NCBI RefSeq assembly: GCF_001552555.1
Contig: NZ_BCRK01000008.1
Coordinates: 1 to 64,000 of the forward strand
Source of the DNA: Nocardiopsis trehalosi NBRC 14201
Lineage (GTDB): Bacteria > Actinomycetota > Actinomycetes > Streptosporangiales > Streptosporangiaceae
Reading direction: 5' to 3'
Length of the DNA stretch: 64,000 nucleotides
Shown here: in pieces, positions 1 to 64,000 of the stretch
How positions within the stretch are numbered: position 1 is the stretch's first letter
Layout of the letters: every line of letters starts with the position of its first letter
Position numbers and translations under genes: made by a program
The notes under the pieces: model-generated
Database searches by the model: none
The model's input: the letters and a program-made list of their open reading frames with translations, nothing else
Told to the model about the DNA's origin: nothing

Positions 1-170
1 GCGGGCCCCGGGTCCGCCCGCCGCCGCCCCCGCCCGGCCCCGCGCGGTCCTCCGCCGCCCCCGCGCGGCGCGGCGCCGCTCCCCCGCCGGATTGTCGGTG
101 CGGCGCCCTAGGCTGCTGCCACGACGGCGTTCCGGCCCCGAGGACCGCCATTCCCGCAGGAGGACCCGAG

Positions 171-764
171 ATGAGCGACGACGGCCCCGACCCGCTCGGC
201 ACCCGCCCCGCCACCCCCGAGGAGTGGCGCGCCTACCTGTACGCGTACGGCGATACCTACATCCGCACGGCCAACGAGTACCAGGTGATCACGGCCGAGC
301 AGGAGGAGACCCGCTGGATGGGCGGGGAGCCCGCCACCGAGGCGGCCCTGGCGGCCGCCGAGGACCGGCTCGGCACGCGCCTGCCGCCGAGCCTGCGCGC
401 CTTCCTGCGGGCGAGCGACGGCTGGTCCGGGGTCGGCGGCTGGATCGAGGAGATCCACCCGTGCGCGCGCCTGGAGTGGATGCGCGACGAGGGCAACGGC
501 GCCTTCCTCATCGAGCTGTACCGGGGCGAGGACGACGACGACGACGAAGGCGCGGAGGAGTACGTCGCGCTGTTCATGCGCGCGCTCGTGGTGGCCGCCG
601 GGGAGGACTACTGGCTCCTCGACCCCGCGCGGGTCGGCCCGGACGGCGAGTGGCGGGCGTACCTGTTCAAGCCGAAGTACGGCGATTCGCAGGAGTTCGC
701 CGACTTCACCGCCCTCGTCCACGACAGCCACCGGACCATGGTGCACCTGGGCGGCGGCGCGTGA
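171..764 (+). CDS. SMI1/KNR4 family protein
   Basis: The 197-residue product carries the SMI1/KNR4 signature in its first half: an ARLG-like helix (AAEDRLGTRLPPSLRAFL, residues about 60-77) followed by DGW. The C-terminal part ends in hydrophobic strands typical of the fold. In bacteria this family is best known as immunity proteins against polymorphic or contact-dependent toxins, but many members stand alone with unknown roles. No toxin gene is visible beside it, although the left window edge is only 170 bases away. A run of acidic residues (EDDDDDEGAEE, about 123-133) interrupts the domain. The ATG is preceded by AGGAGGACCCGAG, a strong ribosome site. No signal peptide or membrane segment is seen, so it is probably cytoplasmic. 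It converges with the next gene. Confidence 0.85.
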   Translation: MSDDGPDPLGTRPATPEEWRAYLYAYGDTYIRTANEYQVITAEQEETRWMGGEPATEAALAAAEDRLGTRLPPSLRAFLRASDGWSGVGGWIEEIHPCARLEWMRDEGNGAFLIELYRGEDDDDDEGAEEYVALFMRALVVAAGEDYWLLDPARVGPDGEWRAYLFKPKYGDSQEFADFTALVHDSHRTMVHLGGGA

Positions 765-902
765 CACCGCCGCCGCGGCTCCGACCGGAGTCCGCCGGGA
801 CCGACCACCAGGCCGCCGGGACCGCCTGGGTCGCTCAGGGCCGTGCCGCCGCCGTGCGCGGCGGACGCGTTCCGCCGCGCGGCGCGGAGGGGGCGGGGTG
901 GA

Positions 903-1442
903 TCAGACCTCGGGGAGCCGCAGCTCCATCCCGGGTTCGAGCTCGGGGCCCGACAACTCGTTGATGCGCACGATGTCGTGCACGGTCCGCCGGGGGTCGA
1001 CCCCGGGGCGGGCCCGCTCGGCGATGCCCCACAGGGTGTCGCCGTCGCGGACGACCACCGTGGCGGGGTCGCCGGGGAGGAAGACGTTGCCGGTGGGGGC
1101 GCCGGAGGCGGACGCCCCGGCGGCCACGGCGGTGAGGAACAGCAGGGAGAGCACCCCGGTGGCGGTGGCCGACGCCGCCGAGACGAGCACCACGCGGCCG
1201 CGCCGGGTGAGCCGCGCCCACGCGCGGCCGGGGAGGGCGGTCCAGGTCTCGCGGGCGGCCGCCGCGTAGACCTCGGACAGCTCGGGTAGCTCGGGCAGGT
1301 CGGCCGGGACCCGCGCGGTCCTGCGCGCGGGCGGGTACGGCCGGTCGGCCCGGACCTGGGACGCGGCGCGCCACTCGGGGATCTCGACCGCCCAGTCGAA
1401 CAGGACGGGCCCCCCGGGCCGCGGCATGGAAAGTTCTGACAT
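903..1442 (-). CDS. LysM domain membrane protein, probable SOS-induced division inhibitor type
   Basis: The 179-residue protein has a polar N-terminus, one membrane helix (about residues 82-110) and a C-terminal LysM peptidoglycan-binding domain (about 128-177, containing VVRDGDTLWGIAERA). It is divergent from lexA, and three LexA-type boxes lie just upstream. Small LysM membrane proteins in this position (YneA, DivS or ChiZ types) delay septation during DNA damage in other Gram-positives, so a similar role is inferred by position and architecture, not sequence identity. I chose the ATG at 1442 because AAGGTGGGGG precedes it. An in-frame ATG lies at 1427, and a start as far back as 1556 would run through the SOS boxes. 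LysM faces outward and the basic stretch before the helix stays inside. Confidence 0.85.
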   Translation of the reverse strand: MSELSMPRPGGPVLFDWAVEIPEWRAASQVRADRPYPPARRTARVPADLPELPELSEVYAAAARETWTALPGRAWARLTRRGRVVLVSAASATATGVLSLLFLTAVAAGASASGAPTGNVFLPGDPATVVVRDGDTLWGIAERARPGVDPRRTVHDIVRINELSGPELEPGMELRLPEV

Positions 1443-1453
1443 GACCCCCACCT

Positions 1454-1537
1454 TCGAACGCCCGTTCGTTAGAACTAGCGTTCGACTATTACCGCATCTC
1501 GGCGATTTTTTCATCACCGGCTCGAACGTTTGTTTGA
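1454..1537. promoter_or_regulatory. Three LexA (SOS) boxes in the lexA/LysM intergenic region
   Basis: Three near-palindromes fit the Gram-positive/actinobacterial LexA consensus TCGAAC-N4-GTTCGA. TCGAACGCCCGTTCGT (1454-1469) is followed with no gap by TAGAACTAGCGTTCGA (1470-1485), and TCGAACGTTTGTTTGA lies at 1522-1537. The tandem pair sits 12 bases upstream of the LysM gene start and probably covers its promoter; the third is closer to lexA. LexA autorepression and LysM control from shared boxes is the expected reading. Confidence 0.88.
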
Positions 1538-1722
1538 TATTGCCCTGTGCAGGCACTAACGTTGGACATGTTTCACTGCGGTATCGGCGTAGCCACCACC
1601 GGGGTGGCTGATTCCGCCAATACCGCGTCGGACGGTCGTACGGTTCGGCCCGCGGGCGCGGGGCGCTCCCGACTGCTGCGACACCCCAACGCCCTGAACA
1701 CCGACCGCCGAGGAGGCCGGCC

Positions 1723-2490
1723 GTGCCGGAGGAGAACCACGGAACGCAGGAACCTCACGCGGGCGGAGCATCCGTCACCGCGCTGCGGTCCACCGCGACG
1801 CCGCCGGAGGCCGGGGGTCCCGCGCCCGGTACGGACGGTGCCGCACCGAAGCTCACGGCGCGCCAGCAGAGCGTTCTGAACTGCATCCACCGGTACGTTC
1901 GGCAGCGCGGGTACCCACCGTCCATCCGGGAGATCGGCGACGCGGTGGGGCTGTCGAGCCCCTCCAGTGTCGCGCACCAATTGAAGGTGTTGCAACGCAA
2001 GGGGTACCTTCACCGCGACCAGAATCGCCCACGAGCGGTCGAAATTCGCATACCGGGCCAGCCTCCGGTGCGGTCCTGGGACCACCTCGACGACACCCCG
2101 CGCGCCGACGACTCCCGGGCCACGGACGTCCCGGTCGTCGGCCGAATCGCGGCCGGCGGGCCCATCCTCGCCGAGGAGGCCATCGAGGACGTCCTCACGC
2201 TGCCCAAGCAGCTCGTCGGCGAGGGCCGGCTGTTCATGCTGAACGTCGTCGGCGATTCGATGATCGACGCCGCCATCACCGATGGTGACCTGGTCGTCGT
2301 CCGCCAGCAGCCCGAGGCCAACAACGGCGACATCGTCGCGGCCCTGCTCGACGACGAGGCCACCGTGAAGACGTTCAAGCGCGACGGCGACCACGTCTGG
2401 CTGCTGCCGCGCAACGACGCCTACGAGCCCATCAAGGGCGACCAGGCCACCATCCTGGGCAAGGTCGTGGCCGTTCTCCGCCGTGTCTGA
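1723..2490 (+). CDS. lexA: LexA repressor
   Basis: The 255-residue protein is the SOS master repressor, which is cleaved when RecA filaments form on single-stranded DNA. The N-terminal winged helix (about residues 44-108, [13 protein letters not shown], then the recognition helix [13 protein letters not shown]) binds SOS boxes. The self-cleavage Ala144-Gly145 bond lies in RIAAGG. The catalytic Ser179 is in VVGDSM and Lys216 in EATVKTF. An extra tail of about 40 residues rich in Gly, Pro and Ala precedes the usual start, as in other actinobacteria. The start is GTG at 1723, six bases after AGGAGG. It is controlled by the boxes at 1454-1537, and a long inverted repeat follows the stop. Confidence 0.97.
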
Positions 2491-2529
2491 TCCCTAACCG
2501 CTCGGTACGTCACGACTCGGTATCTGTTT

Positions 2530-2572
2530 GGCACGCCCCCGTGATCTTCGCCGAAGATCACGGGGGCGTGCC
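2530..2572. terminator. Perfect 21-bp inverted repeat downstream of lexA
   Basis: GGCACGCCCCCGTGATCTTC plus one G (2530-2550) is repeated exactly as its reverse complement at 2552-2572 around a single central base. It lies 40 bases after the lexA stop and could fold into a very stable hairpin, probably acting as a terminator. There is no T-tract, which is usual for high-GC actinobacteria. The arm length and near-zero spacer would also suit a protein-binding palindrome. Confidence 0.65.
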
Positions 2573-2775
2573 CGTTTCGGAATGCAAGGGTTATCGGCGC
2601 ACCGCGCCCGGGCGCCGGGCCGCCGCGCCGCTCCGGCGGCCGGGGGCGGCCACCGCCCGGCCCCGCCAGGGACCATGGTCCCCTACCGCCCGGTACCCGA
2701 TGTGGGCAGCACCACCCCGCGCCCGTCCGCCGCCACCCCGCTCCGGCCCCCCGCCGGCCCCCGTACCGTAGGGGC

Positions 2776-3849
2776 ATGCCCTTCGCGTCCCCCTCCCTCC
2801 GCCGCGCCGCCCTGTCCGCCGCCCTCCTCCTGGCCGCCACCGGGTGCGGGGCGCGCGAGGACTCCGCCCCCGAGGCCGAGCCGCCCGGCGCGGCGCCCGA
2901 GGAGCAGGAGGTCGGCTTCGACAGCGGGCCCGACACCCTCCACGGCACCCTCGCGGTGCCCCGGGGCGCCGACGGCCCGGTCCCGGCGGCCCTGATCATC
3001 TCCGGCAGCGGCCCCACCGACCGCGACGGCGACAACCCGATGCGGCCCGACGCCGGCACCAACGAGAACTTCGCCCGCGTCCTCGCCGACAACGGGGTGG
3101 CCTCCCTGCGCTACGACAAGCTGGGCAGCGGCGAGACCGGCATGGGTGGACGCGACGAGGACACCCCCGTCGGCTACGACGTGTTCGAGCAGGGGATGGC
3201 CGACGCGTACGCGTTCCTGGCCGACCGCCCGGAGGTCGACCCCGAGCGCCTGCTGGTGCTGGGCCACAGCGAGGGCGCCCTGTTCGCGCTGCGCGCGCCC
3301 GCCGTCGCCGGGGACCATCCGCCGGCCGCCCTGGTGCTGGCCGCTCCCCCGGGGGGCCGCTACCTCGACACGCTCGACCGGCAGCTGACCGACCAGGTGC
3401 GCCTCCAGGAGAGCGCGGGCGCGCTCGACCCGGCCGGCGCCGAGGACCTGCTGTCGGACGCCCGCTACGCCATCTCCGAGGTGCGCGCGGGCAGCGACCT
3501 CGATCCCGACCCCGCCCCCGAGCTGGGCGGCGTGTTCTCGCCCTCGGTGGCGCCGTTCCTGCGCGAGATCGACGCCCTGGACCCGGTGGAGCTGGGGCGG
3601 GGGCTGCCGGAGGGCGTGGCCACCCTGGTGCTGTGGGGCGAGGCCGACACCCAGGTCGCCCGCGAGGACGTCGACCGGCTCATGACCGGCCTGCCCGACG
3701 CCGAACGGGTCGACGTGCCGGACGCCGACCACGTGTTCCGGGTGCAGGACGACGCCCCCGGGGCGGCGGTGCTGGACGCCGACCGCCCGTTCGCGCCCGG
3801 TACCGCCGAGGCCCTCGCCGACTTCCTCCCCGCCGCTCTCGACCGCTGA
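2776..3849 (+). CDS. Alpha/beta-hydrolase, putative lipoprotein
   Basis: The 357-residue product has a lipoprotein-type signal (basic start, then a hydrophobic run ending LLLAATGC with Cys24 as the likely lipidated residue). The mature region is an alpha/beta-hydrolase: the oxyanion region IISGSGPTDRDGDN (about 74-87), nucleophile elbow GHSEG with Ser165, a likely acid in WGEAD, and His in DADHVF near the C-terminus. The layout resembles the YbbA/EstX-like serine hydrolases related to dienelactone and S9-type families, whose substrates vary. The protein is presumably anchored outside the membrane. The start ATG is the first in frame before the signal peptide, with no strong Shine-Dalgarno sequence. 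The substrate cannot be deduced. Confidence 0.85.
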   Translation: MPFASPSLRRAALSAALLLAATGCGAREDSAPEAEPPGAAPEEQEVGFDSGPDTLHGTLAVPRGADGPVPAALIISGSGPTDRDGDNPMRPDAGTNENFARVLADNGVASLRYDKLGSGETGMGGRDEDTPVGYDVFEQGMADAYAFLADRPEVDPERLLVLGHSEGALFALRAPAVAGDHPPAALVLAAPPGGRYLDTLDRQLTDQVRLQESAGALDPAGAEDLLSDARYAISEVRAGSDLDPDPAPELGGVFSPSVAPFLREIDALDPVELGRGLPEGVATLVLWGEADTQVAREDVDRLMTGLPDAERVDVPDADHVFRVQDDAPGAAVLDADRPFAPGTAEALADFLPAALDR

Positions 3850-4005
3850 GGGCCCGGGGCCGCCGGGCGGCTCCGCACACCGCCCGGTGGGTGGTGCGAC
3901 GCGGCCGTGCCCCCCTGAGGGCCGCGCCCGGCGGGTCGGGGCCGATGCTCCCGCCCGGCGGGGGCCGCCTCGGCCCCGGCCTCGGCCCGCCGCGCGGAAC
4001 GGCCG

Positions 4006-4494
4006 TCAGCCCAGCCCGTCGGGGACGATGCGGAGCTTGTCCGCGATGCGGGCCAGGGCCTTCAGGTCGGTCGCGGTGAGCGCGTCGAGGACGGTGCCGC
4101 GCACCGAGCGCAGGTGGGTGGGCGCCGCCAGGTGCACGACGTCGAAGCCGGCGTCGGTGAGTTCGGCGAGCGTGTAGCGGCCGTCGTCCGGGTCGGGCAT
4201 CCGGACGACCCAGCCCCGCTGCTCACACCGCTTGACGACGTTGGACAGCCGGGACAGCGACCCGCTGGCGAGGAAGGCGAGCTCGCCCATGCGCAGCCTG
4301 CGCCGCGGGGCCTCGGAGAGGTGGCTGAGCACCAGGTACTCGAACAGCGTGAGGCCGTGCTCCTGCCGCAGCGGCGACTCCAGCCTGCCGGGCAGCAGCA
4401 GGATGAGGGAGATCAGCCCCGTCCACGCCGCCTTCTCCCGCTCGTCGAGCCAGCGCGGCTCCGCGTCGTCCGCGTGTCCGCCCGTACCGCCCAT
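4006..4494 (-). CDS. MarR family transcriptional regulator
   Basis: The 162-residue protein has the MarR winged-helix architecture: helices at 30-60 (LILLLPGRLESPLRQEHGL), a recognition region (RLRMGELAFLASGSLSRLSNVVKRCEQRGWV, about 82-112) and the wing (RMPDPDDGRYTLAELTDAG). It is divergent from a RidA-family gene, and two related imperfect palindromes sit between them, so it most likely represses both itself and ridA. MarR proteins usually release DNA on binding small aromatic ligands or oxidants. The start ATG is preceded by GGGAGGGCCC. It converges with the hydrolase gene upstream. Confidence 0.92.
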   Translation of the reverse strand: MGGTGGHADDAEPRWLDEREKAAWTGLISLILLLPGRLESPLRQEHGLTLFEYLVLSHLSEAPRRRLRMGELAFLASGSLSRLSNVVKRCEQRGWVVRMPDPDDGRYTLAELTDAGFDVVHLAAPTHLRSVRGTVLDALTATDLKALARIADKLRIVPDGLG

Positions 4495-4548
4495 GGGCCC
4501 TCCCGTTCCTCGTGCGTTCTCCCGCCCCGCCTTTCGACGGAGACGGCC

Positions 4549-4603
4549 ATCACTTTGCGCTTGAAGTCATCGCTCACTATTCTCACTTTACGCGTGAAGT
4601 CAT
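4549..4603. promoter_or_regulatory. Two repeated operator-like elements between MarR and RidA genes
   Basis: TCACTTTGCGCTTGAAGTCAT (4550-4570) recurs as TCACTTTACGCGTGAAGTCAT (4583-4603), 33 bases apart on the same strand. The second copy is nearly palindromic (ACTTTACGCGTGAAGT, 14 of 16 positions symmetric). Two spaced copies in a divergent MarR promoter are the usual arrangement for MarR dimer binding and autoregulation. Confidence 0.72.
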
Positions 4604-4645
4604 ATGCGGAGATATGCCCCCCTATGGACAGAGAGAAGAAGCGCC

Positions 4646-5071
4646 ATGAGCACCGTCACCTTCGGCGTCGCCCCGGGCTTCGGCGAGAAACTGAACGCGG
4701 CCCTCGGCTACAGCGGGGCCGTCCGCGTCGGCGACCGGGTCGAGACCTCCGGCCAGGCCGGGGTGGACGACGACCTGGTCGTCCCCGACGCGCTGGAGGA
4801 CGAGATCGTCCAGGCCTTCGACAACGTCGAGCGCACCCTGGCCACGGTCGGCGCCACCTGGAAGGACGTCATCCATGTCAACTCCTACCACAAGGTCGCG
4901 CCGGGGGACGGCGTCATCGGCGACGACCACAACACGGTCATGGCCGAGCAGTTCCGCCGCCGCCTCGGCGGCCGCGAGCCGATCTGGACCGAGACCGGCG
5001 TCACGGCCCTCGGCCTCGCCGCCATGCGGGTGGAGATCCGCGTGACCGCCGTCGTCGGCTCGGAGGACTGA
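4646..5071 (+). CDS. RidA family protein (YjgF/YER057c/UK114)
   Basis: The 141-residue product has RidA features: SGQAGVDDDLVVP near residue 31-43, WKDVIHVNSYHK (about 72-83), and the C-terminal EIRVTAVVG strand whose Arg binds carboxylate in active family members. True RidA proteins deaminate reactive imine/enamine intermediates produced by PLP enzymes. Related Rid subfamilies act in other catabolic steps, so the substrate is open. I chose the ATG at 4646 because AGAGAAGAAG precedes it; an in-frame ATG 14 codons earlier would start inside the operator region. The divergent MarR gene suggests induction by a small molecule. Confidence 0.9.
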   Translation: MSTVTFGVAPGFGEKLNAALGYSGAVRVGDRVETSGQAGVDDDLVVPDALEDEIVQAFDNVERTLATVGATWKDVIHVNSYHKVAPGDGVIGDDHNTVMAEQFRRRLGGREPIWTETGVTALGLAAMRVEIRVTAVVGSED

Positions 5072-5156
5072 GCCGGCGCCCCCGGTGGCCGGGCCGCGGC
5101 CACCGCGGTCCACCCGACCACTCCCCCACCGCACCGGGCCGCCCCGGAAACCGCTG

Positions 5157-5179
5157 CGCCCCGCCGGTCCGGCGGGGCG
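5157..5179. terminator. GC-rich hairpin between convergent genes
   Basis: A ten-base-pair stem (CGCCCCGCCG with CGGCGGGGCG) around a three-base loop lies between the converging RidA gene and the membrane protein gene at 5190. It could terminate transcription from both sides. No T-tract is present. Confidence 0.5.
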
Positions 5180-5189
5180 GCTCCCTGGT

Positions 5190-6275
5190 CTAGTAGTCGC
5201 CCTCCTCGATGCGGGCGACGGTCGCGCGGGCGATCTCCTCGGCGGCGGCGAGCGACTCGTCCTCGGGGATGGCCCCGCTGACGTGGTAGTCGATCGACGC
5301 GGTGTAGCAGGTCAGGGTGTACAGGTTGGACAGCCGCACGCCCACGCAGCCCCAGGCGAAGCCCTGGCTGCTCTCGTTCCACGCGTACGCCTCGTCGCCC
5401 AGGTCGTTGATGGGCTCGGGGGCGCGCTCGCGGGAGGCGGCGGCCAGCGCGTCGGACGCCTGCTGCTCGCCGTCGGTCCCGCCGTGGTCGCCGTTGCGGA
5501 TGAGCACCAGCCGGGCGGCGGCGGGGACCTCGGTGGAGTCCTCGGCCGTCCCCCAGCGGCACTCGTGGCCGTCGCGCCAGGTGGGGTCGAGCCCTTCGAC
5601 GGGCTGCTCGATCTCGGTGCGGCGCTCGGGGACCCGGGCGTCGAGCGCCTCGGTCTCGCCGACCTCGCAGCCGGGGGCGGCCTCGTAGGCCCCGGCGCCC
5701 ACGGTGAGCGAGACGATCGCCCACACGCCGCCGACCACCATGAGCAGGGCGGCGGCCGCGAGAACGGAGATGGCGGCGACCGCGCACCCCCGGCTCTGCC
5801 GGGGCGCGGAGCGCACCGGCTCGGGTTCGGGGGCGGCGGCGTGGCCGTAGGGTCCGGGCTGCCCGGGCGGCGGTCCGGGCGGACCCGGCGGCGGGCCGAA
5901 GGGCGGGCGGGGCCCGCCGGCCGGCGGCGGGGCCGCGGGCGCGCCGGCGCCCGGCGGTACCGGCCCCGGCTGCCACGCCCCGGCGGGCGCGGGCGCGCCC
6001 TGCGGGACGGCCGGGCCGGGGTGCGGTCCCCCGTTCGCCGGTGCGGGCGGTCCGCCCTGGCCGGCCGGGTCCGACGCTCCGGGTGCGTCCGGCCGCGGGT
6101 CGTCGCCGGGCGGCGGGAACCAGGGGGCGGGGGCGCCGTCGGCACCGCCGTGGTCCGGCGCGCCGGGGCGGCCGGGGCCGGCCGCGGCCCCCTCGGCGGG
6201 GGGCGGTCCGGACGGTGACCCGCCGGGCGGTCCGGGCGGCCCGTCCTCGGGCCGGCCGGAAGGCGGCTGGGTCAT
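5190..6275 (-). CDS. Proline/glycine-rich single-pass membrane protein with extracellular domain
   Basis: The 361-residue protein has a long low-complexity Pro/Gly/Ala-rich N-terminal half (about 1-165), one membrane helix (VAAISVLAAAALLMVVGG region, about 167-190) and an extracellular domain of about 165 residues. The outer domain starts YEAAPGC and has the motif LGDEAYAW plus several cysteines, reminiscent of DUF3558-like lipoproteins. The same pattern (YTAAPGC, LGEDALAW) occurs in the next protein, encoded at 6368-7015, so the two are paralogs. Pro/Gly-rich cytoplasmic heads on membrane proteins are frequent in actinobacteria and may mediate clustering. The ATG follows GAGGAGGCCACC. Function is unknown. 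Confidence 0.8.
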   Translation of the reverse strand: MTQPPSGRPEDGPPGPPGGSPSGPPPAEGAAAGPGRPGAPDHGGADGAPAPWFPPPGDDPRPDAPGASDPAGQGGPPAPANGGPHPGPAVPQGAPAPAGAWQPGPVPPGAGAPAAPPPAGGPRPPFGPPPGPPGPPPGQPGPYGHAAAPEPEPVRSAPRQSRGCAVAAISVLAAAALLMVVGGVWAIVSLTVGAGAYEAAPGCEVGETEALDARVPERRTEIEQPVEGLDPTWRDGHECRWGTAEDSTEVPAAARLVLIRNGDHGGTDGEQQASDALAAASRERAPEPINDLGDEAYAWNESSQGFAWGCVGVRLSNLYTLTCYTASIDYHVSGAIPEDESLAAAEEIARATVARIEEGDY

Positions 6276-6367
6276 GGTGGCCTCCTCATCGCGCGCTTCG
6301 CCATCGGCGGACGCCTTACGGTACTAGGGTCGGCCCGCCCGCCGGGGGCACCGGCGCGGGCGCGCCC

Positions 6368-7015
6368 TCACAGCTCCTCGGCCACCCGCTCGGCGACGGC
6401 CACCGCCCCGTCGCGGGCGGCGCCATAGGGCAGCGCCGTTCCGTCGGTGCCGTCGTCGCCGCCGTAGTAGACCCGCACGACCAGGTTGTCGCGGCGGAAC
6501 GCGACCTCGGCGGCGGTGCCGGTGGAGGTGCTGGGCCAGGCCAGCGCGTCCTCGCCCAGCGGCGCCACCGGGGCGGCGCCTTCGAGTTCGGCGACGGGCC
6601 CCAGCCGCTCCAGCTCGGCGGCCGCCGACCGCGCCCCGCTGACCTCGCCGGAGCGGTCGGTGTAGTGGGCGGTGAGGTCGACGTGCAGCGAGCGCGGCGG
6701 TTCGCCGTCGACGCCGACGGAGGTCCACACGCAGGTGGCGCCGTCGCCCCCGTGCAGGGGGCCGTGCTCGGCGGCGTCGAGCCGCGCGCCGGGCACCGCG
6801 GCCTCGACCGCGTCGGCGGGGACGTCGCCGCACCCGGGCGCGGCGGTGTAGGCGTCGTCGGCGCCGGCCCGCACGGCCGGGGCGTCCGCCCCCAGGACGA
6901 GGCCGGCGGTGACCGCCGCGGCGGAGATCAGCACGACCCCGCCGGCGGCGAGCAGCCACCGCCGTCCCGGGGTGGCGACGGCGGCACCCCACGTGCTCCG
7001 CACCCGAGTGGCCAC
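6368..7015 (-). CDS. Membrane-anchored extracellular protein, paralog of the protein at 5190-6275
   Basis: The 215-residue product has a short basic N-terminus, one membrane helix (WLLAAGGVVLISAAAVTAG, about 20-38) and an extracellular domain beginning YTAAPGC. It shares with its neighbour the spacing of YxAAPGC, a second Cys (TCVW), a conserved LGEDALAW and a final region of paired strands (NLVVRVYYGG). Its GTG start (7015) lies only five bases after the leuS stop, with GGTGGGC inside the leuS end as ribosome site, so its translation is probably coupled to leuS. It lacks the Pro-rich head of its paralog. No function is known. Confidence 0.8.
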   Translation of the reverse strand: MATRVRSTWGAAVATPGRRWLLAAGGVVLISAAAVTAGLVLGADAPAVRAGADDAYTAAPGCGDVPADAVEAAVPGARLDAAEHGPLHGGDGATCVWTSVGVDGEPPRSLHVDLTAHYTDRSGEVSGARSAAAELERLGPVAELEGAAPVAPLGEDALAWPSTSTGTAAEVAFRRDNLVVRVYYGGDDGTDGTALPYGAARDGAVAVAERVAEEL

Positions 7016-7020
7016 GGCGC

Positions 7021-9519
7021 TCAGCCCACCACGATGTTGACGAGCTTGGGCGCGCGGACGACGACCTTGCGGATGGTCCGCCCCTCGGTGAACCCGCGCA
7101 CCTTCTCGGAGGCGAGCGCGCGTTCGCGCAGCTCGTCCTCTGTGATGTCCGGGGAGACCTCCAGCTTGTCGCGGACCTTGCTGGCGACCTGCACCACGCA
7201 GGTGACGGACTCCTGGACGAGCAGCGCGGGGTCGGCCGTGCGCCAGTTGCCGAGGGCGACCGACCCGGTGTGGCCGAGCCGCTCCCAGCCCTCCTCGGCG
7301 AGGTAGGGGGCGACCAGCGACAGGCTGACCGCGATGGTCTCGGCGGCCTCGCGCACGGCGGGGTCGGCGGCGCCCGGCCCGGAGTCGATGGCCCGGCGGG
7401 TGGCCGAGACCAGCTCCATGACGCGGGCGACGGCGACGTTGAACCGGTGCGCCTCGACGGCGGCGGTCACCTTGTCGATGGTCTGGTGGGTGGTCCGGCG
7501 CAGCTCGGGGTCGCCCGCGGCGGGGTCGGTGCCGGGCGCCGACGCGGCCCCGGCCTCGGCCATGACGCGGTAGGCGCGGTTGAGGAAGCGCAGCGACGCG
7601 GCGGGCGAGACGTCGGCCCAGTCGATGTCGTCCTCGGGCGGACCGGCGAAGATCATGGTCAGCCGGACGGCGTCGACCCCGTAGCGGTCGATCTCGGCGC
7701 CGAGGTCGACCCCGTTGCCGAGGGACTTCGACATCGCCTTGCCCTGGTTGATGACCTGGCCCTGGTTGAGCAGCCGGGTGAAGGGCTCGGTGAAGTCGAC
7801 CATGCCCATGTCGTGCAGCACCTTGGTGAAGAACCGCGCGTACATCAGGTGCAGGGTGGCGTGCTCCTTGCCGCCGATGTACTGGTCGACGGGCCCCCAC
7901 CTGCGGACCTGCTCGACGTCGAACGGCGCGGTGTCGTCGTGCGGCGAGCAGTACCGCAGGAAGTACCACGAGGAGTCGACGAAGGTGTCCATGGTGTCGG
8001 TGTCGCGCGTCGCGGCGCCGCCGCACGCGGGGCAGTCGACGTTGACCCAGTCGGTGGCCGCGGCCAGCGGCGAGACGCCCTTGGGGGCGAGGTCGGCGCC
8101 CTTGAGGTCGTCGGGGAGCCGCACGGGGAGCTGGTCGTCGGGCACGGGGACCTCGCCGCAGGCGGGGCAGTGCACGATCGGGATGGGCGTGCCCCAGAAC
8201 CGCTGGCGCGACAGCAGCCAGTCGCGCAGCCGGTAGTTGACGGTGCCGCTGCCGGTGCCGCGCTCCTGGAGGATCTCGATGATCCGCGGGATGGCCTCGC
8301 TCTTGGTGAGGCCGTCGAGCGGGCCGGAGTTGACGAGGACGCCCTCGCCCGTGGTGGCGGTACCGGTGGCGGCCGGGTCGGGCTCGCCGGTGTCGACGAC
8401 CGCCCGCACGGGCAGGTCGAACTTCCGGGCGAAGTCGAGGTCGCGCTGGTCGTGGGCGGGGACCGCCATGATGGCGCCGTGGCCGTAGTCGGCCAGGACG
8501 TAGTCGGCGGCCCACACCGGGATGCGCTCGCCGTTGACGGGGTTGACCGCGTACCGGCCGAGGAACACGCCGGTCTTGGGGCGCTCGGTGGACTGCCGCT
8601 CGATGTCGCTGAGCTTGGCGACCTCGGAGCGGTAGGCCTCGAACGCGGCGCGCTGCTCGGGGGCGCACAGCTCCTCGGCGAGCGGGGCGTCGGCGGCGAC
8701 GACGAAGAACGTGGCCCCGTAGAGGGTGTCGGGGCGGGTGGTGAAGACGGTGACGGGCTCGTCGCGGCCCTCGATCGCGAACCGGACGTCGGCACCGGTG
8801 GAGCGGCCGATCCAGTTGCGCTGCATGGTCAGGATCTCGTCCGGCCAGTTGCCGCCTTCGAGCTGGTCCATGTCGGCGAGCAGGCGGTCGGCGTAGTCGG
8901 TGATCTTGAAGTACCACTGGTTGAGGGTGCGCCGCACGACCTCGGTGCCGCACCGCTCGCAGCGGCCCTGGACGACCTGCTCGTTGGCGAGCACGGTCTG
9001 GTCCTTGGGGCACCAGTTGACCAGGCCGTCCTTGCGGTAGGCCAGCCCCCGCTCGAAGAAGCGGAGGAACAGCCACTGGTTCCACCGGTAGTACTCGGGG
9101 TCGCTGGTGTGCAGGCGGCGCGACCAGTCGACGGAGATGCCGTAGCGGCGGAACGACTCGGCCTGGGTCTCGATGTTGGCGTAGGTCCAGGCGGCCGGGT
9201 GGCTGTCGTTGCGGATGGCGGCGTTCTCGGCGGGCAGGCCGAAGGAGTCCCACCCGATCGGGTGCAGGACGTTCTCGCCGAGCTGCATCCGGTACCGGGC
9301 GATGACGTCGCCGATCGCGTACACCTCGGCGTGGCCCATGTGGAGGTCGCCCGAGGGGTAGGCGAACATGTCGACCACGTAGCGGCGGGGGCGGCCGTCG
9401 GCCGGGTCCTCGCTGGCGGCGAAGGGGTTCTCCTCGGCCCACCGCTTCTGCCACTTGTCCTGGAGGGCGCGGGCGTCGTAGGTGTCGTTCGCCGCCTGGT
9501 CGCCGTCTACCGCTGTCAT
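7021..9519 (-). CDS. leuS: Leucyl-tRNA synthetase
   Basis: The 832-residue enzyme charges tRNA-Leu. Visible class Ia signatures are the HIGH-type motif HMGH (about residue 58), a [14 protein letters not shown] zinc-region segment with CERCG, the CP1 editing domain (threonine-rich [14 protein letters not shown], about 255-270) and the KMSKS loop KAMSKSLGN (about 595), followed by the anticodon-binding helical bundle and a C-terminal domain. Length is normal for bacterial LeuRS. The ATG at 9519 gives the usual short lead before [16 protein letters not shown]. Reading frames overlapping on the same strand are long because of base composition but are not coding. The downstream membrane protein is coupled to it. 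Confidence 0.98.
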
Positions 9520-9689
9520 CGCTGGGTCGTCCTCTACCGGGTTCGCACTGGGGCACGGGGCGGCCGGGTGGCCCGGGCGCCGCCCGGCCCCGCGGTGGCG
9601 GGCGGCGCGCTCGGGCGGTTCGGCCGGCCGAGAGTCTGGCTCCAAGGTTAGCGCGGCCGCCGCCGGTCCCTCGACGTTCCCGGAGGGGG

Positions 9690-10253
9690 TCAGCCGCGCC
9701 GCGGCGAGCCGTCGGCGTTCTCGTCGGCGGGGCGCCTGCTCTCGTCCCGGGAGACGGGCATTTCGCTCTCGGCCGCCTTCTCGTACTGCTCCGCGGCCTG
9801 GCGGTGCTGTTCGGCGGCCTTGCGGTGGTGCTCCGGCCCGCCGGCGACGCCGCCCTTGACGTCGGGCGGGAAGTCGTCGGGCGGGGTGGGGGTGCGGACC
9901 TCCACCTCGTTGCCCTCCGCCAGCGGCTCGCCGCGGACCTCCTCCTCGACGGCGCGGCGCACCTCGCGGTCGAGGTTGGTGGTGATGGGGGTCTTCTCGT
10001 GGCGCTCGCCCTGGATGAGCAGGGCGGCCTGCTCGTCGACGGTCGTCTCGAAGATGTTGCGCCGGGTGGGCTCCTTGACGGTCTCCGGCGCCAGGGGGCC
10101 GGGCCGGTCGGTCTCGATGTGGTGGCGCTGGGGGTCGGCGTTGCCGCCGCGGAAGTAGGTGCGCGGCTGCTTGGTCAACTGGACCAGGCGCCAGATGACG
10201 AACACCCCGCAGGCGATGATGAGGACGGCTCCGGCCAGTATCCACGAGGGCAT
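9690..10253 (-). CDS. Small membrane protein with long charged tail
   Basis: The 187-residue product begins directly with a membrane helix ([20 protein letters not shown], residues 4-23), followed by a cytoplasmic tail. The tail includes [13 protein letters not shown] and a predicted coiled region rich in Glu, Ala and Gln ([20 protein letters not shown], about 143-162). It has no enzyme motif and resembles small actinobacterial membrane proteins of unknown function. The ATG at 10253 is preceded by AAGGAGAGCGACC. It lies upstream of leuS on the same strand with a 170-base gap, so leuS may have its own promoter. Function unknown. Confidence 0.75.
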
Positions 10254-10608
10254 GGTCGCTCTCCTTGTCTCGCGCTCCCCTATGTGCTGCCCCCGATAGG
10301 CGCGGACACTCCGCCGGCCCCGGCGGACCGGGGCCCGCGCGCCGCGCGGACCCGCCCGGACGTGCCGATACCTCCCGCCCGGACGCCCCGGGGAGGCGCC
10401 CGTTCCGGACCCCGGCGCCGGCCGTCGCGGCGGCGCCGCGCGGCCGGCCCCCGCTCCGGCGGGGCGCGGCACCCGGGCGGGCCGCCGGGGGCGGGCGGCG
10501 CGGCGGCGGGGAGCGGGGGTCGGCGGCGGTGGCAGGATGTCGGGGGTGCGGGCGGCCGGGGGCCGCGCGCCGCCGACACATCCGCTGCGGAGAGGGGTTC
10601 CGGTCACG

Positions 10609-11013
10609 ATGGCGACGTTCGAGGGTGCGGGGCGGTACCGGCGCCGGGCGGCGGGCCTGGCGCTCGCCCTGCTGCTGGCGGCCGGGTGCGGCGGCGGGGA
10701 CACCGGCGCGGAGGACGGCGGCGGCGCCCCGTCCCCCGCCCCGGCGGCGGAGGGGCCGCTGCGGCTGACCGAGGACGTGCCGCAGGACGTCGCGACCGGG
10801 TCGGGCGACCCGGTGCCGGTGGTGCTCACCGGGTTCGAGGACGGCGACGACCCGGCGGCGGTGCTCGACGTCGGCGCCGGGGGCGAGGCGCGCGAGCACA
10901 CCCTGCGCCTGGGCGACACCGTCGATGTGGGCGGCACCGCGTGGCGGGTGTCGGAGATCGGCATCGGCGCGGACGGCGGCCAGCCCGGCGGCGTCACCCT
11001 CACGCGCGGTTGA
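10609..11013 (+). CDS. Small putative lipoprotein
   Basis: The 134-residue product has a twin-basic start (RYRRRAAG), a hydrophobic run and a lipobox ending LLAAGCGGG, so Cys26 or so is the likely lipid-anchored residue. After a Gly/Pro-rich linker the mature part forms a beta-rich domain ([20 protein letters not shown] onward) that ends in alternating hydrophobic strands. It has no catalytic motif I recognise. The ATG at 10609 is preceded by GGAGAGGGG; an earlier in-frame ATG at 10537 would put 24 residues before the signal sequence. It is divergent from the membrane protein at 9690 and reads toward the acyl-CoA ligase. Function unknown. Confidence 0.72.
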
Positions 11014-11097
11014 CGAATAGCTCCCCCGAGCGCACCCCCGGTTGTTACCGTGCGGTAGAACAGTGACCCGGACCACTCTCACCACGCGGGAGGCGCG

Positions 11098-12642
11098 ATG
11101 CTCAACCTGTCAGTACTGCTGGAGGACGGGGCCAGGACCACTCCGGACCGGGACTGCATCGTCTTCGGTGACCTGCGGCTCTCCTACGCGCTCACCGACA
11201 TGATCGCCAACCAGGTCGCCAACCTGCTGGTGGCGCGCGGCGTGCGGCCGGGCGACAAGGTCGCGCTCGCCAGCCCGAACGTGCCCTACTTCCCGTTCGT
11301 GTACTTCGGGGCGCTGAAGGCCGGCGCCGTGGTGGTGCCGCTGAACGTGCTGCTCACCCCCCGGGAGATCGCCTACCACCTGGAGGACTCCGGCGCCAAG
11401 GCGCTGTTCGCGTTCACCGGTACCCCCGAGCTGCCGCTGGGCGAGCGGGCGTTCGCCGCGTTCGGCCAGGTCGACGGGTGCGAGACGTACATCGACCTGC
11501 CCGCCGTACCGGGCGCCACCGAGTCGGCCATCGAGGGCGCCGAGACGTTCTGGGCGGCGCTCGACGGGCCGCCGGGCACGTTCGAGACCGTGCGCACCGA
11601 GGCCGGCGACACCGCCGTGCTGATCTACACCAGCGGCACCACGGGCAGCCCCAAGGGCGCGGAGCTGACCCACGCCAACCTGCTGTTCAACGCGGTGGCC
11701 TCCGACGCGCTGTTCGACCACGGCGCCGAGCGCGACGTGTTCCTGACCGTCCTCCCGCTGTTCCACATCTTCGGCCAGACCACGATGATGAACTGCGGCC
11801 TGTACCGGCACGGCACCCTCGTGCTCCAGGCCCGCTTCGACGGCGACGAGGCGCTGGCCCTCATGGAGAAGGAGGGCGTCACCATCTTCGCGGGCGTCCC
11901 CACCATGTACTGGGGGCTGCTCGGCGCCAAGGGCGAGCACGACATGGAGCGCATCACCGCCAACCTGTCGACCGCGGTCTCCGGCGGCGCCGCGCTGCCC
12001 GCCGAGCTGCTCCGCAAGGTCAAGGAGCGGTTCGGGGTCGACATCCTGGAGGGGTACGGGCTCTCCGAGACCTCGCCGGTGGTGTCGTTCAACAACCCCA
12101 AGGTGAAGTCGAAGCCGGGGTCGATCGGCCGGCCGATCTGGGGCGTCGAGATGAAGCTCGTCGACGAGATGTTCGAGGACGTCGAGGGCGAGGGCCCCGG
12201 CGAGATCGCGGTGCGCGGCCACTGCGTGATGAAGGGCTACCACGGCCGGCCCGACGTCAACGCGCAGGTGATGCGCGACGGCTGGTTCCGCACCGGCGAC
12301 ATCGCCCGCCGCGACGAGGAGGGGTTCTACTTCATCGTGGACCGCTCCAAGGACATGATCATCCGCGGCGGCTACAACGTGTACCCGCGGGAGCTGGAGG
12401 AGGTGCTGATGACGCACCCCGGCGTGAGCCTGGCCGCGGTCGTCGGCGTCCCCCACGACACCCACGGCGAGGAGATCAAGGCGTACGTCATCCGCGAGGA
12501 GGGCGCCGGGCTCACCGAGGACGAGCTGGTGGCGTGGGCCAAGGAGCGCCTCGCCGGCTACAAGTACCCCCGCCTTGTCGAGTTCCGCGACACCCTGCCG
12601 ATGACCGCCACCGGCAAGATCCTCAAGCGCGAACTCCGCTGA
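11098..12642 (+). CDS. Long-chain fatty-acid--CoA ligase (FadD-like)
   Basis: The 514-residue enzyme belongs to the ANL (acyl-CoA synthetase) superfamily and should form acyl-AMP, then acyl-CoA. Motifs in order: [13 protein letters not shown] (P-loop, about residue 177), [10 protein letters not shown] (about 318), GWFRTGDIA (about 395), and the C-terminal [12 protein letters not shown] with the catalytic lysine. The start [18 protein letters not shown] is typical of fatty-acid-activating members. It stands alone, with a strong GGGAGG site before the ATG and a hairpin after the stop. It may feed fatty acids into beta-oxidation or lipid remodelling. The acid used (fatty or aromatic) cannot be fixed from sequence alone. 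Confidence 0.93.
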
Positions 12643-12648
12643 CCCCCG

Positions 12649-12673
12649 GGCGGGCGGCCCACCACCGCCCGCC
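12649..12673. terminator. Hairpin after the acyl-CoA ligase
   Basis: GGCGGGCGG (12649-12657) pairs with CCGCCCGCC (12665-12673) around a seven-base loop, immediately after the ligase stop and between converging genes. It is a probable bidirectional terminator without a T-tract. Confidence 0.5.
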
Positions 12674-12695
12674 GCCCCGCCCCGCGCCGGGGCGG

Positions 12696-12923
12696 TCACG
12701 ACAGGGGCCGCCAGGGCGCGTCGCAGGCCGTGCAGCGGAACTCGATGCGCTTGCCGCAGGTCCGGCAGTGCGGCCCGGGGCTGTACTCGTCGAGGTGGTC
12801 GGCGTGCCGGTCGGCGAAGTGGCGCAGGTCCATGCAGACGTTGCAGCGGATGGGCACCCCGGTGGGGCTCCGCTGCCACGGCGCCTCGGGCTCGATGGGG
12901 TGCTCCCCCGGTCCGGCGTCCAC
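12696..12923 (-). CDS. Small zinc-ribbon-like protein
   Basis: The 75-residue product has two metal-binding type pairs: CNVCMD and, after a 20-residue His/Asp-rich spacer, CRTCGKR followed by CTAC. The Cys pairs suggest one or two zinc ribbons, but no known family was recognised. I chose the GTG at 12923 because GGGAGGGGG lies nine bases upstream; an in-frame ATG at 12995 would add 24 Gly/Pro-rich residues without a ribosome site. It sits between convergent genes and may be an independent unit. It could bind nucleic acid or be a regulatory partner, but nothing in the neighbourhood decides this. Confidence 0.62.
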   Translation of the reverse strand: MDAGPGEHPIEPEAPWQRSPTGVPIRCNVCMDLRHFADRHADHLDEYSPGPHCRTCGKRIEFRCTACDAPWRPLS

Positions 12924-12991
12924 GGGCCCCCTCCCGAGCGGCGGTCCACCGCCGCCTCCGGGGCCACCCTCGCCGACCCCGGAGGCCGCGG

Positions 12992-14026
12992 TCAAGCCCG
13001 CTGCCGCCCCGCGATCAGCCGCTCGACGCGCTCGGCGGCCTGCTCCAGCCGCGCCACCGGGACGTCGCCGCTGTCGACGGCGGCGAGCACCCGGTCGCGC
13101 GACGCGGTGAACAGCGCCTCGTCGTCCTCGCCCGCCGTGGTGGGGTTGCCCAGGCAGAGCAGGTCGGCGCCCGCCGCGAACGCGGCGAGCGCGCCGCGCG
13201 CGGTCCCCTCCAGGACGGTGTCGGCCCCGGTGTGCCGGGCCAGGCCGCGCATGTCCAGGGCGTCGGTGATGGCGACCCCGTCGAAGCCGAGCTCCTCGCG
13301 CAGCAGCGCGTAGGCGCGCGGCGAGACGCTGGCCGGGGCGCCGTCGAGGGCCGGGATGCGGATGTGCCCGGCCATGACCATGTCGACCCCCGCCTCGACG
13401 GCGGCGGCGAACGGCACCAGCTCCCGCTCGCGCAGGGTCGCCATGCCGATGTCGATGACCGGCAGCGCCACGTGGGAGTCGGTGCGGGTGTCGCCGTGGC
13501 CCGGGAAGTGCTTGGCCGCGGTGGCCAGCCCGGCGGCGCGCAGCCCGGCGATGAACGCGGTGCCGTGCGCGGCGACCCGGTGCGGGTCGGCGCCGAAGGA
13601 GCGCGGACCGATGACCGGGTTGGCCGGGTCGACGTTGACGTCCATCACCGGGGCGATGGCGGCGTCCACGCCGACCGACCGCAGCTCGCGGCCCATGGCC
13701 TCGGCCACGTCGCGGGTGCGGTCGAGGTCGTCGGCGGCGCCCAGCTCCCCGTGGCCGGGGTAGGGCGAGCCGGCGGCCGCGTGCAGCCGGGTGACGGTGC
13801 CGCCCTCCTCGTCGGAGGCGATGAGCAGGTCGGGGCGCAGGCCGTGCAGCCGCTCCGACAGCCCGGCGGGGTCGGCGGTGAGGTTCGGCGCGAAGTACAG
13901 CACCGACCGCAGCCCCTCGTCGATCGCGCGGGCCAGCCAGTCGGGGACGCCGGTCCCCGTGAACCCCGGCATGACCACCGCGTTGGCCATGCGCCGCACC
14001 TCAGGGTCGCGCCCTGCCCCGGTCAT
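12992..14026 (-). CDS. Glycoside hydrolase family 3, beta-N-acetylhexosaminidase (NagZ type)
   Basis: The 344-residue protein has the NagZ motif KHFPGHGD (172-179) followed by DSH (183-185), which supplies the general acid His, and the nucleophile Asp255 in ITDALDM. Length fits single-domain NagZ enzymes that release GlcNAc from cell-wall fragments or chitobiose-like sugars. No signal peptide is seen, so it acts in the cytoplasm. Its ATG overlaps the TGA of the upstream sugar permease (ATGA), so it is translated as part of the importer operon. This makes hydrolysis of the imported oligosaccharide its likely job. Specificity for GlcNAc is inferred from the motif; related enzymes also use other beta-glycosides. 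Confidence 0.88.
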   Translation of the reverse strand: MTGAGRDPEVRRMANAVVMPGFTGTGVPDWLARAIDEGLRSVLYFAPNLTADPAGLSERLHGLRPDLLIASDEEGGTVTRLHAAAGSPYPGHGELGAADDLDRTRDVAEAMGRELRSVGVDAAIAPVMDVNVDPANPVIGPRSFGADPHRVAAHGTAFIAGLRAAGLATAAKHFPGHGDTRTDSHVALPVIDIGMATLRERELVPFAAAVEAGVDMVMAGHIRIPALDGAPASVSPRAYALLREELGFDGVAITDALDMRGLARHTGADTVLEGTARGALAAFAAGADLLCLGNPTTAGEDDEALFTASRDRVLAAVDSGDVPVARLEQAAERVERLIAGRQRA

Positions 14027-14838
14027 CCCTTCACCGCCCCTTGGACGAGCCCGGACACCAGTCCGCGCTGCACGAACAGGAAGAACACCATCACCGGAAG
14101 GGTGATGATCGTGGAGGCCGCCATGACCGACGGCCAGTCGGTCGTGTACTGGCCGAAGAACTGCCGCAGGCCGACGGCCACCGTGTACTTGTCGCCCTGG
14201 TTCATGAACGTCATGGCGAGGATGAACTCGTTCCACGCGGTGATGAACGAGAAGATCGCGGTGGCCACCAGGCCGGGCGCCACCAGGGGCAGCAGCACCG
14301 ACCAGAACATGCGCGGCCACGACGCGCCGTCGATGTAGGCGGCCTCCTCGACCTCCTTGGGCACCGCGGCGACGAAGCCCCGCAGCATCCACACGGCGAA
14401 CGGCAGCGCCAGCGCGATGTAGACGATGCTCAGCCCGATCAGCGTGTTGAGCATCTGCAGGTCGCGCACCTGCAGGAACAGCGGGATGACCAGCGCCTCC
14501 AGCGGGACCATCTGCACCACCAGCACCATGATCAGCACCGTGGTGCGCAGCCGGAACCGGAACCGGGCGACCGCGACGGCGGCGAGCAGCGCGACCAGGC
14601 TGCTGCCCGCGACGGTGATCAGCGCGACGATCAGCGAGTTGCGCAGGTAGGTGAGGAACCCGGCCTCGACCAGCACGTAGCGGAAGTGCTCCAGCGTGAA
14701 CGAGGTGGGCAGCAGCGCGCCGGTGCCGGTGGCGCCGCCCTCGGAGAAGGCGCTCATCAACATGAAGTAGGCGGGGAACAGGGTGAACGCCAGCACCCCG
14801 GCGACGGCGGCGCCCTTGCCAAGGGCCGACCTGCTCAT
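14023..14838 (-). CDS. Carbohydrate ABC transporter permease (MalG/CUT1 type)
   Basis: The 271-residue membrane protein has six predicted helices and the CUT1 permease EAA loop (EVEEAAYIDGASWPRMFWSVLLP, about 165-187) that contacts the ATPase. It starts with FTLFPAYFMLMSAF and forms one half of the pore. Its ATG overlaps the stop of the partner permease and its stop overlaps the ATG of the GH3 enzyme, so the three are tightly coupled. GAGGAGCTGTC precedes its ATG. No ATPase gene is present nearby; CUT1 systems in actinobacteria often share one MsiK-type ATPase encoded elsewhere. Confidence 0.93.
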   Translation of the reverse strand: MSRSALGKGAAVAGVLAFTLFPAYFMLMSAFSEGGATGTGALLPTSFTLEHFRYVLVEAGFLTYLRNSLIVALITVAGSSLVALLAAVAVARFRFRLRTTVLIMVLVVQMVPLEALVIPLFLQVRDLQMLNTLIGLSIVYIALALPFAVWMLRGFVAAVPKEVEEAAYIDGASWPRMFWSVLLPLVAPGLVATAIFSFITAWNEFILAMTFMNQGDKYTVAVGLRQFFGQYTTDWPSVMAASTIITLPVMVFFLFVQRGLVSGLVQGAVKG

Positions 14839-15809
14839 GACAGCTCCTCATCACGGAACAGGGACCGCAGGTAGACGACGGTGATGGCGAGCAGCATCAG
14901 GGTGAGGACGACGGCGATGGCCGACCCCATGCCGTACTCCTGCCGCCCGAAGGAGCGCACGTAGGACCACACGCCGAGGTTGAGCACGTCGACGTTGGAG
15001 CCGGCGCCGCCGGGCATGAGGTAGACCTGCGCGAACACCTTGAAGTCCCAGATGGTCGACAGGATGGTGACCACCGCGAACACCGGGCGCAGGGTGGGCA
15101 CGGTGACGTGCCAGAACCGCTGCCAGGCGTTGGCGCCGTCGAGCGCCGCGGCCTCGTACAGCTCGCGGGGCACGGTGAGCAGCCCGGCGAGGACGGTGAC
15201 GGCGACGAACGGGAAGCCGTGGTGGACGACGTTGAGCGTCGCGATCGCGTAGAAGGTCAGGCGCTCGGTGAACCAGTTGAACCCGTCGGGGCCGAGCACG
15301 CCGGCGGCGGTCAGCGCCTCGCGGACGATGCCGCGGTCCACGTCGAAGATCCAGATCCAGACGTAGGTGCCGGTGACCGCCGGCATGGCCCAGGCGACCA
15401 TGATGCAGCTGACGACGACGGTGCGGGCCACCGGCCCGAGCGTGCGCAGCAGCAGCGCGACGAGGGTGCCGAACACGACCGTGCCGCCGACCGTGGCCAC
15501 CGCGAACACGGCGGTGTTGGGCAGGGCCACCTGCCACAGGTAGGCGTCGGTGAAGATCTCGGCGTAGTTGCCGAGGCCGATGTAGTTCGACTGGCCCGAG
15601 ACGACGTTGCGCAGCCCGTAGTCCTGCAGCGACAGCAGGAACACGCGGATCAGCGGGTAGAGCAGCAGCACGCCGATGACCAGGAGCGCGGGCGCCAGCA
15701 GCACCCACGGCAGGGCGCGGCGGCGGGCGCGCGCCGAGGACCGGCGGCGGCGGGAGGGCGGGCGGCCGGCCACCGTGGTGGCCGGCCGCGTGAGGACGGT
15801 ACCGCTCAC
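14835..15809 (-). CDS. Carbohydrate ABC transporter permease (MalF/CUT1 type)
   Basis: The 324-residue membrane protein starts with an Arg-rich cytoplasmic tail (RRRRSSARARRRALP), then six membrane helices. The EAA loop reads ELYEAAALDGANAWQRFWHVTVP (about 225-247). It pairs with the MalG-type permease encoded next in the operon. The start is GTG at 15809, four bases after the stop of the binding-protein gene. The ribosome site is weak, so coupling to upstream translation is likely. Substrate specificity comes mainly from the binding protein, and is not decided here. Confidence 0.93.
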   Translation of the reverse strand: MSGTVLTRPATTVAGRPPSRRRRSSARARRRALPWVLLAPALLVIGVLLLYPLIRVFLLSLQDYGLRNVVSGQSNYIGLGNYAEIFTDAYLWQVALPNTAVFAVATVGGTVVFGTLVALLLRTLGPVARTVVVSCIMVAWAMPAVTGTYVWIWIFDVDRGIVREALTAAGVLGPDGFNWFTERLTFYAIATLNVVHHGFPFVAVTVLAGLLTVPRELYEAAALDGANAWQRFWHVTVPTLRPVFAVVTILSTIWDFKVFAQVYLMPGGAGSNVDVLNLGVWSYVRSFGRQEYGMGSAIAVVLTLMLLAITVVYLRSLFRDEELS

Positions 15810-15813
15810 GTTG

Positions 15814-17085
15814 CTAGGAGCCTTCGTTCAGGATCGACTCGATGTCCTCGGCGGCGGTGGCCGTCGCCTCCTCCACGGAGGCGTCCCCGTTGAGGATGGC
15901 CTGCACCATGGTCTGGAGGACCATCTCGCCCTGGACCTTGCCGTAGTTCTGGGTGGCGGGCACGCCCTTGCCGGACTCGGCCATCTGCAGCGCGAACGGC
16001 TGGACCAGCGGGTCGTCGGACTCGGTGTAGGGCGTGATCTGGTCCTGCTTGCCGGGGAAGTAGGTGGTCTCCTCCGACCAGCGGGCGGCGTTGTCCTCGT
16101 TGGTGAGGAGCTGGATGTACTCCCAGGCCAGGTCCTCGTCCTCGGTGCCGTTGAACATCGCCAGGTGGGAGCCGCCGAGGAAGCTCGGGCTGTAGCCGCC
16201 CTCGGGGCCGGGGATGGGGAAGGCGTCGATCTTGCCTTCGAGGTCGGGGGCGGCCTCCAGGATGGCGGTGGGGGTCCAGCTGCCGGAGATGGCCATGGCC
16301 ACGTCGCCGGAGATGAAGTTGTCCTGGACGTCGGTCTCCTTCCACGTGGTGGCGCCCGTGGAGGAGACCCCGTCCTCCAGCGCCAGGTCCGTGTAGAAGG
16401 AGATGCCCTCGCGGGCCTCCGCGCTGTCGATGCCGGAGGTCCAGGTGCCGCCCTCCTCGACGGCGATCTCGCCGCCGGCGCCCCAGACGAACGGCATCAG
16501 CGAGTACTCGGCGTCACCGGGCACCGGGAAGGCGGTGATGTCGTCGCGCTCCTCGGCGATGGTGATGGCGGTCTCGCGCAGCTCCTCCCAGGTGGTGGGC
16601 TCCTCCAGGTCGAGCTCCTCGAACACGTCGGTGCGGTAGACGACCGACCGCACCCCGGCGTACCAGGGGAGGCCGTAGAGCTGCCCGTCGACGGTGCCGG
16701 CCTCGACCAGGCCCTCCGAGTAGGCGGCGGTGTCGCCGGCGCGCTCGGTGAGGTCGATGAGGCCGCCGGCGTCGGCGAACTCGGGGGTCCAGGTGGTCCC
16801 GACCTCGGCGACGTCGGGCATGGTGCCGCCGGCCATGGCGGTCACGAACTTCTCGTGGGCGTCGGCCCAGGGCACGAACTCGACGTTGACCTCGGCGCCG
16901 GTCTGCTCGGTGAACTGCGCGGCCACCTCGTCGAAGTACGCGGTGGCGTCGGGGTTGGTGCCTTCCATGATCCAGACGTCGAGGGTCGCGCCCTCACCGC
17001 CTCCCTCACCGCCGCCGCAGGAGGTGGCGACCAGGCTGAGGGTCGCGACCAGCGCGGCGACGGGCAGGACATGCGTGCGTGCCAT
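15814..17085 (-). CDS. Extracellular sugar-binding lipoprotein of an ABC importer
   Basis: The 423-residue product is a family-1 solute-binding protein. It has a signal sequence (VLPVAALVATLSLVATSC) with a lipobox, so Cys is lipid-anchored, followed by GGGEGGGEG linker. The mature part shows EGTNPDATAYFDEVAAQFTE and the conserved WADAHEKFVTAMAGG (about 68-83), DVAEVGTTW and GSWTP motifs of maltose-, chitobiose- and cellobiose-type binding proteins. It is the first gene of the operon binding protein-MalF-MalG-GH3. I used the ATG at 17085 (GGAG upstream); longer starts would precede the signal peptide. A 13-base palindrome lies upstream and may control the operon. Confidence 0.93.
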   Translation of the reverse strand: MARTHVLPVAALVATLSLVATSCGGGEGGGEGATLDVWIMEGTNPDATAYFDEVAAQFTEQTGAEVNVEFVPWADAHEKFVTAMAGGTMPDVAEVGTTWTPEFADAGGLIDLTERAGDTAAYSEGLVEAGTVDGQLYGLPWYAGVRSVVYRTDVFEELDLEEPTTWEELRETAITIAEERDDITAFPVPGDAEYSLMPFVWGAGGEIAVEEGGTWTSGIDSAEAREGISFYTDLALEDGVSSTGATTWKETDVQDNFISGDVAMAISGSWTPTAILEAAPDLEGKIDAFPIPGPEGGYSPSFLGGSHLAMFNGTEDEDLAWEYIQLLTNEDNAARWSEETTYFPGKQDQITPYTESDDPLVQPFALQMAESGKGVPATQNYGKVQGEMVLQTMVQAILNGDASVEEATATAAEDIESILNEGS

Positions 17086-17123
17086 CGGCGATCTCCGTCC
17101 ATTCACGATCCCCCGGGGGGTTG

Positions 17124-17136
17124 GTAAGAAACTTAC
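17124..17136. promoter_or_regulatory. Palindromic operator candidate upstream of sugar ABC operon
   Basis: GTAAGAAACTTAC is a perfect palindrome with a three-base centre, 38 bases upstream of the binding-protein start. Its position fits a repressor site for the sugar operon (LacI, ROK or GntR type). No regulator gene is adjacent, so control would come from elsewhere. Confidence 0.55.
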
Positions 17137-17244
17137 GCAAAAACCCGGTTGGTGTGAAGTAAACCGCAGCAACTCCCTCCCGACCTCGCGATTTCACCCG
17201 GTCTTCGCGCCCCACGGTCACGGTACCGAGACGCAGCGGAGCCG

Positions 17245-18501
17245 TCAGAAGGCGCACGGCATCGATTTGATTCCGTTCACGAAGTTGGAGACCAGGCGCT
17301 CGGGGCGGCCGGTGGAGCGGATGCCGGGGACCCGGCGGTGGAGTTCGCGGAGCATCACGGTGACCTCGCGCCGGGCCAGGTGGGCGCCGAGGCAGAAGTG
17401 CGGCCCGGGGCCGCCGAAGCCGACGTGCGGGTTGGGGTGGCGGGTGATGTCGAAGGTGTCGGGGTCGGTGAAGACCGCGGAGTCGCGGTTGGCGGAGGCG
17501 TAGTAGAGCACCACCTTGTCCCCCGCCCGGTAGCGGTGGCCGTTCATCTCGTGGTCGCGGGTGACGGTCCGGCGCATCCACACGACCGGTGACGCGTAGC
17601 GGATGACCTCCTCGACCGCCGGCGCGGCGTAGGCCTCGAAGTCGGACCACCACAGCTCCCGCTGCTCCGGGTGGAGGGTGAGCAGCTTGACGGCGTGGCT
17701 GATGGCGTTGCGCGTGGTCTCGTTGCCGGCCACCGCGAGCAGGATGAAGAACGACCCCAGCTCCTGGTCGGTCAGTGCCTCCCCGTCGATGTCGGCGGTG
17801 ACCAGGGCGGAGGTGAGGTCGCCGGTGGGTGCCGCGCGCCGCTCGGCGGCCAGTTCGGCGAGCAGCCCGGCGAGTTCGCCCCCTGCGGTGAGCAGCCGGG
17901 TGAGGGCGGTCTCGACGTCGGCGCCCAGGTAGTCGGGGTCGTTGCCGGCGAGCACGATGTTGGAGTTGTCGAACACCATGCGCCGGTGCTCCTCCGGGAT
18001 GCCCATCAGCTCGCAGATCACGGTGAGCGGCAGGCGCGCCGCCACCGCGGAGACGAAGTCGCACGGCCCCGTGCGCACCAGGTCGTCGACGATGTCCTCG
18101 GCGATGCGCTGGACGTCGTCCTGGAGCTTGGCGAGCATGCGCGGGGTGAACCCGCGCGAGACGATCCGGCGCATGCGCGCGTGGCGGGGGTCGTCCAGGT
18201 TGATCATCGACCCGAAGAACTCGTTGAACCCCTCGGGCAGGTCGGGGATGGAGATGGCGCTCGGCTGCGAGGCGAACACCTGGGGGGTGCGGCTCGCCTC
18301 GACCACGTCGGCGTGCCGCACCAGCGCGTAGTAGCCGGGGCCGGTGGGCACCGGCCCGAGGTCGGGCTCGGTGAAGAAGACGGGCGGGTGGCGGCGGAGC
18401 CGGGCGAACGCGGCGTGGCGCTCGCGCAGCGGCCGCGCCCAGAATTCCATGTCCGAGAGGTCGATGTCGGCGAGGTCGGCGATGGGTGTCGAGGCGGGCA
18501 T
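17245..18501 (-). CDS. Cytochrome P450
   Basis: The 418-residue protein is a class I bacterial P450. Diagnostic motifs are AGNETT in the I helix (about residue 243), EEVIRYASP (ExxR, about 285), and the heme-binding FGGPGPHFCLGAHLARRE with the cysteine ligand at about 365. Conserved features such as MINLDDPRHARMRRIVSRGF near residue 100 resemble the CYP124/125/142 group, which hydroxylates the ends of methyl-branched lipids or sterol side chains in mycobacteria. That substrate is inference. No ferredoxin or reductase is adjacent, so it must use shared redox partners. The ATG at 18501 follows GGAAGGGG. It lies downstream of an unknown gene and near methyl-branched lipid synthesis genes, which fits lipid oxidation. 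Confidence 0.92.
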   Translation of the reverse strand: MPASTPIADLADIDLSDMEFWARPLRERHAAFARLRRHPPVFFTEPDLGPVPTGPGYYALVRHADVVEASRTPQVFASQPSAISIPDLPEGFNEFFGSMINLDDPRHARMRRIVSRGFTPRMLAKLQDDVQRIAEDIVDDLVRTGPCDFVSAVAARLPLTVICELMGIPEEHRRMVFDNSNIVLAGNDPDYLGADVETALTRLLTAGGELAGLLAELAAERRAAPTGDLTSALVTADIDGEALTDQELGSFFILLAVAGNETTRNAISHAVKLLTLHPEQRELWWSDFEAYAAPAVEEVIRYASPVVWMRRTVTRDHEMNGHRYRAGDKVVLYYASANRDSAVFTDPDTFDITRHPNPHVGFGGPGPHFCLGAHLARREVTVMLRELHRRVPGIRSTGRPERLVSNFVNGIKSMPCAF

Positions 18502-18583
18502 GGCGGCGCCCCTTCCGTGGCGGTGTGCGCTACGCCACCCACTCTTTACATATGGAGTTTTCGTGTCAAGACGTGGTCCCCGC

Positions 18584-19042
18584 CTACTCCGCCAGGCCGG
18601 TGGCGATGCGCAGCGTCGAGATCAGCTCGGCCGGCTTGTAGACCGCCCGGCCCACCGCGGCGCAGAACGCCGCCAGCATGTGCGCGCGCACCATGGGGTC
18701 GCCGTTGGTGAACCGCTCGGCGACCTCCTCCTCGCCCACCGAGTGCGCCTCCCACGCCGTGACCACGGCGAACTCCAGCTCGGGCGGGAGCAGGTCGGCC
18801 ACCGCTGCGGCGACGGCCTCGCGGGAGTCGGCGGGCTTCCACACCACGCCGGTCTCCTGCACCCGGCGGGTGAGGAAGGACGCGAACACCTTCAGCTCGG
18901 AGGTGACGCCGTCGACCGCGGCGTCGTCGGCGGCGACGTCGGCCGCGGTGCGCTGCACCCCGTCGGCGTCGGAACGGACGTAGGCGTCGATGAGGCCGAT
19001 CGCGAGCCGCTTCACGCGGTCGGCACCGTGGGTGTCGGACAT
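18584..19042 (-). CDS. Conserved-looking protein of unknown function
   Basis: The 152-residue product is mostly helical and acidic, with no signal or membrane helix. Visible segments are KRLAIGLIDAYVRSDADG, an AVVTAWEAHSVGEEEVAERF helix and AFCAAVGRAVYKPAEL near the C-terminus. It has no motif I recognise. GGAGGC precedes the ATG. It is the gene after tmsB on the same strand, 175 bases downstream and separated by an inverted repeat, so it is probably a separate unit. In other actinobacteria a third gene (tmsC) of unknown function follows tmsAB; identity with that gene is not shown here. Confidence 0.72.
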   Translation of the reverse strand: MSDTHGADRVKRLAIGLIDAYVRSDADGVQRTAADVAADDAAVDGVTSELKVFASFLTRRVQETGVVWKPADSREAVAAAVADLLPPELEFAVVTAWEAHSVGEEEVAERFTNGDPMVRAHMLAAFCAAVGRAVYKPAELISTLRIATGLAE

Positions 19043-19137
19043 GCCTCCATCATGCCCGCGCGCGGGCGCGCCCGGTGCCGCGACACCGGGCCCGCCCGCG
19101 TTCCCGCCGTTCGGCCGGCCGGGGGCCGGACAAGGTC

Positions 19138-19211
19138 GTGTTTTTGTGGATCATTCCGGGCTCGCGACCACCAGAACGACGCTCGCTGATCCGGAAGCAT
19201 CCAAAAAACAC
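19138..19211. repeat. Imperfect inverted repeat downstream of tmsB
   Basis: GTGTTTTTGTGGATCATTCC(GG) at 19138-19159 is mirrored by CCGGAAGCATCCAAAAAACA(C) at 19191-19211, with three interior mismatches and a 31-base loop. The A/T content of the arms is far above that of the surrounding DNA. It begins seven bases beyond the tmsB stop. It may be a terminator for the tmsA-tmsB transcript or the remains of a short mobile element. Confidence 0.55.
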
Positions 19212-19217
19212 TCCCTA

Positions 19218-20477
19218 CTAGGAGAAGTCCGGCCGCAGCGGCATGTGCGCGTCGGTGCCGTCGAGCTTGACCCCGAGGATCTGGTGGAGCTGTACGACGT
19301 TGCGCTCGAACCCGAGCACGCACCCCGCCATGTAGAGCCGCCACACGCGGGCCGTGCCCTCGCCGACCTCCGCGACGGCCGCGTCCCAGTTGCGGTCGAG
19401 GTTGGCCGACCAGTGCCGCAGGGTCAGGGCGTAGTGCTCGCGCAGGTTCTCCTGGTGGCGGATCTCGAACCCGGCGTCGTTCATCCGGGTCTGGATCTCG
19501 CCCGGCCCCTCCAGCTCCCCGTCGGGGAACACGTACCGGTTGATCACGCCGCCCGGCACCATCCGCGGCAGGTCGTTGCGCGGCCGGGTGATGCAGTGGT
19601 TGAGCAGCCGGCCGCCCGGCTTGAGCTTGGCGTGCAGGCTCGTGAAGTAGGCGTGCAGGTTGCGCGCGCCGATGTGCTCGGTGAGCCCGATGGAGCTGAT
19701 CCGGTCGTAGTGGCCGTCGGGGACGTCGCGGTAGTCCATGTGCCGGACCTCGGCGAGGTCGGACAGCCCCTCCTGGGCGATGCGCTTGCTCGCCCACTCG
19801 GCCTGCTCCTTGGACAGGGTGACGCCGAGCGCCTTGACCCCGTACTCCTTGGCCGCGTGCCGGACCATGCCGCCCCACCCGCAGCCCACGTCGAGCAGGC
19901 GCATGCCCGGCTCCAGGCCGAGCTTCCGCGCGACCAGGTCGTACTTGGCGGCCTGGGCGTCCTCCAGCGAGGTCTCCGGCGTGGCGTACACCGCGCAGGT
20001 GTAGGTCATCGAAGGCCCCAGCACCAGCTCGTAGAACGCGTTGGAGACGTCGTAGTGGTGGTGGATGACCTCGGCGTCGCGGTCCTTGGAGTGCCGCGTA
20101 CCCCGGCCCAGCAGGGTGCCGCGCCGCATCTCCTGCGGCGGCGGGGGGACGCGGTTGACGAACTTCACCCACCCGATGCTGCGGGCGATGTCCAGCAGGT
20201 CGCCCGCCCCCAGGCGCGGCCCGTCGGCGAGGGCGACGTCGGACATCCGCTTCAGCGCGGTGTACATGTCGCCTTCGAGGTCGACGTGGCCCGAGACGTA
20301 GGCGCGGGTCAGGCCCAGCGCGCCGGGCGACTGGGCGAGGTAGTTGAGCGCCACGGGCGTCCGCACGACCAGCGTGGTGTCGCTGTCCGGATCGCCCGCG
20401 GTACTTCCGTCGTAGGCCCGGAAGCGAACCGGGGCGTCGGCGCCGACGACCCGTTCGAAGATCTCCGCAAGCCGCAT
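19218..20477 (-). CDS. tmsB: SAM-dependent acyl-chain methyltransferase, TmsB/BfaB type
   Basis: The 419-residue enzyme belongs to the cyclopropane-fatty-acid synthase/mycolic-acid methyltransferase family. The SAM site is LLDVGCGWGGM (about residue 190) with GVTLSKEQAEWA following, and SIGLTEHIGARNL supplies the acyl-pocket region. Paired with the adjacent FAD protein it fits TmsB/BfaB, which converts oleoyl phospholipid to 10-methylene-stearoyl. The N-terminal 130 residues (LAQSPGALGLTRAYVSGHVDLEGDMY) are the usual CFA-family lid. It follows tmsA by 51 bases, with AAGGGA before the ATG. Nocardiopsis membranes typically contain 10-methylstearate (tuberculostearate), consistent with this call. 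Cyclopropane synthase is the alternative. Confidence 0.88.
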   Translation of the reverse strand: MRLAEIFERVVGADAPVRFRAYDGSTAGDPDSDTTLVVRTPVALNYLAQSPGALGLTRAYVSGHVDLEGDMYTALKRMSDVALADGPRLGAGDLLDIARSIGWVKFVNRVPPPPQEMRRGTLLGRGTRHSKDRDAEVIHHHYDVSNAFYELVLGPSMTYTCAVYATPETSLEDAQAAKYDLVARKLGLEPGMRLLDVGCGWGGMVRHAAKEYGVKALGVTLSKEQAEWASKRIAQEGLSDLAEVRHMDYRDVPDGHYDRISSIGLTEHIGARNLHAYFTSLHAKLKPGGRLLNHCITRPRNDLPRMVPGGVINRYVFPDGELEGPGEIQTRMNDAGFEIRHQENLREHYALTLRHWSANLDRNWDAAVAEVGEGTARVWRLYMAGCVLGFERNVVQLHQILGVKLDGTDAHMPLRPDFS

Positions 20478-20528
20478 GATCGTTCCCTTCTCACCGCACG
20501 CCGCCCGTCCCCCCGACGGGCCGGCGTG

Positions 20529-21944
20529 TCATCTGTTTCCAACGCACTTGGCGTAGAGGTCGAGGAGCCGCCCGTCCGGGTCGTAGGCGTCCTTGAGGCG
20601 CCGGTAGTCCTCGCCGTTGTAGAGCCCCCAGAACTCGTCCTCGGAGTAGAAGGCATCGGAGTACAGCGACTTGTGCCCGCCCAGCCGGGAGACCTCCTCC
20701 TCCACGAGCCGGTTGTGGTGGGCGCGGCGCTGCCCCGGGCGCATGGGGACCAGGCCCCAGAACCCGAAGTTGACGTAGAGCCGGTCCTGCTCCAGCGGGT
20801 ACAGCGGCCACACGTGGCCCTCGGTCCCGGCGGCCGGCTTCTCGCGGAGGCGCAGCGGGCACATCCAGACCGGGCTCATGCCGATCTCCGCGTGGAAGAA
20901 CTCCAGGAACTCCGCGCCGCGCTCGACGCCGACCTCGATGTCCTGGATGAGCGGCTCCTGCTGCGGCCGGCCCCGGTAGTGGGCGAGCAGCCGGCTGAAG
21001 TCGGTGCGCCGGTCCAGGGCGACCAGCCGGCGGTAGACGTCGGAGCGCTTGAGCGACCGGGGCCAGAGGCGGCGCACCGCCGGGTGCTGCACGCCGAACG
21101 CGCGCGAGCACCAGAACCAGTCGGTGTCCCACCGCCACAGGTAATCCTCGACGGTGAGGTAGTCGCCGGGGCCGGTGCCCGCGTAGCGCGGGATCGACCG
21201 GTAGTAGATGTCGTTCCCGGCGTAGTCGCTGGTCCAGGGCGCGGAGTCGGTGAACGCGGCCAGGGTCAGGTACAGCTCGTCGGGGCCGAACGCGACACCG
21301 TCGACGAAGTCCACGGCCTCGCCCCCGTGCTCGCCGGCCGCGCAGATGCGGGAGAACGCGTCCATGGCCTCGTCGGCCGAGCCGAACCGCAGGTGGCGCA
21401 GGTGCACGTAGGGCTTGACCGGTTCCAGGTCGATGCGCAGCCGCAGGCTGTAGCCGAGGGTCCCGTAGGAGTTGGGGAAGCCGTGGAAGAGGTCCCGGTA
21501 CTCGTTGTCGCGGCGGGCCACGACGGTCTCGCCGCCTCCGGTGAGGATCTCCATCTCCTGGACCGACTCGTGCGGCAGCCCGTTGCGGAAGGACGACGAC
21601 TCGATGCCCAGCCCGGTGACCGCGCCGCCCAGGGTGATCGTGCGCAGCTGCGGGACCACCAGCGGCATCAGGCCGTGCGGCAGGGTGGCGGCGACGAGGT
21701 CCTCGTAGGTGGTCATGCCGCCGACCTCGGCGACGCGCTCGACCGGGTCTACCGACAGGACCGAGGAGAACGCCGACACGTCCAGCCGGGGCGCCGCGGA
21801 CGCGTCGCGGAACCGGAAGAGGTTGGAGGTGGGCTTGGCCAGCCGGACCGGGGCGTCCGGCGGCAGGGCGGCGTAGTCGCGCCGCACCCGCTGGACGGCC
21901 TCGACGTGCTCGGCGAAGTCTCGCTGCGAAGGACCCACGCTCAT
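20529..21944 (-). CDS. tmsA: FAD-binding oxidoreductase, TmsA/BfaA type (10-methylene reductase)
   Basis: The 471-residue protein has an FAD-binding type 4 (PCMH-like) domain in its first half: FRFRDASAAPRLDVSAF, VAEVGGMTTYEDLVAATLP and TLGGAVTGLGIESSSFRNGL (about 30-130). The second half has YSEDEFWGLYNGEDYRRLKD and DPDGRLLDLYAKC. The same architecture occurs in BfaA/TmsA, which reduces the 10-methylene group formed by TmsB to a methyl branch with NADPH. It is first in the two-gene operon, divergent from a racemase-like gene. I used the ATG at 21944 because GGGGAG lies just upstream; the frame is open further but without a better start. Confidence 0.9.
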   Translation of the reverse strand: MSVGPSQRDFAEHVEAVQRVRRDYAALPPDAPVRLAKPTSNLFRFRDASAAPRLDVSAFSSVLSVDPVERVAEVGGMTTYEDLVAATLPHGLMPLVVPQLRTITLGGAVTGLGIESSSFRNGLPHESVQEMEILTGGGETVVARRDNEYRDLFHGFPNSYGTLGYSLRLRIDLEPVKPYVHLRHLRFGSADEAMDAFSRICAAGEHGGEAVDFVDGVAFGPDELYLTLAAFTDSAPWTSDYAGNDIYYRSIPRYAGTGPGDYLTVEDYLWRWDTDWFWCSRAFGVQHPAVRRLWPRSLKRSDVYRRLVALDRRTDFSRLLAHYRGRPQQEPLIQDIEVGVERGAEFLEFFHAEIGMSPVWMCPLRLREKPAAGTEGHVWPLYPLEQDRLYVNFGFWGLVPMRPGQRRAHHNRLVEEEVSRLGGHKSLYSDAFYSEDEFWGLYNGEDYRRLKDAYDPDGRLLDLYAKCVGNR

Positions 21945-22192
21945 CCGCTTCTCCCCACCACGGCGCCGCTGCGCCTCCGTCGTCCTGGGCCGGGACCGCC
22001 GCGCGGCACGGCCGTCGGACAGCCTATGCCTACTTGCGGGTAATACCCCCCGGCACCTCCGTGTTCGGCATGTCACTGTTTCGGTCCGGACGGGGGACGC
22101 GCTTTCGGCCACCGCCCGTCGCCCTATTCTGGTCCTCCGCGGCCCGGACATCCATGCCATTTCACGTCGGCGCGCGCATAGGATCGTCTGAC

Positions 22193-22948
22193 GTGCGCAT
22201 CGCCCTCGTCGATTCCGGGATCGGCATGCTGTCGACCGCCGCCGCCCTCCGCGCGGCGCGCCCCGACGCCGACCTCCTGCTCTCCATGGACCCCGACCAC
22301 ATGCCGTGGGGGCCCCGCTCCCCCGAAGACATCATCGGCCGGGTGCTGGCCGGCGCCCGCGCCGCCCTGCCGTGGGGCCCCGACGCCGTGGTGGTGCCGT
22401 GCAACACCGCCTCCGTGCACGGCCTGGACGCCCTGCGCGCGGAGTTCGAGCCCGGTGTTCCGGTCATCGGCACCGTTCCGCCGATCAAGCCCGCTGCGGC
22501 GGGCGGCGGCCCCATCGCCGTGTGGTCGACCGTGGCCACCACCCGCAGCCGCTACCAGCGCGACCTGATCGACCGCTTCGCCGGGGACGCCGCGGTGGCG
22601 CCGGTCCCCTGCCCGGGGCTCGCGGAGGCGGTGGAGTCGGCCGACCCGGGCGCGGTGGCCGCGGCCGTGGCCGACGCGGCCGGGCGGACCCCGGCCGACG
22701 TCGCCGCGATCGTCCTGGGCTGCACCCACTACGACCTGGTGGGCACCGAGATCGCGGCGGCGCTGGGGAACCGGCCGACGCTGTTCACCGCCGCCCCGGC
22801 CGTGGCCGCGCAGACCCTGCGCCGCCTCGGCGCGGCGGCCGTGCCGGAGCGCCCGCGCACCGGCACGGTGGCGGTCCTGGCCAGTGGTCGGCCCGCCGCC
22901 CTGCCCGGCGCGGCCCTGGCCTATCCGGCGGGCGCCGCGCTGCGCTGA
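22193..22948 (+). CDS. Asp/Glu racemase family protein, glutamate racemase-like
   Basis: The 251-residue product has both catalytic cysteines of the MurI fold: VVPCNTAS with Cys70 and VLGCTHY with Cys177, plus the N-terminal DSGIGML that matches the (F)DSGxGG loop in part. It could interconvert L- and D-glutamate for peptidoglycan. It is somewhat shorter than typical MurI and the first motif has IGM rather than VGG, so it may be a second, divergent racemase rather than the essential one. The GTG at 22193 follows AGGA at a suitable distance; an in-frame ATG at 22154 would add 13 residues. It is divergent from tmsA and converges with the next gene. Confidence 0.78.
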   Translation: MRIALVDSGIGMLSTAAALRAARPDADLLLSMDPDHMPWGPRSPEDIIGRVLAGARAALPWGPDAVVVPCNTASVHGLDALRAEFEPGVPVIGTVPPIKPAAAGGGPIAVWSTVATTRSRYQRDLIDRFAGDAAVAPVPCPGLAEAVESADPGAVAAAVADAAGRTPADVAAIVLGCTHYDLVGTEIAAALGNRPTLFTAAPAVAAQTLRRLGAAAVPERPRTGTVAVLASGRPAALPGAALAYPAGAALR

Positions 22949-22976
22949 CCGGCCGCGTCCGCGCCGCCCGGCGGGG

Positions 22977-24434
22977 TCAGGCCGGGGCGCGCGCGGCCAC
23001 GGCCGCGTCGGTGAGCGTGCGCACCAGGGTGCGCACGCCCGCGGTGTCGTTGTCGTGCAGCAGGGTCTCCAGCAGGGCCAGCGCCGCCTTCTGGTCGCCG
23101 GGGGCGCGGCGGACGTGCCGCCACTGCTGTTCGGCCGCGGAGTCGGTGAGCATCAGGGTGCGGCCGACCTGGCCCAGCGCGTTGAGCAGCGCGGAGTCGT
23201 CGGGGCGGTGCGGCAGCGCGTCCACGACGAGGTCGGCCTGCCGCTCGGGGTCGACCCGTTCCGGGGGCTCGGCGCGGAGCAGGTCCAGCAGCCGGTCCGG
23301 CGGCGCGGGGGGTTCGACCAGCGGCACCCGGCGGGCCGAGGCGCGGGCCTCGGCGAGGTCGGCGGCGGCCTCGTCGGCGCGGCGCACCCGGCCGAGCGCG
23401 CGCCCGGCCCGCAGCAGCGCGGCGTCGGCCACCCACCGGGCGCCGCGCGCCGCCGCCAGCCGGGCCCCGGCCAGCGACAGCTCCAGGCAGGTGCGGTGCG
23501 CCCCCACGCGCTCGCTGTAGCGCGACCAGGTGGTGAGCGCGACCCCCAGACGCCAGTCGTTGGCCAGGGCGCCCTGCGCGGCGAGGTGTTCGGCGGCGTC
23601 GGCCCACGCCACCCGGAGCGCGGGGTGGGCGTCGGGTTCGCGGACGTCGGGCAGCGCGCCGGCGGCCTCGGCGACCGGGCGGCCGCCGGTGCGCGCCATC
23701 CAGGCGAGCAGCCGGGCGCGCTCGACGCGCGCCCGGCGCCGCACGGCCGCGCGCACGGCGCCGCCGGGCCACGCGGAGGGCGGCGCGGCCTCGACCCGCT
23801 CCACCACCGACAGGGCCTCGGCGTGCCGGTCCTGGTGGCGCAGCGCGCGGACGTAGCCGAACGCGTACTCCAGGGGGACGGTGCCGCCCGCCGCGCGGGA
23901 CTCGGCGGCGCGGCGGTCGAGTTCGGCGACCGCCTCGTCGGGACGGTCGTCGTCGACGAGGGTGTCGGCGTGGGCGAGCGCCAGGTTCAGGTGGGCGGGG
24001 TGGTCGGCGCGCACGTGCGCGCGGGCCTCGGTCAGCAGCGCCGCACGGTCGACGGCGTGCCCGGGCCCGTCGATGGCCGCGTAGCAGGCCAGGACGGCCT
24101 CGGCGGCGCAGAACCCCGGCGGGCACGCGGGTGCCGCGCCGCCGCCCGGGTGGGCCGCGCGCAGCAGCGCCAGCGCGTCCGGCAGCGCGGCCGTGCCCTC
24201 GGCACGGTCGCCCACCCGGGCCGCCACCGGCCAGTGCTCGGCGAACACCGGCAGCCAGGCCGGGGCGTCGTCCGCGCGCGCGGCTCGGCGCAGCGCGGGC
24301 AGGGCGGCGGCGAGGCGGGCGACGTCGCCGTCGACCGCGAGGACGGGCAGGCGGGCCACGAGATCGGCGAGTTCGGGGTCGCCGGCGTCCCGGATCGCCC
24401 GGGCCGTCCCGGCCAGCCACGTCCACACGGTCAT
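22977..24434 (-). CDS. Helical-repeat (TPR-like) protein of unknown function
   Basis: The 485-residue protein is almost entirely alpha-helical, rich in Ala, Arg and Leu, and shows recurring helix pairs spaced like tetratricopeptide repeats (for example ALAHADTLVDDDRPDEAVAEL and AFGYVRALRHQDRHAEALSVV). It lacks membrane helices and enzyme motifs. It probably acts as a scaffold or peptide/protein-binding protein. Ala/Arg-rich composition makes repeat counting by eye unreliable. I chose the ATG at 24434 because GGGAGCGCCG precedes it; one lies four codons earlier. It starts divergently from the small gene at 24588. No function is assigned. Confidence 0.72.
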   Translation of the reverse strand: MTVWTWLAGTARAIRDAGDPELADLVARLPVLAVDGDVARLAAALPALRRAARADDAPAWLPVFAEHWPVAARVGDRAEGTAALPDALALLRAAHPGGGAAPACPPGFCAAEAVLACYAAIDGPGHAVDRAALLTEARAHVRADHPAHLNLALAHADTLVDDDRPDEAVAELDRRAAESRAAGGTVPLEYAFGYVRALRHQDRHAEALSVVERVEAAPPSAWPGGAVRAAVRRRARVERARLLAWMARTGGRPVAEAAGALPDVREPDAHPALRVAWADAAEHLAAQGALANDWRLGVALTTWSRYSERVGAHRTCLELSLAGARLAAARGARWVADAALLRAGRALGRVRRADEAAADLAEARASARRVPLVEPPAPPDRLLDLLRAEPPERVDPERQADLVVDALPHRPDDSALLNALGQVGRTLMLTDSAAEQQWRHVRRAPGDQKAALALLETLLHDNDTAGVRTLVRTLTDAAVAARAPA

Positions 24435-24587
24435 CGGCGCTCCCATCGTCAGCCGCGCACCGAACGTAGCAGCGCGGTCACCCGCCTGTACCGGAAACGG
24501 GGAAGTCCGCCGTCGTACCGGGCCGCTAGACTCGCAGTCGACGCGCGGGCGACGGCATGGCGCGAGGGTGACGGGAGCACGGCAGAC

Positions 24588-24935
24588 ATGGGTTGGCGAG
24601 ACCGGTTCGGTTTGCGCAAGGCCAGACGGACGGGGCGGGCCCGCTTCGACCGCGCCGCCGAGGACTCCGACCTCACCGCGCTGCGCGACTTCGCCCGCAG
24701 CCGCACCGGCGTCGAGTTCTTCGTGGAGCCCGAGACCTTCGCCACCGCCACCACGGCCGTCGCGGTGGCCGCCAACGGCGAGTGGATCCGCCGCCGGGTG
24801 GGCTCGCCCGACGTCATCCGCAAGGTCGCCCGGAGCCTGCGCGCCCCCGTCTACGACGTGCTGGTCGTCGGCTACCCGCAGCGCATGCGCGACTGGACCG
24901 CCCGCAACAAGCGCGGCCTGTCCCTCGGCGACTGA
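24588..24935 (+). CDS. Small conserved-looking cytoplasmic protein, unknown function
   Basis: The 115-residue product begins MGWRDRFGLRKARRTGRAR and contains ALRDFARSRTGVEFFVEPET, TAVAVAANGEWIRRRVG and YDVLVVGYPQRMRDWTARN. Such short actinobacterial proteins are often labelled oxidoreductase in databases without evidence; I see no nucleotide-binding or catalytic motif. The RRRVGSP and VGYPQRMR segments look like conserved functional loops. The ATG at 24588 is preceded by ACGGGAGCACGG. It lies between two larger genes and is probably monocistronic. Confidence 0.75.
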   Translation: MGWRDRFGLRKARRTGRARFDRAAEDSDLTALRDFARSRTGVEFFVEPETFATATTAVAVAANGEWIRRRVGSPDVIRKVARSLRAPVYDVLVVGYPQRMRDWTARNKRGLSLGD

Positions 24936-25055
24936 CCCCGCGGCGCGGCCCGCCGGGCCGGCTCCGCATCGGCGGGCGGCCGCGGCGATACTGTCGGGGA
25001 GGACCGGTCCGCATCCGCCGCGCGGGCCGCGGCCGGAAGGAAGTCGCGACCTCGC

Positions 25056-26252
25056 ATGAGTGCCCAGGACAAGAGCGGCATGCCCCCGTGGCTGCCGCGG
25101 GCCATGTTCCTCGCCGTGTGGACGGTGATCGCCTTCGGCGTCGCCGCGTGGCTGTTCCTCCAGTTGCGGGGCCTGCTCGTCCTGCTGCTCATCTCGCTGT
25201 TCCTGGCCCTGGCGCTGGAGCCCGCGGTCAACTTCCTGCACCGGCACCGGTGGTCGCGCGGCGCCGCCACCGGCGCGGTGATGCTGAGCGGGCTGGTCAT
25301 CGTCGTGCTGTTCTTCTCGGTCCTGGGCTCGATGCTCGTGGGCCAGGTCCTGGAGTTCGTCAACCAGGTGCCCGCCATGAGCCGGGGGCTGCTGAGCTGG
25401 GTGAACGCCACGTTCAACACCAGGTTCTCGCCCAACAACCTGCTCAGTGAGATCACCGACGCCACCGGGCTCATCGACCAGTACGCCACCAGCGTGGCCG
25501 AGAACGCCTGGGGCGCGGGCACCACCCTGCTCGTGCTGCTGTTCAACGGGCTGACGGTGGCCCTGTTCACCTACTACCTGACCGCCGACGGCCCCCGCTT
25601 CCGGCGCACCATCTGCTCGGTGCTGCCGCCCCGCACCCAGCGCGAGGTGCTGCGGGCGTGGGAGATCGCCATCGACAAGACCGGCGGCTACATCTACTCG
25701 CGGGCACTGATGGCGCTGGTCGCCACGGTCGCGCACTACCTGGCCCTGGTGGTCCTGGACATCCACTACGCGTTCGCGCTGGCCCTGTGGGTGGGCGTGC
25801 TCTCGCAGTTCATCCCGACCGTGGGCACCTACATCGGGGGCGCGCTGCCGGTGCTGGTGGCGCTCATGCAGGGGCCCTGGCCGGCCCTGTGGATGCTCGT
25901 GTTCATCACCCTGTACCAGCAGTTCGAGAACTACCTGCTCCAGCCCCGGATCACCGCCCGCACCCTCGACATGCACCCCGCCGTGGCGTTCGGGTCGGTC
26001 ATCGCGGGGGCCGCGATCCTCGGCGCCCCCGGCGCCCTGCTGGCGCTCCCGGCGGGCGCCAGCCTCCAGGCGTTCCTCGGGGTCTACATCCGCCGCTACA
26101 CGGTCGCCGAGCACCCGCTGCTGGACGACGTCCCGGACGACGACGAGGAGCACGGCGCCGAGGGCCCCGGGGAGCCCGCGGCGCCGGCCGTGCCGGGCGG
26201 GGCGACCGCCGCCCCGCGCGGGGACGCCGCCCGCCGCGGCCCCGGGGCGTGA
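25056..26252 (+). CDS. AI-2E family transporter (PerM/TqsA type permease)
   Basis: The 398-residue membrane protein has about eight predicted helices: two near the N-terminus (residues 14-50), one at 70-92, then a soluble middle region and five C-terminal helices containing GVLSQFIPTVGTYIGGALPV and the conserved FENYLLQPRI. This pattern defines the AI-2E/UPF0118 family. Members export signals or ions (TqsA, sodium/proton antiport in others), so the cargo is not known. A 60-residue acidic and Ala/Gly/Pro-rich tail follows the last helix. The start ATG has GGAAGGAAG upstream but at a rather long distance. It stands alone. Confidence 0.9.
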   Translation: MSAQDKSGMPPWLPRAMFLAVWTVIAFGVAAWLFLQLRGLLVLLLISLFLALALEPAVNFLHRHRWSRGAATGAVMLSGLVIVVLFFSVLGSMLVGQVLEFVNQVPAMSRGLLSWVNATFNTRFSPNNLLSEITDATGLIDQYATSVAENAWGAGTTLLVLLFNGLTVALFTYYLTADGPRFRRTICSVLPPRTQREVLRAWEIAIDKTGGYIYSRALMALVATVAHYLALVVLDIHYAFALALWVGVLSQFIPTVGTYIGGALPVLVALMQGPWPALWMLVFITLYQQFENYLLQPRITARTLDMHPAVAFGSVIAGAAILGAPGALLALPAGASLQAFLGVYIRRYTVAEHPLLDDVPDDDEEHGAEGPGEPAAPAVPGGATAAPRGDAARRGPGA

Positions 26253-26402
26253 GCGGGTGCGGCCGCCGCGGAGCACGGGCCGACACGCTCCGTGTTCGCG
26301 TTTTGGCGCATTGATGACGACAGTTTGTAGGAACTCCTTCGGCGAACCGGTTCCCATAGCGGGGGTCGCCATCGCATACTCGCGTGGGAGGGGGACACAC
26401 GC

Positions 26403-26927
26403 ATGAAGCAGGATCTCACCGCTCTGTGCTGCGAGTGCGGCGCGAGCCGCAAGGTCAGCGACTACCGCGGCATAGGCGAGGCGCAATCCGCCTACGGGCT
26501 CGCCCGGTGCGTGGTGTGGCGGATGTGCCGGCCCTGCGGCTACCGCACGTACCACGCCTATCTGCGCCGCGACGCCGAACGCGACGAGCTGGAGGACGCG
26601 CTCAACCTGGACGACGCGCTCGCCGCCGAGGCCCTGGACGAGGAGATCGAGCAGCTGCGCCTGTGCGGCATCGACATCGGCCACGCCCCCGTGCCCGCGG
26701 TGTGGGACGGCCAGCCGGTGGGCATGGTCACCCAGCGGCTCACCGACCTGTCGTACGCCATCGTGCTCGACCCCAGCGCCTCGGTGGTGGCCCGGCTCAA
26801 GCTGATCGACCTGATGTGGAACGAGCTGTCCATCGGCGACCACGACGACCGGTGGTACATCCAGCACTCCGACGACGACACCCCCGGGTACGCGGTCCGG
26901 CTGTTCGGCTACCGCGTGCGCCGCTGA
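26403..26927 (+). CDS. Protein with N-terminal zinc-ribbon-like cysteines, unknown function
   Basis: The 174-residue product begins MKQDLTALCCECGASRKV and has a second pair MCRPCGYRTYH about 30 residues later, consistent with a zinc ribbon (residues 9-45). An acidic helix (ERDELEDALNLDDALAAEAL, about 60-79) follows, then a domain with QRLTDLSYAIVLDPSASVVARLKLIDLMWNELS. No known family was recognised. A GGGAGGGGG site precedes the ATG. The upstream gap includes a relatively AT-rich stretch (26290-26345) that could hold its promoter. It converges with the helicase gene ten bases downstream. DNA binding or a host-defence role are possible but not supported. Confidence 0.78.
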   Translation: MKQDLTALCCECGASRKVSDYRGIGEAQSAYGLARCVVWRMCRPCGYRTYHAYLRRDAERDELEDALNLDDALAAEALDEEIEQLRLCGIDIGHAPVPAVWDGQPVGMVTQRLTDLSYAIVLDPSASVVARLKLIDLMWNELSIGDHDDRWYIQHSDDDTPGYAVRLFGYRVRR

Positions 26928-26937
26928 CCCCGCCGGC

Positions 26938-28953
26938 TCAGCCCGGCACCGGGGCGGCCGCCAGCCGCCGCAGCGCGGCCCGCGCGACCTCGGGGTCGGT
27001 GGTGCCCCAGTAAGGCGGCAGCGACGCCCGCAGGAAGCCCCCGTAGCGCGCGGTGGCCAACCGGGGGTCGAGGACCGCCACGACGCCGCGGTCGTGGACC
27101 GACCGCAGCAGCCGCCCGGTGCCCTGCGCCAGGAGCAGCGCCGCGTGCGTGGCCGCCACCGCCATGAACCCGTTGCCGCCGCGCGCCCCCACCGCGCGCT
27201 GGCGGGCCGAGGCCAGGGGGTCGTCGGGGCGCGGGAACGGGATGCGGTCGACCACCACGAGCGACAGCGACGGCCCCGGGACGTCGACGCCCTGCCACAG
27301 CGACAGCGTGCCGAACAGGCAGCAGGCGGGGTCGTCGGCGAACTCGGCGACGAGCCGGCCGGTGGAGTCGTCGCCCTGGCAGAGGATGCGGAGATCGAGG
27401 CGTTCGCGCAGCTCCTCGGCGGCCTGGGTGGCGGCCCGCATGGACGAGAACAGGCCGAGCGTGCGGCCGCCCGCGGCCTCGATGAGTTCGGCGATCTCGT
27501 CCAGGTAGCCGGGGTCGAGGCCGTCGCGGCCGGGCGGCGGCAGGTGCCGCGCGACGTAGAGGATGCCGCTGCGGGCGTGATCGAAGGGCGACCCGACGTC
27601 GAGCGCCCGCCAGCGGGGTTCGCCGGCGGAGGTGGGGTCGTCGGTGCCGGGCGGGTCGTCGGTGGTCTCGCGGCCCAGCCCCCACTGCCCGGCGAGCCCG
27701 CCGAACGAGCCGCCGAGGGCGAGGGTGGCGGAGGTCAGCACGGCGGTGCGGTCGCCGAACAGCTTCTCGCGGAGCAGCCCGCCGACGCCCAGCGGCGCCA
27801 CCTGCAGGCTCGGCGGCTGCTTGGGACCCTTGGCCAGCCAGACGACGTCGGTGCGGTCGCGCAGCGGCGGTTCGACGGACTCCAGGACGCGCACCGCGGT
27901 GTCGTGGACGTCCTCCAGGGCCGCCAGGGCGAGCTTGCGGGCGGTGGCGGAGTCGGGGTCGCCCTCGGTGCCGGTGGACTTGACGGCGGTGAGGCAGGCG
28001 TGGGCGGCGTCGCGGACGCTCGCGACCGCGCCGGCCAGCGGGTCGGGCAGGTGGTCGAGGCGGCCGGAGCCGGCGTCGGCGAACATCAGCGCCAGACCGT
28101 CGGCGGCCTCGCTCAGGCGCTCGGTGAGGCCGGGTTCGACCAGCCGTCCGGCGCGCTTGGCCGCGGTGGTGATGACGCGCTCGCCGAGGACGCCGGTGGC
28201 CACGGAGGTGACCCGGTCGACCAGGTCGTGGGCCTCGTCGACGACGAGCAGCCGGTGCTCGGGCAGCAGCTGGTAGCCCTGGAGGGCGCTGATGGCGAGC
28301 ATGGCGTGGTTGGTGACGACGACGTCGACGCCCCCGGCGTCGGCGCGCGCCTGCTCGGCGAAGCACTCCTGGCCGAACGGGCAGGCGGCGGCGCCCACGC
28401 ACTCGTTGGCCGACACCGACACCTGCCGCCAGGCGAGGTCGCTGACGCCGGGCACGAGTTCATCGCGGTCACCGGTGGCGGTGGTGTCGGCCCACTCGTG
28501 CAGCCGCTTGACCTGGCGGCCGAGCGAGGAGAGCTGGCGGGGGTCGAACAGCTCGGCCTCGTCGGGTTCGGCGTCGCCGGCGGTCTGCAGCCGGTGCCGG
28601 CACAGATAGTTGCGGCGGCCCTTGAGGATGGCGAACGCGGGGGTGCGCGGCAGGTGCGGCGCCAGCGCCTCGGCCAGGCGGGGCAGGTCGCGGTCGATGA
28701 GCTGGCGCTGCAGCGCGATGGTGGCGGTCGACACGACCACCGTGGAGTCGGTGGCCATGGCGTGGCGGATGGCCGGGACGAGGTAGGCGAGCGATTTGCC
28801 GGTGCCGGTGCCCGCCTGGACCACCAGGTGCTCCTGGTCGGTGAAGGCGGAGTCGACGGCCGCGGCCATGGTGGCCTGGCCGTCGCGGCGCGTGCCGCCC
28901 AGGGCGGAGACGGCGGCGTCCAGCAGGGTGTCGACGTCGGGGAGATCAGCCAC
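26938..28953 (-). CDS. DinG/YoaA-type ATP-dependent DNA helicase with Fe-S cluster
   Basis: The 671-residue protein is a superfamily 2, XPD-like helicase. Walker A is GTGTGKS (48-54), DEAH box is at 239-242, and four cysteines (118, 185, 191 and 197; ECVGAAACPFGQECF) would bind a 4Fe-4S cluster. C-terminal motifs include LFSSMRAATQAAEEL and GVDVPGPSLSLVVVDRIPFPRPDDPL. DinG unwinds forks, R-loops and D-loops during repair. No LexA box was found upstream. The start is uncertain: I used GTG at 28953, which has a weak ribosome site, since a longer start would add Arg/Ala-rich sequence. It converges with the gene at 26403. Confidence 0.93.
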   Translation of the reverse strand: MADLPDVDTLLDAAVSALGGTRRDGQATMAAAVDSAFTDQEHLVVQAGTGTGKSLAYLVPAIRHAMATDSTVVVSTATIALQRQLIDRDLPRLAEALAPHLPRTPAFAILKGRRNYLCRHRLQTAGDAEPDEAELFDPRQLSSLGRQVKRLHEWADTTATGDRDELVPGVSDLAWRQVSVSANECVGAAACPFGQECFAEQARADAGGVDVVVTNHAMLAISALQGYQLLPEHRLLVVDEAHDLVDRVTSVATGVLGERVITTAAKRAGRLVEPGLTERLSEAADGLALMFADAGSGRLDHLPDPLAGAVASVRDAAHACLTAVKSTGTEGDPDSATARKLALAALEDVHDTAVRVLESVEPPLRDRTDVVWLAKGPKQPPSLQVAPLGVGGLLREKLFGDRTAVLTSATLALGGSFGGLAGQWGLGRETTDDPPGTDDPTSAGEPRWRALDVGSPFDHARSGILYVARHLPPPGRDGLDPGYLDEIAELIEAAGGRTLGLFSSMRAATQAAEELRERLDLRILCQGDDSTGRLVAEFADDPACCLFGTLSLWQGVDVPGPSLSLVVVDRIPFPRPDDPLASARQRAVGARGGNGFMAVAATHAALLLAQGTGRLLRSVHDRGVVAVLDPRLATARYGGFLRASLPPYWGTTDPEVARAALRRLAAAPVPG

Positions 28954-29060
28954 GGATGCGACAGTACCGCCCCGTGCCGACGCCCGGGCGCCGTCGTCCA
29001 CAACCGCCCCGGCGCGGGCGCGGGGCGGAGCTGTCGGCGCCGACCGACCGGGTGGCCGGG

Positions 29061-30776
29061 TCAGCCGGGCGGGCCGGCCGGGCCGCCGCGCCGCTCCCCG
29101 GGGGCGCCGGGCTGCGGCCGGTCCCCCATCGCGGCGAGGGGGTGGTGCAGGTCCCACGCCGGGCGGTCACCGCGCACGCGCGGCAGCGACGCGAAGTTGT
29201 GCCGGGGCGGCGGGCACGAGGTGGCCCACTCCAGCGAGCCGCCGTACCCCCACGGGTCGTCGGTGCCGACCAGGGCGGCGTTGCGCGCCGCCCACCACAC
29301 GTTCCAGCAGAAGACCAGCGTGGACGCCCCCAGCAGGAACGACCCGACGCTGGAGACGGCGTTCAGGGCGGTGAACCCGTCCTCGGGCAGGTAGTCGGCG
29401 TAGCGGCGCGGCATGCCCTGGGCGCCCAGCCAGTGCTGCACCAGGAACGTGCCGTGGAAGCCCGGGAACAGGGTCCAGAAGTGGAGGCGGGCGAGCCCTT
29501 CGTGCAGTCGGCGGCCGGTGAACTTCGGCCACCAGAAGTAGAAGCCGGCGAACATGGCGAACACGACGGTGCCGAACAGCACGTAGTGGAAGTGGGCCAC
29601 GACGAAGTAGGAGTCGTGGACGTGGAAGTCCAGCGGCGGCGAGGCGAGGAGCACCCCGGTCAGCCCGCCGAGGAGGAACGTCACCAGGAACCCGACCGCG
29701 AACAGCATCGGGCTGGCGAAGACGAGCTGTCCCCGCCACATCGTGCCGATCCAGTTGAAGAACTTGATGCCCGTGGGGACGGCGATGAGGAAGGACAGGA
29801 AGGAGAAGAACGGCAGCAGCACCGCCCCGGTCGGGAACATGTGGTGGGCCCACACGGTCATGGACAGGCCGGTGATGGCGATGGTGGCCCCGACCATGCC
29901 CTTGTAGCCGAAGATCGGCTTGCGGGAGAACACCGGGATCACCTCGGTGACGATGCCGAAGAACGGCAGCGCGACGATGTAGACCTCGGGGTGGCCGAAG
30001 AACCAGAACAGGTGCTGCCACAGGATCGCCCCGCCGGTCGCGGGGGCGAAGACGTGCGCGCCGAGCATCCGGTCCGCGCCCAGCCCGGCCAGCGCCGCGG
30101 TCAGCACCGGGAACGCCAGGAGCACCAGCAGGGAGGTGAACAGGACGTTCCAGGTGAAGATCGGCAGCCGGAACATGGTCATGCCCGGGGCGCGCATGAC
30201 CGTGATCGTGGTGACGAAGTTGACCGCGCCCAGGATGGTCCCGAGGCCCGCGACGAGCAGGCCGAGCACCCACAGGTCGCCGCCGAGCCCGGGCGAGCGC
30301 ACGGCGTCGGACAGCGGGGTGTAGGCGAACCAGCCGAAGCTCGCCGCCCCGCCGGGGGTGAGGAACCCGGCCATCACCGTCAGGCCGCCGAACAGGAACA
30401 GCCAGTAGCTCAGCATGTTCAGGCGCGGGAACGCGACGTCGGGCGCGCCGATCTGCAGGGGCATGATCGCGTTGGCGAACCCGGCGAACAGCGGGGTGGC
30501 GAAGAGCAGCATCATCACCGTGCCGTGCATGGTGAACAACTCGTTGTACTGCTGGGCCGTGACGAGCTGCGCGCCCGGCCAGAACAGTTCGGCCCGGATG
30601 ACCATGGCCATCGCGCCGCCGGCGGCGAAGAAGGCGAAGGCCGTGATGAGGTAGAGGTGGCCGATGACCTTGTGGTCGGTGGCGGTCAGCCACCGCACGA
30701 TCGCGCGGCCCTTGGCGCCCGCGGCGGGCGCCGCCGCGGCCGTGTCCGGCGCGGCCGGCCGCGCGGTCGGGGTCAT
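29061..30776 (-). CDS. ctaD: Cytochrome c oxidase subunit I
   Basis: The 571-residue integral membrane protein is the heme/copper catalytic subunit of an aa3-type oxidase. Motifs are HGTVMML (heme a ligand), [10 protein letters not shown] (CuB His and crosslinked Tyr), AHHMF (CuB histidines) and [10 protein letters not shown] (heme a3 ligands); about twelve helices are present. The C-terminus ends with a Pro/Gly-rich tail after residue 535. It stands alone: no ctaC, ctaE or qcr genes are in the window, so it is probably an extra copy or a dispersed gene. The ATG at 30776 precedes a Thr/Ala/Pro-rich lead and the KVIGHLYL start. A 330-base gap lies upstream. Confidence 0.97.
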
Positions 30777-31106
30777 GGGTGGTCCGTTCCGTCCGGAGGT
30801 GGGAGCCCCCCGCCCGCGCCGCGGGCCCGGCCCGGCGGCCGGCGGTCGGGCGGGCTCCGCCGACGGCCCCATGTTCGCCCACGCACCCGCGCCGCACCAC
30901 GCGACGCGCGCACACCACTACTCCCCGTGGCCCCGATCGCCCCGGCGGCGCCGGCTACCGGCGCGGACGCCCGGACCGGCCGTCGACCGCGCTCGACCGC
31001 ACCCCCCGGCTCACCGCACGGCAGGACCGGACACCCGCACCGCCACTCCCCCGCGGCGCCGACCGTCCCGCCACACCGGGCGCCGGCTCGGGCACCGCAC
31101 CGGCCG
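30777..31106. other. Gene-free stretch upstream of ctaD
   Basis: No supportable gene is seen. Frames on both strands are open but consist of Arg/Pro/Ala-rich sequence typical of noncoding GC-rich DNA. The ctaD promoter and leader must lie in the left part; no clear -10/-35 pair could be picked. Several short C-rich runs occur, with no strong hairpin. Confidence 0.5.
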
Positions 31107-31898
31107 TCAGCCGCGCTCGACCGTGATCTCCAGGTCGTCGTGCAGGAAGCAGAAGTGGTCGCGGACCTCGCGGCCGTCCTTCAGCGGGTCCGGCAGCGTC
31201 CACGCGACGTCCGGGATCTCGCGGTCGCCGACGCGCAGCGTCCAGTACGCGGCCCGGCCCTTGTACGGGCAGTAGGCGGTGGTGGCGCTGGGCACGAGCA
31301 GGTCGCGGCGGACGTCCCCCGGCGGCAGGTAGAGCCGGTTCGGCAGCCCGGTCTCGGAGAGCACCTGCGGCGCCGACGTCTGGGCGACGACGGTGTCGCC
31401 GAGCGCCACGCGGACCCGCAGCGACGACGGGCGCACGTCGACCCGGTGGAACGGGTCGCGCAGGTGGCCGTGGACCTCCTCGTCCTCGTCGAACCAGGAG
31501 TCGGCGGCCTCCCAGTACAGGGCGGACAGGCCGCGCAGCCACGCCGCCTCGGGGTTCGGGTCGGGGTAGGACCACACGGCGTTCTCGACCGTGCGGCCGC
31601 CGACGCTCAGGTGGTGGTACACGGCGTCGCCCTTGAACGGGCAGTGCGTGGTGTGGTCGCTGGGTTCGAGCGCCGACGCGAGCAGGTCCTCCGTGGGCAC
31701 GTAGAGCTGCGGCATCAGCCGCGTCTCGTGGAGCAGGCTGCCGCGGTCGGAGTCGAGCACGGTGGTCCCGCCGACCGCGGCCCGCACCCGGCGCGGGAAC
31801 GGGTGCAGGTAGAGGGCGTGCTTCGGGGAGTCGAGCGTGTAGTTGACGGTCGTGGGCGCGTTGACGGCGAGCGGCCCCCCGCCGAAGGTCAAGGACAT
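31107..31898 (-). CDS. DUF427 domain protein, duplicated domain
   Basis: The 263-residue protein contains two successive DUF427 domains. The first (about residues 30-120) has RRVRAAVGGTTVLDSDRG, THCPFKGDAVYHHL and AVWSYPDPNPEA. The second (about 155-255) repeats the pattern as RVRVALGDTVVAQTS, AYCPYKGRAAYWTL and AWTLPDPLKDG. The family forms a small beta fold with a conserved Cys-Pro-x-Lys-Gly; a role in nucleotide or metabolite binding has been proposed but is unknown. The ATG at 31898 follows AAGGAGACCGGC. It sits downstream of the surface protein gene on the same strand and could be co-transcribed with it, though they have no obvious shared role. Confidence 0.9.
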   Translation of the reverse strand: MSLTFGGGPLAVNAPTTVNYTLDSPKHALYLHPFPRRVRAAVGGTTVLDSDRGSLLHETRLMPQLYVPTEDLLASALEPSDHTTHCPFKGDAVYHHLSVGGRTVENAVWSYPDPNPEAAWLRGLSALYWEAADSWFDEDEEVHGHLRDPFHRVDVRPSSLRVRVALGDTVVAQTSAPQVLSETGLPNRLYLPPGDVRRDLLVPSATTAYCPYKGRAAYWTLRVGDREIPDVAWTLPDPLKDGREVRDHFCFLHDDLEITVERG

Positions 31899-31958
31899 GC
31901 CGGTCTCCTTCACCGCTGTTCGGGCATCAGCGGGGGTCCTACCCGCCGCGGCGGATGT

Positions 31959-33098
31959 TCACCGCCGTTGCGGTGGGCCGACGTCGTCGCCGTCGAACCC
32001 GGATTTGCGGCTCCGGCCCAGGTAGATGGCCGCTGCGCCGCCGCCGACGGCGGCGAGCCCGGCGCCGACGAGGCCGAAGAGCGCCGACCCGGCGACGGGC
32101 AGGCTGCCGTCGGGGCGCGGCGGCGCGGTCCCGGGGGTCCAGGTGCCCTCGGTGGGCGTGCCCGCGGCCGACGGCGACGGGCTGGGCGCGGGGTCGGGGG
32201 TCGCGGGCGGGGACGACGGGCTGGGCGCGGCGTCGGAGGGGCTCGGCTCGGCGGGCTCGGAGCGGTCGGCGTCGGGGGTGAGCGTGGTGCCGGGCGAGGC
32301 GGCGGGGCCGCTGCTGTGCACCCCGGCGGAGGCGAGGTCGAGCCGGTACTCGGTGGTGCCGGTGCGCCGGCCCTGGGCGTCGACCTCGGCGGCCTCGAAC
32401 CGCAGGGCGAGGCCGGCGGTGGCGGTGGTGGCGTGCGCGGCGCCCTCGGTGAGGGCGGCGGCGTGCTGCTCGACGCTGACCTCCAGGACCGCGGTGCCGC
32501 CGTTGTCGAGCGGGCGGCTGAAGGTGGCCTCGTAGGAGCCGTCGGCGAGGTCGGCGTCCTGGCCGAGGACGCGGAGCCCTTCGACGGTGATCTCGGCCTC
32601 GGCGCCGGAGCCCGCGGTCCACTCGGCGGTGGAGGCGGCGGCGTCGAGGGTGACGAGGTCGTCGGCGCCGAAGGCGTCGGCGACCGTGCCGCCGGGTTCG
32701 GCGACGGGCGCGCAGGAGGGGTCGAAGCGGAGGCCGGACACGGCGGCCGTCGACCGCAGCGCGGTGTCGCTGCGTTCGGCGGCGGCGTCGGCGGCGGCGG
32801 GCGGCGCGGTGAAGTGCTCGGCGCCGCCGACCCCCTGGTGGTCGTCGCCCCAGGTGGCGGTGTCGGCGTGGCCGGCGCGGTCGGTGTCGACGTCCCCGAC
32901 GACCCCGTGCCCGCACCACTCCACCGCGGCGATGCGGCCCGTGGCGACGTGGGCGCCGCCGGTACCGGGCGCGGTGGGGTCGGCGGCGGCGGGGACCGCC
33001 ACCGCCAAAGCTCCCGCCACCGCGCAGGCGCCCGCCACGGCGGCGAGGCGCCGCGCCGGACGGGGCGGACGGTACCGGGAGGGGGGACTCGGGGTCAC
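31959..33098 (-). CDS. Cell-wall-anchored surface protein with LPxxG-type sorting signal
   Basis: The 379-residue product has an Arg-rich leader and signal peptide (AAVAGACAVAGALAVAVPAAA), a beta-rich exported domain with cysteine pair (WCGHG, DPSCAP), then a Ser/Pro/Ala linker (about 270-325) and a C-terminal sorting signal: LPVAG, hydrophobic helix (ALFGLVGAGLAAVGGGAAA) and a basic end (GRSRKS). LPVAG differs from canonical LPxTG in having Ala instead of Thr, so either a class E-like sortase uses it or it is retained as a membrane protein. The GTG start at 33098 follows AGAGGAC. The domain's ligand is unknown. No sortase gene is near. Confidence 0.8.
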   Translation of the reverse strand: MTPSPPSRYRPPRPARRLAAVAGACAVAGALAVAVPAAADPTAPGTGGAHVATGRIAAVEWCGHGVVGDVDTDRAGHADTATWGDDHQGVGGAEHFTAPPAAADAAAERSDTALRSTAAVSGLRFDPSCAPVAEPGGTVADAFGADDLVTLDAAASTAEWTAGSGAEAEITVEGLRVLGQDADLADGSYEATFSRPLDNGGTAVLEVSVEQHAAALTEGAAHATTATAGLALRFEAAEVDAQGRRTGTTEYRLDLASAGVHSSGPAASPGTTLTPDADRSEPAEPSPSDAAPSPSSPPATPDPAPSPSPSAAGTPTEGTWTPGTAPPRPDGSLPVAGSALFGLVGAGLAAVGGGAAAIYLGRSRKSGFDGDDVGPPQRR

Positions 33099-33657
33099 GG
33101 CTGTCCTCTGTTGTGTCGAAGACCGCCGGCGGCGGACGCCGTGCGGAGGGGGGATTTCGACGCGGACCGATCGGAGCCGGGGGGTGTACTCGGACTCGAA
33201 TCTATAATGCGCCTCCGCGCGCCGGGAAACACCGTCGAACCGGAAACCGCCCCCGTGAAGGGCCGTGATCCGGCATCGGGGACGGGAAGCGCAGGTCAGC
33301 ACGGCCCGTACACGACGGACCGAAATCGGAACGGACCGCAACCGCAAACGGTTCCGGCCCGGCCGGTTCCGGCCAATCACCCCCGGACCGCCTCCCCACA
33401 ACGGAATCGGAACCCCGCCCGCCGCCCGCGGACCCGACCGGCACGCAGCCCCCCATGCCCGATAAGGGAACGGCGCGCCGGGCATTTCCGGTCCCGACCC
33501 CATGCCCTCGGAGGAGCGACGAGGCCCGGGCTCGCCAGGCCAGGTCGGCCCCGGCCCAACCGGGCTATCCGGGGGGATGCCCCTCAGGAGGAACGCCGAG
33601 ACGACTCGGCTCGGAGGAGCAGGGGCGGCCGACCGCACCGGGGCCCGGGGAAACGAC
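33099..33657. other. Long intergenic region between surface protein and tRNA-Ala
   Basis: About 560 bases without a convincing gene. A short AT-rich island (CGAATCTATAATGCG, around 33196-33211) lies about 100 bases upstream of the surface protein and could carry its -10 region (TATAGAT read on the minus strand). The part 33300-33420 has repeated CGGAAC/GGTTCCGG-like words. The rest is Arg/Gly/Pro-type noncoding sequence. Confidence 0.5.
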
Positions 33658-33692
33658 GAGACGACCCGGGCTCGTAAGAGCGGGGTCGTCTC
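33658..33692 (-). terminator. Hairpin downstream of tRNA-Ala copy 1
   Basis: GAGACGACCC (33658-33667) pairs with GGGTCGTCTC (33683-33692), with an inner GGCTC/GAGC stem and GTAA loop. Read on the minus strand it lies nine bases after the tRNA and is followed by TCGTTTCC, making it a probable terminator. Confidence 0.7.
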
Positions 33693-33701
33693 GGAGTGGA
33701 G

Positions 33702-33774
33702 TGGAGCTATGGGGATTCGAACCCCAGACCTCCTCCATGCCATGGAGGCGCGCTACCAACTGCGCCATAGCCCC
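33702..33774 (-). tRNA. tRNA-Ala(GGC), copy 1
   Basis: Read on the minus strand, the 73-base gene starts GGGGCTATGGCGCAGTTGGT and ends with TAGCTCC plus A73. The anticodon stem CCTCC/GGAGG encloses loop ATGGCAT, giving anticodon GGC. The acceptor stem has the G3:U70 wobble pair that defines alanine identity. The T-arm GGTTCGAATCC is intact. CCA is not encoded. Identical copies occur at 41070 and 41817. Confidence 0.97.
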
Positions 33775-33863
33775 GTGAACGCAGGGTCCAGTGTATCGGA
33801 CGCGCGGGGGCGGCGCGGACCTGCGCGGACCCCGCCGGCCCCGCGGTCACCGGGCCGGGCGCC

Positions 33864-33901
33864 GCCGTCAGGCCGTCAGGCCGTCAGGCCGTCAGGCCGT
33901 C
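33864..33901. repeat. 8-bp tandem repeat GCCGTCAG, nearly five copies
   Basis: Four full copies of GCCGTCAG and a partial fifth (GCCGTC) run head to tail between tRNA-Ala copy 1 and the YafY regulator gene. The tract lies about 36 bases beyond the regulator stop. It is a likely slippage-prone tract whose copy number may vary between strains. Confidence 0.8.
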
Positions 33902-33936
33902 GCTCGGATCATCGGGCCCCGCTGCCCCCGGCGTGC

Positions 33937-34941
33937 TCAGTCGGCCCTCCCGCCCGCCGCGCGTCGGGCGCGGTGGGACAGGTCGGCGAAGGCGTCCCGC
34001 AGCGCGTCCGGGCCGACCACCTCGATATCGCCGTCGAAGCGCGCCAGTGTCGCCGCGAGGGCGGCCCAGGACCAGGAGCCCATGACCACCCGGGTCCGGG
34101 CCGGGCCGACCTCCTCGACGAGGGCGTCGGCGGCGAACGGCGCCACCCGCGCGGCCGGGAGGTCGAGCACCACCTCGCCGCGGCACGGCCAGGCGTCCAC
34201 GCTCTCGGAGCCCTTGAACCGGGCCGACAGGAAGGCGGCGACGTCGCCCCCCGGCACCTCCCGGGGGACGAAGCGCGGCCCGTTGGGGACGCGGAGCGTC
34301 ATCCGGTCGGCGCGGTGGATGCGCCACTCCCCGGCCTCCGGGTCCCAGCCGACGAGGTACCACCGCCCGCCCCGGACCACGAGGTGGTGGGGCTGCACCC
34401 GGCGCGGCGGCCGGAGGCCCCCGTCGTCCGGCCGGGTCGGCGACCGGTAGTCGAACCGCACCTCCTCCGCGGAGCGGATGGCGGCGCTCAGCGCGAGCAG
34501 CACGCCGGTGTCGGCCTGCGGGCCGCGCCCGCGCCCCGCCGCCTCGACGGCGGTGACCTCCAGGGCGTCGACGCGGCGCCGCAACCGGGCCGGTAGGACC
34601 TGGCGGACCGTCGCCAGCGCGCGGGCGGCGGCCTCTTCGATGCCCGCTCCCGTCCCCACCGCGATCCGCAGCGCCACGGCGAGCGCGACCGCCTGCTCGT
34701 CGTCGAACAGCAGGGGCGGCAGCTCGCTGCCGGCCGCGAGCCGGTACCCGCCGTCGGGCCCCTTGACCGCCGTGACGGGGTAGCCGAGCCCGCGCAGGCG
34801 GTCGACGTCGCGCCGCACCGTGCGTTCGCTCACGCCCAGCCGCTCGGCGAGCAGGTCGCCCGGCCAGTCGCGGCGGACCTGCAGCAGGGACAGCAGCGAG
34901 AGCAGGCGGGCGGAGGTCCCGGACGAGGACGTGGTCGGCAT
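33937..34941 (-). CDS. YafY-family transcriptional regulator (HTH-WYL)
   Basis: The 334-residue protein has a DeoR-like helix-turn-helix at the N-terminus (LLAERLGVSERTVRRDVDRL, about 30-49, then GPDGGYRL), followed by a WYL domain (PHHLVVRGGRWYLVGWDPEAG, about 190-210) and the C-terminal WCX extension. WYL proteins sense ligands or nucleic acid and regulate stress, phage defence or metabolism. It is divergent from the VOC protein gene 116 bases away, which is probably its target and whose product may handle the inducing compound. The ATG start is the first in frame before TSARLLSLLSLLQ. Confidence 0.92.
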   Translation of the reverse strand: MPTTSSSGTSARLLSLLSLLQVRRDWPGDLLAERLGVSERTVRRDVDRLRGLGYPVTAVKGPDGGYRLAAGSELPPLLFDDEQAVALAVALRIAVGTGAGIEEAAARALATVRQVLPARLRRRVDALEVTAVEAAGRGRGPQADTGVLLALSAAIRSAEEVRFDYRSPTRPDDGGLRPPRRVQPHHLVVRGGRWYLVGWDPEAGEWRIHRADRMTLRVPNGPRFVPREVPGGDVAAFLSARFKGSESVDAWPCRGEVVLDLPAARVAPFAADALVEEVGPARTRVVMGSWSWAALAATLARFDGDIEVVGPDALRDAFADLSHRARRAAGGRAD

Positions 34942-35057
34942 GGTCCCCAGGCTGCCACAGGTAGCGGACGATCCCTGTCCGGTACTGCTGCGAGAGTCGC
35001 TGTCGTCGCCGGAGACCTCCGGCGGACCAGACCACTGCTGTGAAGGACCGGACCACC

Positions 35058-35525
35058 ATGTCGGTTAACGCTGTCGCCCACCTGAACTTCCACGGCCAGG
35101 CCCGCGCGGCCCTGGAGTTCTACCAGTCGGTCTTCGGCGGGCGCACCGCCATCGCCACCTACGGCGACTTCGGCATGCCCGCTGAGGCGCCCGGCGCCGC
35201 GAACGTGGTGTTCGGCGAGGTCGTCGCGGACAACGGCTTCCGGGTCATGGCCTACGACGTGCCCGGCCCGGACGCGCCGATCGTCCAGGGTGCCCCCACC
35301 ACGCGCCGCGAGAACGGCGCCACGATCACCGAGGAGCCGTTCTTCCTCTCCGTCCGCGGCGAGACGGTGGAGGAGGTCGAGGCGCTGTGGAAGGGTCTCG
35401 CCGAGGGCGCGACGGTCATCGAGGAGTTCGGGCCGGCCCAGTGGGCGCCGGCCTTCGGGATGCTGACCGACCGCTTCGGCGTCACCTGGATTCTCGACGT
35501 CGCCGCCGAGTACACCCAGTCCTGA
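35058..35525 (+). CDS. VOC family protein (glyoxalase/PhnB-like)
   Basis: The 155-residue product has the single PhnB-type VOC domain: VAHLNFHGQARAALEFYQSVFGG at the start, FFLSVRGETVEEVEALWKGLAEGA in the middle and TDRFGVTWILDV at the end. PhnB-like proteins are metal-dependent folds with mostly unknown substrates; some confer resistance to small molecules. The ATG at 35058 was chosen over 35040 because GAAGGA lies upstream of it. The adjacent divergent WYL regulator suggests inducible expression. An aldo/keto reductase follows after 78 bases on the same strand. Confidence 0.9.
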   Translation: MSVNAVAHLNFHGQARAALEFYQSVFGGRTAIATYGDFGMPAEAPGAANVVFGEVVADNGFRVMAYDVPGPDAPIVQGAPTTRRENGATITEEPFFLSVRGETVEEVEALWKGLAEGATVIEEFGPAQWAPAFGMLTDRFGVTWILDVAAEYTQS

Positions 35526-35603
35526 CGCCCGACCGACCCCCCGCCCGGGGCGCGGCCCGGACCCGCCGCGCCCCGGCGGACCCACGGAGGAGGACCACCC
35601 CTC

Positions 35604-36641
35604 ATGCGAATGCGTCCGCTCGGCCGCACCGGCATCAAGGTCAGCCCCTACACCCTGGGCACCATGCGCTTCGGGCGCGCCGGCAACCCCGACCACGAGG
35701 CGTGCGTGCGGATCATCCACCGCGCGCTGGACGCCGGGATCAACGTCATCGACACCGCCGACGTGTACAGCGGCGACGGCGAGTCCGAGCGGATCGTCGG
35801 GAAGGCGCTGCGCGGCCGCCGAAACGACGTCGTCGTCGCCACCAAGTTCAACGGCCCGATGGGCACGGACCCCAACCGGCGCGGCAACTCCCGCCGCTGG
35901 ATCGTCTCCGCCGTCGAGGCGTCGCTGCGCCGCCTCGGCGTCGACCACATCGACCTCTACCAGATCCACCACCCCGACCCCGATACCGACATCGAGGAGA
36001 CGCTGGGCGCCCTGACCGATCTGCTCGCCGCCGGCAAGGTGCGGGCCATCGGGCACTCCAACCTGCCGGCCGCCGAGATCGTGGAGGCCCAATGGGTGGC
36101 CGAGCGGCGCGGACTGGCCCGGTTCCGGACCGAGCAGCCGCACTACTCGATCCTCAACAGGGGAGCCGAACGCGACGTCTTCCCGGTCTGCCGCCGCTAC
36201 GGTCTGGGCGCCCTGGTGTGGAGCCCGCTGGCGATGGGGCTGCTCACCGGGCGGTTCCGCCGGAGCGGCGGCGAGCCGGTCTCGGCCGACCACGTGCAGT
36301 GGGTCCCCCGGCACATGACCGATGAGCGCAAGCGCGACGCGGTCGAGGCCCTGCTGCCGGTCGCCGAGGAGGCCGGGCTCCCCCTGGCCCACCTCGCGCT
36401 GGCGTTCGCCATCGCCCATCCCGCGGTGACCTCGGCGATCATCGGGCCGCGCACCATGGAGCAGCTGGACGACCTGCTGGCCGGGGCCGGCACCGTCCTG
36501 GACGACGGCGTGCTCGACCGCATCGACGCCGTCGTCCCGCCGGGGACCGACCTCGGCCCGATCGACGTGGCCTACGTGCCGCCGCACGTCCAGGACGCGG
36601 ACCTGCGCCGCCGCACCGCGGGCGACCGCGCAGCGGCGTGA
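35604..36641 (+). CDS. Aldo/keto reductase
   Basis: The 345-residue oxidoreductase has the AKR barrel and catalytic tetrad Asp50, Tyr55 (DTADVYSG), Lys81 (ATKF) and His122 (YQIHHPD). The NADPH-binding C-terminal portion reads AFAIAHPAVTSAIIGPRTMEQL. It reduces aldehydes or ketones; length and the N-terminal RPLGRTGIKVSPYTLGTMRFG place it with AKR11/12-like bacterial enzymes. A strong GGAGGAGG precedes the ATG. It probably shares a transcript with the VOC gene, and a strong hairpin follows the stop. Together the three neighbours look like a small detoxification unit; the substrate is not known. Confidence 0.93.
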   Translation: MRMRPLGRTGIKVSPYTLGTMRFGRAGNPDHEACVRIIHRALDAGINVIDTADVYSGDGESERIVGKALRGRRNDVVVATKFNGPMGTDPNRRGNSRRWIVSAVEASLRRLGVDHIDLYQIHHPDPDTDIEETLGALTDLLAAGKVRAIGHSNLPAAEIVEAQWVAERRGLARFRTEQPHYSILNRGAERDVFPVCRRYGLGALVWSPLAMGLLTGRFRRSGGEPVSADHVQWVPRHMTDERKRDAVEALLPVAEEAGLPLAHLALAFAIAHPAVTSAIIGPRTMEQLDDLLAGAGTVLDDGVLDRIDAVVPPGTDLGPIDVAYVPPHVQDADLRRRTAGDRAAA

Positions 36642-36709
36642 GGCGCGTCGGCGCGGCGTGACCGCCCCGGAGCGCCCGGCTCCAGGGCCTCCGTCCGGTG
36701 CGGAAAGCG

Positions 36710-36740
36710 GAAGGGCGGCCCGGTGACCGGGCCGCCCTTC
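36710..36740. terminator. Perfect 14-bp hairpin after aldo/keto reductase
   Basis: GAAGGGCGGCCCGG (36710-36723) pairs exactly with CCGGGCCGCCCTTC (36727-36740) around TGA. It lies 69 bases after the reductase stop and marks the edge between the typical GC-rich genes and the accessory cassette. Confidence 0.72.
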
Positions 36741-36745
36741 GCGGG

Positions 36746-36898
36746 ACGACGCCCTTCCACCTCGTCGGCGGAGCGCTCTACGGCTCCGATGACGCGCGGA
36801 CCCATCCGCTGCCCGCCGGAGACCACCCGAACACCGCGTCTCCCTTCGTGCTGGGAGAGCGGTTCGCGGACCTCGCCCTCGCGGACGGCGGGGCGGTG
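36746..36898 (+). pseudogene. Possible gene remnant resembling FAD-monooxygenase C-terminus
   Basis: A short open stretch reads FHLVGGALYGSDDARTHPLP, then FVLGERFADLALADGGAV. The order (aromatic, D/H-P-L, then GxRxxDLxLxDG) resembles the start of the thioredoxin-like C-terminal domain of aromatic-ring FAD monooxygenases. It has no start codon or ribosome site of its own and ends against the next gene, so if real it is a fragment left at the cassette boundary. Chance resemblance cannot be excluded. Confidence 0.25.
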
Positions 36899-38104
36899 TC
36901 ACACCGCGGCGGCCAGCCGACGTGCGATGCCGGTGGTGAGCCCGTCGGGACGCCCGTGCGTCGTGAGCACGAGCCGGAGCCGTCCGCCGTGGGTGAGGAC
37001 GCCGAGGATGCGTTCATCGTCGACCTGGGTGGTCATCGTCGGTCCCCAGATCGCGGCGGCGGTGGACGTGTCCTCTCCCGAGACGCCGAGATTGGTGATC
37101 TCCAGGTCGGCTGACGTCGCGGCGAGCATCGCCGCCTCCGCCTCCGCGGCATCGCGGGGGTGGAGCGACGCGAGCATCGCGACGGCCTCTCGTGCGTGGT
37201 CGCGGGCGAACCGCAGCTGTGCGGTCGCGTCACGCGCCCGTGACCAGAGGCCGTCGTCCGCTGACGCACGGAACGTCACGGTGGTCGCGACGAAGCGGTT
37301 GACGAGGTCGTCGTCGAGGCCCGAGGAGCGGAGATCGATGGGTACGTTGATGCGGACCTGCTCTGCTCCCGGACGTTCGAGCAGTTCCAGCGCACCGGCC
37401 GCGCAGAGCGCGCCCTGCACCGTCGAGTCGTGCTCGCGTGCCGTGGTGCGAAGGCGTTCCGTGGTGAGCTGGTCCAGCTCGGCGATCTCGATGCCGGGTG
37501 CCGCGGCGTCGAACGGTCGGAGCGTTCCAGGTTCGGGCACCGGCTGTTCGGCCGACCCGTCGTCGACGGAGGGCGCCGCTGCCGGGGGCAGACGGTGCAG
37601 GAGATCCTCCTGCGCGTCCGGCACCGGGCGCGGGTGCAGCGTTCGGCCGGCGAGCAGGGCGAGCAGGTCGCGAGCCGCCCGCAGCGCTCCGCGTCCATCC
37701 GCGATCTGGTGGGAGAACGTCAGCAGCACGACCGACCCGTGCTTCCCGCCGTCGTCGGTGAGCAGCGTCGCCCGCGCCAGCGGGCTGCCGGCGGGGTCGA
37801 TGGGGCGGGTCTGTTCGGTGGCGGCCTCGGTGCGCCAGTCGCCGCCCTCCACGTGCCTGACGGGGATGGTGGCGTCTGCGCGATGGAAGGCCGGACGTTC
37901 ACCACCTCGGTCGATGCGGGCCGCCAGCAGCGGATGCGCGGCTTGCAGCTCGGCCAGCGCCTGCGTCAGTCGGCCAGGCGGAACGGACGAAGCCAGCTCG
38001 ATGGCGAGCGAGAATTGCACCGGGTTGCGGGAGATGTACAGGTCGATGATGTGCTCGAACGCTCCGAGCGGACGCAGGATGGAGGATGCGTGGGACGTGT
38101 CGAT
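36899..38104 (-). CDS. Condensation/PapA-like acyltransferase
   Basis: The product (401 residues from the start I prefer) belongs to the chloramphenicol-acetyltransferase-like superfamily that includes polyketide-associated PapA proteins, NRPS condensation domains and alcohol O-acetyltransferases. The catalytic motif is HQIADG (HxxxDG type), and RPLGAFEHIIDLYISRNPVQ is the usual N-terminal start. Later segments (NVPIDLRSSGLDDDLVNRFV, ITNLGVSG) match the second half of the fold. No ATG or GTG is well placed. The best ribosome site (GGAG, six bases away) precedes an ATC at 38104, while the nearest in-frame ATG (38203) lies in a broken TetR gene. It is next to an FAD oxidase and would acylate an alcohol or amine. 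Base composition is less GC-biased than that of its neighbours. Confidence 0.78.
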   Translation of the reverse strand: MDTSHASSILRPLGAFEHIIDLYISRNPVQFSLAIELASSVPPGRLTQALAELQAAHPLLAARIDRGGERPAFHRADATIPVRHVEGGDWRTEAATEQTRPIDPAGSPLARATLLTDDGGKHGSVVLLTFSHQIADGRGALRAARDLLALLAGRTLHPRPVPDAQEDLLHRLPPAAAPSVDDGSAEQPVPEPGTLRPFDAAAPGIEIAELDQLTTERLRTTAREHDSTVQGALCAAGALELLERPGAEQVRINVPIDLRSSGLDDDLVNRFVATTVTFRASADDGLWSRARDATAQLRFARDHAREAVAMLASLHPRDAAEAEAAMLAATSADLEITNLGVSGEDTSTAAAIWGPTMTTQVDDERILGVLTHGGRLRLVLTTHGRPDGLTTGIARRLAAAV

Positions 38105-38235
38105 GGGATTCTCCGTGTCGTCGTGAGGTGATGCGCGGCGGGGCCGGGCGGCCCACCGCCAGGCGAGCGGGTCGATCGGCCCCGCGCCGGCCTCGGCGGG
38201 CATGGGGTGCGGGCAGGCGAGGAGGCGCTCGGCAG

Positions 38236-38455
38236 AGAGTCCGGTCGGACGTCGTGGACCGGGTCGTGGGGCGGCTCGACCTCGTGCGGGCCCGCGACCA
38301 CGGTGTCCACCCGGACCCGTTGCATCGAGAAGAAGTGTCGCGATGAGCCTGTGCTCGCCCCCGCTCGCGCGGAGACGGCGCACACACCGCGCCACCGGGT
38401 CCTCCCTGAATAGGGTCGCGGCAGCGTTCACGGTCGCGTCTCGTGCCGCGACGCG
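38236..38455 (-). pseudogene. TetR regulator remnant, N-terminal half, frameshifted
   Basis: Frame one reads AARDATVNAAATLFREDPVA and then shifts; the next frame reads AVSARAGASTGSSRHFFSMQ, then RVRVDTVVAG. Together they parallel the intact TetR encoded at 40184-40816 (TRDKILIAAATMLGENPTAR, AVAARAQVSTGSLRHFFPTQ, RALIDTVIAG) across the whole helix-turn-helix. A one-base loss near 38386 explains the shift. The remnant lies just upstream of the acyltransferase and divergent from the FAD oxidase, where a functional TetR would be expected. Confidence 0.82.
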
Positions 38456-38487
38456 GTCTCGCCCGTCCTACCCCTCTCGCTTCTAAT

Positions 38488-38502
38488 ACAGTGTGCTACT
38501 GT
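38488..38502. promoter_or_regulatory. Palindromic operator candidate in cassette promoter region
   Basis: ACAGTGTGCTACTGT is a palindrome with five-base arms and a five-base centre, in a locally AT-richer stretch between the minus-strand TetR remnant and the FAD oxidase. Position and spacing fit a TetR-dimer operator controlling the divergent promoters. No matching copy was found upstream of the intact TetR at 40816. Confidence 0.55.
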
Positions 38503-38585
38503 TCCGCGGACAAACTATCACGGCGTACTAGAGACGGTGTGCGGAGACCTCCGGTCCCCGGCTTCGAGCTCGGCGTCTCCACCGC

Positions 38586-38648
38586 GGGCACGCGGTGGAC
38601 GACGCGCACGTCCGACCGGCCCACAAGCCGTCCGACGCCCCCGACGCG
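38586..38648 (+). pseudogene. TetR fragment (ligand-domain part) in opposite orientation
   Basis: The plus-strand bases 38592-38612 match the coding strand of the intact TetR (minus strand, 40495-40475) at 19 of 21 positions. The translation AVDDAHVRPAHKPSDA parallels AVYDAYVASAPSDDD of the intact protein. This piece points opposite to the N-terminal remnant at 38236-38455, so the old gene was not only frameshifted but rearranged. Homology outside this core is too weak to delimit by eye. Confidence 0.55.
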
Positions 38649-38724
38649 GCCGCCGCGAACGGCGGTCGGCCGAGCACCTGCACCAGTCGCCGCAGCCGCG
38701 GCATACGAACGAGCAGGAGACACC

Positions 38725-40089
38725 ATGCAGGAACGCCGCCACTGGGACACGCTGGCGAGCACGCTGACCCGATCGATCGAGGGGCGGGTGATCCAGCCCG
38801 CGGACGAGTCCTTCGAGTCGTCCGCCGCTCTATGGAGCGCGCACCCGACGCGGCGCCCGGCGCTCATCGCACAGGTGGCGAACGCCGCGGATGTGCGGCG
38901 CGTGCTGCGGAGCGTCCCCCTTGAGGTGCCGGTAAGCGTGCGCGGCCGAGGTCATGACTGGGCGGGCAGAGCGCACGCCGAGGGTGGCGTCACGCTCGAT
39001 CTCTCCCGGATGCGCGGCGTCCAGATCGATGCGGACGCACGGACCGCCCGCGTGCAAGGCGGAGCGCGGCTGGACGATCTGATCGACGCCGCCGGCGAGC
39101 ACGGTCTCGTCGCGGCGGTCGGCACCGTCAACGAGGTCGGCGTCACCGGGCTCACCCTCGGCGGAGGATACGGCCCCTATCTCGGCACCCTCGGTCTCGC
39201 CGCAGACGCCATCGTCTCGGCCGAGGTGGTACTGGCCGACGGGTCGATCACGACCGCGTCGGCGGAGGAGAACGCCGACCTCCTGTGGGCGCTCCGCGGC
39301 GCGGGCGGGAACTTCGGCGTCGTCACCTCGCTCGATATCGCACTGGCGGAGCTGCCCGGCATGCTCGCCGGTGTCATCGCGTTCAGCACCACCGAGCTGC
39401 GGCAGGTGCTCACCGCCCTCGACCGACTCCTCCCCACCGTCCCGGACCGGCTCGCGATCAGTCCCGCGATCGCCGGCGGTCCCGACGGCGGCCCGGCGCT
39501 GCTCCTGGCGGTGCACTGGAGCGGCGACGCGGATGAGGGCGCCCCGTGGGTGCGGGAGGTCGAACGGCTCGGGACGCCCCTCATGTCCACGGTCGGCCCG
39601 GCCACACCGGCACAAGCCCTCCACGCGCTCGACGGGATGTTCCCCGCGGGACGGCACTACACACTCCGCACCGCGTCCCTCACCCGCCTGACACCCGCTG
39701 TCGCCGAGGTGCTGGCGGACGGCGAGCGGCGCCGCACGTCGCCACTGAGCGCCGTGAACATCCATCACTTCCACGGGGCCGCCACCCGCGTCAGCGCCGA
39801 CCACTCGGCGTGGGCGCTTCGGGAGCCGCACCTCATGGTCGAGGTCATCGCGGCCACCACGGATGCCGAGGGACACGACGAGCAGATCGCGTGGGCGGAT
39901 CACCTGCTCGACGCGTTGCGACCGCTCGCCCTCTCCGCCGCCTACCCGAACCTCCTCGCACCCGGCGACGACGAACGCGCAGCGGGCGTCTACGGCGACA
40001 ACCTCACCCGCCTGCACGCCGTGAAGCGCGACGTGGACCCGGCAGGCCGGTTCTCCGGCATTCCCATCGGGATCCGCGGCCGACTGTAG
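38725..40089 (+). CDS. FAD-linked oxidase, berberine bridge enzyme (BBE)-like
   Basis: The 454-residue flavoprotein has the PCMH/FAD-binding-4 fold. His77 in RGRGHDWAG is the likely 8-alpha-histidyl attachment point. TGLTLGGGYGPYLGTLGLAADA (143-163) forms the second FAD loop, and the position where bicovalent members carry Cys is replaced (VGTVNEVGV), so a single covalent bond is expected. The C-terminal BBE motif reads AAYPNLLAPGDDERAAGVYG, then NLTRLHAVKRDVDP. Such enzymes oxidise alcohols, sugars or alkaloid-type C-N bonds. The ATG at 38725 follows AGGAGACACC; upstream in-frame sequence is TetR remnant. It converges with an intact TetR gene. Confidence 0.92.
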   Translation: MQERRHWDTLASTLTRSIEGRVIQPADESFESSAALWSAHPTRRPALIAQVANAADVRRVLRSVPLEVPVSVRGRGHDWAGRAHAEGGVTLDLSRMRGVQIDADARTARVQGGARLDDLIDAAGEHGLVAAVGTVNEVGVTGLTLGGGYGPYLGTLGLAADAIVSAEVVLADGSITTASAEENADLLWALRGAGGNFGVVTSLDIALAELPGMLAGVIAFSTTELRQVLTALDRLLPTVPDRLAISPAIAGGPDGGPALLLAVHWSGDADEGAPWVREVERLGTPLMSTVGPATPAQALHALDGMFPAGRHYTLRTASLTRLTPAVAEVLADGERRRTSPLSAVNIHHFHGAATRVSADHSAWALREPHLMVEVIAATTDAEGHDEQIAWADHLLDALRPLALSAAYPNLLAPGDDERAAGVYGDNLTRLHAVKRDVDPAGRFSGIPIGIRGRL

Positions 40090-40183
40090 ACGGCGGCGTC
40101 CGGAATGCCATGGATGTTCGGGATCGCGACGGCGGGCGGCGGACCCGCGGTCGCGCCGGAACGATCGATCTCCGGGTGGGTGG

Positions 40184-40816
40184 TCAGGGTGCCGTGGCGG
40201 GGCTCGGGGTTCCGGCCAGCGCGGACGTCACGGCGTGGACGGCGAGGCGGAGTGTCTCCGTTTCGGTCTCGACCCGCACCGCGTCAGCGGGTAGGGCGCG
40301 TTCCGTCATGAGGCCGGTGACCACTGTCATGAGGAACCGCGCCCGTTGCTCGATCGCGCCCGCGGGAATCGCGCCCTCTTCGACGAGAGTGGCCAACCAT
40401 CGCTCGATGCGGTGGCGGCCCATGCGCTCGAGCGCGAGGTAGGTGGTGGTGTCGTCGTCGGAGGGAGCAGAAGCGACGTACGCGTCGTACACCGCCCCCC
40501 AGGCCCGTCGCGCACGGTCGCCGGTGCCCACTTGCGCGAGGAGCAGGCGCAGACCCGTGATGAGACGCTCGTTCGGCGTCCTCGTGTGGTCGTTGATCGG
40601 GTCGTCGGGAATGTCGACGTCGTAGAGCCCGGCGATCACCGTGTCGATGAGGGCCCGCTGCGTGGGAAAGAAGTGCCGCAACGAGCCCGTGCTCACCTGC
40701 GCGCGGGCGGCGACCGCGCGAACGCTCAAGCGCGCGGTCGGGTTCTCGCCGAGCATCGTCGCCGCGGCGATCAGGATCTTGTCACGCGTCCCCGGCTCCT
40801 TCGGCGCAGCGTCCAT
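40184..40816 (-). CDS. TetR family transcriptional regulator
   Basis: The 210-residue protein starts MDAAPKEPGTRDKILIAAAT, with the helix-turn-helix at VRAVAARAQVSTGSLRHFFP (about 32-51) and a helical ligand domain after residue 60. CGGGAGGAGGGCC precedes the ATG at 40816, which is far stronger than any upstream start. It converges with the FAD oxidase and is the full-length counterpart of the two TetR fragments at 38.2-38.65 kb. It probably regulates the oxidase and acyltransferase. A short ACAACCTTGT palindrome just upstream (about 40836) might be an autoregulatory site but is weak. Confidence 0.93.
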   Translation of the reverse strand: MDAAPKEPGTRDKILIAAATMLGENPTARLSVRAVAARAQVSTGSLRHFFPTQRALIDTVIAGLYDVDIPDDPINDHTRTPNERLITGLRLLLAQVGTGDRARRAWGAVYDAYVASAPSDDDTTTYLALERMGRHRIERWLATLVEEGAIPAGAIEQRARFLMTVVTGLMTERALPADAVRVETETETLRLAVHAVTSALAGTPSPATAP

Positions 40817-41009
40817 GGTGGCCCTCCTCCCGACAACCTTGTACCACCATCCGCTGCGGCCGGTGCGGGTCGCGGCCGATCGTGTCCGGTCCACGTACCG
40901 GCCCGGTGACGTCTACCGTCACTCGGTCTGCTCCGGCCGGCACTCCAAGCGCGCCGCCCGCGGCGCCCGTGCGACCAGGCCAACGCCCTCAACCGGGCCC
41001 AGAACGCCG

Positions 41010-41061
41010 ACAAGGCCCGAACCCGGGCCAACGATTCCGTTGGCAGGGGTTCGAGCCTTGT
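41010..41061 (-). terminator. Long two-tier hairpin downstream of tRNA-Ala copy 2
   Basis: ACAAGGC-CGAACCC with inner GCCAACG (41010-41033) mirrors CGTTGGC, GGGTTCG and GCCTTGT (41038-41061) around an ATTC loop, with only three unpaired positions per arm. It starts eight bases after the tRNA on the minus strand and should fold into a 52-base stem-loop terminator or processing signal. Confidence 0.75.
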
Positions 41062-41069
41062 GCGCCGGG

Positions 41070-41142
41070 TGGAGCTATGGGGATTCGAACCCCAGACCTC
41101 CTCCATGCCATGGAGGCGCGCTACCAACTGCGCCATAGCCCC
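41070..41142 (-). tRNA. tRNA-Ala(GGC), copy 2
   Basis: All 73 bases are identical to the copy at 33702, including anticodon GGC, the G3:U70 pair and TAGCTCC acceptor end. Flanking DNA on both sides differs, so it is a separate gene. It lies between the TetR gene and the GroES-like gene. Confidence 0.97.
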
Positions 41143-41231
41143 GTGCGACACACCGACTCTACCGGATCGCGGCGGGTGCTCGCGCCGGACGCGGCCGCCC
41201 CTCCCCCCGCCACCCGCAATAAGCTGGGGGC

Positions 41232-41552
41232 GTGTCCTCATCGAAGCTCGAAATCCAGATGCTGCACGACCGGCTGCTCGTCCGCGAACTGCCGGAGAAG
41301 GGTGAGCGCCGCAGCAGCGGCGGCCTGGTCATCCCCGACACCGTGAAGATCGCCACCCGGCTGGTGTGGGGCGAGGTCTGCGGGGCGGGCACCGGCGTCC
41401 GGCACGTCAAGGCCGGCGACCGGGTCCTGTTCGACCCGGAGGACCAGAGCGAGGTCGAGCTGCACGCCGAGCGCTACCTGGTCCTGCGCGAGCGCGACGT
41501 GCACGCCGTCGCCAACGAGGCCCCCGAACGCGGGACCGGCCTGTACCTGTGA
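41232..41552 (+). CDS. GroES-like (Cpn10 fold) protein, orphan
   Basis: The 106-residue product has the Cpn10 fold: LHDRLLVRELPEKGERRSSG, GLVIPDTVKIATRLVWGEVC, AGDRVLFDPEDQSEVEL and YLVLRERDVHAV. The mobile loop (GERRSSGGLVIPDT) keeps the hydrophobic IVL-like tip GLVI that contacts GroEL. There is no groEL next to it, and a C-terminal extension (NEAPERGTGLYL) is present. Many actinobacteria carry such an additional Cpn10-like gene distinct from groES. The GTG start at 41232 is preceded by GGGGG. It sits between tRNA-Ala copies 2 and 3. Confidence 0.88.
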   Translation: MSSSKLEIQMLHDRLLVRELPEKGERRSSGGLVIPDTVKIATRLVWGEVCGAGTGVRHVKAGDRVLFDPEDQSEVELHAERYLVLRERDVHAVANEAPERGTGLYL

Positions 41553-41590
41553 TCCGCCCGGGCGTCCGCACCCCCTTGCGGGCGCCCGCC

Positions 41591-41782
41591 CCCACCAGCC
41601 CCAGGGGGTTCGCTCCCGGCCGCAGGGGGTGTCCTCCCAGGGATTCCGGGGGTCGTCCCCCGGGGGAAACGACCAGACGACCGCGCGAGGCGGACCAGCC
41701 CGGCACCAGCCACAGGGGGTGTCCTCCCGGGGGTCCGGGGGTTGTCCCCCGGGCAAAATGACGAGACGACCGCGCGAGGCGG
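41591..41782. repeat. Degenerate tandem repeat, period about 90 bases
   Basis: CGCAGGGGGTGTCCTCCC (from 41621) and CACAGGGGGTGTCCTCCC (from 41711) each continue with GGGGGT-GTCCCCCGGG, then GACGACCGCGCGAGGCGG, ending at 41693 and 41782. A shorter copy of the first block starts at 41591. The internal GGGGG/CCCCC runs give each unit its own hairpin. It lies between the GroES-like gene and tRNA-Ala copy 3. Confidence 0.8.
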
Positions 41783-41805
41783 CTCTGCCGCCGAGCACAG
41801 TCGTC
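41755..41805 (-). terminator. Hairpin downstream of tRNA-Ala copy 3
   Basis: GACGAC (41765-41770) pairs with GTCGTC (41800-41805) around an inner GGCGGC-TCT-GCCGCC stem. On the minus strand it follows the tRNA and ends near ATTTTGC, giving a short T-run, so it is a plausible terminator. It uses the end of the 90-base repeat. Confidence 0.6.
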
Positions 41806-41816
41806 CCGGAGTCGAG

Positions 41817-41889
41817 TGGAGCTATGGGGATTCGAACCCCAGACCTCCTCCATGCCATGGAGGCGCGCTACCAACTGCGCCATAGCCCC
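41817..41889 (-). tRNA. tRNA-Ala(GGC), copy 3
   Basis: A third 73-base gene identical to those at 33702 and 41070, including anticodon GGC and G3:U70. It is 675 bases from copy 2 in the same orientation, separated from it by the GroES-like gene and the tandem repeat. It is followed on the minus strand by its own hairpin. Confidence 0.97.
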
Positions 41890-41996
41890 TGATGGGTGCC
41901 GTCCGGGCGGGGCCCAGCGACACCGCAACAATAGCGGAATCCGGCGGCGGCGTCGAAACGGTTTCCCGTGCGGACGCCCGTCCGCCGGCCCGGGGT

Positions 41997-42632
41997 CTAG
42001 CGGTCGTCGCCGAGCACGCGCTCCTCGGGGAGGCTGGCGGCGTTGTGTTCGAGCAGCCGCCAGCCGCCGGTGCGGTGCGGGCCGAGCACCGACCACGAGC
42101 AGTTGCCGAGCGGCCCGAGCGCCTGGCGCTGCTCGGGGAGCAGGCCGATCATGGCGTTGATCCCGGCGCGCAGGGCGGCGCCGTGCCCGACCACGACCAG
42201 CAGGCCGTGGTCGGGCACCCGGGGCAGCGCCCGGAGGATGGCGTCGCGCACGCGCTCGCCGACGGCGGAGAGGTCCTCGCCGTCGGGGATGTCCATGCGC
42301 GCGTTCTCCTCGGGCCAGCGCGCGCGGATCTCGCTGTTGGTCAGGCCCTCCCAGGAGCCGCCGAACCGCTCACGCAGGCCCTTGTCGTACTCGACGGTGA
42401 GCCCGGTGTGCTCGGCGAGGAACCCGGCGGTGTCGGCGGCCCGCCGCAGGTCCGACGCGACGATGGCGTCGGGGCGCAGGGTGGCGAGCAGCGCGGCGGC
42501 GCGCCGCGCCTGGGCCAGACCGGTGTCGTCGAGCGGGATGTCGGTCTGCCCCTGGAACCGCTTCTCGGCGTTCCAGGCCGTGCGCCCATGGCGCCAGCAG
42601 ATCACACGGCGGGTCTCGTCGGGCTCGGGCAC
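41997..42632 (-). CDS. Histidine phosphatase family protein, GpgP-like position
   Basis: The 211-residue enzyme has the phosphoglycerate-mutase/histidine-phosphatase fold: WRHGRTAWNAEKRFQGQTDI with the phosphorylated His in RHG (about residue 15), LRERFGGSWEGLT with the acid (about 90), and VVGHGAALR with the second His (about 150). In Mycobacterium the same order nadD-rsfS-phosphatase holds glucosyl-3-phosphoglycerate phosphatase (gpgP), which acts in methylglucose polysaccharide synthesis, so that activity is possible. GTG at 42632 follows AGGAG. It is third in the operon nadD-rsfS-phosphatase, 43 bases after rsfS. General phosphatase activity cannot be excluded. Confidence 0.9.
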   Translation of the reverse strand: MPEPDETRRVICWRHGRTAWNAEKRFQGQTDIPLDDTGLAQARRAAALLATLRPDAIVASDLRRAADTAGFLAEHTGLTVEYDKGLRERFGGSWEGLTNSEIRARWPEENARMDIPDGEDLSAVGERVRDAILRALPRVPDHGLLVVVGHGAALRAGINAMIGLLPEQRQALGPLGNCSWSVLGPHRTGGWRLLEHNAASLPEERVLGDDR

Positions 42633-42675
42633 GGGCGGGTCTCCTGACCGGTGGGTGGGCTGGCGGTGCGGTGGG

Positions 42676-43065
42676 TCAGTCGGCGTCGTCGCGCCGGCGG
42701 CCCTTCGCGGATTCGGGGAGGGGGATCTCCGGGCAGTCCTTCCACAGCCGTTCGAGGCCGTAGTGCCCGCGCTCCTCCTCGTGCTGGATGTGCACGACGA
42801 ACTCGACGTAGTCCAGCAGCACCCAGCGGCCGTCGCGTTCGCCCTCGCGGCGCACGGGCTTGGCGCCGGCGACGCGCAGCCGCTCCTCGACCTCGTCGAC
42901 GATGGACCGCACCTGGCGGTCGTTGGGCGCGGAGCAGAGCAGGAACGCGTCGGTGATGACGAGCTGGTCGCTGACGTCGTAGGCGATGATCTCCTGCGCG
43001 AGTTTGTCGGCCGCCGCCTCGGCGGCGATGTTCACGAGCTCGACGGCCCGGTCCGTGGCGGTCAC
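42676..43065 (-). CDS. rsfS: Ribosome silencing factor RsfS
   Basis: The 129-residue protein belongs to the RsfS/Iojap/DUF143 family: AVELVNIAAEAAADKLAQEI, IAYDVSDQLVITDAFLLCSA and GRWVLLDYVEFVVHIQHEEE, ending LERLWKDCPEIPLP. It binds ribosomal protein uL14 on the 50S subunit and blocks joining with 30S in starved cells. The start is GTG at 43065 with GGGAGGC upstream. It lies 27 bases after the nadD stop on the same strand, an arrangement conserved in most bacteria. The last residues (KGRRRDDAD) form a basic/acidic tail. Confidence 0.96.
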   Translation of the reverse strand: MTATDRAVELVNIAAEAAADKLAQEIIAYDVSDQLVITDAFLLCSAPNDRQVRSIVDEVEERLRVAGAKPVRREGERDGRWVLLDYVEFVVHIQHEEERGHYGLERLWKDCPEIPLPESAKGRRRDDAD

Positions 43066-43092
43066 GATGTAGCGGATGCCTCCCGTGGGCCC

Positions 43093-43710
43093 CTACCCGG
43101 CGGATGCGTCGAGGTAGAGCCCGGTCTTGTTGATGTAGCGGACGATACCGTCGGGGACGAGGTACCAGATGGGTTCGCCCTTGCGGACGCGTTCCCGGCA
43201 CTCGGTGGACGAGATGGCCAGGGCCGGAATCTCGACCAGGCTGACCTTCCCGTCGGGCAGACCGGAGTCGGTGAGCCGGTGGCCGGGACGGTTACAGCCT
43301 ACGAAATGCGCGAGTTCGAAGAGTTCATCCACGTTGTGCCAGCTCAGGATAGCGCCCAGAGCGTCGGCACCGGTGATGAAGAACAGCTCCACCTCGGGCG
43401 GGTGGATGCGGCGGAGTTCGCGCAGCGTGTCGATGGTGTAGGTGGGCCCTTGGCGGTCGACCTCGATGCGGCTCACCCGGAACTGGGGGTTCTCCGCGGT
43501 CGCGATGACCGTCATGAGGTAGCGGTCCTCGGGCGGCGCGACCTTGTCGGGGTCCTTCTGGTAGGGCCGGCCGGTGGGGACGAAGACGACCTCGTCCAGC
43601 CGGAAGAGGTGGGCGACCTCGCTGGCCGCCACGAGGTGGCCGTGGTGGATCGGGTCGAAAGTGCCGCCCATGATCCCGACGCGCCGGGGGGTGCCGTCCG
43701 GTTGCTTCAC
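43093..43710 (-). CDS. nadD: Nicotinate-nucleotide adenylyltransferase
   Basis: The 205-residue enzyme makes deamido-NAD from nicotinate mononucleotide and ATP. Motifs are [15 protein letters not shown] (nucleotidyltransferase GxFDPxHxGH), [10 protein letters not shown], and [10 protein letters not shown] near the C-terminus. I used GTG at 43710, the last of several in-frame GTGs; CGGAG lies eight bases before it, and the GTG at 43713 is equally possible. Earlier starts to 43755 add a basic 15-residue lead. It heads the nadD-rsfS-phosphatase operon and is divergent from the M48 protease gene. Confidence 0.96.
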
Positions 43711-43880
43711 CACTGCCACTCCGTTTCGTCCCGGATGCCGGGTTCTCTCCGGCACCGCCGAGGGTAACCGACCGGCCCGGCCGCCCCCTCACCCCGTACC
43801 CGCGCGGCGCGGAAAAATCGCGTCATATCTCGAAGCCCGAAACCGTGGCGCCGCGTACGACCGCCGCATAGCATGCCGAC

Positions 43881-44927
43881 ATGGCCACCAACTCACCTGA
43901 GCGCGCACGCGTCCGACTCGACGACATCAGTTCCCGGGCCTACGAGCATCCGGCCGACCGCGGGGCGCTGGTCGCGCTCCGGTCGCTGCGCGGCTTCGAC
44001 GAGGTCTTCAAGCGGCTCTCGGGCATGTTCAACGAGCGCGCCCTCCGCCTCATGTTCCTGTCCAGCGCCGTGCGGGTGAACGAGCGGCAGTTCCCCGAGG
44101 TGTACAACTACGTCCGCGACGCCGCCTACGTCCTGGACCTCAAGGAGGTGCCCGAGCTCTACATCCAGATGAACCCGCGGCCCAACGCCATGGCCATCGG
44201 CAGCCACAAGCCGTTCATGGTCATGACCACCGGCCTGTTCGACCTGCTCGACCCCGAAGAGCAGCGGTTCGTCGTCGGCCACGAGGTCGGCCACATCCTG
44301 TCGGGCCACGCCGTGTACCGGACGATGCTGCTCGCCCTCATCCGGCTCGCCGCGCGGGTCGCCTGGATCCCGCTGGGCTACATCGGGATCCGCGCGATCG
44401 TCACGGCGCTGGAGGAGTGGTACCGCAAGTCCGAGCTGTCCTGCGACCGCGCGGGCGTGCTCGCCGCGCAGAACCCCGAGGCCGCCAAGCGCGCCCTGAT
44501 GAAGCTGGCCGGCGGCTCGCGCCTGGCCGAGATGAACCCCGACGCGTTCCTGGAGCAGGCCCGCGAGTACGACCGCGGCGGCGACGCCCGCGACAGCCTG
44601 ATCAAGCTGCTCAGCCTGATGGGCCAGACCCACCCGTTCGCGGTCATCCGCATGGCCGAGCTGCACCGGTGGATCGAGGACGGCTCCTACCAGCGCATCA
44701 TCAACGGCGACTACCCCCGCCGTTCCACCGACCGCGACGCGAACGTGGGCCAGGAGGCCCGCAACGCCGCCAACTCCTACCGCGAGTCCTGGGCCCGCAG
44801 CGAGGACCCCCTAGTCGGCACCCTGCGCGACGTCGCCGGCAGCGCGGCGAACGCGGGCGGCCGGCTGTTCGACACGGTCGCCGACCGGTGGAAGAACGGG
44901 CCGCGCAACGGCGGAAGCGCCTCCTGA
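43881..44927 (+). CDS. M48 family zinc metallopeptidase
   Basis: The 348-residue protein has the zinc motif HEVGH (134-138) with third ligand Glu185 in SELSCDRAG, giving a minigluzincin-type peptidase. One or two membrane helices (about 146-172, LLALIRLAARVAWIPLGYIGI) follow the active site, so it is probably membrane-bound with a cytoplasmic catalytic face, as in HtpX relatives. The N-terminal 70 residues are basic/helical and the C-terminus is Ser/Asn/Gly-rich. The AIGSHKPFMVMTTGLFDLL segment is the usual S1' pocket lead. It may degrade misfolded membrane proteins. The ribosome site before the ATG is weak. Confidence 0.92.
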   Translation: MATNSPERARVRLDDISSRAYEHPADRGALVALRSLRGFDEVFKRLSGMFNERALRLMFLSSAVRVNERQFPEVYNYVRDAAYVLDLKEVPELYIQMNPRPNAMAIGSHKPFMVMTTGLFDLLDPEEQRFVVGHEVGHILSGHAVYRTMLLALIRLAARVAWIPLGYIGIRAIVTALEEWYRKSELSCDRAGVLAAQNPEAAKRALMKLAGGSRLAEMNPDAFLEQAREYDRGGDARDSLIKLLSLMGQTHPFAVIRMAELHRWIEDGSYQRIINGDYPRRSTDRDANVGQEARNAANSYRESWARSEDPLVGTLRDVAGSAANAGGRLFDTVADRWKNGPRNGGSAS

Positions 44928-44950
44928 CCGCCCCCGCCGTCCCCGCCGCA

Positions 44951-44976
44951 CGGGCCCCGGCCGACGCCGGGGCCCG
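44951..44976. terminator. Perfect 11-bp hairpin between convergent genes
   Basis: CGGGCCCCGGC (44951-44961) pairs with GCCGGGGCCCG (44966-44976) around CGAC. It lies between the converging M48 protease and methyltransferase genes and probably terminates both. Confidence 0.65.
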
Positions 44977-44993
44977 CACCGGGGCGGCCGGGG

Positions 44994-45821
44994 TCACCGC
45001 TTGACGGCCACCCCGCCCGTCATGAACCGGGCCGCGATCGAGCCGCTGTCGCGGACGATGCCGTCGGGCCGCCACAGCGGCAGCGGCACGATGCCCGGGG
45101 GCAGCAGCTCCAGGCCGTCGAAGAACGCCTCCAGTTCCTCGGGCGTGCGCACCCGCCCGGTGCCGAGCTGGCTGAGCAGGACCTTCTCCAGCTCCACGCT
45201 CTCGGGCGCGTCGCCCAGCCGGGTGAAGTTGGTGATGAAGAAGTAGGAGCCCGGGGCCACCGCGTCGCGCAGGGTCGCGACGATGCCGTTCGGGTCCTCC
45301 TCGTCGAGCAGGTGGTGCAGGATGCCCACGAGCATCACGCACACCGGGGCGTCGAAGTCGATGTGCGCGCGCACGTCGGGGTGGTCGAGGACCTCCCGCG
45401 GGCGGCGGATGTCGGCGGTGACCACGGCGGTGTCGGGGTTGTCGGCCAGGATGGCGTGCCCGTGCACCAGCACCAGCGGGTCAATGTCGACGTAGACCAC
45501 CTTGGCGCCCGGGGCGGCCTCCTGCGCCACCTCGTGGGTGTTGCGGGCGGTCGGCAGCCCCGATCCCAGGTCGAGGAACTGGGTGATGCCCTGCTCGGCG
45601 GCGAGGTGGCGCACGACGCGGTGCAGCATCGCGCGGTTGTGGAGCGCGATCTGCTTCAGCTCGGGCATGACCGCGAGGCTGGCCTCGGCCACCTGGCGGT
45701 CGATCGCGTAGTTGTCCTTGCCGTCGAGCATCACGTCGTAGACCCGCGCGGCGGTGGGCACGCCCAGGTCGAGCGCCGCGCCGCCTTCGGCGTGCGGGGG
45801 CCGGCTGAGGTCGTCGGGCAT
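44994..45821 (-). CDS. SAM-dependent methyltransferase of the actinobacterial DUF574 family
   Basis: The 275-residue protein starts GVPTAARVYDVMLDGKDNYAIDR, the signature of the DUF574/Methyltransf_19 family. The SAM-binding region is FLDLGSGLPT with YVDIDPLVLVHGHAIL and ADIRRPREVLDHP (about 82-145); HLLDEEDPNGIVATLRDAVAPG follows. These proteins occur in large paralogous sets in Streptomyces and relatives, with few characterised members; O- or N-methylation of secondary metabolites is one guess. The start ATG follows GAGGAGCCCCCT. It stands alone upstream of proA on the same strand, with a 100-base gap in between, so a separate promoter is likely. Confidence 0.92.
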   Translation of the reverse strand: MPDDLSRPPHAEGGAALDLGVPTAARVYDVMLDGKDNYAIDRQVAEASLAVMPELKQIALHNRAMLHRVVRHLAAEQGITQFLDLGSGLPTARNTHEVAQEAAPGAKVVYVDIDPLVLVHGHAILADNPDTAVVTADIRRPREVLDHPDVRAHIDFDAPVCVMLVGILHHLLDEEDPNGIVATLRDAVAPGSYFFITNFTRLGDAPESVELEKVLLSQLGTGRVRTPEELEAFFDGLELLPPGIVPLPLWRPDGIVRDSGSIAARFMTGGVAVKR

Positions 45822-45924
45822 AGGGGGCTCCTCGAACGCTGAAATACCGGAAACATCGGCATCGTAGCGTTTTCGATCACCGGGCGCCGCCCCCGTGCCG
45901 CCGCCCTCGGCCGGCCCTTCCGCG

Positions 45925-47181
45925 TCAGCGGATGTGGCCGTCTCCGGTCACCACGTACTTGGTCGACGTCATCTCCGGCAGGCCCATGGGGCCGCGCGCG
46001 TGCAGCTTCTGAGTGGAGATGCCGATCTCGGCGCCGAACCCGAACTCGCCGCCGTCGGTGAACCGGGTGGAGGCGTTCACCATGACCGCGGCGGAGTCGA
46101 CCCGGGCCACGAACCGGCGGGCGGCCGACTGGGAGTCGGTGACGATGGCCTCGGTGTGCGAGGTGGAGTAGGCGCGGATGTGCGCGACCGCCTCGTCCAG
46201 CGACGCCACGACCTTCACGGCGAGGTCCAGGGAGAGGTACTCGTCGGTCCAGTCGGCCTCGGTGGCGGGCACCGCGGCCGGAACGGCGGCGCGCACCCGG
46301 TCGTCGCCGTGCAGGGTGACGCCCAGTTCGGCGCAGGAGGCGGCCAGGCGGGGCAGGAACGCGTCGGCCACCGCCTCGTGGACGAGCAGGGTCTCGGCGG
46401 TGTTGCAGGTGGAGCAGCGGTGGGTCTTGGAGTTGACCGTGATGGCGAGCGCCTTGTCGAGGTCGGCCGCCGCGTCGACGTAGACGTGGCAGTTGCCCTC
46501 GCCGGTCTCGATGACGGGCACGGTGGAGTCGCGCACCACCGCCTGGATGAGCGACGCGCCGCCGCGCGGGATGAGGACGTCGACCAGGCCGCGCGCCCGC
46601 ATGAGCGCCTGGGCGGAGGCGCGCGTGGTGCCGGGCACGAGCTGCACGGCGTCGGCGGGGACCTCGGTCTTGCCCAGCGCCGCGCGCAGCACCTCGACGA
46701 TGCGGGTGTTGGAGGAGTACGCGGAGGACGATCCGCGCAGCAGCGCCGCGTTGCCGCTCTTGAGGCAGAGCGCCGCGGCGTCGACGGTGACGTTGGGCCG
46801 GCCCTCGTAGATGATGCCGATGACCCCGAGCGGCACCCGGATCTGGCGCAGCTCCAGCCCGTTGGGCAGCACGCCGCCGCGCAGGACCTCGCCGACCGGG
46901 TCGGGCAGGTCGGCGATGGCGCGCACGGCGTCGGCGATGGCGGCGACGCGGTCGGGGGTGAGCGTGAGCCGGTCGATCATCGCCGCGCTCTCGCCGCCCT
47001 CGCGGGCGCGGGCGACGTCCTCGGCGTTGGCGGCGACGATGGCCTCGGTCTCGCGGACCAGGGCGTCGGCCATGGCCAGCAGGGCGTCGTCCTTGGCCGC
47101 GCGGGTCAGCGGCGCGAGGTCGGCCGCGGCGTCCTTGGCCCGTTCCGCGACGGCACGGACCTCGCGCTCGATGTCACTCAT
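45925..47181 (-). CDS. proA: Glutamate-5-semialdehyde dehydrogenase
   Basis: The 418-residue enzyme catalyses the second step of proline synthesis, reducing gamma-glutamyl phosphate with NADPH. It has the aldehyde dehydrogenase-like fold: [26 protein letters not shown]-like [33 protein letters not shown], and the catalytic Cys in [13 protein letters not shown] (about residue 250). The end [15 protein letters not shown] is family-typical. GGAAAGTGAACC precedes the ATG. It lies downstream of proB but is separated from it by two small ORFs and about 660 bases, so proB and proA are probably separate transcripts here. Confidence 0.97.
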
Positions 47182-47407
47182 GGTGGTTCACTTTCCGGTT
47201 GCGCCAGGGGTGGGAGGGGTCTTCAGCTTACGAGGTCGGGGTGTGGTCGGCGGCGGGGCGGCTCCGGCCGCCCCGCCCCCCGATTGTCCTGCGGGATTGC
47301 ATGATCGGGATTAGCGGTCACGGGATTTCCGGTTTCCGGGACAGTGCGGTGGTCCCGGCTGTACGGTGTCCGCGCCAGGTTGCTCGTCGAGGGCGTAGGT
47401 GGTGTGG

Positions 47408-47509
47408 ATGTCCGCGTGTCCGAACGGCGGAGAGCACGATTGGGTGCTCGGGACCGACCGTAAGTTCCACTGCTCCAAGTGCGGGGCGGAGAGCGCCCGC
47501 AGACTGTAG
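47408..47509 (+). CDS. Small zinc-ribbon ORF, 33 residues
   Basis: ATG at 47408 opens MSACPNGGEHDWVLG, then TDRKFHCSKCGAES, ending ARRL and TAG at 47509. Cys4 with a His at residue 10, plus CSKC, would form a one-ribbon zinc knuckle. A weak AGGTGG ribosome site lies five bases before the ATG. It is in a 370-base gap between proA and the small gene at 47556. Its short length makes the coding call moderate, but the motif is unlikely to be chance. Confidence 0.55.
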   Translation: MSACPNGGEHDWVLGTDRKFHCSKCGAESARRL

Positions 47510-47555
47510 AGGGTGCCGCCGGACGACGGCATGGACACCCCGCCCGGCGCGCGCG

Positions 47556-47786
47556 TCAGGCGGGGTGCACCGTTCCCTCGGCCACGGTCGCGCCGTCGGC
47601 GCTCGCCCGCCAGGTGACCGGGCCGCCGACCTCGTCGGCGACCCCCTGCGCCCACCGCCGCAGCGGCGCGAACCGGTCCGGCCCCGGCTGGAGCACCGTG
47701 CGCCCCCGGTACACCACGGCGCCCAGGGCGGCCACCTCGCCGCCGTGCAGCAGCTCGGTGTCGAACTCGTGCGTGGTCGGCCTCAT
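47556..47786 (-). CDS. Small protein of unknown function
   Basis: The 76-residue product begins MRPTTHEFDTELLHGGEVAA and contains LGAVVYRGRTVLQPGPDRFA and PLRRWAQGVADEVGGPVTWRAS. It is predicted to be a mixed alpha/beta cytoplasmic protein, without Cys motifs or membrane helix. Ribosome site before the ATG is CTGGCGGG, weak. It is on the same strand as proB and lies 53 bases downstream of it, so co-transcription with proB is possible. I do not recognise a family. Confidence 0.6.
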   Translation of the reverse strand: MRPTTHEFDTELLHGGEVAALGAVVYRGRTVLQPGPDRFAPLRRWAQGVADEVGGPVTWRASADGATVAEGTVHPA

Positions 47787-47839
47787 CCCGCCAGCCTAAC
47801 CGGCCGGGCGGCCGCGCAGCGTGCCCGACGCGCGGCGCG

Positions 47840-49048
47840 CTACGGCCGTGCGCCGTCGAGGAGCACCAGGTCGTCGCGGTGCACGATCTCGCGCTCGTAC
47901 TCCGGGCCCATCTCGCGCGCCAGCCACCGGGTGGACCGGCCCATGAGGTCGGGGATCTCCCCGGCGTCGTAGTTGACCAGGCCCCGGGCGACGATCGCGC
48001 CGTCCTCCGACCGCAGGTCCACCGGGTCGCCCGCCGTGAAGTCGCCCTCCACCTTGACCACCCCGGCGGGCAGCAGCGACGCGTGCTCGGCCACCACCGC
48101 CCGCACCGCCCCCGGGTCGAGCACCACGCTCCCCCGCCCCGCGGTGGCGTGCGCCAGCCAGAGCTGCCGCGTGGACGGCCGCCGCCCCGCCTGCGCCGCG
48201 AACAGGGTGCCCACGTGCCCGCCCGCCAGCGCGGCCCGCGCGTTGGCGGCCGAGGTCAGCACGGTCGGCACCCCCGCCTGCGTGGCGATCCGGGCGGAGT
48301 CGACCTTGGTCACCATGCCGCCGGTGCCGACCCCGCGCCGCCCCGCTCCCCCGATGTCGATGCCGCCCAGGTCGCGCGGGTCGGCGACCCGGGGCACGCG
48401 GCGCGTCCCCGGCCGCGCCGGGTCGCCGTCGTAGAGGGCGTCGACGTCGGACAGCAGCAGCAGCGCGTCGGCGCGCAGCAGGTGCGCCACCAGCGCGGCG
48501 AGCCGGTCGTTGTCGCCGAACCGGATCTCGTGGGTGGCGACGGTGTCGTTCTCGTTGACGATCGGCATGGCCCCGATGTCGAGCAGCCGGCGCAGCGCCC
48601 GCCGGGCGTTGCGGTGCTGCACCCGCCGCATCAGGTCCTCGACCGTCAGCAGCACCTGGGCGGCGGTCAGCCCGTGCGCGGCGAACGCGGCGGTGTACTG
48701 GGCGACGAGCAGGCCCTGGCCGACGCTGGCGGCCGCCTGCTGGGTGGCGAGGTCGCGCGGGCGCGCCGCCAGGCCCATGGGGCCCAGGCCGGCGGCCACC
48801 GCGCCCGACGACACCAGCACCACCTCGGCGCCCGCCGCGCGCCGCTCCGCGAGCACGTCCGCGAGGTCGCGGATGCGCTCGCGGTCGATGTGCCCGTCCG
48901 GCAGGGTCAGCGACGACGACCCCACCTTCACGACGATGCGGCGGGCCCGGCCGAACCCGGCGCGCTCGGCGGCCTCGCGCCGGTCCCCCTGCTCCTGCCG
49001 CTGCTCTTGCCCCTGCTGTACTTCCTGGTCGGACGGTGCGCTGTGCAC
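47840..49048 (-). CDS. proB: Glutamate 5-kinase
   Basis: The 402-residue enzyme phosphorylates glutamate at the first step of proline synthesis. The amino-acid kinase domain has VVKVGSSSLTLPDG (about 39-52), VLVSSGAVAAG, NENDTVATHEIRFGDNDRLAA and GTGGMVTKVDSARIAT. A C-terminal PUA domain (about 305-385, DPGAVRAVVAEHASLLPAGV) follows. A 25-residue Gln/Glu-rich lead precedes the kinase. GTG at 49048 follows CGGAGAGCAGCGAC. It lies 63 bases downstream of obg on the same strand, so the order is rplU-rpmA-obg-proB, common in actinobacteria. Confidence 0.97.
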   Translation of the reverse strand: MHSAPSDQEVQQGQEQRQEQGDRREAAERAGFGRARRIVVKVGSSSLTLPDGHIDRERIRDLADVLAERRAAGAEVVLVSSGAVAAGLGPMGLAARPRDLATQQAAASVGQGLLVAQYTAAFAAHGLTAAQVLLTVEDLMRRVQHRNARRALRRLLDIGAMPIVNENDTVATHEIRFGDNDRLAALVAHLLRADALLLLSDVDALYDGDPARPGTRRVPRVADPRDLGGIDIGGAGRRGVGTGGMVTKVDSARIATQAGVPTVLTSAANARAALAGGHVGTLFAAQAGRRPSTRQLWLAHATAGRGSVVLDPGAVRAVVAEHASLLPAGVVKVEGDFTAGDPVDLRSEDGAIVARGLVNYDAGEIPDLMGRSTRWLAREMGPEYEREIVHRDDLVLLDGARP

Positions 49049-49111
49049 GTCGCTGCTCTCCGTGGTCCCTCGTACGATCGGCGGCCGGGCCCGCGGGCCC
49101 CCCGCGCGGCG

Positions 49112-50476
49112 TCAGCCCAGCCGGGAGTCGGTGCCGCGCGGGCCGATCGGGATGTGCCCGGCGTCGATGGAGGGGTCCCAGTCGAACACCACGGAGTCGT
49201 CCTCGGCGCCGATGTAGACCTCGGCGCCCTCGGTCGCGCCGGCCTTGGCCAGCGCCTCCTCGATGCCGAGCCGGTTGAGGCGGTCGGCGAGGTAGCCCAC
49301 CGCCTCCTCGTTGGCGAAGTCGGTCTGGCGCACCCACCGGGCGGGCTTGTCGCCGCGCACCCGGAACGTGTTGTCGCCGAGGGCGACGACCTCGAACGGG
49401 GTCTCGCCGAGCTCGCGCGGGCGCAGCACCACACGGGTGGGCTCGGGCACGGGGCGGGCCGCGCGCGCGGCGTCGACCAGCTCGCCCATGGCGAACGCCA
49501 GCTCGCGCAGGCCCTCGCGGGTGGCGGCCGACACCGCGACGACCTTCAGGCCCCGCTCGTGCAGCATGGGCGTGACGAACTCGGCGAGTTCGCGGCCGTC
49601 GGGCACGTCGACCTTGTTCAGGACGACGATCCGCGGCCGGTCGGACAGGTCGACCCCGGTGCGCGCCCCGTAGGCGGCCAGCTCGGCCTCGATCGCGTCG
49701 AGGTCGCTGATGGGGTCGCGGCCCTGCTCGTAGGTCGCGCAGTCGAGCACGTGCACCAGCGTGGAGCAGCGCTCCACGTGCCGCAGGAACGCGAGCCCGA
49801 GCCCGCGGCCCTCACTGGCGCCGGGGATGAGGCCCGGGACGTCGGCCACCACGTACTGGACCGCGCCGGCCTCGACCACGCCCAGGTTGGGCACCAGCGT
49901 GGTGAACGGGTAGTCGGCGATCTTGGGCCGCGCCGCCGACAGCGCGGCGATCAGCGAGGACTTGCCGGCGCTGGGGAACCCGACCAGCCCGGCGTCGGCG
50001 ATGGTCTTGATCTCCATGCGGACGTCGAGGGACTCCCCCTCCTCGCCCTTGAGGGCGAACCCCGGCGCCTTGCGCTTGGCGGAGGCCAGGGCGGCGTTGC
50101 CCAGCCCGCCGCTGCCGCCGCGCGCGATCACCAGCCGGGTGCCCGCGCCGACCAGGTCGGCGATCGGCTCGCCGTCGGGGGTGGTCACGACCGTGCCGTC
50201 GGGGACCGGCAGCACCAGGTCGTCGCCGTTGGCGCCGGAGCGGTGGCCGCCCTGCCCCGGGGTGCCGTTGCGCGCCTTGCGGTGCGGACGGCGCTGGTAG
50301 TCGAGCAGCGTGGCCGCCTGCGGGTCGACCTCCAGGACGACGTCGCCGCCCCGGCCGCCGTTGCCGCCGTCGGGGCCGCCCAGCGGCTTGAACTTCTCAC
50401 GGTGGATGGAGGCACACCCGTGCCCGCCGTCACCCGCCTTGATGTGCAGGACGGCTTCGTCGACGAAGTCCGGCAT
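49112..50476 (-). CDS. obg: Obg GTPase (CgtA)
   Basis: The 454-residue GTPase has the Gly-rich Obg domain (about 2-158: [20 protein letters not shown] onward), a G domain with G1 GFPSAGKSS (about 167), G2 TTLVPNLG, G3 ADVPGLI and G4 NKVD, and a C-terminal OCT domain (about 345-425). It couples ribosome assembly and stringent response to growth. GGGGAGTGGAGAC precedes the ATG. It follows rplU-rpmA in the same operon, with a palindromic hairpin between rpmA and obg that may reduce read-through. OCT is followed by a short C-terminal extension ([13 protein letters not shown]). Confidence 0.97.
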
Positions 50477-50534
50477 GTCTCCACTCCCCGTGGCCTAGAG
50501 CCTGTGCCCAGCGTATGCGCCCGAACGCGCGCGA

Positions 50535-50564
50535 GGCGGGCCAGATGACGTCATCTGGCCCGCC
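50535..50564. terminator. Perfect 30-base palindrome between rpmA and obg
   Basis: GGCGGGCCAGATGAC is followed directly by its reverse complement GTCATCTGGCCCGCC. On the minus strand it lies after rpmA and before obg, so as RNA it forms a stable hairpin likely to cause partial termination or to protect the rplU-rpmA transcript end. Confidence 0.65.
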
Positions 50565-50582
50565 CCGGAGTCGTGCCGACGA

Positions 50583-50837
50583 CTAGGCGCTCGGAACGAT
50601 GTTGACGGCCTTGCGGCCGCGACGGTTGCCGAACTGCACCTGGCCCGCGACGAGCGCGAACAGGGTGTCGTCACCACCGCGGCCGACGTTGTCGCCCGGG
50701 TGGAAGTGCGTGCCGCGCTGGCGGACGAGGATCTCGCCGGCCTTGACGGTCTGGCCGCCGAAGCGCTTGACGCCGAGGCGCTGCGCGTTGGAGTCGCGCC
50801 CGTTACGGCTGGACGACGCGCCCTTCTTGTGTGCCAT
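50583..50837 (-). CDS. rpmA: 50S ribosomal protein L27
   Basis: The 84-residue protein is bacterial L27: [60 protein letters not shown]. Its N-terminus reaches the peptidyl-transferase centre. GGGGAGGGCTCGAC precedes the ATG. It is 13 bases from rplU and 106 bases before obg. Length and order are typical. Confidence 0.99.
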
Positions 50838-50850
50838 GTCGAGCCCTCCC

Positions 50851-51162
50851 CTACTTCGCGGCGATGCCGGTGACGCGCACCTGGGTGTACTTCTGGCGGT
50901 GACCCTGGCGCTTCTTGTAACCGGTCTTGTTCTTGTACTTCAGGATGTTGATCTTCGGGCCCTTGGTCTCGCCGATGACCTCGGCGGTGACCTGGTAGCC
51001 GCTCAGCTCCGTGGTGTCGCTGATGACCTTGCCGTCGTTGACGACAAGCAGCGGCTCCCACGTCAGCGTCGAACCGGCCTCGTCGGAGACCCTGTCGATG
51101 TCCAAGACGTCATCGACAGCCACCTTCTCCTGTCGGCCGCCCGCTCGCACGATCGCGTACAC
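50851..51162 (-). CDS. rplU: 50S ribosomal protein L21
   Basis: The 103-residue protein is L21: [60 protein letters not shown], ending [11 protein letters not shown]. It contacts 23S rRNA domains near L20. The GTG at 51162 gives the usual 103-residue length and has AGGAAGAGAG upstream; an ATG ten codons earlier (51192) lacks a ribosome site. It heads the rplU-rpmA-obg-proB group. The 198-base gap before it, after rne, probably holds the promoter. Confidence 0.98.
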
Positions 51163-51360
51163 CGGGGAACTCTCTTCCTGCTCGTGGACCATCCCCGCGG
51201 GGCGGGGATCGGAATGCGCTCAAAATCGACCGTCGACCCGTTCGCCCGCCGTGGGGCCACCGGATCGGTAGCAGGTCTCGGGCGCGCGAACATTGGGGGC
51301 GCGCCGACGCACCGACCATTAGGTTACCACCCGCTGGTCGGCGCCCGGCACGCCCGCATA

Positions 51361-54210
51361 TCAGCCCGCTTCGACCACGGCCGACTCCGGCGCCGCCGCC
51401 TTGGTGCGGCGGGTACGGCGCCGGCGCGGCCGCTGCTCGGCCCCCGACTCGGCGTCGGCGCCCTCGGCCGGGGCGGTGTCGGCGTCGCCGGACTCCGCCG
51501 CGGCGTCCGCGGCGGCCGGCGCCTCGGCGGCGGGGGCGGCCTTCTTCCGCGACGCCCGCTTGGCGGGCGCCTTGCGGGTCTTGGCCGGGGCCGCGGCGGG
51601 CTCGGCACCCTCCGCGGCGGCCGGCTCGGCGGTCTCGGCCGCCGCCCCGGTCGCCTCGCCCGCGGTGTCCGCGGGCGCCGGACCGGACTCGGCCTGCTCC
51701 TCGCCCTTGGCGGCGGCGTCGTCGGCCTTGGCCGACTTGTCCTCGCCCTTGGGCTTGTCGTCCTTGGCCTTGTCGTCGCCCTTGTCGGCGCGGCCCTTCT
51801 TCTTCTTGCCGCCGCCGCTGCCGCTCTGGCCGCCGTTGCCGCCGCCCCGGGCCTCGACGGGCTCGGTGGAGATGACCAGGCCGCGGCCGCCGCAGTGCTC
51901 GCAGGTGTGCGAGAACGCCTCCAGCAGGCCCTGCCCGACGCGCTTGCGGGTCATCTGCACCAACCCGAGCGAGGTGACCTCGGCGACCTGGTGCTTGGTG
52001 CGGTCGCGCGACAGGCACTCCAGCATCCGGCGCAGCACGAGGTCGCGGTTGCTCTCCAGCACCATGTCGATGAAGTCGATCACGATGATGCCGCCGATGT
52101 CGCGCAACCGCAGCTGGCGGACGATCTCCTCGGCCGCCTCCAGGTTGTTCTTGGTGACGGTCTCCTCGAGGTTGCCGCCCTGACCGGTGAACTTGCCGGT
52201 GTTGACGTCGACCACGGTCATGGCCTCGGTGCGGTCGATGACCAGGGAGCCGCCGCTGGGCAGCCACACCTTGCGGTCCAGCGCCTTGGCGATCTGCTCG
52301 TCGATCCGGTACGCCTCGAACACGTCGCGGTCGCCGGTCCAGTGCGAGACCCGCTCGGCCAGGTTCGGCGCGACGTAGTCGACGTACTCGCGCACGGTCT
52401 CCCAGGCGTCGCCGCCGGCCACCACCAGGCTGGAGAAGTCCTCGTTGAAGACGTCGCGCACGACCTTGACCGTGAGGTCGGGCTCGCTGTTGAGCAGCGC
52501 GGGCGCCGTGGCCGACTTGGACTTGCGCTTGATGGACTCCCACTGCGCGGCCAGGCGCGAGATGTCGCGCTCCAGCTCCTCCTCGCTCGCCCCCTCGGCG
52601 GCGGTGCGCACGATGACGCCGGCGTTCTCCGGCATCACCTTCTTCAGGATCTGCTTCAGCCGGGCGCGCTCCTTGTCCGGGAGCTTCCGGCTGATCCCGG
52701 TCATGGAGCCGTCGGGCACGTACACCAGGTAGCGGCCGGGGAGGCTGATCTGGCTGGTCAGCCGGGCGCCCTTGTGGCCGAGCGGGTCCTTGGTGACCTG
52801 CACGAGCACCGACTGGCCCGACTTCAGCACCGACTCGATCCGCTTGGGCTGGCCCTCCAGCCCGGACGCGTCCCAGTTGACCTCGCCCGCGTAGAGGACG
52901 GCGTTGCGGCCCTTGCCGATGTCGACGAACGCGGCCTCCATCGACGGCAGCACGTTCTGCACGCGGCCCAGGTAGACGTTGCCGACGTAGGACTTGTGGG
53001 TGGCGCGGTCGACGTAGTGCTCGACGAGGACGTCGTCCTCCAGCACCGCGATCTGGGTGCGCTCGCCGGTCCGGCGGATCACCAGGTCGCGCTTGACAGC
53101 CTCGCGCCGGGCCAGGAACTCGGACTCGGTGATGATGGGCGTGCGGCGGCGGCCCTGCTCGCGGCCCTCGCGGCGGCGCTGCTTCTTGGCCTCCAGGCGG
53201 GTGGAGCCCCGGACCGCCTGGACCTCGTCCTCGATCGGCTTCTCGGCGCGGGGCTCGCGCACCCGCACCACCGTGTTGGGCGGGTCGTCCTGGGCGGGCG
53301 CGTCGTCGTCGCCGCCCGAGCGGCGCCGGCGGCGGCGGCGCCGGCGGCTGCCGCCGGACTCGCCGTCGTCGGTGTCGGTGTCGGCGGCGTCGCGGGCCTC
53401 CGGCTCGGGCTCCGCCACCTCGGCGGCGGGCTCGGTGTCGGTGTCGTCCTCGCCGATGCGGGACTTGCCCCGGCCGCGGCCGCCGCGGCGCCGGCGGCGG
53501 CGCGACGGGCGGTCGTCGTCGTCGGAGTCGTCGTCGTGGGCGGCGTCGGCCTCGGTGTCGGTGTCGGTGTCGACGTCGTCGTCGGCCATGCCGGAGTAGA
53601 CGTCGTCGTCGTCGGCGGTGTCGTCGTCGGAGTCGTCGTCGTGGGCGGCGCCGTTGCCCGCGGCGGGGGTGATGGGCGCGACGGGCGGCTGGAACACCAC
53701 CATCGGCGGCTGGAACGCCACGCCCGGCGCCGTCGCGGGCTCCGCGGCCGGCTCCTCGGCGGTGGGCGCGGGGGCGGCGTCGTCGGCGGCCGGCGGCTCC
53801 GCCGCGGGGGCCGCGGCGCGGCGCGCACGGGTGCGCTTGGGCTTGTCGTCGGCGGAGGAGGCGGCGGCGGTGGTGCGGCGCGCGCGGGTCCGCTTGGGCT
53901 TCTCCTCGGCGGCGGGCTCGGGCGCGGCGGCCTCCACCGCGGGCTCCGCCTCGGCCGGGACGGACTCGACGGGCGGCGCGGCCTCGACCGCGCCCGCGAG
54001 CGTGGTCAGCGGTCCGTCGGCGACGGGCGCGGGGTCGGGCTCGGGCGGCGGACCGGCCGAACGGGACGCCCCGCTGCGCCGGCCGGTGGGCCCGCTCACG
54101 CGGACCTCACCGTCCTGCGGCGGCGCGAAGGTGGTGGTGCGGCCGGTCTCCGAGGTTTCAGTTGTACCCGCGGTGCCGTCGGCACCGCTGTTGGGCTCGT
54201 TGTCGAGCAT
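51361..54210 (-). CDS. rne: Ribonuclease E/G family endoribonuclease
   Basis: The 949-residue enzyme has a central RNase E/G catalytic core (about 340-790): the S1 domain YVGNVYLGRVQNVLPSMEAA, the 5'-sensor and DNase I-like region with VIDRTEAMTVVDVNTGKFTG (metal-binding Asp) and IVIDFIDMVLESNRDLV, and the zinc-link CEHCGGRG. Unlike E. coli RNase E, it has long disordered arms on both sides: an N-terminal Ala/Pro/Glu and Asp/Ser/Thr-rich region with an Arg patch (about 1-330), and a C-terminal Lys/Ala/Glu-rich tail (about 800-949). This is the known actinobacterial arrangement. GGGAGACCGCCCGG precedes the ATG. It processes rRNA, tRNA and mRNA. Confidence 0.96.
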   Translation of the reverse strand: MLDNEPNSGADGTAGTTETSETGRTTTFAPPQDGEVRVSGPTGRRSGASRSAGPPPEPDPAPVADGPLTTLAGAVEAAPPVESVPAEAEPAVEAAAPEPAAEEKPKRTRARRTTAAASSADDKPKRTRARRAAAPAAEPPAADDAAPAPTAEEPAAEPATAPGVAFQPPMVVFQPPVAPITPAAGNGAAHDDDSDDDTADDDDVYSGMADDDVDTDTDTEADAAHDDDSDDDDRPSRRRRRRGGRGRGKSRIGEDDTDTEPAAEVAEPEPEARDAADTDTDDGESGGSRRRRRRRRRSGGDDDAPAQDDPPNTVVRVREPRAEKPIEDEVQAVRGSTRLEAKKQRRREGREQGRRRTPIITESEFLARREAVKRDLVIRRTGERTQIAVLEDDVLVEHYVDRATHKSYVGNVYLGRVQNVLPSMEAAFVDIGKGRNAVLYAGEVNWDASGLEGQPKRIESVLKSGQSVLVQVTKDPLGHKGARLTSQISLPGRYLVYVPDGSMTGISRKLPDKERARLKQILKKVMPENAGVIVRTAAEGASEEELERDISRLAAQWESIKRKSKSATAPALLNSEPDLTVKVVRDVFNEDFSSLVVAGGDAWETVREYVDYVAPNLAERVSHWTGDRDVFEAYRIDEQIAKALDRKVWLPSGGSLVIDRTEAMTVVDVNTGKFTGQGGNLEETVTKNNLEAAEEIVRQLRLRDIGGIIVIDFIDMVLESNRDLVLRRMLECLSRDRTKHQVAEVTSLGLVQMTRKRVGQGLLEAFSHTCEHCGGRGLVISTEPVEARGGGNGGQSGSGGGKKKKGRADKGDDKAKDDKPKGEDKSAKADDAAAKGEEQAESGPAPADTAGEATGAAAETAEPAAAEGAEPAAAPAKTRKAPAKRASRKKAAPAAEAPAAADAAAESGDADTAPAEGADAESGAEQRPRRRRTRRTKAAAPESAVVEAG

Positions 54211-54361
54211 CCGGGCGGTCTCCCGTCAGAGTCCCCGGGCGCGGCACCGGCGCGAGGCCGCGGCCGCTGCGCGCGAGGACTGTCGTCGCTGTGTCGGCGC
54301 CGGAAGCGGTGTGCCCGCCGCCGGCGCAAAGTCGTCATGAGTCGCCCACCCCCGAAGGAGG

Positions 54362-55183
54362 TCACGCATGCGGTGAACTCCGTGTGGGCGAGGACGGCCG
54401 CGGTGGTCCCGCGCGTCCGTCCGGATCGGCCTGGTCATCCGCTGCCAGCGGATCGGCGATCGCGTCGGACGCCTCGTCGAGCGGCCCCTGCGCCAGCCGG
54501 GTCATCACCGGTGATGACGGCGGCGCGAGGCCGGCCACCTGACGAAGGCCGGTCACCACGTCGTCCGGTCGAACGGCAGGTGTCGTGTGCCGGACGACCA
54601 TCCGAAGTATGGCATATGTCTCGTCTTGCTCTGTTGTGCCGCGCCCGTCGACCCGCATGCGCAGGACCGCCGCGCGGGCGTCGAAGCGGCGTCGGCCCTT
54701 CTTGGTGAGCCGCTCCACTTCCACGGCGTCGGCCGCGAGGAACGCGGCCACCGCCTGCTCGGCGTCGTCGGGGGCGACGCCGTGCATGTCCACCTGCCAC
54801 TCCGATGCTTCCAGGCGGTCGGCGAGACCGCCCGGCGACGCTCCGACGACCTCGACCACGTCGAGCCCGTCGGGCATGGCCGCGTCGAGCCGGGCACGCA
54901 CCTGCCCGGGGTCGCGGGGTTCGGCCAGGGTGAGTTCGAAGTACTCCGCCTCGCTCGCCACCCCCGTGGGGGCGGCGCCGGTGTAGGAGATCTTCGGGTG
55001 CGGCGTGAACCCCGCGGAGAACGCGACGGGCACCTCGGCCCGGCGCAGCGCCCGCTCCAGCGCGCGTGCGATGTCGCGATGGCTCGCGAACCGCATCCGG
55101 CCGCGCTTGGCGTAGCGGACGCGCAACCGCTGGCCCGGGTGTCCGGTGGAGGGCGAGGTGGTGCCCTCGGGTGCGGGGGGCAG
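54362..55183 (-). CDS. TIGR03936-type radical-SAM-associated protein (DUF2344)
   Basis: The 273-residue protein has the DUF2344 signature: RLRVRYAKRGRMRFASHRDI, ALRRAEVPVAFSAGFTPHPK, ISYTGAAPTGVASEAEYFEL. It has no radical-SAM cysteine motif and works with, or once formed the C-terminal part of, the radical-SAM enzyme encoded just upstream at 55675-57609. A Ser/Pro/Asp-rich tail of about 50 residues follows. The start is unclear: GTG at 55243 has no ribosome site, whereas AAAGGAG lies six bases before a CTG at 55183, which I prefer and which suits the family start. The pair's substrate is unknown. Confidence 0.88.
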   Translation of the reverse strand: MPPAPEGTTSPSTGHPGQRLRVRYAKRGRMRFASHRDIARALERALRRAEVPVAFSAGFTPHPKISYTGAAPTGVASEAEYFELTLAEPRDPGQVRARLDAAMPDGLDVVEVVGASPGGLADRLEASEWQVDMHGVAPDDAEQAVAAFLAADAVEVERLTKKGRRRFDARAAVLRMRVDGRGTTEQDETYAILRMVVRHTTPAVRPDDVVTGLRQVAGLAPPSSPVMTRLAQGPLDEASDAIADPLAADDQADPDGRAGPPRPSSPTRSSPHA

Positions 55184-55572
55184 CGCTACTCCTTTCCTCG
55201 ATGTCTCCCGTGGTGGGAGGAGATTCCTCCCTGAGACCCCCACCTGGGAGATTCACGTCTTACCTCAGCGTACGGTGTGCGCCGGGGAGCGCGCGCCACC
55301 GGCCCGGGGTCAAGGCCGCTCCGGCCCGCGGAGCGGACGGTTCGGCGGATGACCGGATGTCGCCGCGCCCGGTCGCCGGACGCACACGTATGTGCTGTTC
55401 CCGCCGGGGCACCGGTTGAAAAGCGTTGGCGGCCGCGGATCGCGGAGAGCCCCGCCGCGGCCCTCCCGGACCCGTCGGACGCTGACCTGGGCCTCCGGCC
55501 GGGGCCGAAAAAAATCCCGGGAATCCGCGCCGGCGTGCAAACCTCCCCGCCCCCTGGCCCGTCTTAGTACAC
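55184..55572. other. Gene-free stretch between the two radical-SAM-associated genes
   Basis: The stretch contains no convincing gene. It separates the two same-strand radical-SAM-associated genes and so must carry a promoter for the downstream one. A relatively AT-rich patch with GAAAAAAATCCC read across 55506-55520 and the GTACACGTATGG segment before the hairpin stand out. The gap is unusual since the two genes are often adjacent in relatives. Confidence 0.5.
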
Positions 55573-55607
55573 GTATGGCCCGGCGCGAGCGGGGCGCCGG
55601 GCCATAC
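55573..55607. terminator. Hairpin after the B12-binding radical SAM gene
   Basis: GTATGGCCCGGCGC (55573-55586) pairs perfectly with GCGCCGGGCCATAC (55594-55607) around a seven-base loop. On the minus strand it follows the radical-SAM gene by 67 bases; no clear T-tract follows. It is a probable terminator. Confidence 0.68.
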
Positions 55608-55674
55608 CTCGTTCTCTCCCGGGTCTCCCCGGACCGCGCGGCGCCGATCCCCCTCCGGGTCGATCGCGTCCCGC

Positions 55675-57609
55675 TCAGACCACGGTCAGCGGCAGGGATT
55701 TCCGCCCCTCACCCGGTCCGATCTGGATTTCGGTACCCATGCTCGGGCACACGCCGCAGTCGTAGCAGGGGTTCCACCGGCAGTCGTCGACCTCGACCGA
55801 CTCGTCGCCGTGCAGCGCGTCCTGCCAGTCCTGCCAGAGCCAGCCGCGGTCGAGCCCGGCGTCGAGGTGGTCCCAGGGCAGCACCTCGTCCTCGGCGCGC
55901 TCGCGCACGGTGAACCAGTCGAGGTCGACCGGGGTGTCCGCGAACACGGCCTCGGCGGCGCCGGCCCAGCGGTCGTAGGAGAAGTGCTCGCTCCACCCGT
56001 CGAACCGGCCGCCGTCGCGCCAGACCCGCTCGACGACGGCGCCGACGCGGCGGTCGCCGCGCGACAGCAGCCCCTCGATGACCGAGGGCCGCCCCTCGTG
56101 GTAGCGCAGGCCGATGGACTTGCCGTAGCGCCGGTCGGCGCGCAGCGTGTCGCGGAGCCGGCGCAGCCGGGCGTCGACCACCTCGGCCGACGTCTGGCCG
56201 GCCCACTGGAACGGGGTCTGCGGCTTGGGCACGAACCCGCCGATGGAGACGGTGCAGCGGATGTCGGACCGGCCGGTGACCTCGCGGCCGGTGCGGATGA
56301 CCTCGCGGGCGAGGTCGGCGATGGCCAGCACGTCGTCGTCGGTCTCGGTGGGCAGCCCGCACATGAAGTAGAGCTTCACCTGGCGCCAGCCGGCGGCGTA
56401 GGCGGCGGTGACGGTGCGGATGAGGTCGGCCTCGGTGACCATCTTGTTGATCACCCGCCGCATGCGCTCGCTGCCGCCCTCGGGGGCGAAGGTGAGCCCG
56501 GAGCGGCGGCCGTTGCGGGTCAGCTCGTTGGCGAGGTCGATGTTGAAGGCGTCGACCCGGGTGGAGGGCAGCGACAGCCCGGTGTTGGTGCCCTCGTAGC
56601 GGTCGGCCAGGCCCTTGGCGATGGCGCCGATCTCGCTGTGGTCGGCGCTGGACAGCGACAGCAGGCCGACCTCCTGGAACCCCGAGGACTTCACCCCCTG
56701 CTCGACCATGCGGGTGACGGTCTCGAAGCCGCGCTCGCGCACCGGGCGGGTGATCATCCCGGCCTGGCAGAACCGGCAGCCGCGGGTGCAGCCGCGGAAG
56801 ATCTCGACGCTGTAGCGCTCGTGGACCGACTCGGCCAGCGGCACGATGGGGTTCTTCGGGTACGGCCACTGGTCGAGGTCCATGACCGTGTGCTTCTGCA
56901 CGGTCCACGGCACACCGGGCCGGTTGGGCGTGTAGCGCTCGATACGGCCGTCGGGCAGGTAGGTGACGTCGTAGAACCGCGGGACGTACACGCCGCCGCC
57001 GGCCGCCAGGCGCAGCAGCAGGCCGTCGCGGCCGTCGGGGCGCCCCTCGCGCTTCCACTCGCGGATGATCTCGGAGATCGCGAGCGCGATCTCCTCGCCG
57101 TCGCCCAGCACGACCGCGTCGAGGTGGTCGGCGATCGGCTCGGGGTTGAACGCGGAGTGCCCGCCGGCGAGCACCACCGGGTGGTCTTCGCCGCGGTCGG
57201 CCGAGCGCAGCGGGATGCCGGCGAGGTCGAGCGCGGTGAACAGGTTGGTGTAGCCCATCTCGCTGGCGAAGCTGACGCCGAGCACGTCGAACGCGCCGAC
57301 GGGGCGGTGGGCGTCGACCGTGAACTGGGGCACGCCGTGCTCGCGCATGAGCCGTTCGAGGTCGGGCCAGACCGCGTAGGTGCGCTCGGCGAGAACGCCC
57401 TCGCGCTCGTTGAGCACCTCGTACAGGATCTGGATGCCCTGGTTGGGCACGCCGACCTCGTAGGCGTCCGGGTACATCAGCGCCCAGCGCACCTCGGCCG
57501 CGTCCCAGTCGCCGACGACGGAGTTCAGCTCTCCGCCGACGTACTGGACGGGTTTCTGCACCCGCGGGAGCAGCGCCTCCAGTCGCGGGAACACGCTTTC
57601 GATGGGCAT
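55675..57609 (-). CDS. TIGR03960-type B12-binding radical SAM protein
   Basis: The 644-residue protein combines an N-terminal cobalamin-binding-like region (about 20-200; VGVPNQGIQILYEVLNEREG, GGHSAFNPEPIADHLDAVVL) with a radical-SAM barrel. The cluster motif is CTRGCRFC (CxxxCxxC, about residue 277), and SLPSTRVDAFNIDLA and LYFMCGLPTETDDDV are typical later strands. The C-terminus carries a second Cys-rich end (CRWNPCYDCGVCPSMG). The family occurs with TIGR03936 proteins and its reaction is unknown; tRNA or cofactor modification is sometimes guessed. ATG at 57609 follows AGGGGGACCCCAC. Confidence 0.93.
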   Translation of the reverse strand: MPIESVFPRLEALLPRVQKPVQYVGGELNSVVGDWDAAEVRWALMYPDAYEVGVPNQGIQILYEVLNEREGVLAERTYAVWPDLERLMREHGVPQFTVDAHRPVGAFDVLGVSFASEMGYTNLFTALDLAGIPLRSADRGEDHPVVLAGGHSAFNPEPIADHLDAVVLGDGEEIALAISEIIREWKREGRPDGRDGLLLRLAAGGGVYVPRFYDVTYLPDGRIERYTPNRPGVPWTVQKHTVMDLDQWPYPKNPIVPLAESVHERYSVEIFRGCTRGCRFCQAGMITRPVRERGFETVTRMVEQGVKSSGFQEVGLLSLSSADHSEIGAIAKGLADRYEGTNTGLSLPSTRVDAFNIDLANELTRNGRRSGLTFAPEGGSERMRRVINKMVTEADLIRTVTAAYAAGWRQVKLYFMCGLPTETDDDVLAIADLAREVIRTGREVTGRSDIRCTVSIGGFVPKPQTPFQWAGQTSAEVVDARLRRLRDTLRADRRYGKSIGLRYHEGRPSVIEGLLSRGDRRVGAVVERVWRDGGRFDGWSEHFSYDRWAGAAEAVFADTPVDLDWFTVRERAEDEVLPWDHLDAGLDRGWLWQDWQDALHGDESVEVDDCRWNPCYDCGVCPSMGTEIQIGPGEGRKSLPLTVV

Positions 57610-57667
57610 GTGGGGTCCCCCTGGCTTCCTGCGGCACGTGGGTCCCAGCCTAGTCGGCGGGGTGGGT

Positions 57668-58819
57668 TCACTCGTACGTGTGCTCACGGGCCTGGATGCC
57701 CAGGACCAGCCCGATCGCCATGAGGTTGGCGATCGTGGCGGTGCCCCCGTAGGACACGAACGGCAGGGGCAGGCCGGTGATGGGCATGATGCCCAGCGTC
57801 ATCCCGATGTTGATGAAGCACTGGAAGCAGAGCCACGCCGCCACCCCGACGCACACCAGCCGGCCGAACGGCTGCTCGCAGCCCGACGCGATGCGCAGCA
57901 CCCGCCACACCACGAGGGCGAGCAGGGCGAGGATGACCGCGCCGCCGACGAAGCCCAGCTCCTCGCCGGCGACGGTGAAGATGAAGTCGGTGTGCTGCTC
58001 GGGCACGAACCGGCCGCTGGTGTGCTCGCCCTGGAACAGGCCGGTCCCGTTGAACCCGCCCGACCCCACCGCGATCTTGGCCTGGTTGGCGTTGTAGCCG
58101 GTGCCGCGCGGGTCGGCGGTGGGGTCGACGAAGCTGGTGAACCGGGCGATCTGGTAGTCCTTGAGCAGCCCGAACCACCAGACGCTGAACGCCGCCGCGA
58201 TGCCGCAGCCGATCAGCCCGGTGACCCACCGCACCGGCGCCCCCGACAGGGCGAGCATGCCGAGGTAGATGCAGCCCAGCACCATGGCGGTGCCGAGGTC
58301 CGGCTGGGCCAGGATGAGGCCGAGCGGCACGGCCAGCGCGACCAGGCTGAACAGCACGTCGCGGGTGGTCGGCCGGTGCTCGCCGTCGCGCGGTTCGCCC
58401 AGCAGCATGGCCACGCCCAGCACCAGGGCGATCTTGGCGACCTCGCCCGGCTGCGCCTGGAACCCGCCGATCACCACCCACGAGCGCGACCCGTTGATGG
58501 TGGCGCCCAGCGGGGTCAGCACCAGGATCAGGCCGACCGTGGCCAGCGCGTAGACCACGGAGGTGTAGGCGCGGATGAGCCGGTAGTCGACGGCGGCGAC
58601 GGCCAGGCAGGCCACGGCGCCCAGCACCAGGTGGACCGCCTGGCGGCGCACGTGCCCGGTCGACGCGGCCGGGTTGTCCGTGCCGGACGTGGCCGCCCAC
58701 ACCAGCAGCAGGCCGATGGCCGACAGCGCCGCGACGGAGTAGAGCAGCACGCCGTCGAGCCGGCGCGGGATCGCCGAGGTCGCACGCGTCAGGTAGGTGC
58801 GGGGCGAGACGGCGGTCAT
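57668..58819 (-). CDS. rodA: RodA/FtsW-type peptidoglycan glycosyltransferase
   Basis: The 383-residue membrane protein has ten predicted helices and SEDS-family motifs: VVIGGFQAQPGEVAKIALVL (with W/GxQPSE-like segment), LAQPDLGTAMVL (catalytic Asp region) and GMTLGIMPITGLPLPFVSYG near the end. It polymerises lipid II during cell elongation, paired with the class B PBP encoded immediately upstream (51 bases away). The genes mreB-mreC-mreD-PBP2-rodA form one unit. GTGAGGAGACGCC precedes the ATG. RodA rather than FtsW is chosen from this operon context. Confidence 0.95.
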   Translation of the reverse strand: MTAVSPRTYLTRATSAIPRRLDGVLLYSVAALSAIGLLLVWAATSGTDNPAASTGHVRRQAVHLVLGAVACLAVAAVDYRLIRAYTSVVYALATVGLILVLTPLGATINGSRSWVVIGGFQAQPGEVAKIALVLGVAMLLGEPRDGEHRPTTRDVLFSLVALAVPLGLILAQPDLGTAMVLGCIYLGMLALSGAPVRWVTGLIGCGIAAAFSVWWFGLLKDYQIARFTSFVDPTADPRGTGYNANQAKIAVGSGGFNGTGLFQGEHTSGRFVPEQHTDFIFTVAGEELGFVGGAVILALLALVVWRVLRIASGCEQPFGRLVCVGVAAWLCFQCFINIGMTLGIMPITGLPLPFVSYGGTATIANLMAIGLVLGIQAREHTYE

Positions 58820-58870
58820 GGCGTCTCCTCACTTCCGGACGTCCGGTGCGGTGGCGGCGGGTGGAGCGGC

Positions 58871-61099
58871 TCAGTCCGCGTAGCCCTCGGGGGCGACGAT
58901 CGTGCCGTCCGGGCGGACCGTCGGCAGTTCCGCGGGCGGCACCCCGCCCGGGATCGCGGGCGCGAGCGGCTCGTCCTCGGGTTTGCGCGCGTCGGCCTCG
59001 CCGGGAGCGTCGCCGCGCTCCGACTCGGGCGGGGCGCCGTCGCTCTTCGGCGGGAACCCGTAGATGCCGTCGTAGATGTCGCGGGCGACGGGGGCGGCCA
59101 TGGCGCCGCCGGTGCCGCCCTGGGAGATGAGGACCACCACCGCGAACCGCGGGTCGTCGGCGGGGGCGAAGGAGGCGAACCAGGCGGACTCGTGCCGGCC
59201 GAGCAGGGTCGCGGTGCCGGTCTTGCCCGCGATGGACACCCGGTCCTGCGGGAAGCCGTCGAACGCCCCCTGCGCGGTGCCCTCCTTGGGCACGTCGGTC
59301 AGCGCGCCGCGCAGGTAGTCCAGGGTCGCGTCGCTCACCGGCAGCTCCCCGGCCTTGACCGGCGGGATCTCCCGCGTCTGCTTGCCGTCGGCCGAGACGA
59401 AGCCCTTGCCCACGCGGGGCTCCCACAGGGTGCCGCCGTTGGCGATGGCGGCGTAGGCGCGGGCGAGCTGCAGCGGGGTGACGAGGACGTCGCCCTGGCC
59501 GATGGCGAAGTTCACGGCGTCGCCGGCCCGCCAGGCGTAGCCGTCGACGCAGAACTCCTCGGCGGCGCGCTTGAGGTAGTCGGCGTGGCCGGGGTCGTCC
59601 TTGGCGACCTCGGGGTAGCCGTTCTCGGCGCGCGCGCAGGCGTCCTCGCGCCCGGCCTCCCAGTACTCGCGCTTCCACTCGCGGTCGGGGATGCGGCCGG
59701 GCACCTCGTGCGGCAGGTCGATGCCGGTCGGGGCACCGAACCCGAACCCGGTCGCCATCGCGGCCATGGCGTCCTCGGGTTCGCCCTTGGGCTTGATGCC
59801 GCCGTCCTTGCGCCACATGTCGTAGCCGAGCTTGTAGAACACGGTGTTGCAGGACACCACGATCGCCCGGTGCAGGTCGAGGGTGCCGTGGGCGTTGCCC
59901 TCGAAGTTCTGGAAGGACCGGCCGCCCACCGTGATGGAGCTGGGGCAGGCGTAGTCCGCGTCGAGCGAGTACCCGTTCTCGGCCGCCGCGGCCAGCGAGG
60001 ACACCTTGAACGTGGAACCGGGCGGGAACTGGCCCTGCACCGCCCGGGAGATGAGCGGTTCGCCCGCCTTCTCGCTGAGCAGGCCGTCGTAGGTCTCCTG
60101 GTCGATGCCGCCGTCCCAGACCTCGGGGTCGTAGGTGGGCAGGCTGGCCATGGCCACGATCCGGCCGGTGCGGACGTCCATGACCACGCCCGCCGCGGCG
60201 TCGGCCGGGTTGCCCTCGTTGCGCGAGCGCTTCACGCCGCGCGCCAGCGCCTCCTCGACGATGTCCTGCACCCGGCGGTCCAGGCTGGTGACGAGGTGCA
60301 TGCCGGGCTGGGAGGGCGACTCGTGGACCACGCCGGTCACGTTGCCCATGTTGTCGACGCCGAGCCGGCGCCGGCCCGCGGTGCCGCGCAGCTCCTCGTC
60401 GTAGGCGGCCTCCAGGCCGTCGCGGCCGACCTGGTCGACGCCGGTGAACTGGGTGCGCAGGTTCTCGCGCTCCTCCAGCTCCTGGGCGGTGATGGGCGAC
60501 AGGTAGCCGAGGGTCTGCACGGCGGCGCTGCCCCGGGTGTGCTCGCGCTGGGCCTGCTGCTGCGCCGAGATGGCCGGGAACTCCTCGCGGCGCTCCATGA
60601 TCTGCAGCGCGACCTTGGGGTCGACGTCCTCGGCCAGCGAGATCGGCTGGTAGGGCGACCCCGGCCAGCACGGGCGGGGCACGTCGGGGCCGCACAGGCG
60701 GGTGCGCTGCCGCAGCTCCTCGAACGGCCGGTCGAGGACGCCGGCGAGGCGCCGCAGCACCGCGTCGCCGCCGTCGTCCTGCGCCATCAGCGCGTGGTAG
60801 TCGGCGGACACCACCAGTTCGGTGCGGTTGCGCACCAGCGGGCGGCCGACGGCGTCGAGGATCTGGCCGCGGGTGGCCGGCACGATCAGGGTCTGGGTGT
60901 GGCTGGCCTCGGCCAGGCTGCGGAAGTGGTCGGCCATGGGCACCTGGAGGTACCACATGCGGACCAGGAGCGTGGCGAACAGCGTGAGGACCAGGACCTG
61001 GGTGACCAGCAGGCCCGTGCGGCCGGGCCGCCGGGCGGCGGCGGCCTCGGCGCGGGCCGCGCGGCGGTGCCGGCGCTGCGGACTGCGCATCCCCCTCAT
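58871..61099 (-). CDS. mrdA: Penicillin-binding protein 2 (class B transpeptidase)
   Basis: The 742-residue protein has a short basic head, one membrane helix (TGLLVTQVLVLTLFATLLV, about 25-45), a pedestal domain and a transpeptidase domain. The active-site motifs are SxxK in PGSTFK (about residue 370), SCNT (about 425) and KTGT (about 618). It crosslinks peptidoglycan in elongation with RodA. Several cysteines (RLCGPDVPRPC) lie in the outer pedestal. A 90-residue Pro/Asp/Glu-rich tail follows. The ATG at 61099 overlaps the mreD stop (ATGA), which decides it over the ATG three codons downstream. Confidence 0.96.
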   Translation of the reverse strand: MRGMRSPQRRHRRAARAEAAAARRPGRTGLLVTQVLVLTLFATLLVRMWYLQVPMADHFRSLAEASHTQTLIVPATRGQILDAVGRPLVRNRTELVVSADYHALMAQDDGGDAVLRRLAGVLDRPFEELRQRTRLCGPDVPRPCWPGSPYQPISLAEDVDPKVALQIMERREEFPAISAQQQAQREHTRGSAAVQTLGYLSPITAQELEERENLRTQFTGVDQVGRDGLEAAYDEELRGTAGRRRLGVDNMGNVTGVVHESPSQPGMHLVTSLDRRVQDIVEEALARGVKRSRNEGNPADAAAGVVMDVRTGRIVAMASLPTYDPEVWDGGIDQETYDGLLSEKAGEPLISRAVQGQFPPGSTFKVSSLAAAAENGYSLDADYACPSSITVGGRSFQNFEGNAHGTLDLHRAIVVSCNTVFYKLGYDMWRKDGGIKPKGEPEDAMAAMATGFGFGAPTGIDLPHEVPGRIPDREWKREYWEAGREDACARAENGYPEVAKDDPGHADYLKRAAEEFCVDGYAWRAGDAVNFAIGQGDVLVTPLQLARAYAAIANGGTLWEPRVGKGFVSADGKQTREIPPVKAGELPVSDATLDYLRGALTDVPKEGTAQGAFDGFPQDRVSIAGKTGTATLLGRHESAWFASFAPADDPRFAVVVLISQGGTGGAMAAPVARDIYDGIYGFPPKSDGAPPESERGDAPGEADARKPEDEPLAPAIPGGVPPAELPTVRPDGTIVAPEGYAD

Positions 61100-61638
61100 C
61101 CCCCCATCCCCCCGGCCCACGGCGCGGTCGCGAAGGACGCGTAGCTCTCCCGGGTGAGCCGGCGCATCGCCGCCGTCAGCGGCCACAGCACCAGGGGGCT
61201 CACCACCAGTGTCATCAGCAGGGTCAGCGTGGCGGCGAGCAGCACGTCCAGCACGCCGAACCGGGCGTCGCCGACCACCAGGCCGATGAAGGCGAAGAGC
61301 AGCGCCGTGCCGAGCGTGGCGGCGGCCGCCACCGCGTACGGCTGGGCGCCGGTCCGCTTCTCGGGGGCGCGCATGGCGGCGATCGCGTAGCCGGCGAGGC
61401 AGAGCACCAGCGCCCCGCGTCCGAGTTCGTGGTCGGCGGGCGGCAGCAGGTCCAGGGCCAGCCCGGCGGCGAAGCCGGTGCAGGCGCCCGCGACGGGGCC
61501 GGTGAACAGCGCCACCCCGGTGACCGCCAGGACCACCAGGTCGGGCGCCGCTCCGCCCGGCAGCGCGAGCCGGTTGACCAGCACCGCCTGGACGAGCACG
61601 GCCAGCACGACCGCGGTCGCGGCCACCGCCGCCTTCAC
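61096..61638 (-). CDS. mreD: Rod shape-determining protein MreD
   Basis: The 180-residue protein is an integral membrane protein with five predicted helices (AVAATAVVLAVLVQAVLVNR at the start, then GPVAGACTGFAAGLALDLLP, the usual MreD DLL motif). It links the MreB-C complex to peptidoglycan synthases. Sequence is poorly conserved in the family, and the call rests on length, topology, DLLPP and operon position. The GTG start overlaps the mreC stop (GTGA), and its stop overlaps the PBP2 start. Translation is therefore coupled along the operon. Confidence 0.93.
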   Translation of the reverse strand: MKAAVAATAVVLAVLVQAVLVNRLALPGGAAPDLVVLAVTGVALFTGPVAGACTGFAAGLALDLLPPADHELGRGALVLCLAGYAIAAMRAPEKRTGAQPYAVAAAATLGTALLFAFIGLVVGDARFGVLDVLLAATLTLLMTLVVSPLVLWPLTAAMRRLTRESYASFATAPWAGGMGG

Positions 61639-62756
61639 CGCCCCTCCGGTCCGTCGCCGCCGGGGGCGCCGGCCGCGGCGTCCTCCTCGCGGGCGGGGTC
61701 GCCTTCGGTACCGCCGCCGTCCGGGGGCGGCGCGTCCGCCGGCGCGGAGGGTTCGGCGGCCTCGGCCTCCTCCGTGTCGCGGGCCGCGCCGTCCCCGGCG
61801 TCGTCCTCGGCGGCGGGTTCGTCGGCGGCGTCGGCAGGGTCGCCGCCGGACGCGGGTTCGGCGGCGTCGCCGGGGCGCTCGCGGGGCGGCAGCACGGAGT
61901 CGCGCGGGTCCTCGGGCGGGCCGCCGACGACCACGCCGACGACGTCCAGGGTGCCGATGTCGACGGCGGGCTCCAGGTCGGCCGTGCGGGTGATCGCGCC
62001 GGGGGTCTTCTCGACCTCGGTCACGGTGCCCACCGGCACGCCCGGCACGAACGGGGTACCGTCGTGCGACCCCAGGGTGACGACCCGGTCGCCCTCCTTG
62101 ACACGGGCGTCGGCGCTCATCAGTTCGAAGCGCAGCGGGGCGCCGTCGCCGAGGAACCCGGATCCGCCGTCGGCGACGCCGATCTCGCGGGAGCCCTCCA
62201 GGCGGGCACCCACCGCCGAGGCGCCGTCGGTGATCAGCAGCACCGTGGAGGTGGACCGGCCGGCCTGGACGACGCGGCCGACCAGGCCGTCGCCGTTGAT
62301 GACGGTCATGTCCTCGGCGACGCCGTCGCGGGTGCCGACGTCGAGGGTGACCGCGTCGGCATAGCCGCGCGGCGACACCCGGGTGACGGCCTGCGCGGGG
62401 ACGATCTCGTAGCCGCCCAGGCCGGACAGGTGCAGCAGGTCGCCGAGCTGGGCGGAGCGGCCGGCGTCGCGGTCGCGGGCGGCGAGTTCGGCCCGCAGGT
62501 CCTGGTTGGCCTTCTCCAGTTCGGCGATGCGGTCGGCGGCGCCCGGTGCGGCGGCGACCGTGTCGAGGGCGCCGGACATGGGCCCCGACAGCGCCGACAC
62601 CCCCGCGGACAGCGGAGCGAACGCGGTCTCCCCCGCCAGGCGCGCCGCCCCGGTCACCGGGTTCACGCCGTCGCGGGAGTCGAGCACGATGAGCGCGACC
62701 GACGCCGCGACGAGCACACCCAGCGCCAGCCGCGCCTTCGGGGCGCCGCGGGGCAT
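61635..62756 (-). CDS. mreC: Rod shape-determining protein MreC
   Basis: The 373-residue protein has an N-terminal membrane helix (LALGVLVAASVALIVLD, about 9-25), a coiled coil (ADRIAELEKANQDLRAELAA, about 73-92) and the MreC beta-barrel domain (VSPRGYADAVTLDVGTRDGV, TVINGDGLVGRVVQAG, TLGSHDGTPFVPGVPVGTV). A long acidic, Ala/Pro-rich tail of about 95 residues after PPEDPRDS is an extension over the normal length. The ATG shares one base with the mreB stop (TGATG). It organises elongation synthases outside the membrane. Confidence 0.95.
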   Translation of the reverse strand: MPRGAPKARLALGVLVAASVALIVLDSRDGVNPVTGAARLAGETAFAPLSAGVSALSGPMSGALDTVAAAPGAADRIAELEKANQDLRAELAARDRDAGRSAQLGDLLHLSGLGGYEIVPAQAVTRVSPRGYADAVTLDVGTRDGVAEDMTVINGDGLVGRVVQAGRSTSTVLLITDGASAVGARLEGSREIGVADGGSGFLGDGAPLRFELMSADARVKEGDRVVTLGSHDGTPFVPGVPVGTVTEVEKTPGAITRTADLEPAVDIGTLDVVGVVVGGPPEDPRDSVLPPRERPGDAAEPASGGDPADAADEPAAEDDAGDGAARDTEEAEAAEPSAPADAPPPDGGGTEGDPAREEDAAAGAPGGDGPEGR

Positions 62757-63790
62757 CAGCGCCGCCGTTCCGGGACGAGGACCTGGTTCAGGCGCTCGTA
62801 GTTCTCGACGCAGGTGCCCGACCCGATGGCGACGGAGTCGAGCGCGTTCTCCGCGACGTGGATGGGCATGCCGGTCTCGTGCCGCAGCCGGTCGTCCAGG
62901 CCGCGCAGCATCGCGCCGCCCCCGGTGACCGCGATGCCGCGGTCCATGATGTCGCCGGACAGCTCCGGCGGGCACTTGTCGAGGGTGGTGCGGACGGCGT
63001 CGACGATCGCGGTGGCGGGTTCGTCGATGGCCTGGCGGACGTCGGCGGCCGACATCACGACGGTCTTCGGCAGCCCGCTGACCAGGTCGCGGCCGCGGAC
63101 CTCGGCGTGCAGCTCCTCGGTGCCCGTGGGGTAGGCCGAGCCGATGGCGACCTTGAGTTCCTCGGCGGTGCGCTCCCCGATCATCAGGGAGTACTCCTTC
63201 TTGACGAACGTCATGATGGCCTGGTCCAGCTCGTCGCCGCCCACGCGGATCGACTGCGAGGTGACGATGCCGCCCATGGAGATCACGGCGACCTCGGTGG
63301 TGCCGCCGCCGATGTCGACCACCATGTTGCCGGTGGGCTCGTGGACCGGCAGCCCGGCGCCGATGGCGGCCGCCATGGGCTCCTCGATGATGTAGACGCG
63401 GCGCGCGCCGGCCTGGTAGCCGGCCTCCTTGACCGCCCGGTGCTCCACCGACGTGATGCCGCTCGGCACGGCGACCACGATGCGCGGTTTGGCGAAGTGC
63501 CGGCGCCGGTGGATCTTCTGGATGAAGTAACGCAGCATGCGCTCGGTGATCTCGAAGTCGGCGATGACGCCGTCCTTGAGCGGGCGCACGGCGGTGATGT
63601 TGACGGGGGTGCGGCCGATCATCTGCTTGGCCTCGATGCCGACCGCGACGATCTTCCCCGTGGACGTGTTCAGCGCGACGACCGAGGGTTCGTTCAGCAC
63701 GATGCCGCGGCCCCGGACGTACACCAGGGTGTTGGCGGTTCCCAGGTCTACCGCCATGTCGCGGCCGAGAAAGGCGAGGTTATTGGTCAT
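62756..63790 (-). CDS. mreB: Rod shape-determining protein MreB (actin homolog)
   Basis: The 344-residue protein is a bacterial actin. Phosphate 1 motif is [20 protein letters not shown] (about 16-35), phosphate 2 is [20 protein letters not shown] (about 158-177), and the adenosine motif is [20 protein letters not shown] (about 283-302). It directs lateral wall synthesis, or in sporulating actinobacteria spore wall formation, together with the downstream mreC-mreD-PBP2-rodA. GCTGAGGACGCCTC precedes the ATG. It heads the operon; a terminator for the next gene outside the window lies upstream. Confidence 0.98.
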
Positions 63791-63945
63791 GAGGCGTCCT
63801 CAGCGGCTGCAAGCGGGTGGGGAGAGCCCACCGGGGCGGTCAATACGGACTCGGTCCTGCAGATGCGGATGCAGTACCCGTATCGTAACCCTGCGCTGTC
63901 GAACGACTACGGAAACACACCGGCCCGTCACCGGACCGGCGCACG

Positions 63946-63972
63946 AAAAAAGCGCCGGACGGGGTCCGGCGC
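63946..63972 (-). terminator. Rho-independent terminator of a gene beyond the window
   Basis: Read on the minus strand, GCGCCGGAC-CCC-GTCCGGCGC is followed directly by TTTTTT (63951-63946). This stem plus T-tract is a classic intrinsic terminator, rare in this window. It ends a minus-strand transcript arriving from beyond position 64000, upstream of mreB. Confidence 0.85.
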
Positions 63973-64000
63973 CGCTGGGACGGGTGGGCGGGGGCCGGGT

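Follow-up and report, generated by a model that had tools for sequence, protein, structure and literature searches.

The 64,000-nucleotide stretch of Nocardiopsis trehalosi NBRC 14201 analysed here (the window) carries what is left of a tetR gene, its degraded 5' half, which still adjoins the operators of its own family. The locus is probably a decayed tetR-acyltransferase unit inside a decaying foreign cassette, and an intact TetR of the same subfamily, encoded on the far side of a neighbouring oxidase gene, would act in trans at the operators of the relic. The features on which this reading is based are the following:

33701-33774: tRNA-Ala(GGC), left bound of a variable interval (77/77 identical repeat)
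36731-36895 (+): SGNH/GDSL hydrolase gene reduced to a 3' stub of ~56 codons, at the left edge of the cassette
36899-38104 (-): PapA5-like/condensation-fold acyltransferase (weak PapA/Condensation matches, start-codon alignment)
38181-38443 (-): tetR relic, TetR codons ~6-93 (nhmmer DNA profile, BLASTN to the intact gene, frame check)
38484-38498 (no strand): predicted family operator 1, TAATACAGTGTGCTA, consensus TAGCACACTGTGCTA
38516-38530 (no strand): predicted family operator 2, TATCACGGCGTACTA
38592-38612 (+): chance match to tetR, not a part of the relic
38725-40089 (+): BBE-like FAD-linked oxidase
40184-40816 (-): intact TetR, same subfamily as the relic
41068-41142 (-): tRNA-Ala(GGC), right border (ARAGORN)

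The tetR relic

When the minus strand of 38.1-38.7 kb was aligned with the intact tetR (40184-40816) by pairwise BLASTN, 136/198 bases were identical, with one 5-base gap (E 9e-19). Furthermore, 45 TetR relatives, namely homologues from other genomes and the window's intact gene, were used to build a codon-aligned DNA profile, which was searched with nhmmer against the 64 kb window. The relic, 38439-38181 (-), scored 99 bits (E 2.4e-30), second to the intact gene with 475 bits, and the third match reached 9 bits. A first-pass annotation of this DNA had read a TetR helix-turn-helix with a frameshift on this strand, parallel to the intact TetR, and both searches bear this out. The profile carries the relic past the limit of 38236 given at that time, to 38181.

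The relic spans positions 17-278 of the 597 of the profile, which take in the helix-turn-helix and the beginning of the ligand domain. Neither the profile alignment nor the frame check found any trace of the C-terminal ~115 codons anywhere near. The frame is damaged by a 5-base deletion at ~38386 and a 2-base insertion at ~38250, which together restore it. A TAG stands in the frame at 38470-38468, and the first possible start, GTG 38431, is already within the conserved part. The relic is a TetR homologue by the DNA profile, yet it has no complete uninterrupted regulator reading frame. Pfam gave no match on the translated segment because the frame is broken, and this is why the DNA profile was needed. 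The recognition helix is also altered (STGSSRHFFSMQ vs STGSLRHFFPTQ in the subfamily). Compared with functional genes, differences reach 0.41-0.49 at third codon positions, 0.25-0.30 at first and 0.19-0.24 at second positions. This concentration at third positions suggests that selection maintained the relic for the greater part of its existence and that its decay came afterwards.

As the assembly is a draft in 368 contigs, the frameshifts could be thought of as assembly errors in a functional tetR. Nevertheless, such errors would not account for the joint loss of a start codon, a C-terminal half and conserved recognition-helix residues, which makes this explanation extremely improbable.

On the plus strand, 38592-38612 had been taken as a later piece of the same gene, and the opposite orientations as the sign of an inversion. 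The match itself exists, at 19/21 bases of the intact coding strand, but the same level is reached at two unrelated places of the 64 kb window, 26865-26885 (+) and 3482-3502 (-), and with the family profile the segment obtains -7 bits, an E-value of about 160 for the window, which is noise. The count of equal matches and the profile score rule it out as a TetR piece; the match arose by chance, the DNA being GC-rich, so there is neither a gene spread over both strands nor an inversion. When 38.1-38.7 kb and 40.18-40.82 kb are compared as nucleotides, then, the minus strand is similar and the plus strand remains at noise level.

Predicted operators and the intact TetR

The palindrome TAGCAC-N3-GTGCTA recurs upstream of the tetR genes of the relatives. 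Allowing up to 3 mismatches and up to 200 bp upstream, 41/43 tetR genes have at least one copy and most have two or three, against a chance expectation of ~0.06 per gene obtained from shuffles. The exceptions are the intact gene of the window and one other. An operator matrix was then made with the 69 best sites that precede tetR in the relatives; the window itself contributed none. Its best and second-best scores in the window, 28.3 bits for operator 1 (38484) and 23.8 bits for operator 2 (38516), fall between the relic and the oxidase, upstream of the relic, and the third-best score in the 64 kb is 7.7 bits. On the other hand, no operator was found upstream of the intact tetR, where the maximum across 40817-41067 is -10 bits; the two sites beside the relic are the only ones of matrix grade near that gene. 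That a tetR decayed beside its operator, as the first-pass annotation had supposed, is well supported by these sequence scores, and gene order and operator positions agree with its view that the intact TetR is located beyond the oxidase from the decayed gene.

Among the papers searched, literal searches with the full motif returned no TetR paper, and the search with the half-site was unspecific; a TetR pseudogene is mentioned in a single unrelated study. TAGCAC-N3-GTGCTA is a predicted, testable operator for a widespread actinobacterial TetR subfamily and for the membrane protein that usually accompanies it.

The intact TetR matches the helix-turn-helix family PF00440 above the gathering score (E 2.1e-7, 31 bits vs a cut-off of 24). 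For the C-terminal domain PF13977 the score is 22.5 bits vs a cut-off of 27, and the alignment to the orthologues, which are 68-78% identical, is full-length. The recognition helix, STGSLRHFFPTQ, is identical between the intact TetR and these orthologues.

Protein trees were built with the relic read through and an X at the break, and tests were run on 199 columns and on the 90 columns of the relic. The relic and the intact gene fall within one subfamily of 14 rows (support 100/98) and are only 2 kb apart, which would be expected if the cassette had duplicated its regulator in place and the intact TetR were the daughter of the relic, as was first proposed. However, their sisterhood is rejected (p-AU 0.020 with 199 columns and 0.035 with 90), for a relic whose tree position comes from 88 residues of a fast-evolving row on a long branch. 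The nearest relatives of the intact gene are instead orthologues in other families: it belongs to a clade of 8 members with TetRs of Goekera, Isoptericola, Actinotalea and Microbacterium. Alignment column 41 is Gln in all 8 and Gly in the relic and the other relatives. Hence, duplication within the cassette is unlikely. An older duplication giving both genes is possible, since an event before the split of Goekera, Isoptericola and Microbacterium would fit a grouping of the relic with the 8-row clade, which the test does not reject (p-AU 0.40-0.46). From these trees, the relic and the intact gene seem to represent two ancient lineages of the subfamily that were brought together, not a recent copy and its original.

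The genome also encodes a second intact paralogue (G000 C1:65419-66018, locus L002), 55% identical, which keeps the subfamily helix and has its own operators upstream; apart from these and the pair in the window, no tetR-linked site of this type was seen in the genome. The gene divergent from it encodes a membrane protein of another kind, which probably spans the membrane several times. This paralogue is the main rival for the operator sites of the window: it could serve them, leaving the intact TetR of the window, which has no operator next to itself, to control something else. Such an arrangement is improbable, as regulator genes usually adjoin their targets, the intact gene has no matrix-grade sites nearby other than the two operators of the window, and the TetR of Microbacterium pullorum, 72% identical to that of the window, shares a cluster with operators in an acyltransferase/oxidase gap.

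The preferred reading is that the intact TetR of the window represses the oxidase in trans through the operators of the relic, because it keeps the recognition helix, lacks an operator of its own and has the pair of the relic as its closest sites. From this we infer that it would bind both sites and would also repress the remaining acyltransferase transcript, without autoregulation, until a ligand releases it.

The acyltransferase, the oxidase and the cassette

The acyltransferase scores below all the curated cut-offs: 21.6 bits for PapA_C (cut-off 30), 21.1 for Condensation (30.6) and 39.8 for NCBIfam PapA5 (396). Judging from these scores, it is a distant relative of the PapA/condensation families. 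Its translation presents the catalytic motif HxxxDG as HQIADG and deviates at 4/120 columns that are invariant in the others, as functional copies do. The start position is different: 38104-38102 is ATC, aligned with ATG, ATG, GTG and ATG in four relatives, and it is still preceded by the Shine-Dalgarno sequence GGAG at normal spacing. A single ORF, 38431-36899, runs through the relic and the acyltransferase. With an ATC start and a frame that stays open through the relic, automatic annotation would extend the enzyme into it.

Since the start of the acyltransferase is ATC, translation could begin in the relic instead, at GTG 38431 or ATG 38204, and the relic would then serve the enzyme as a captured N-terminal leader, with a chimera being made. 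The deletion and the insertion jointly keep the frame of the ORF, and the enzyme part is conserved, both in line with this idea. Nevertheless, on reading the sequence no clear Shine-Dalgarno precedes either codon, GGAG is retained at normal distance from the ATC, and long open frames turn up often in DNA of 74% GC, which leaves the openness of this one with little meaning; a leader of this kind is very unlikely. A combined scenario, in which the regulator was replaced in place, one repressor lineage taking over in trans the operators of a dead one while the dead frame is being absorbed as an enzyme leader, is also rather unlikely.

The oxidase presents the FAD_binding_4 domain (PF01565, E 1.3e-25) and is transcribed divergently from the relic and the acyltransferase, the same divergent layout being found in M. 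pullorum. At the left edge of the cassette, tblastn with the SGNH hydrolase of M. pullorum against the whole window revealed the hydrolase stub (46% over 56 aa, E 1e-7). The loci of M. pullorum, Micromonospora okii C13 and L119 carry this gene in full. The stub lies directly downstream of an aldo/keto reductase gene and is convergent with the acyltransferase.

The codon usage of the cassette is foreign: third-position GC is 0.848 in the acyltransferase, 0.881 in the oxidase and 0.872 in the intact TetR, vs 0.94-0.98 in the neighbours. The tRNA-Ala genes at 33701 and 41068 enclose 7.3 kb, with the cassette and three native-looking genes. The relative G021 has two tRNA-Ala genes only ~190 bp apart beside the same Cpn10-like gene, and after them comes a homologue of the gene that flanks the window's tRNA on the left. 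This short spacing indicates that the interval is variable, and 33701-41142 is likely an insertion hot spot. A third tRNA-Ala(GGC) gene is located at 41816, and between the Cpn10-like gene and tRNA-Ala there is a direct repeat of ~78 bp, 87% identical (41616-41693 and 41706-41782).

Taken together, the cassette would have been acquired horizontally into the interval between tandem tRNA-Ala genes. Its ancestral unit would have had a tetR heading a leftward tetR-acyltransferase pair, divergent from the FAD oxidase, with the two palindromic operators in between. It now seems to be decaying, with the hydrolase reduced to a stub, the first tetR dead and the acyltransferase without a canonical start, while the oxidase and the second TetR are intact; the order of these losses is our reconstruction from the sequences. 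The cassette may be considered a small, clear case of the decay of acquired genes, in which the binding sites of a dead regulator persist and can pass to a related one.

Comparison with related loci and known systems

The relatives searched included no genome of the same genus. In none of the genomes examined does an intact TetR stand precisely in the gap between the oxidase and a still intact acyltransferase, the position that the first-pass annotation had proposed to compare. The ancestral order was therefore combined from two genomes.

The first is M. pullorum (L076), which likewise has a divergent acyltransferase/oxidase pair, 68% and 75% identical to the genes of the window, with two operators in the gap as in the window. 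In contrast, this gap is ~130 bp long and contains neither a tetR nor a relic, whereas the window has a relic, and the acyltransferase starts with ATG where the window has ATC. The M. pullorum TetR is located 4 kb from the gap and has two further operators upstream. The second is M. okii C13 (L077), where an operator, a TetR and an N-terminal acyltransferase remnant follow one another in the order and direction of the operators, relic and acyltransferase of the window. There, however, it is the TetR that is intact and the acyltransferase that is a remnant, and the oxidase is 10 kb off.

Among the other acyltransferase loci, TetR relics adjoining an acyltransferase were found only in M. okii L078 and, faintly, in L086. 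The former (3668-3988, +) is a C-terminal TetR half of this subfamily that converges on an intact acyltransferase, with a shortened membrane-protein gene diverging from it; the latter is a trace at 8214-8116. In L116, two weak TetR matches lie kilobases from the acyltransferase.

Within its own subfamily, TetR is usually paired with a divergent membrane protein of ~218 aa without Pfam or NCBIfam match, which is present at 31/43 loci (e.g. L076 and Goekera L053), M. pullorum L076 1314-1967 (-) being among them. The window shares with these systems the 68-78% identity of its intact TetR to the closest orthologues, the recognition helix and an operator near the cassette. It differs from them in having no operator before the intact tetR and no membrane-protein gene; in the window, neither this usual divergent partner nor a remnant of it was found.

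Regarding the TetR/AcrR one-component repressors (PF00440) with divergent autoregulated genes, the locus has in common with them the N-terminal helix-turn-helix and a palindromic operator between divergent genes, and relatives in this group also carry two or more operator copies before tetR. The contrast lies in the fate of the regulators, as in the window the tetR nearest to the operators is dead, and the intact member, which has no operator of its own, stands beyond the oxidase.
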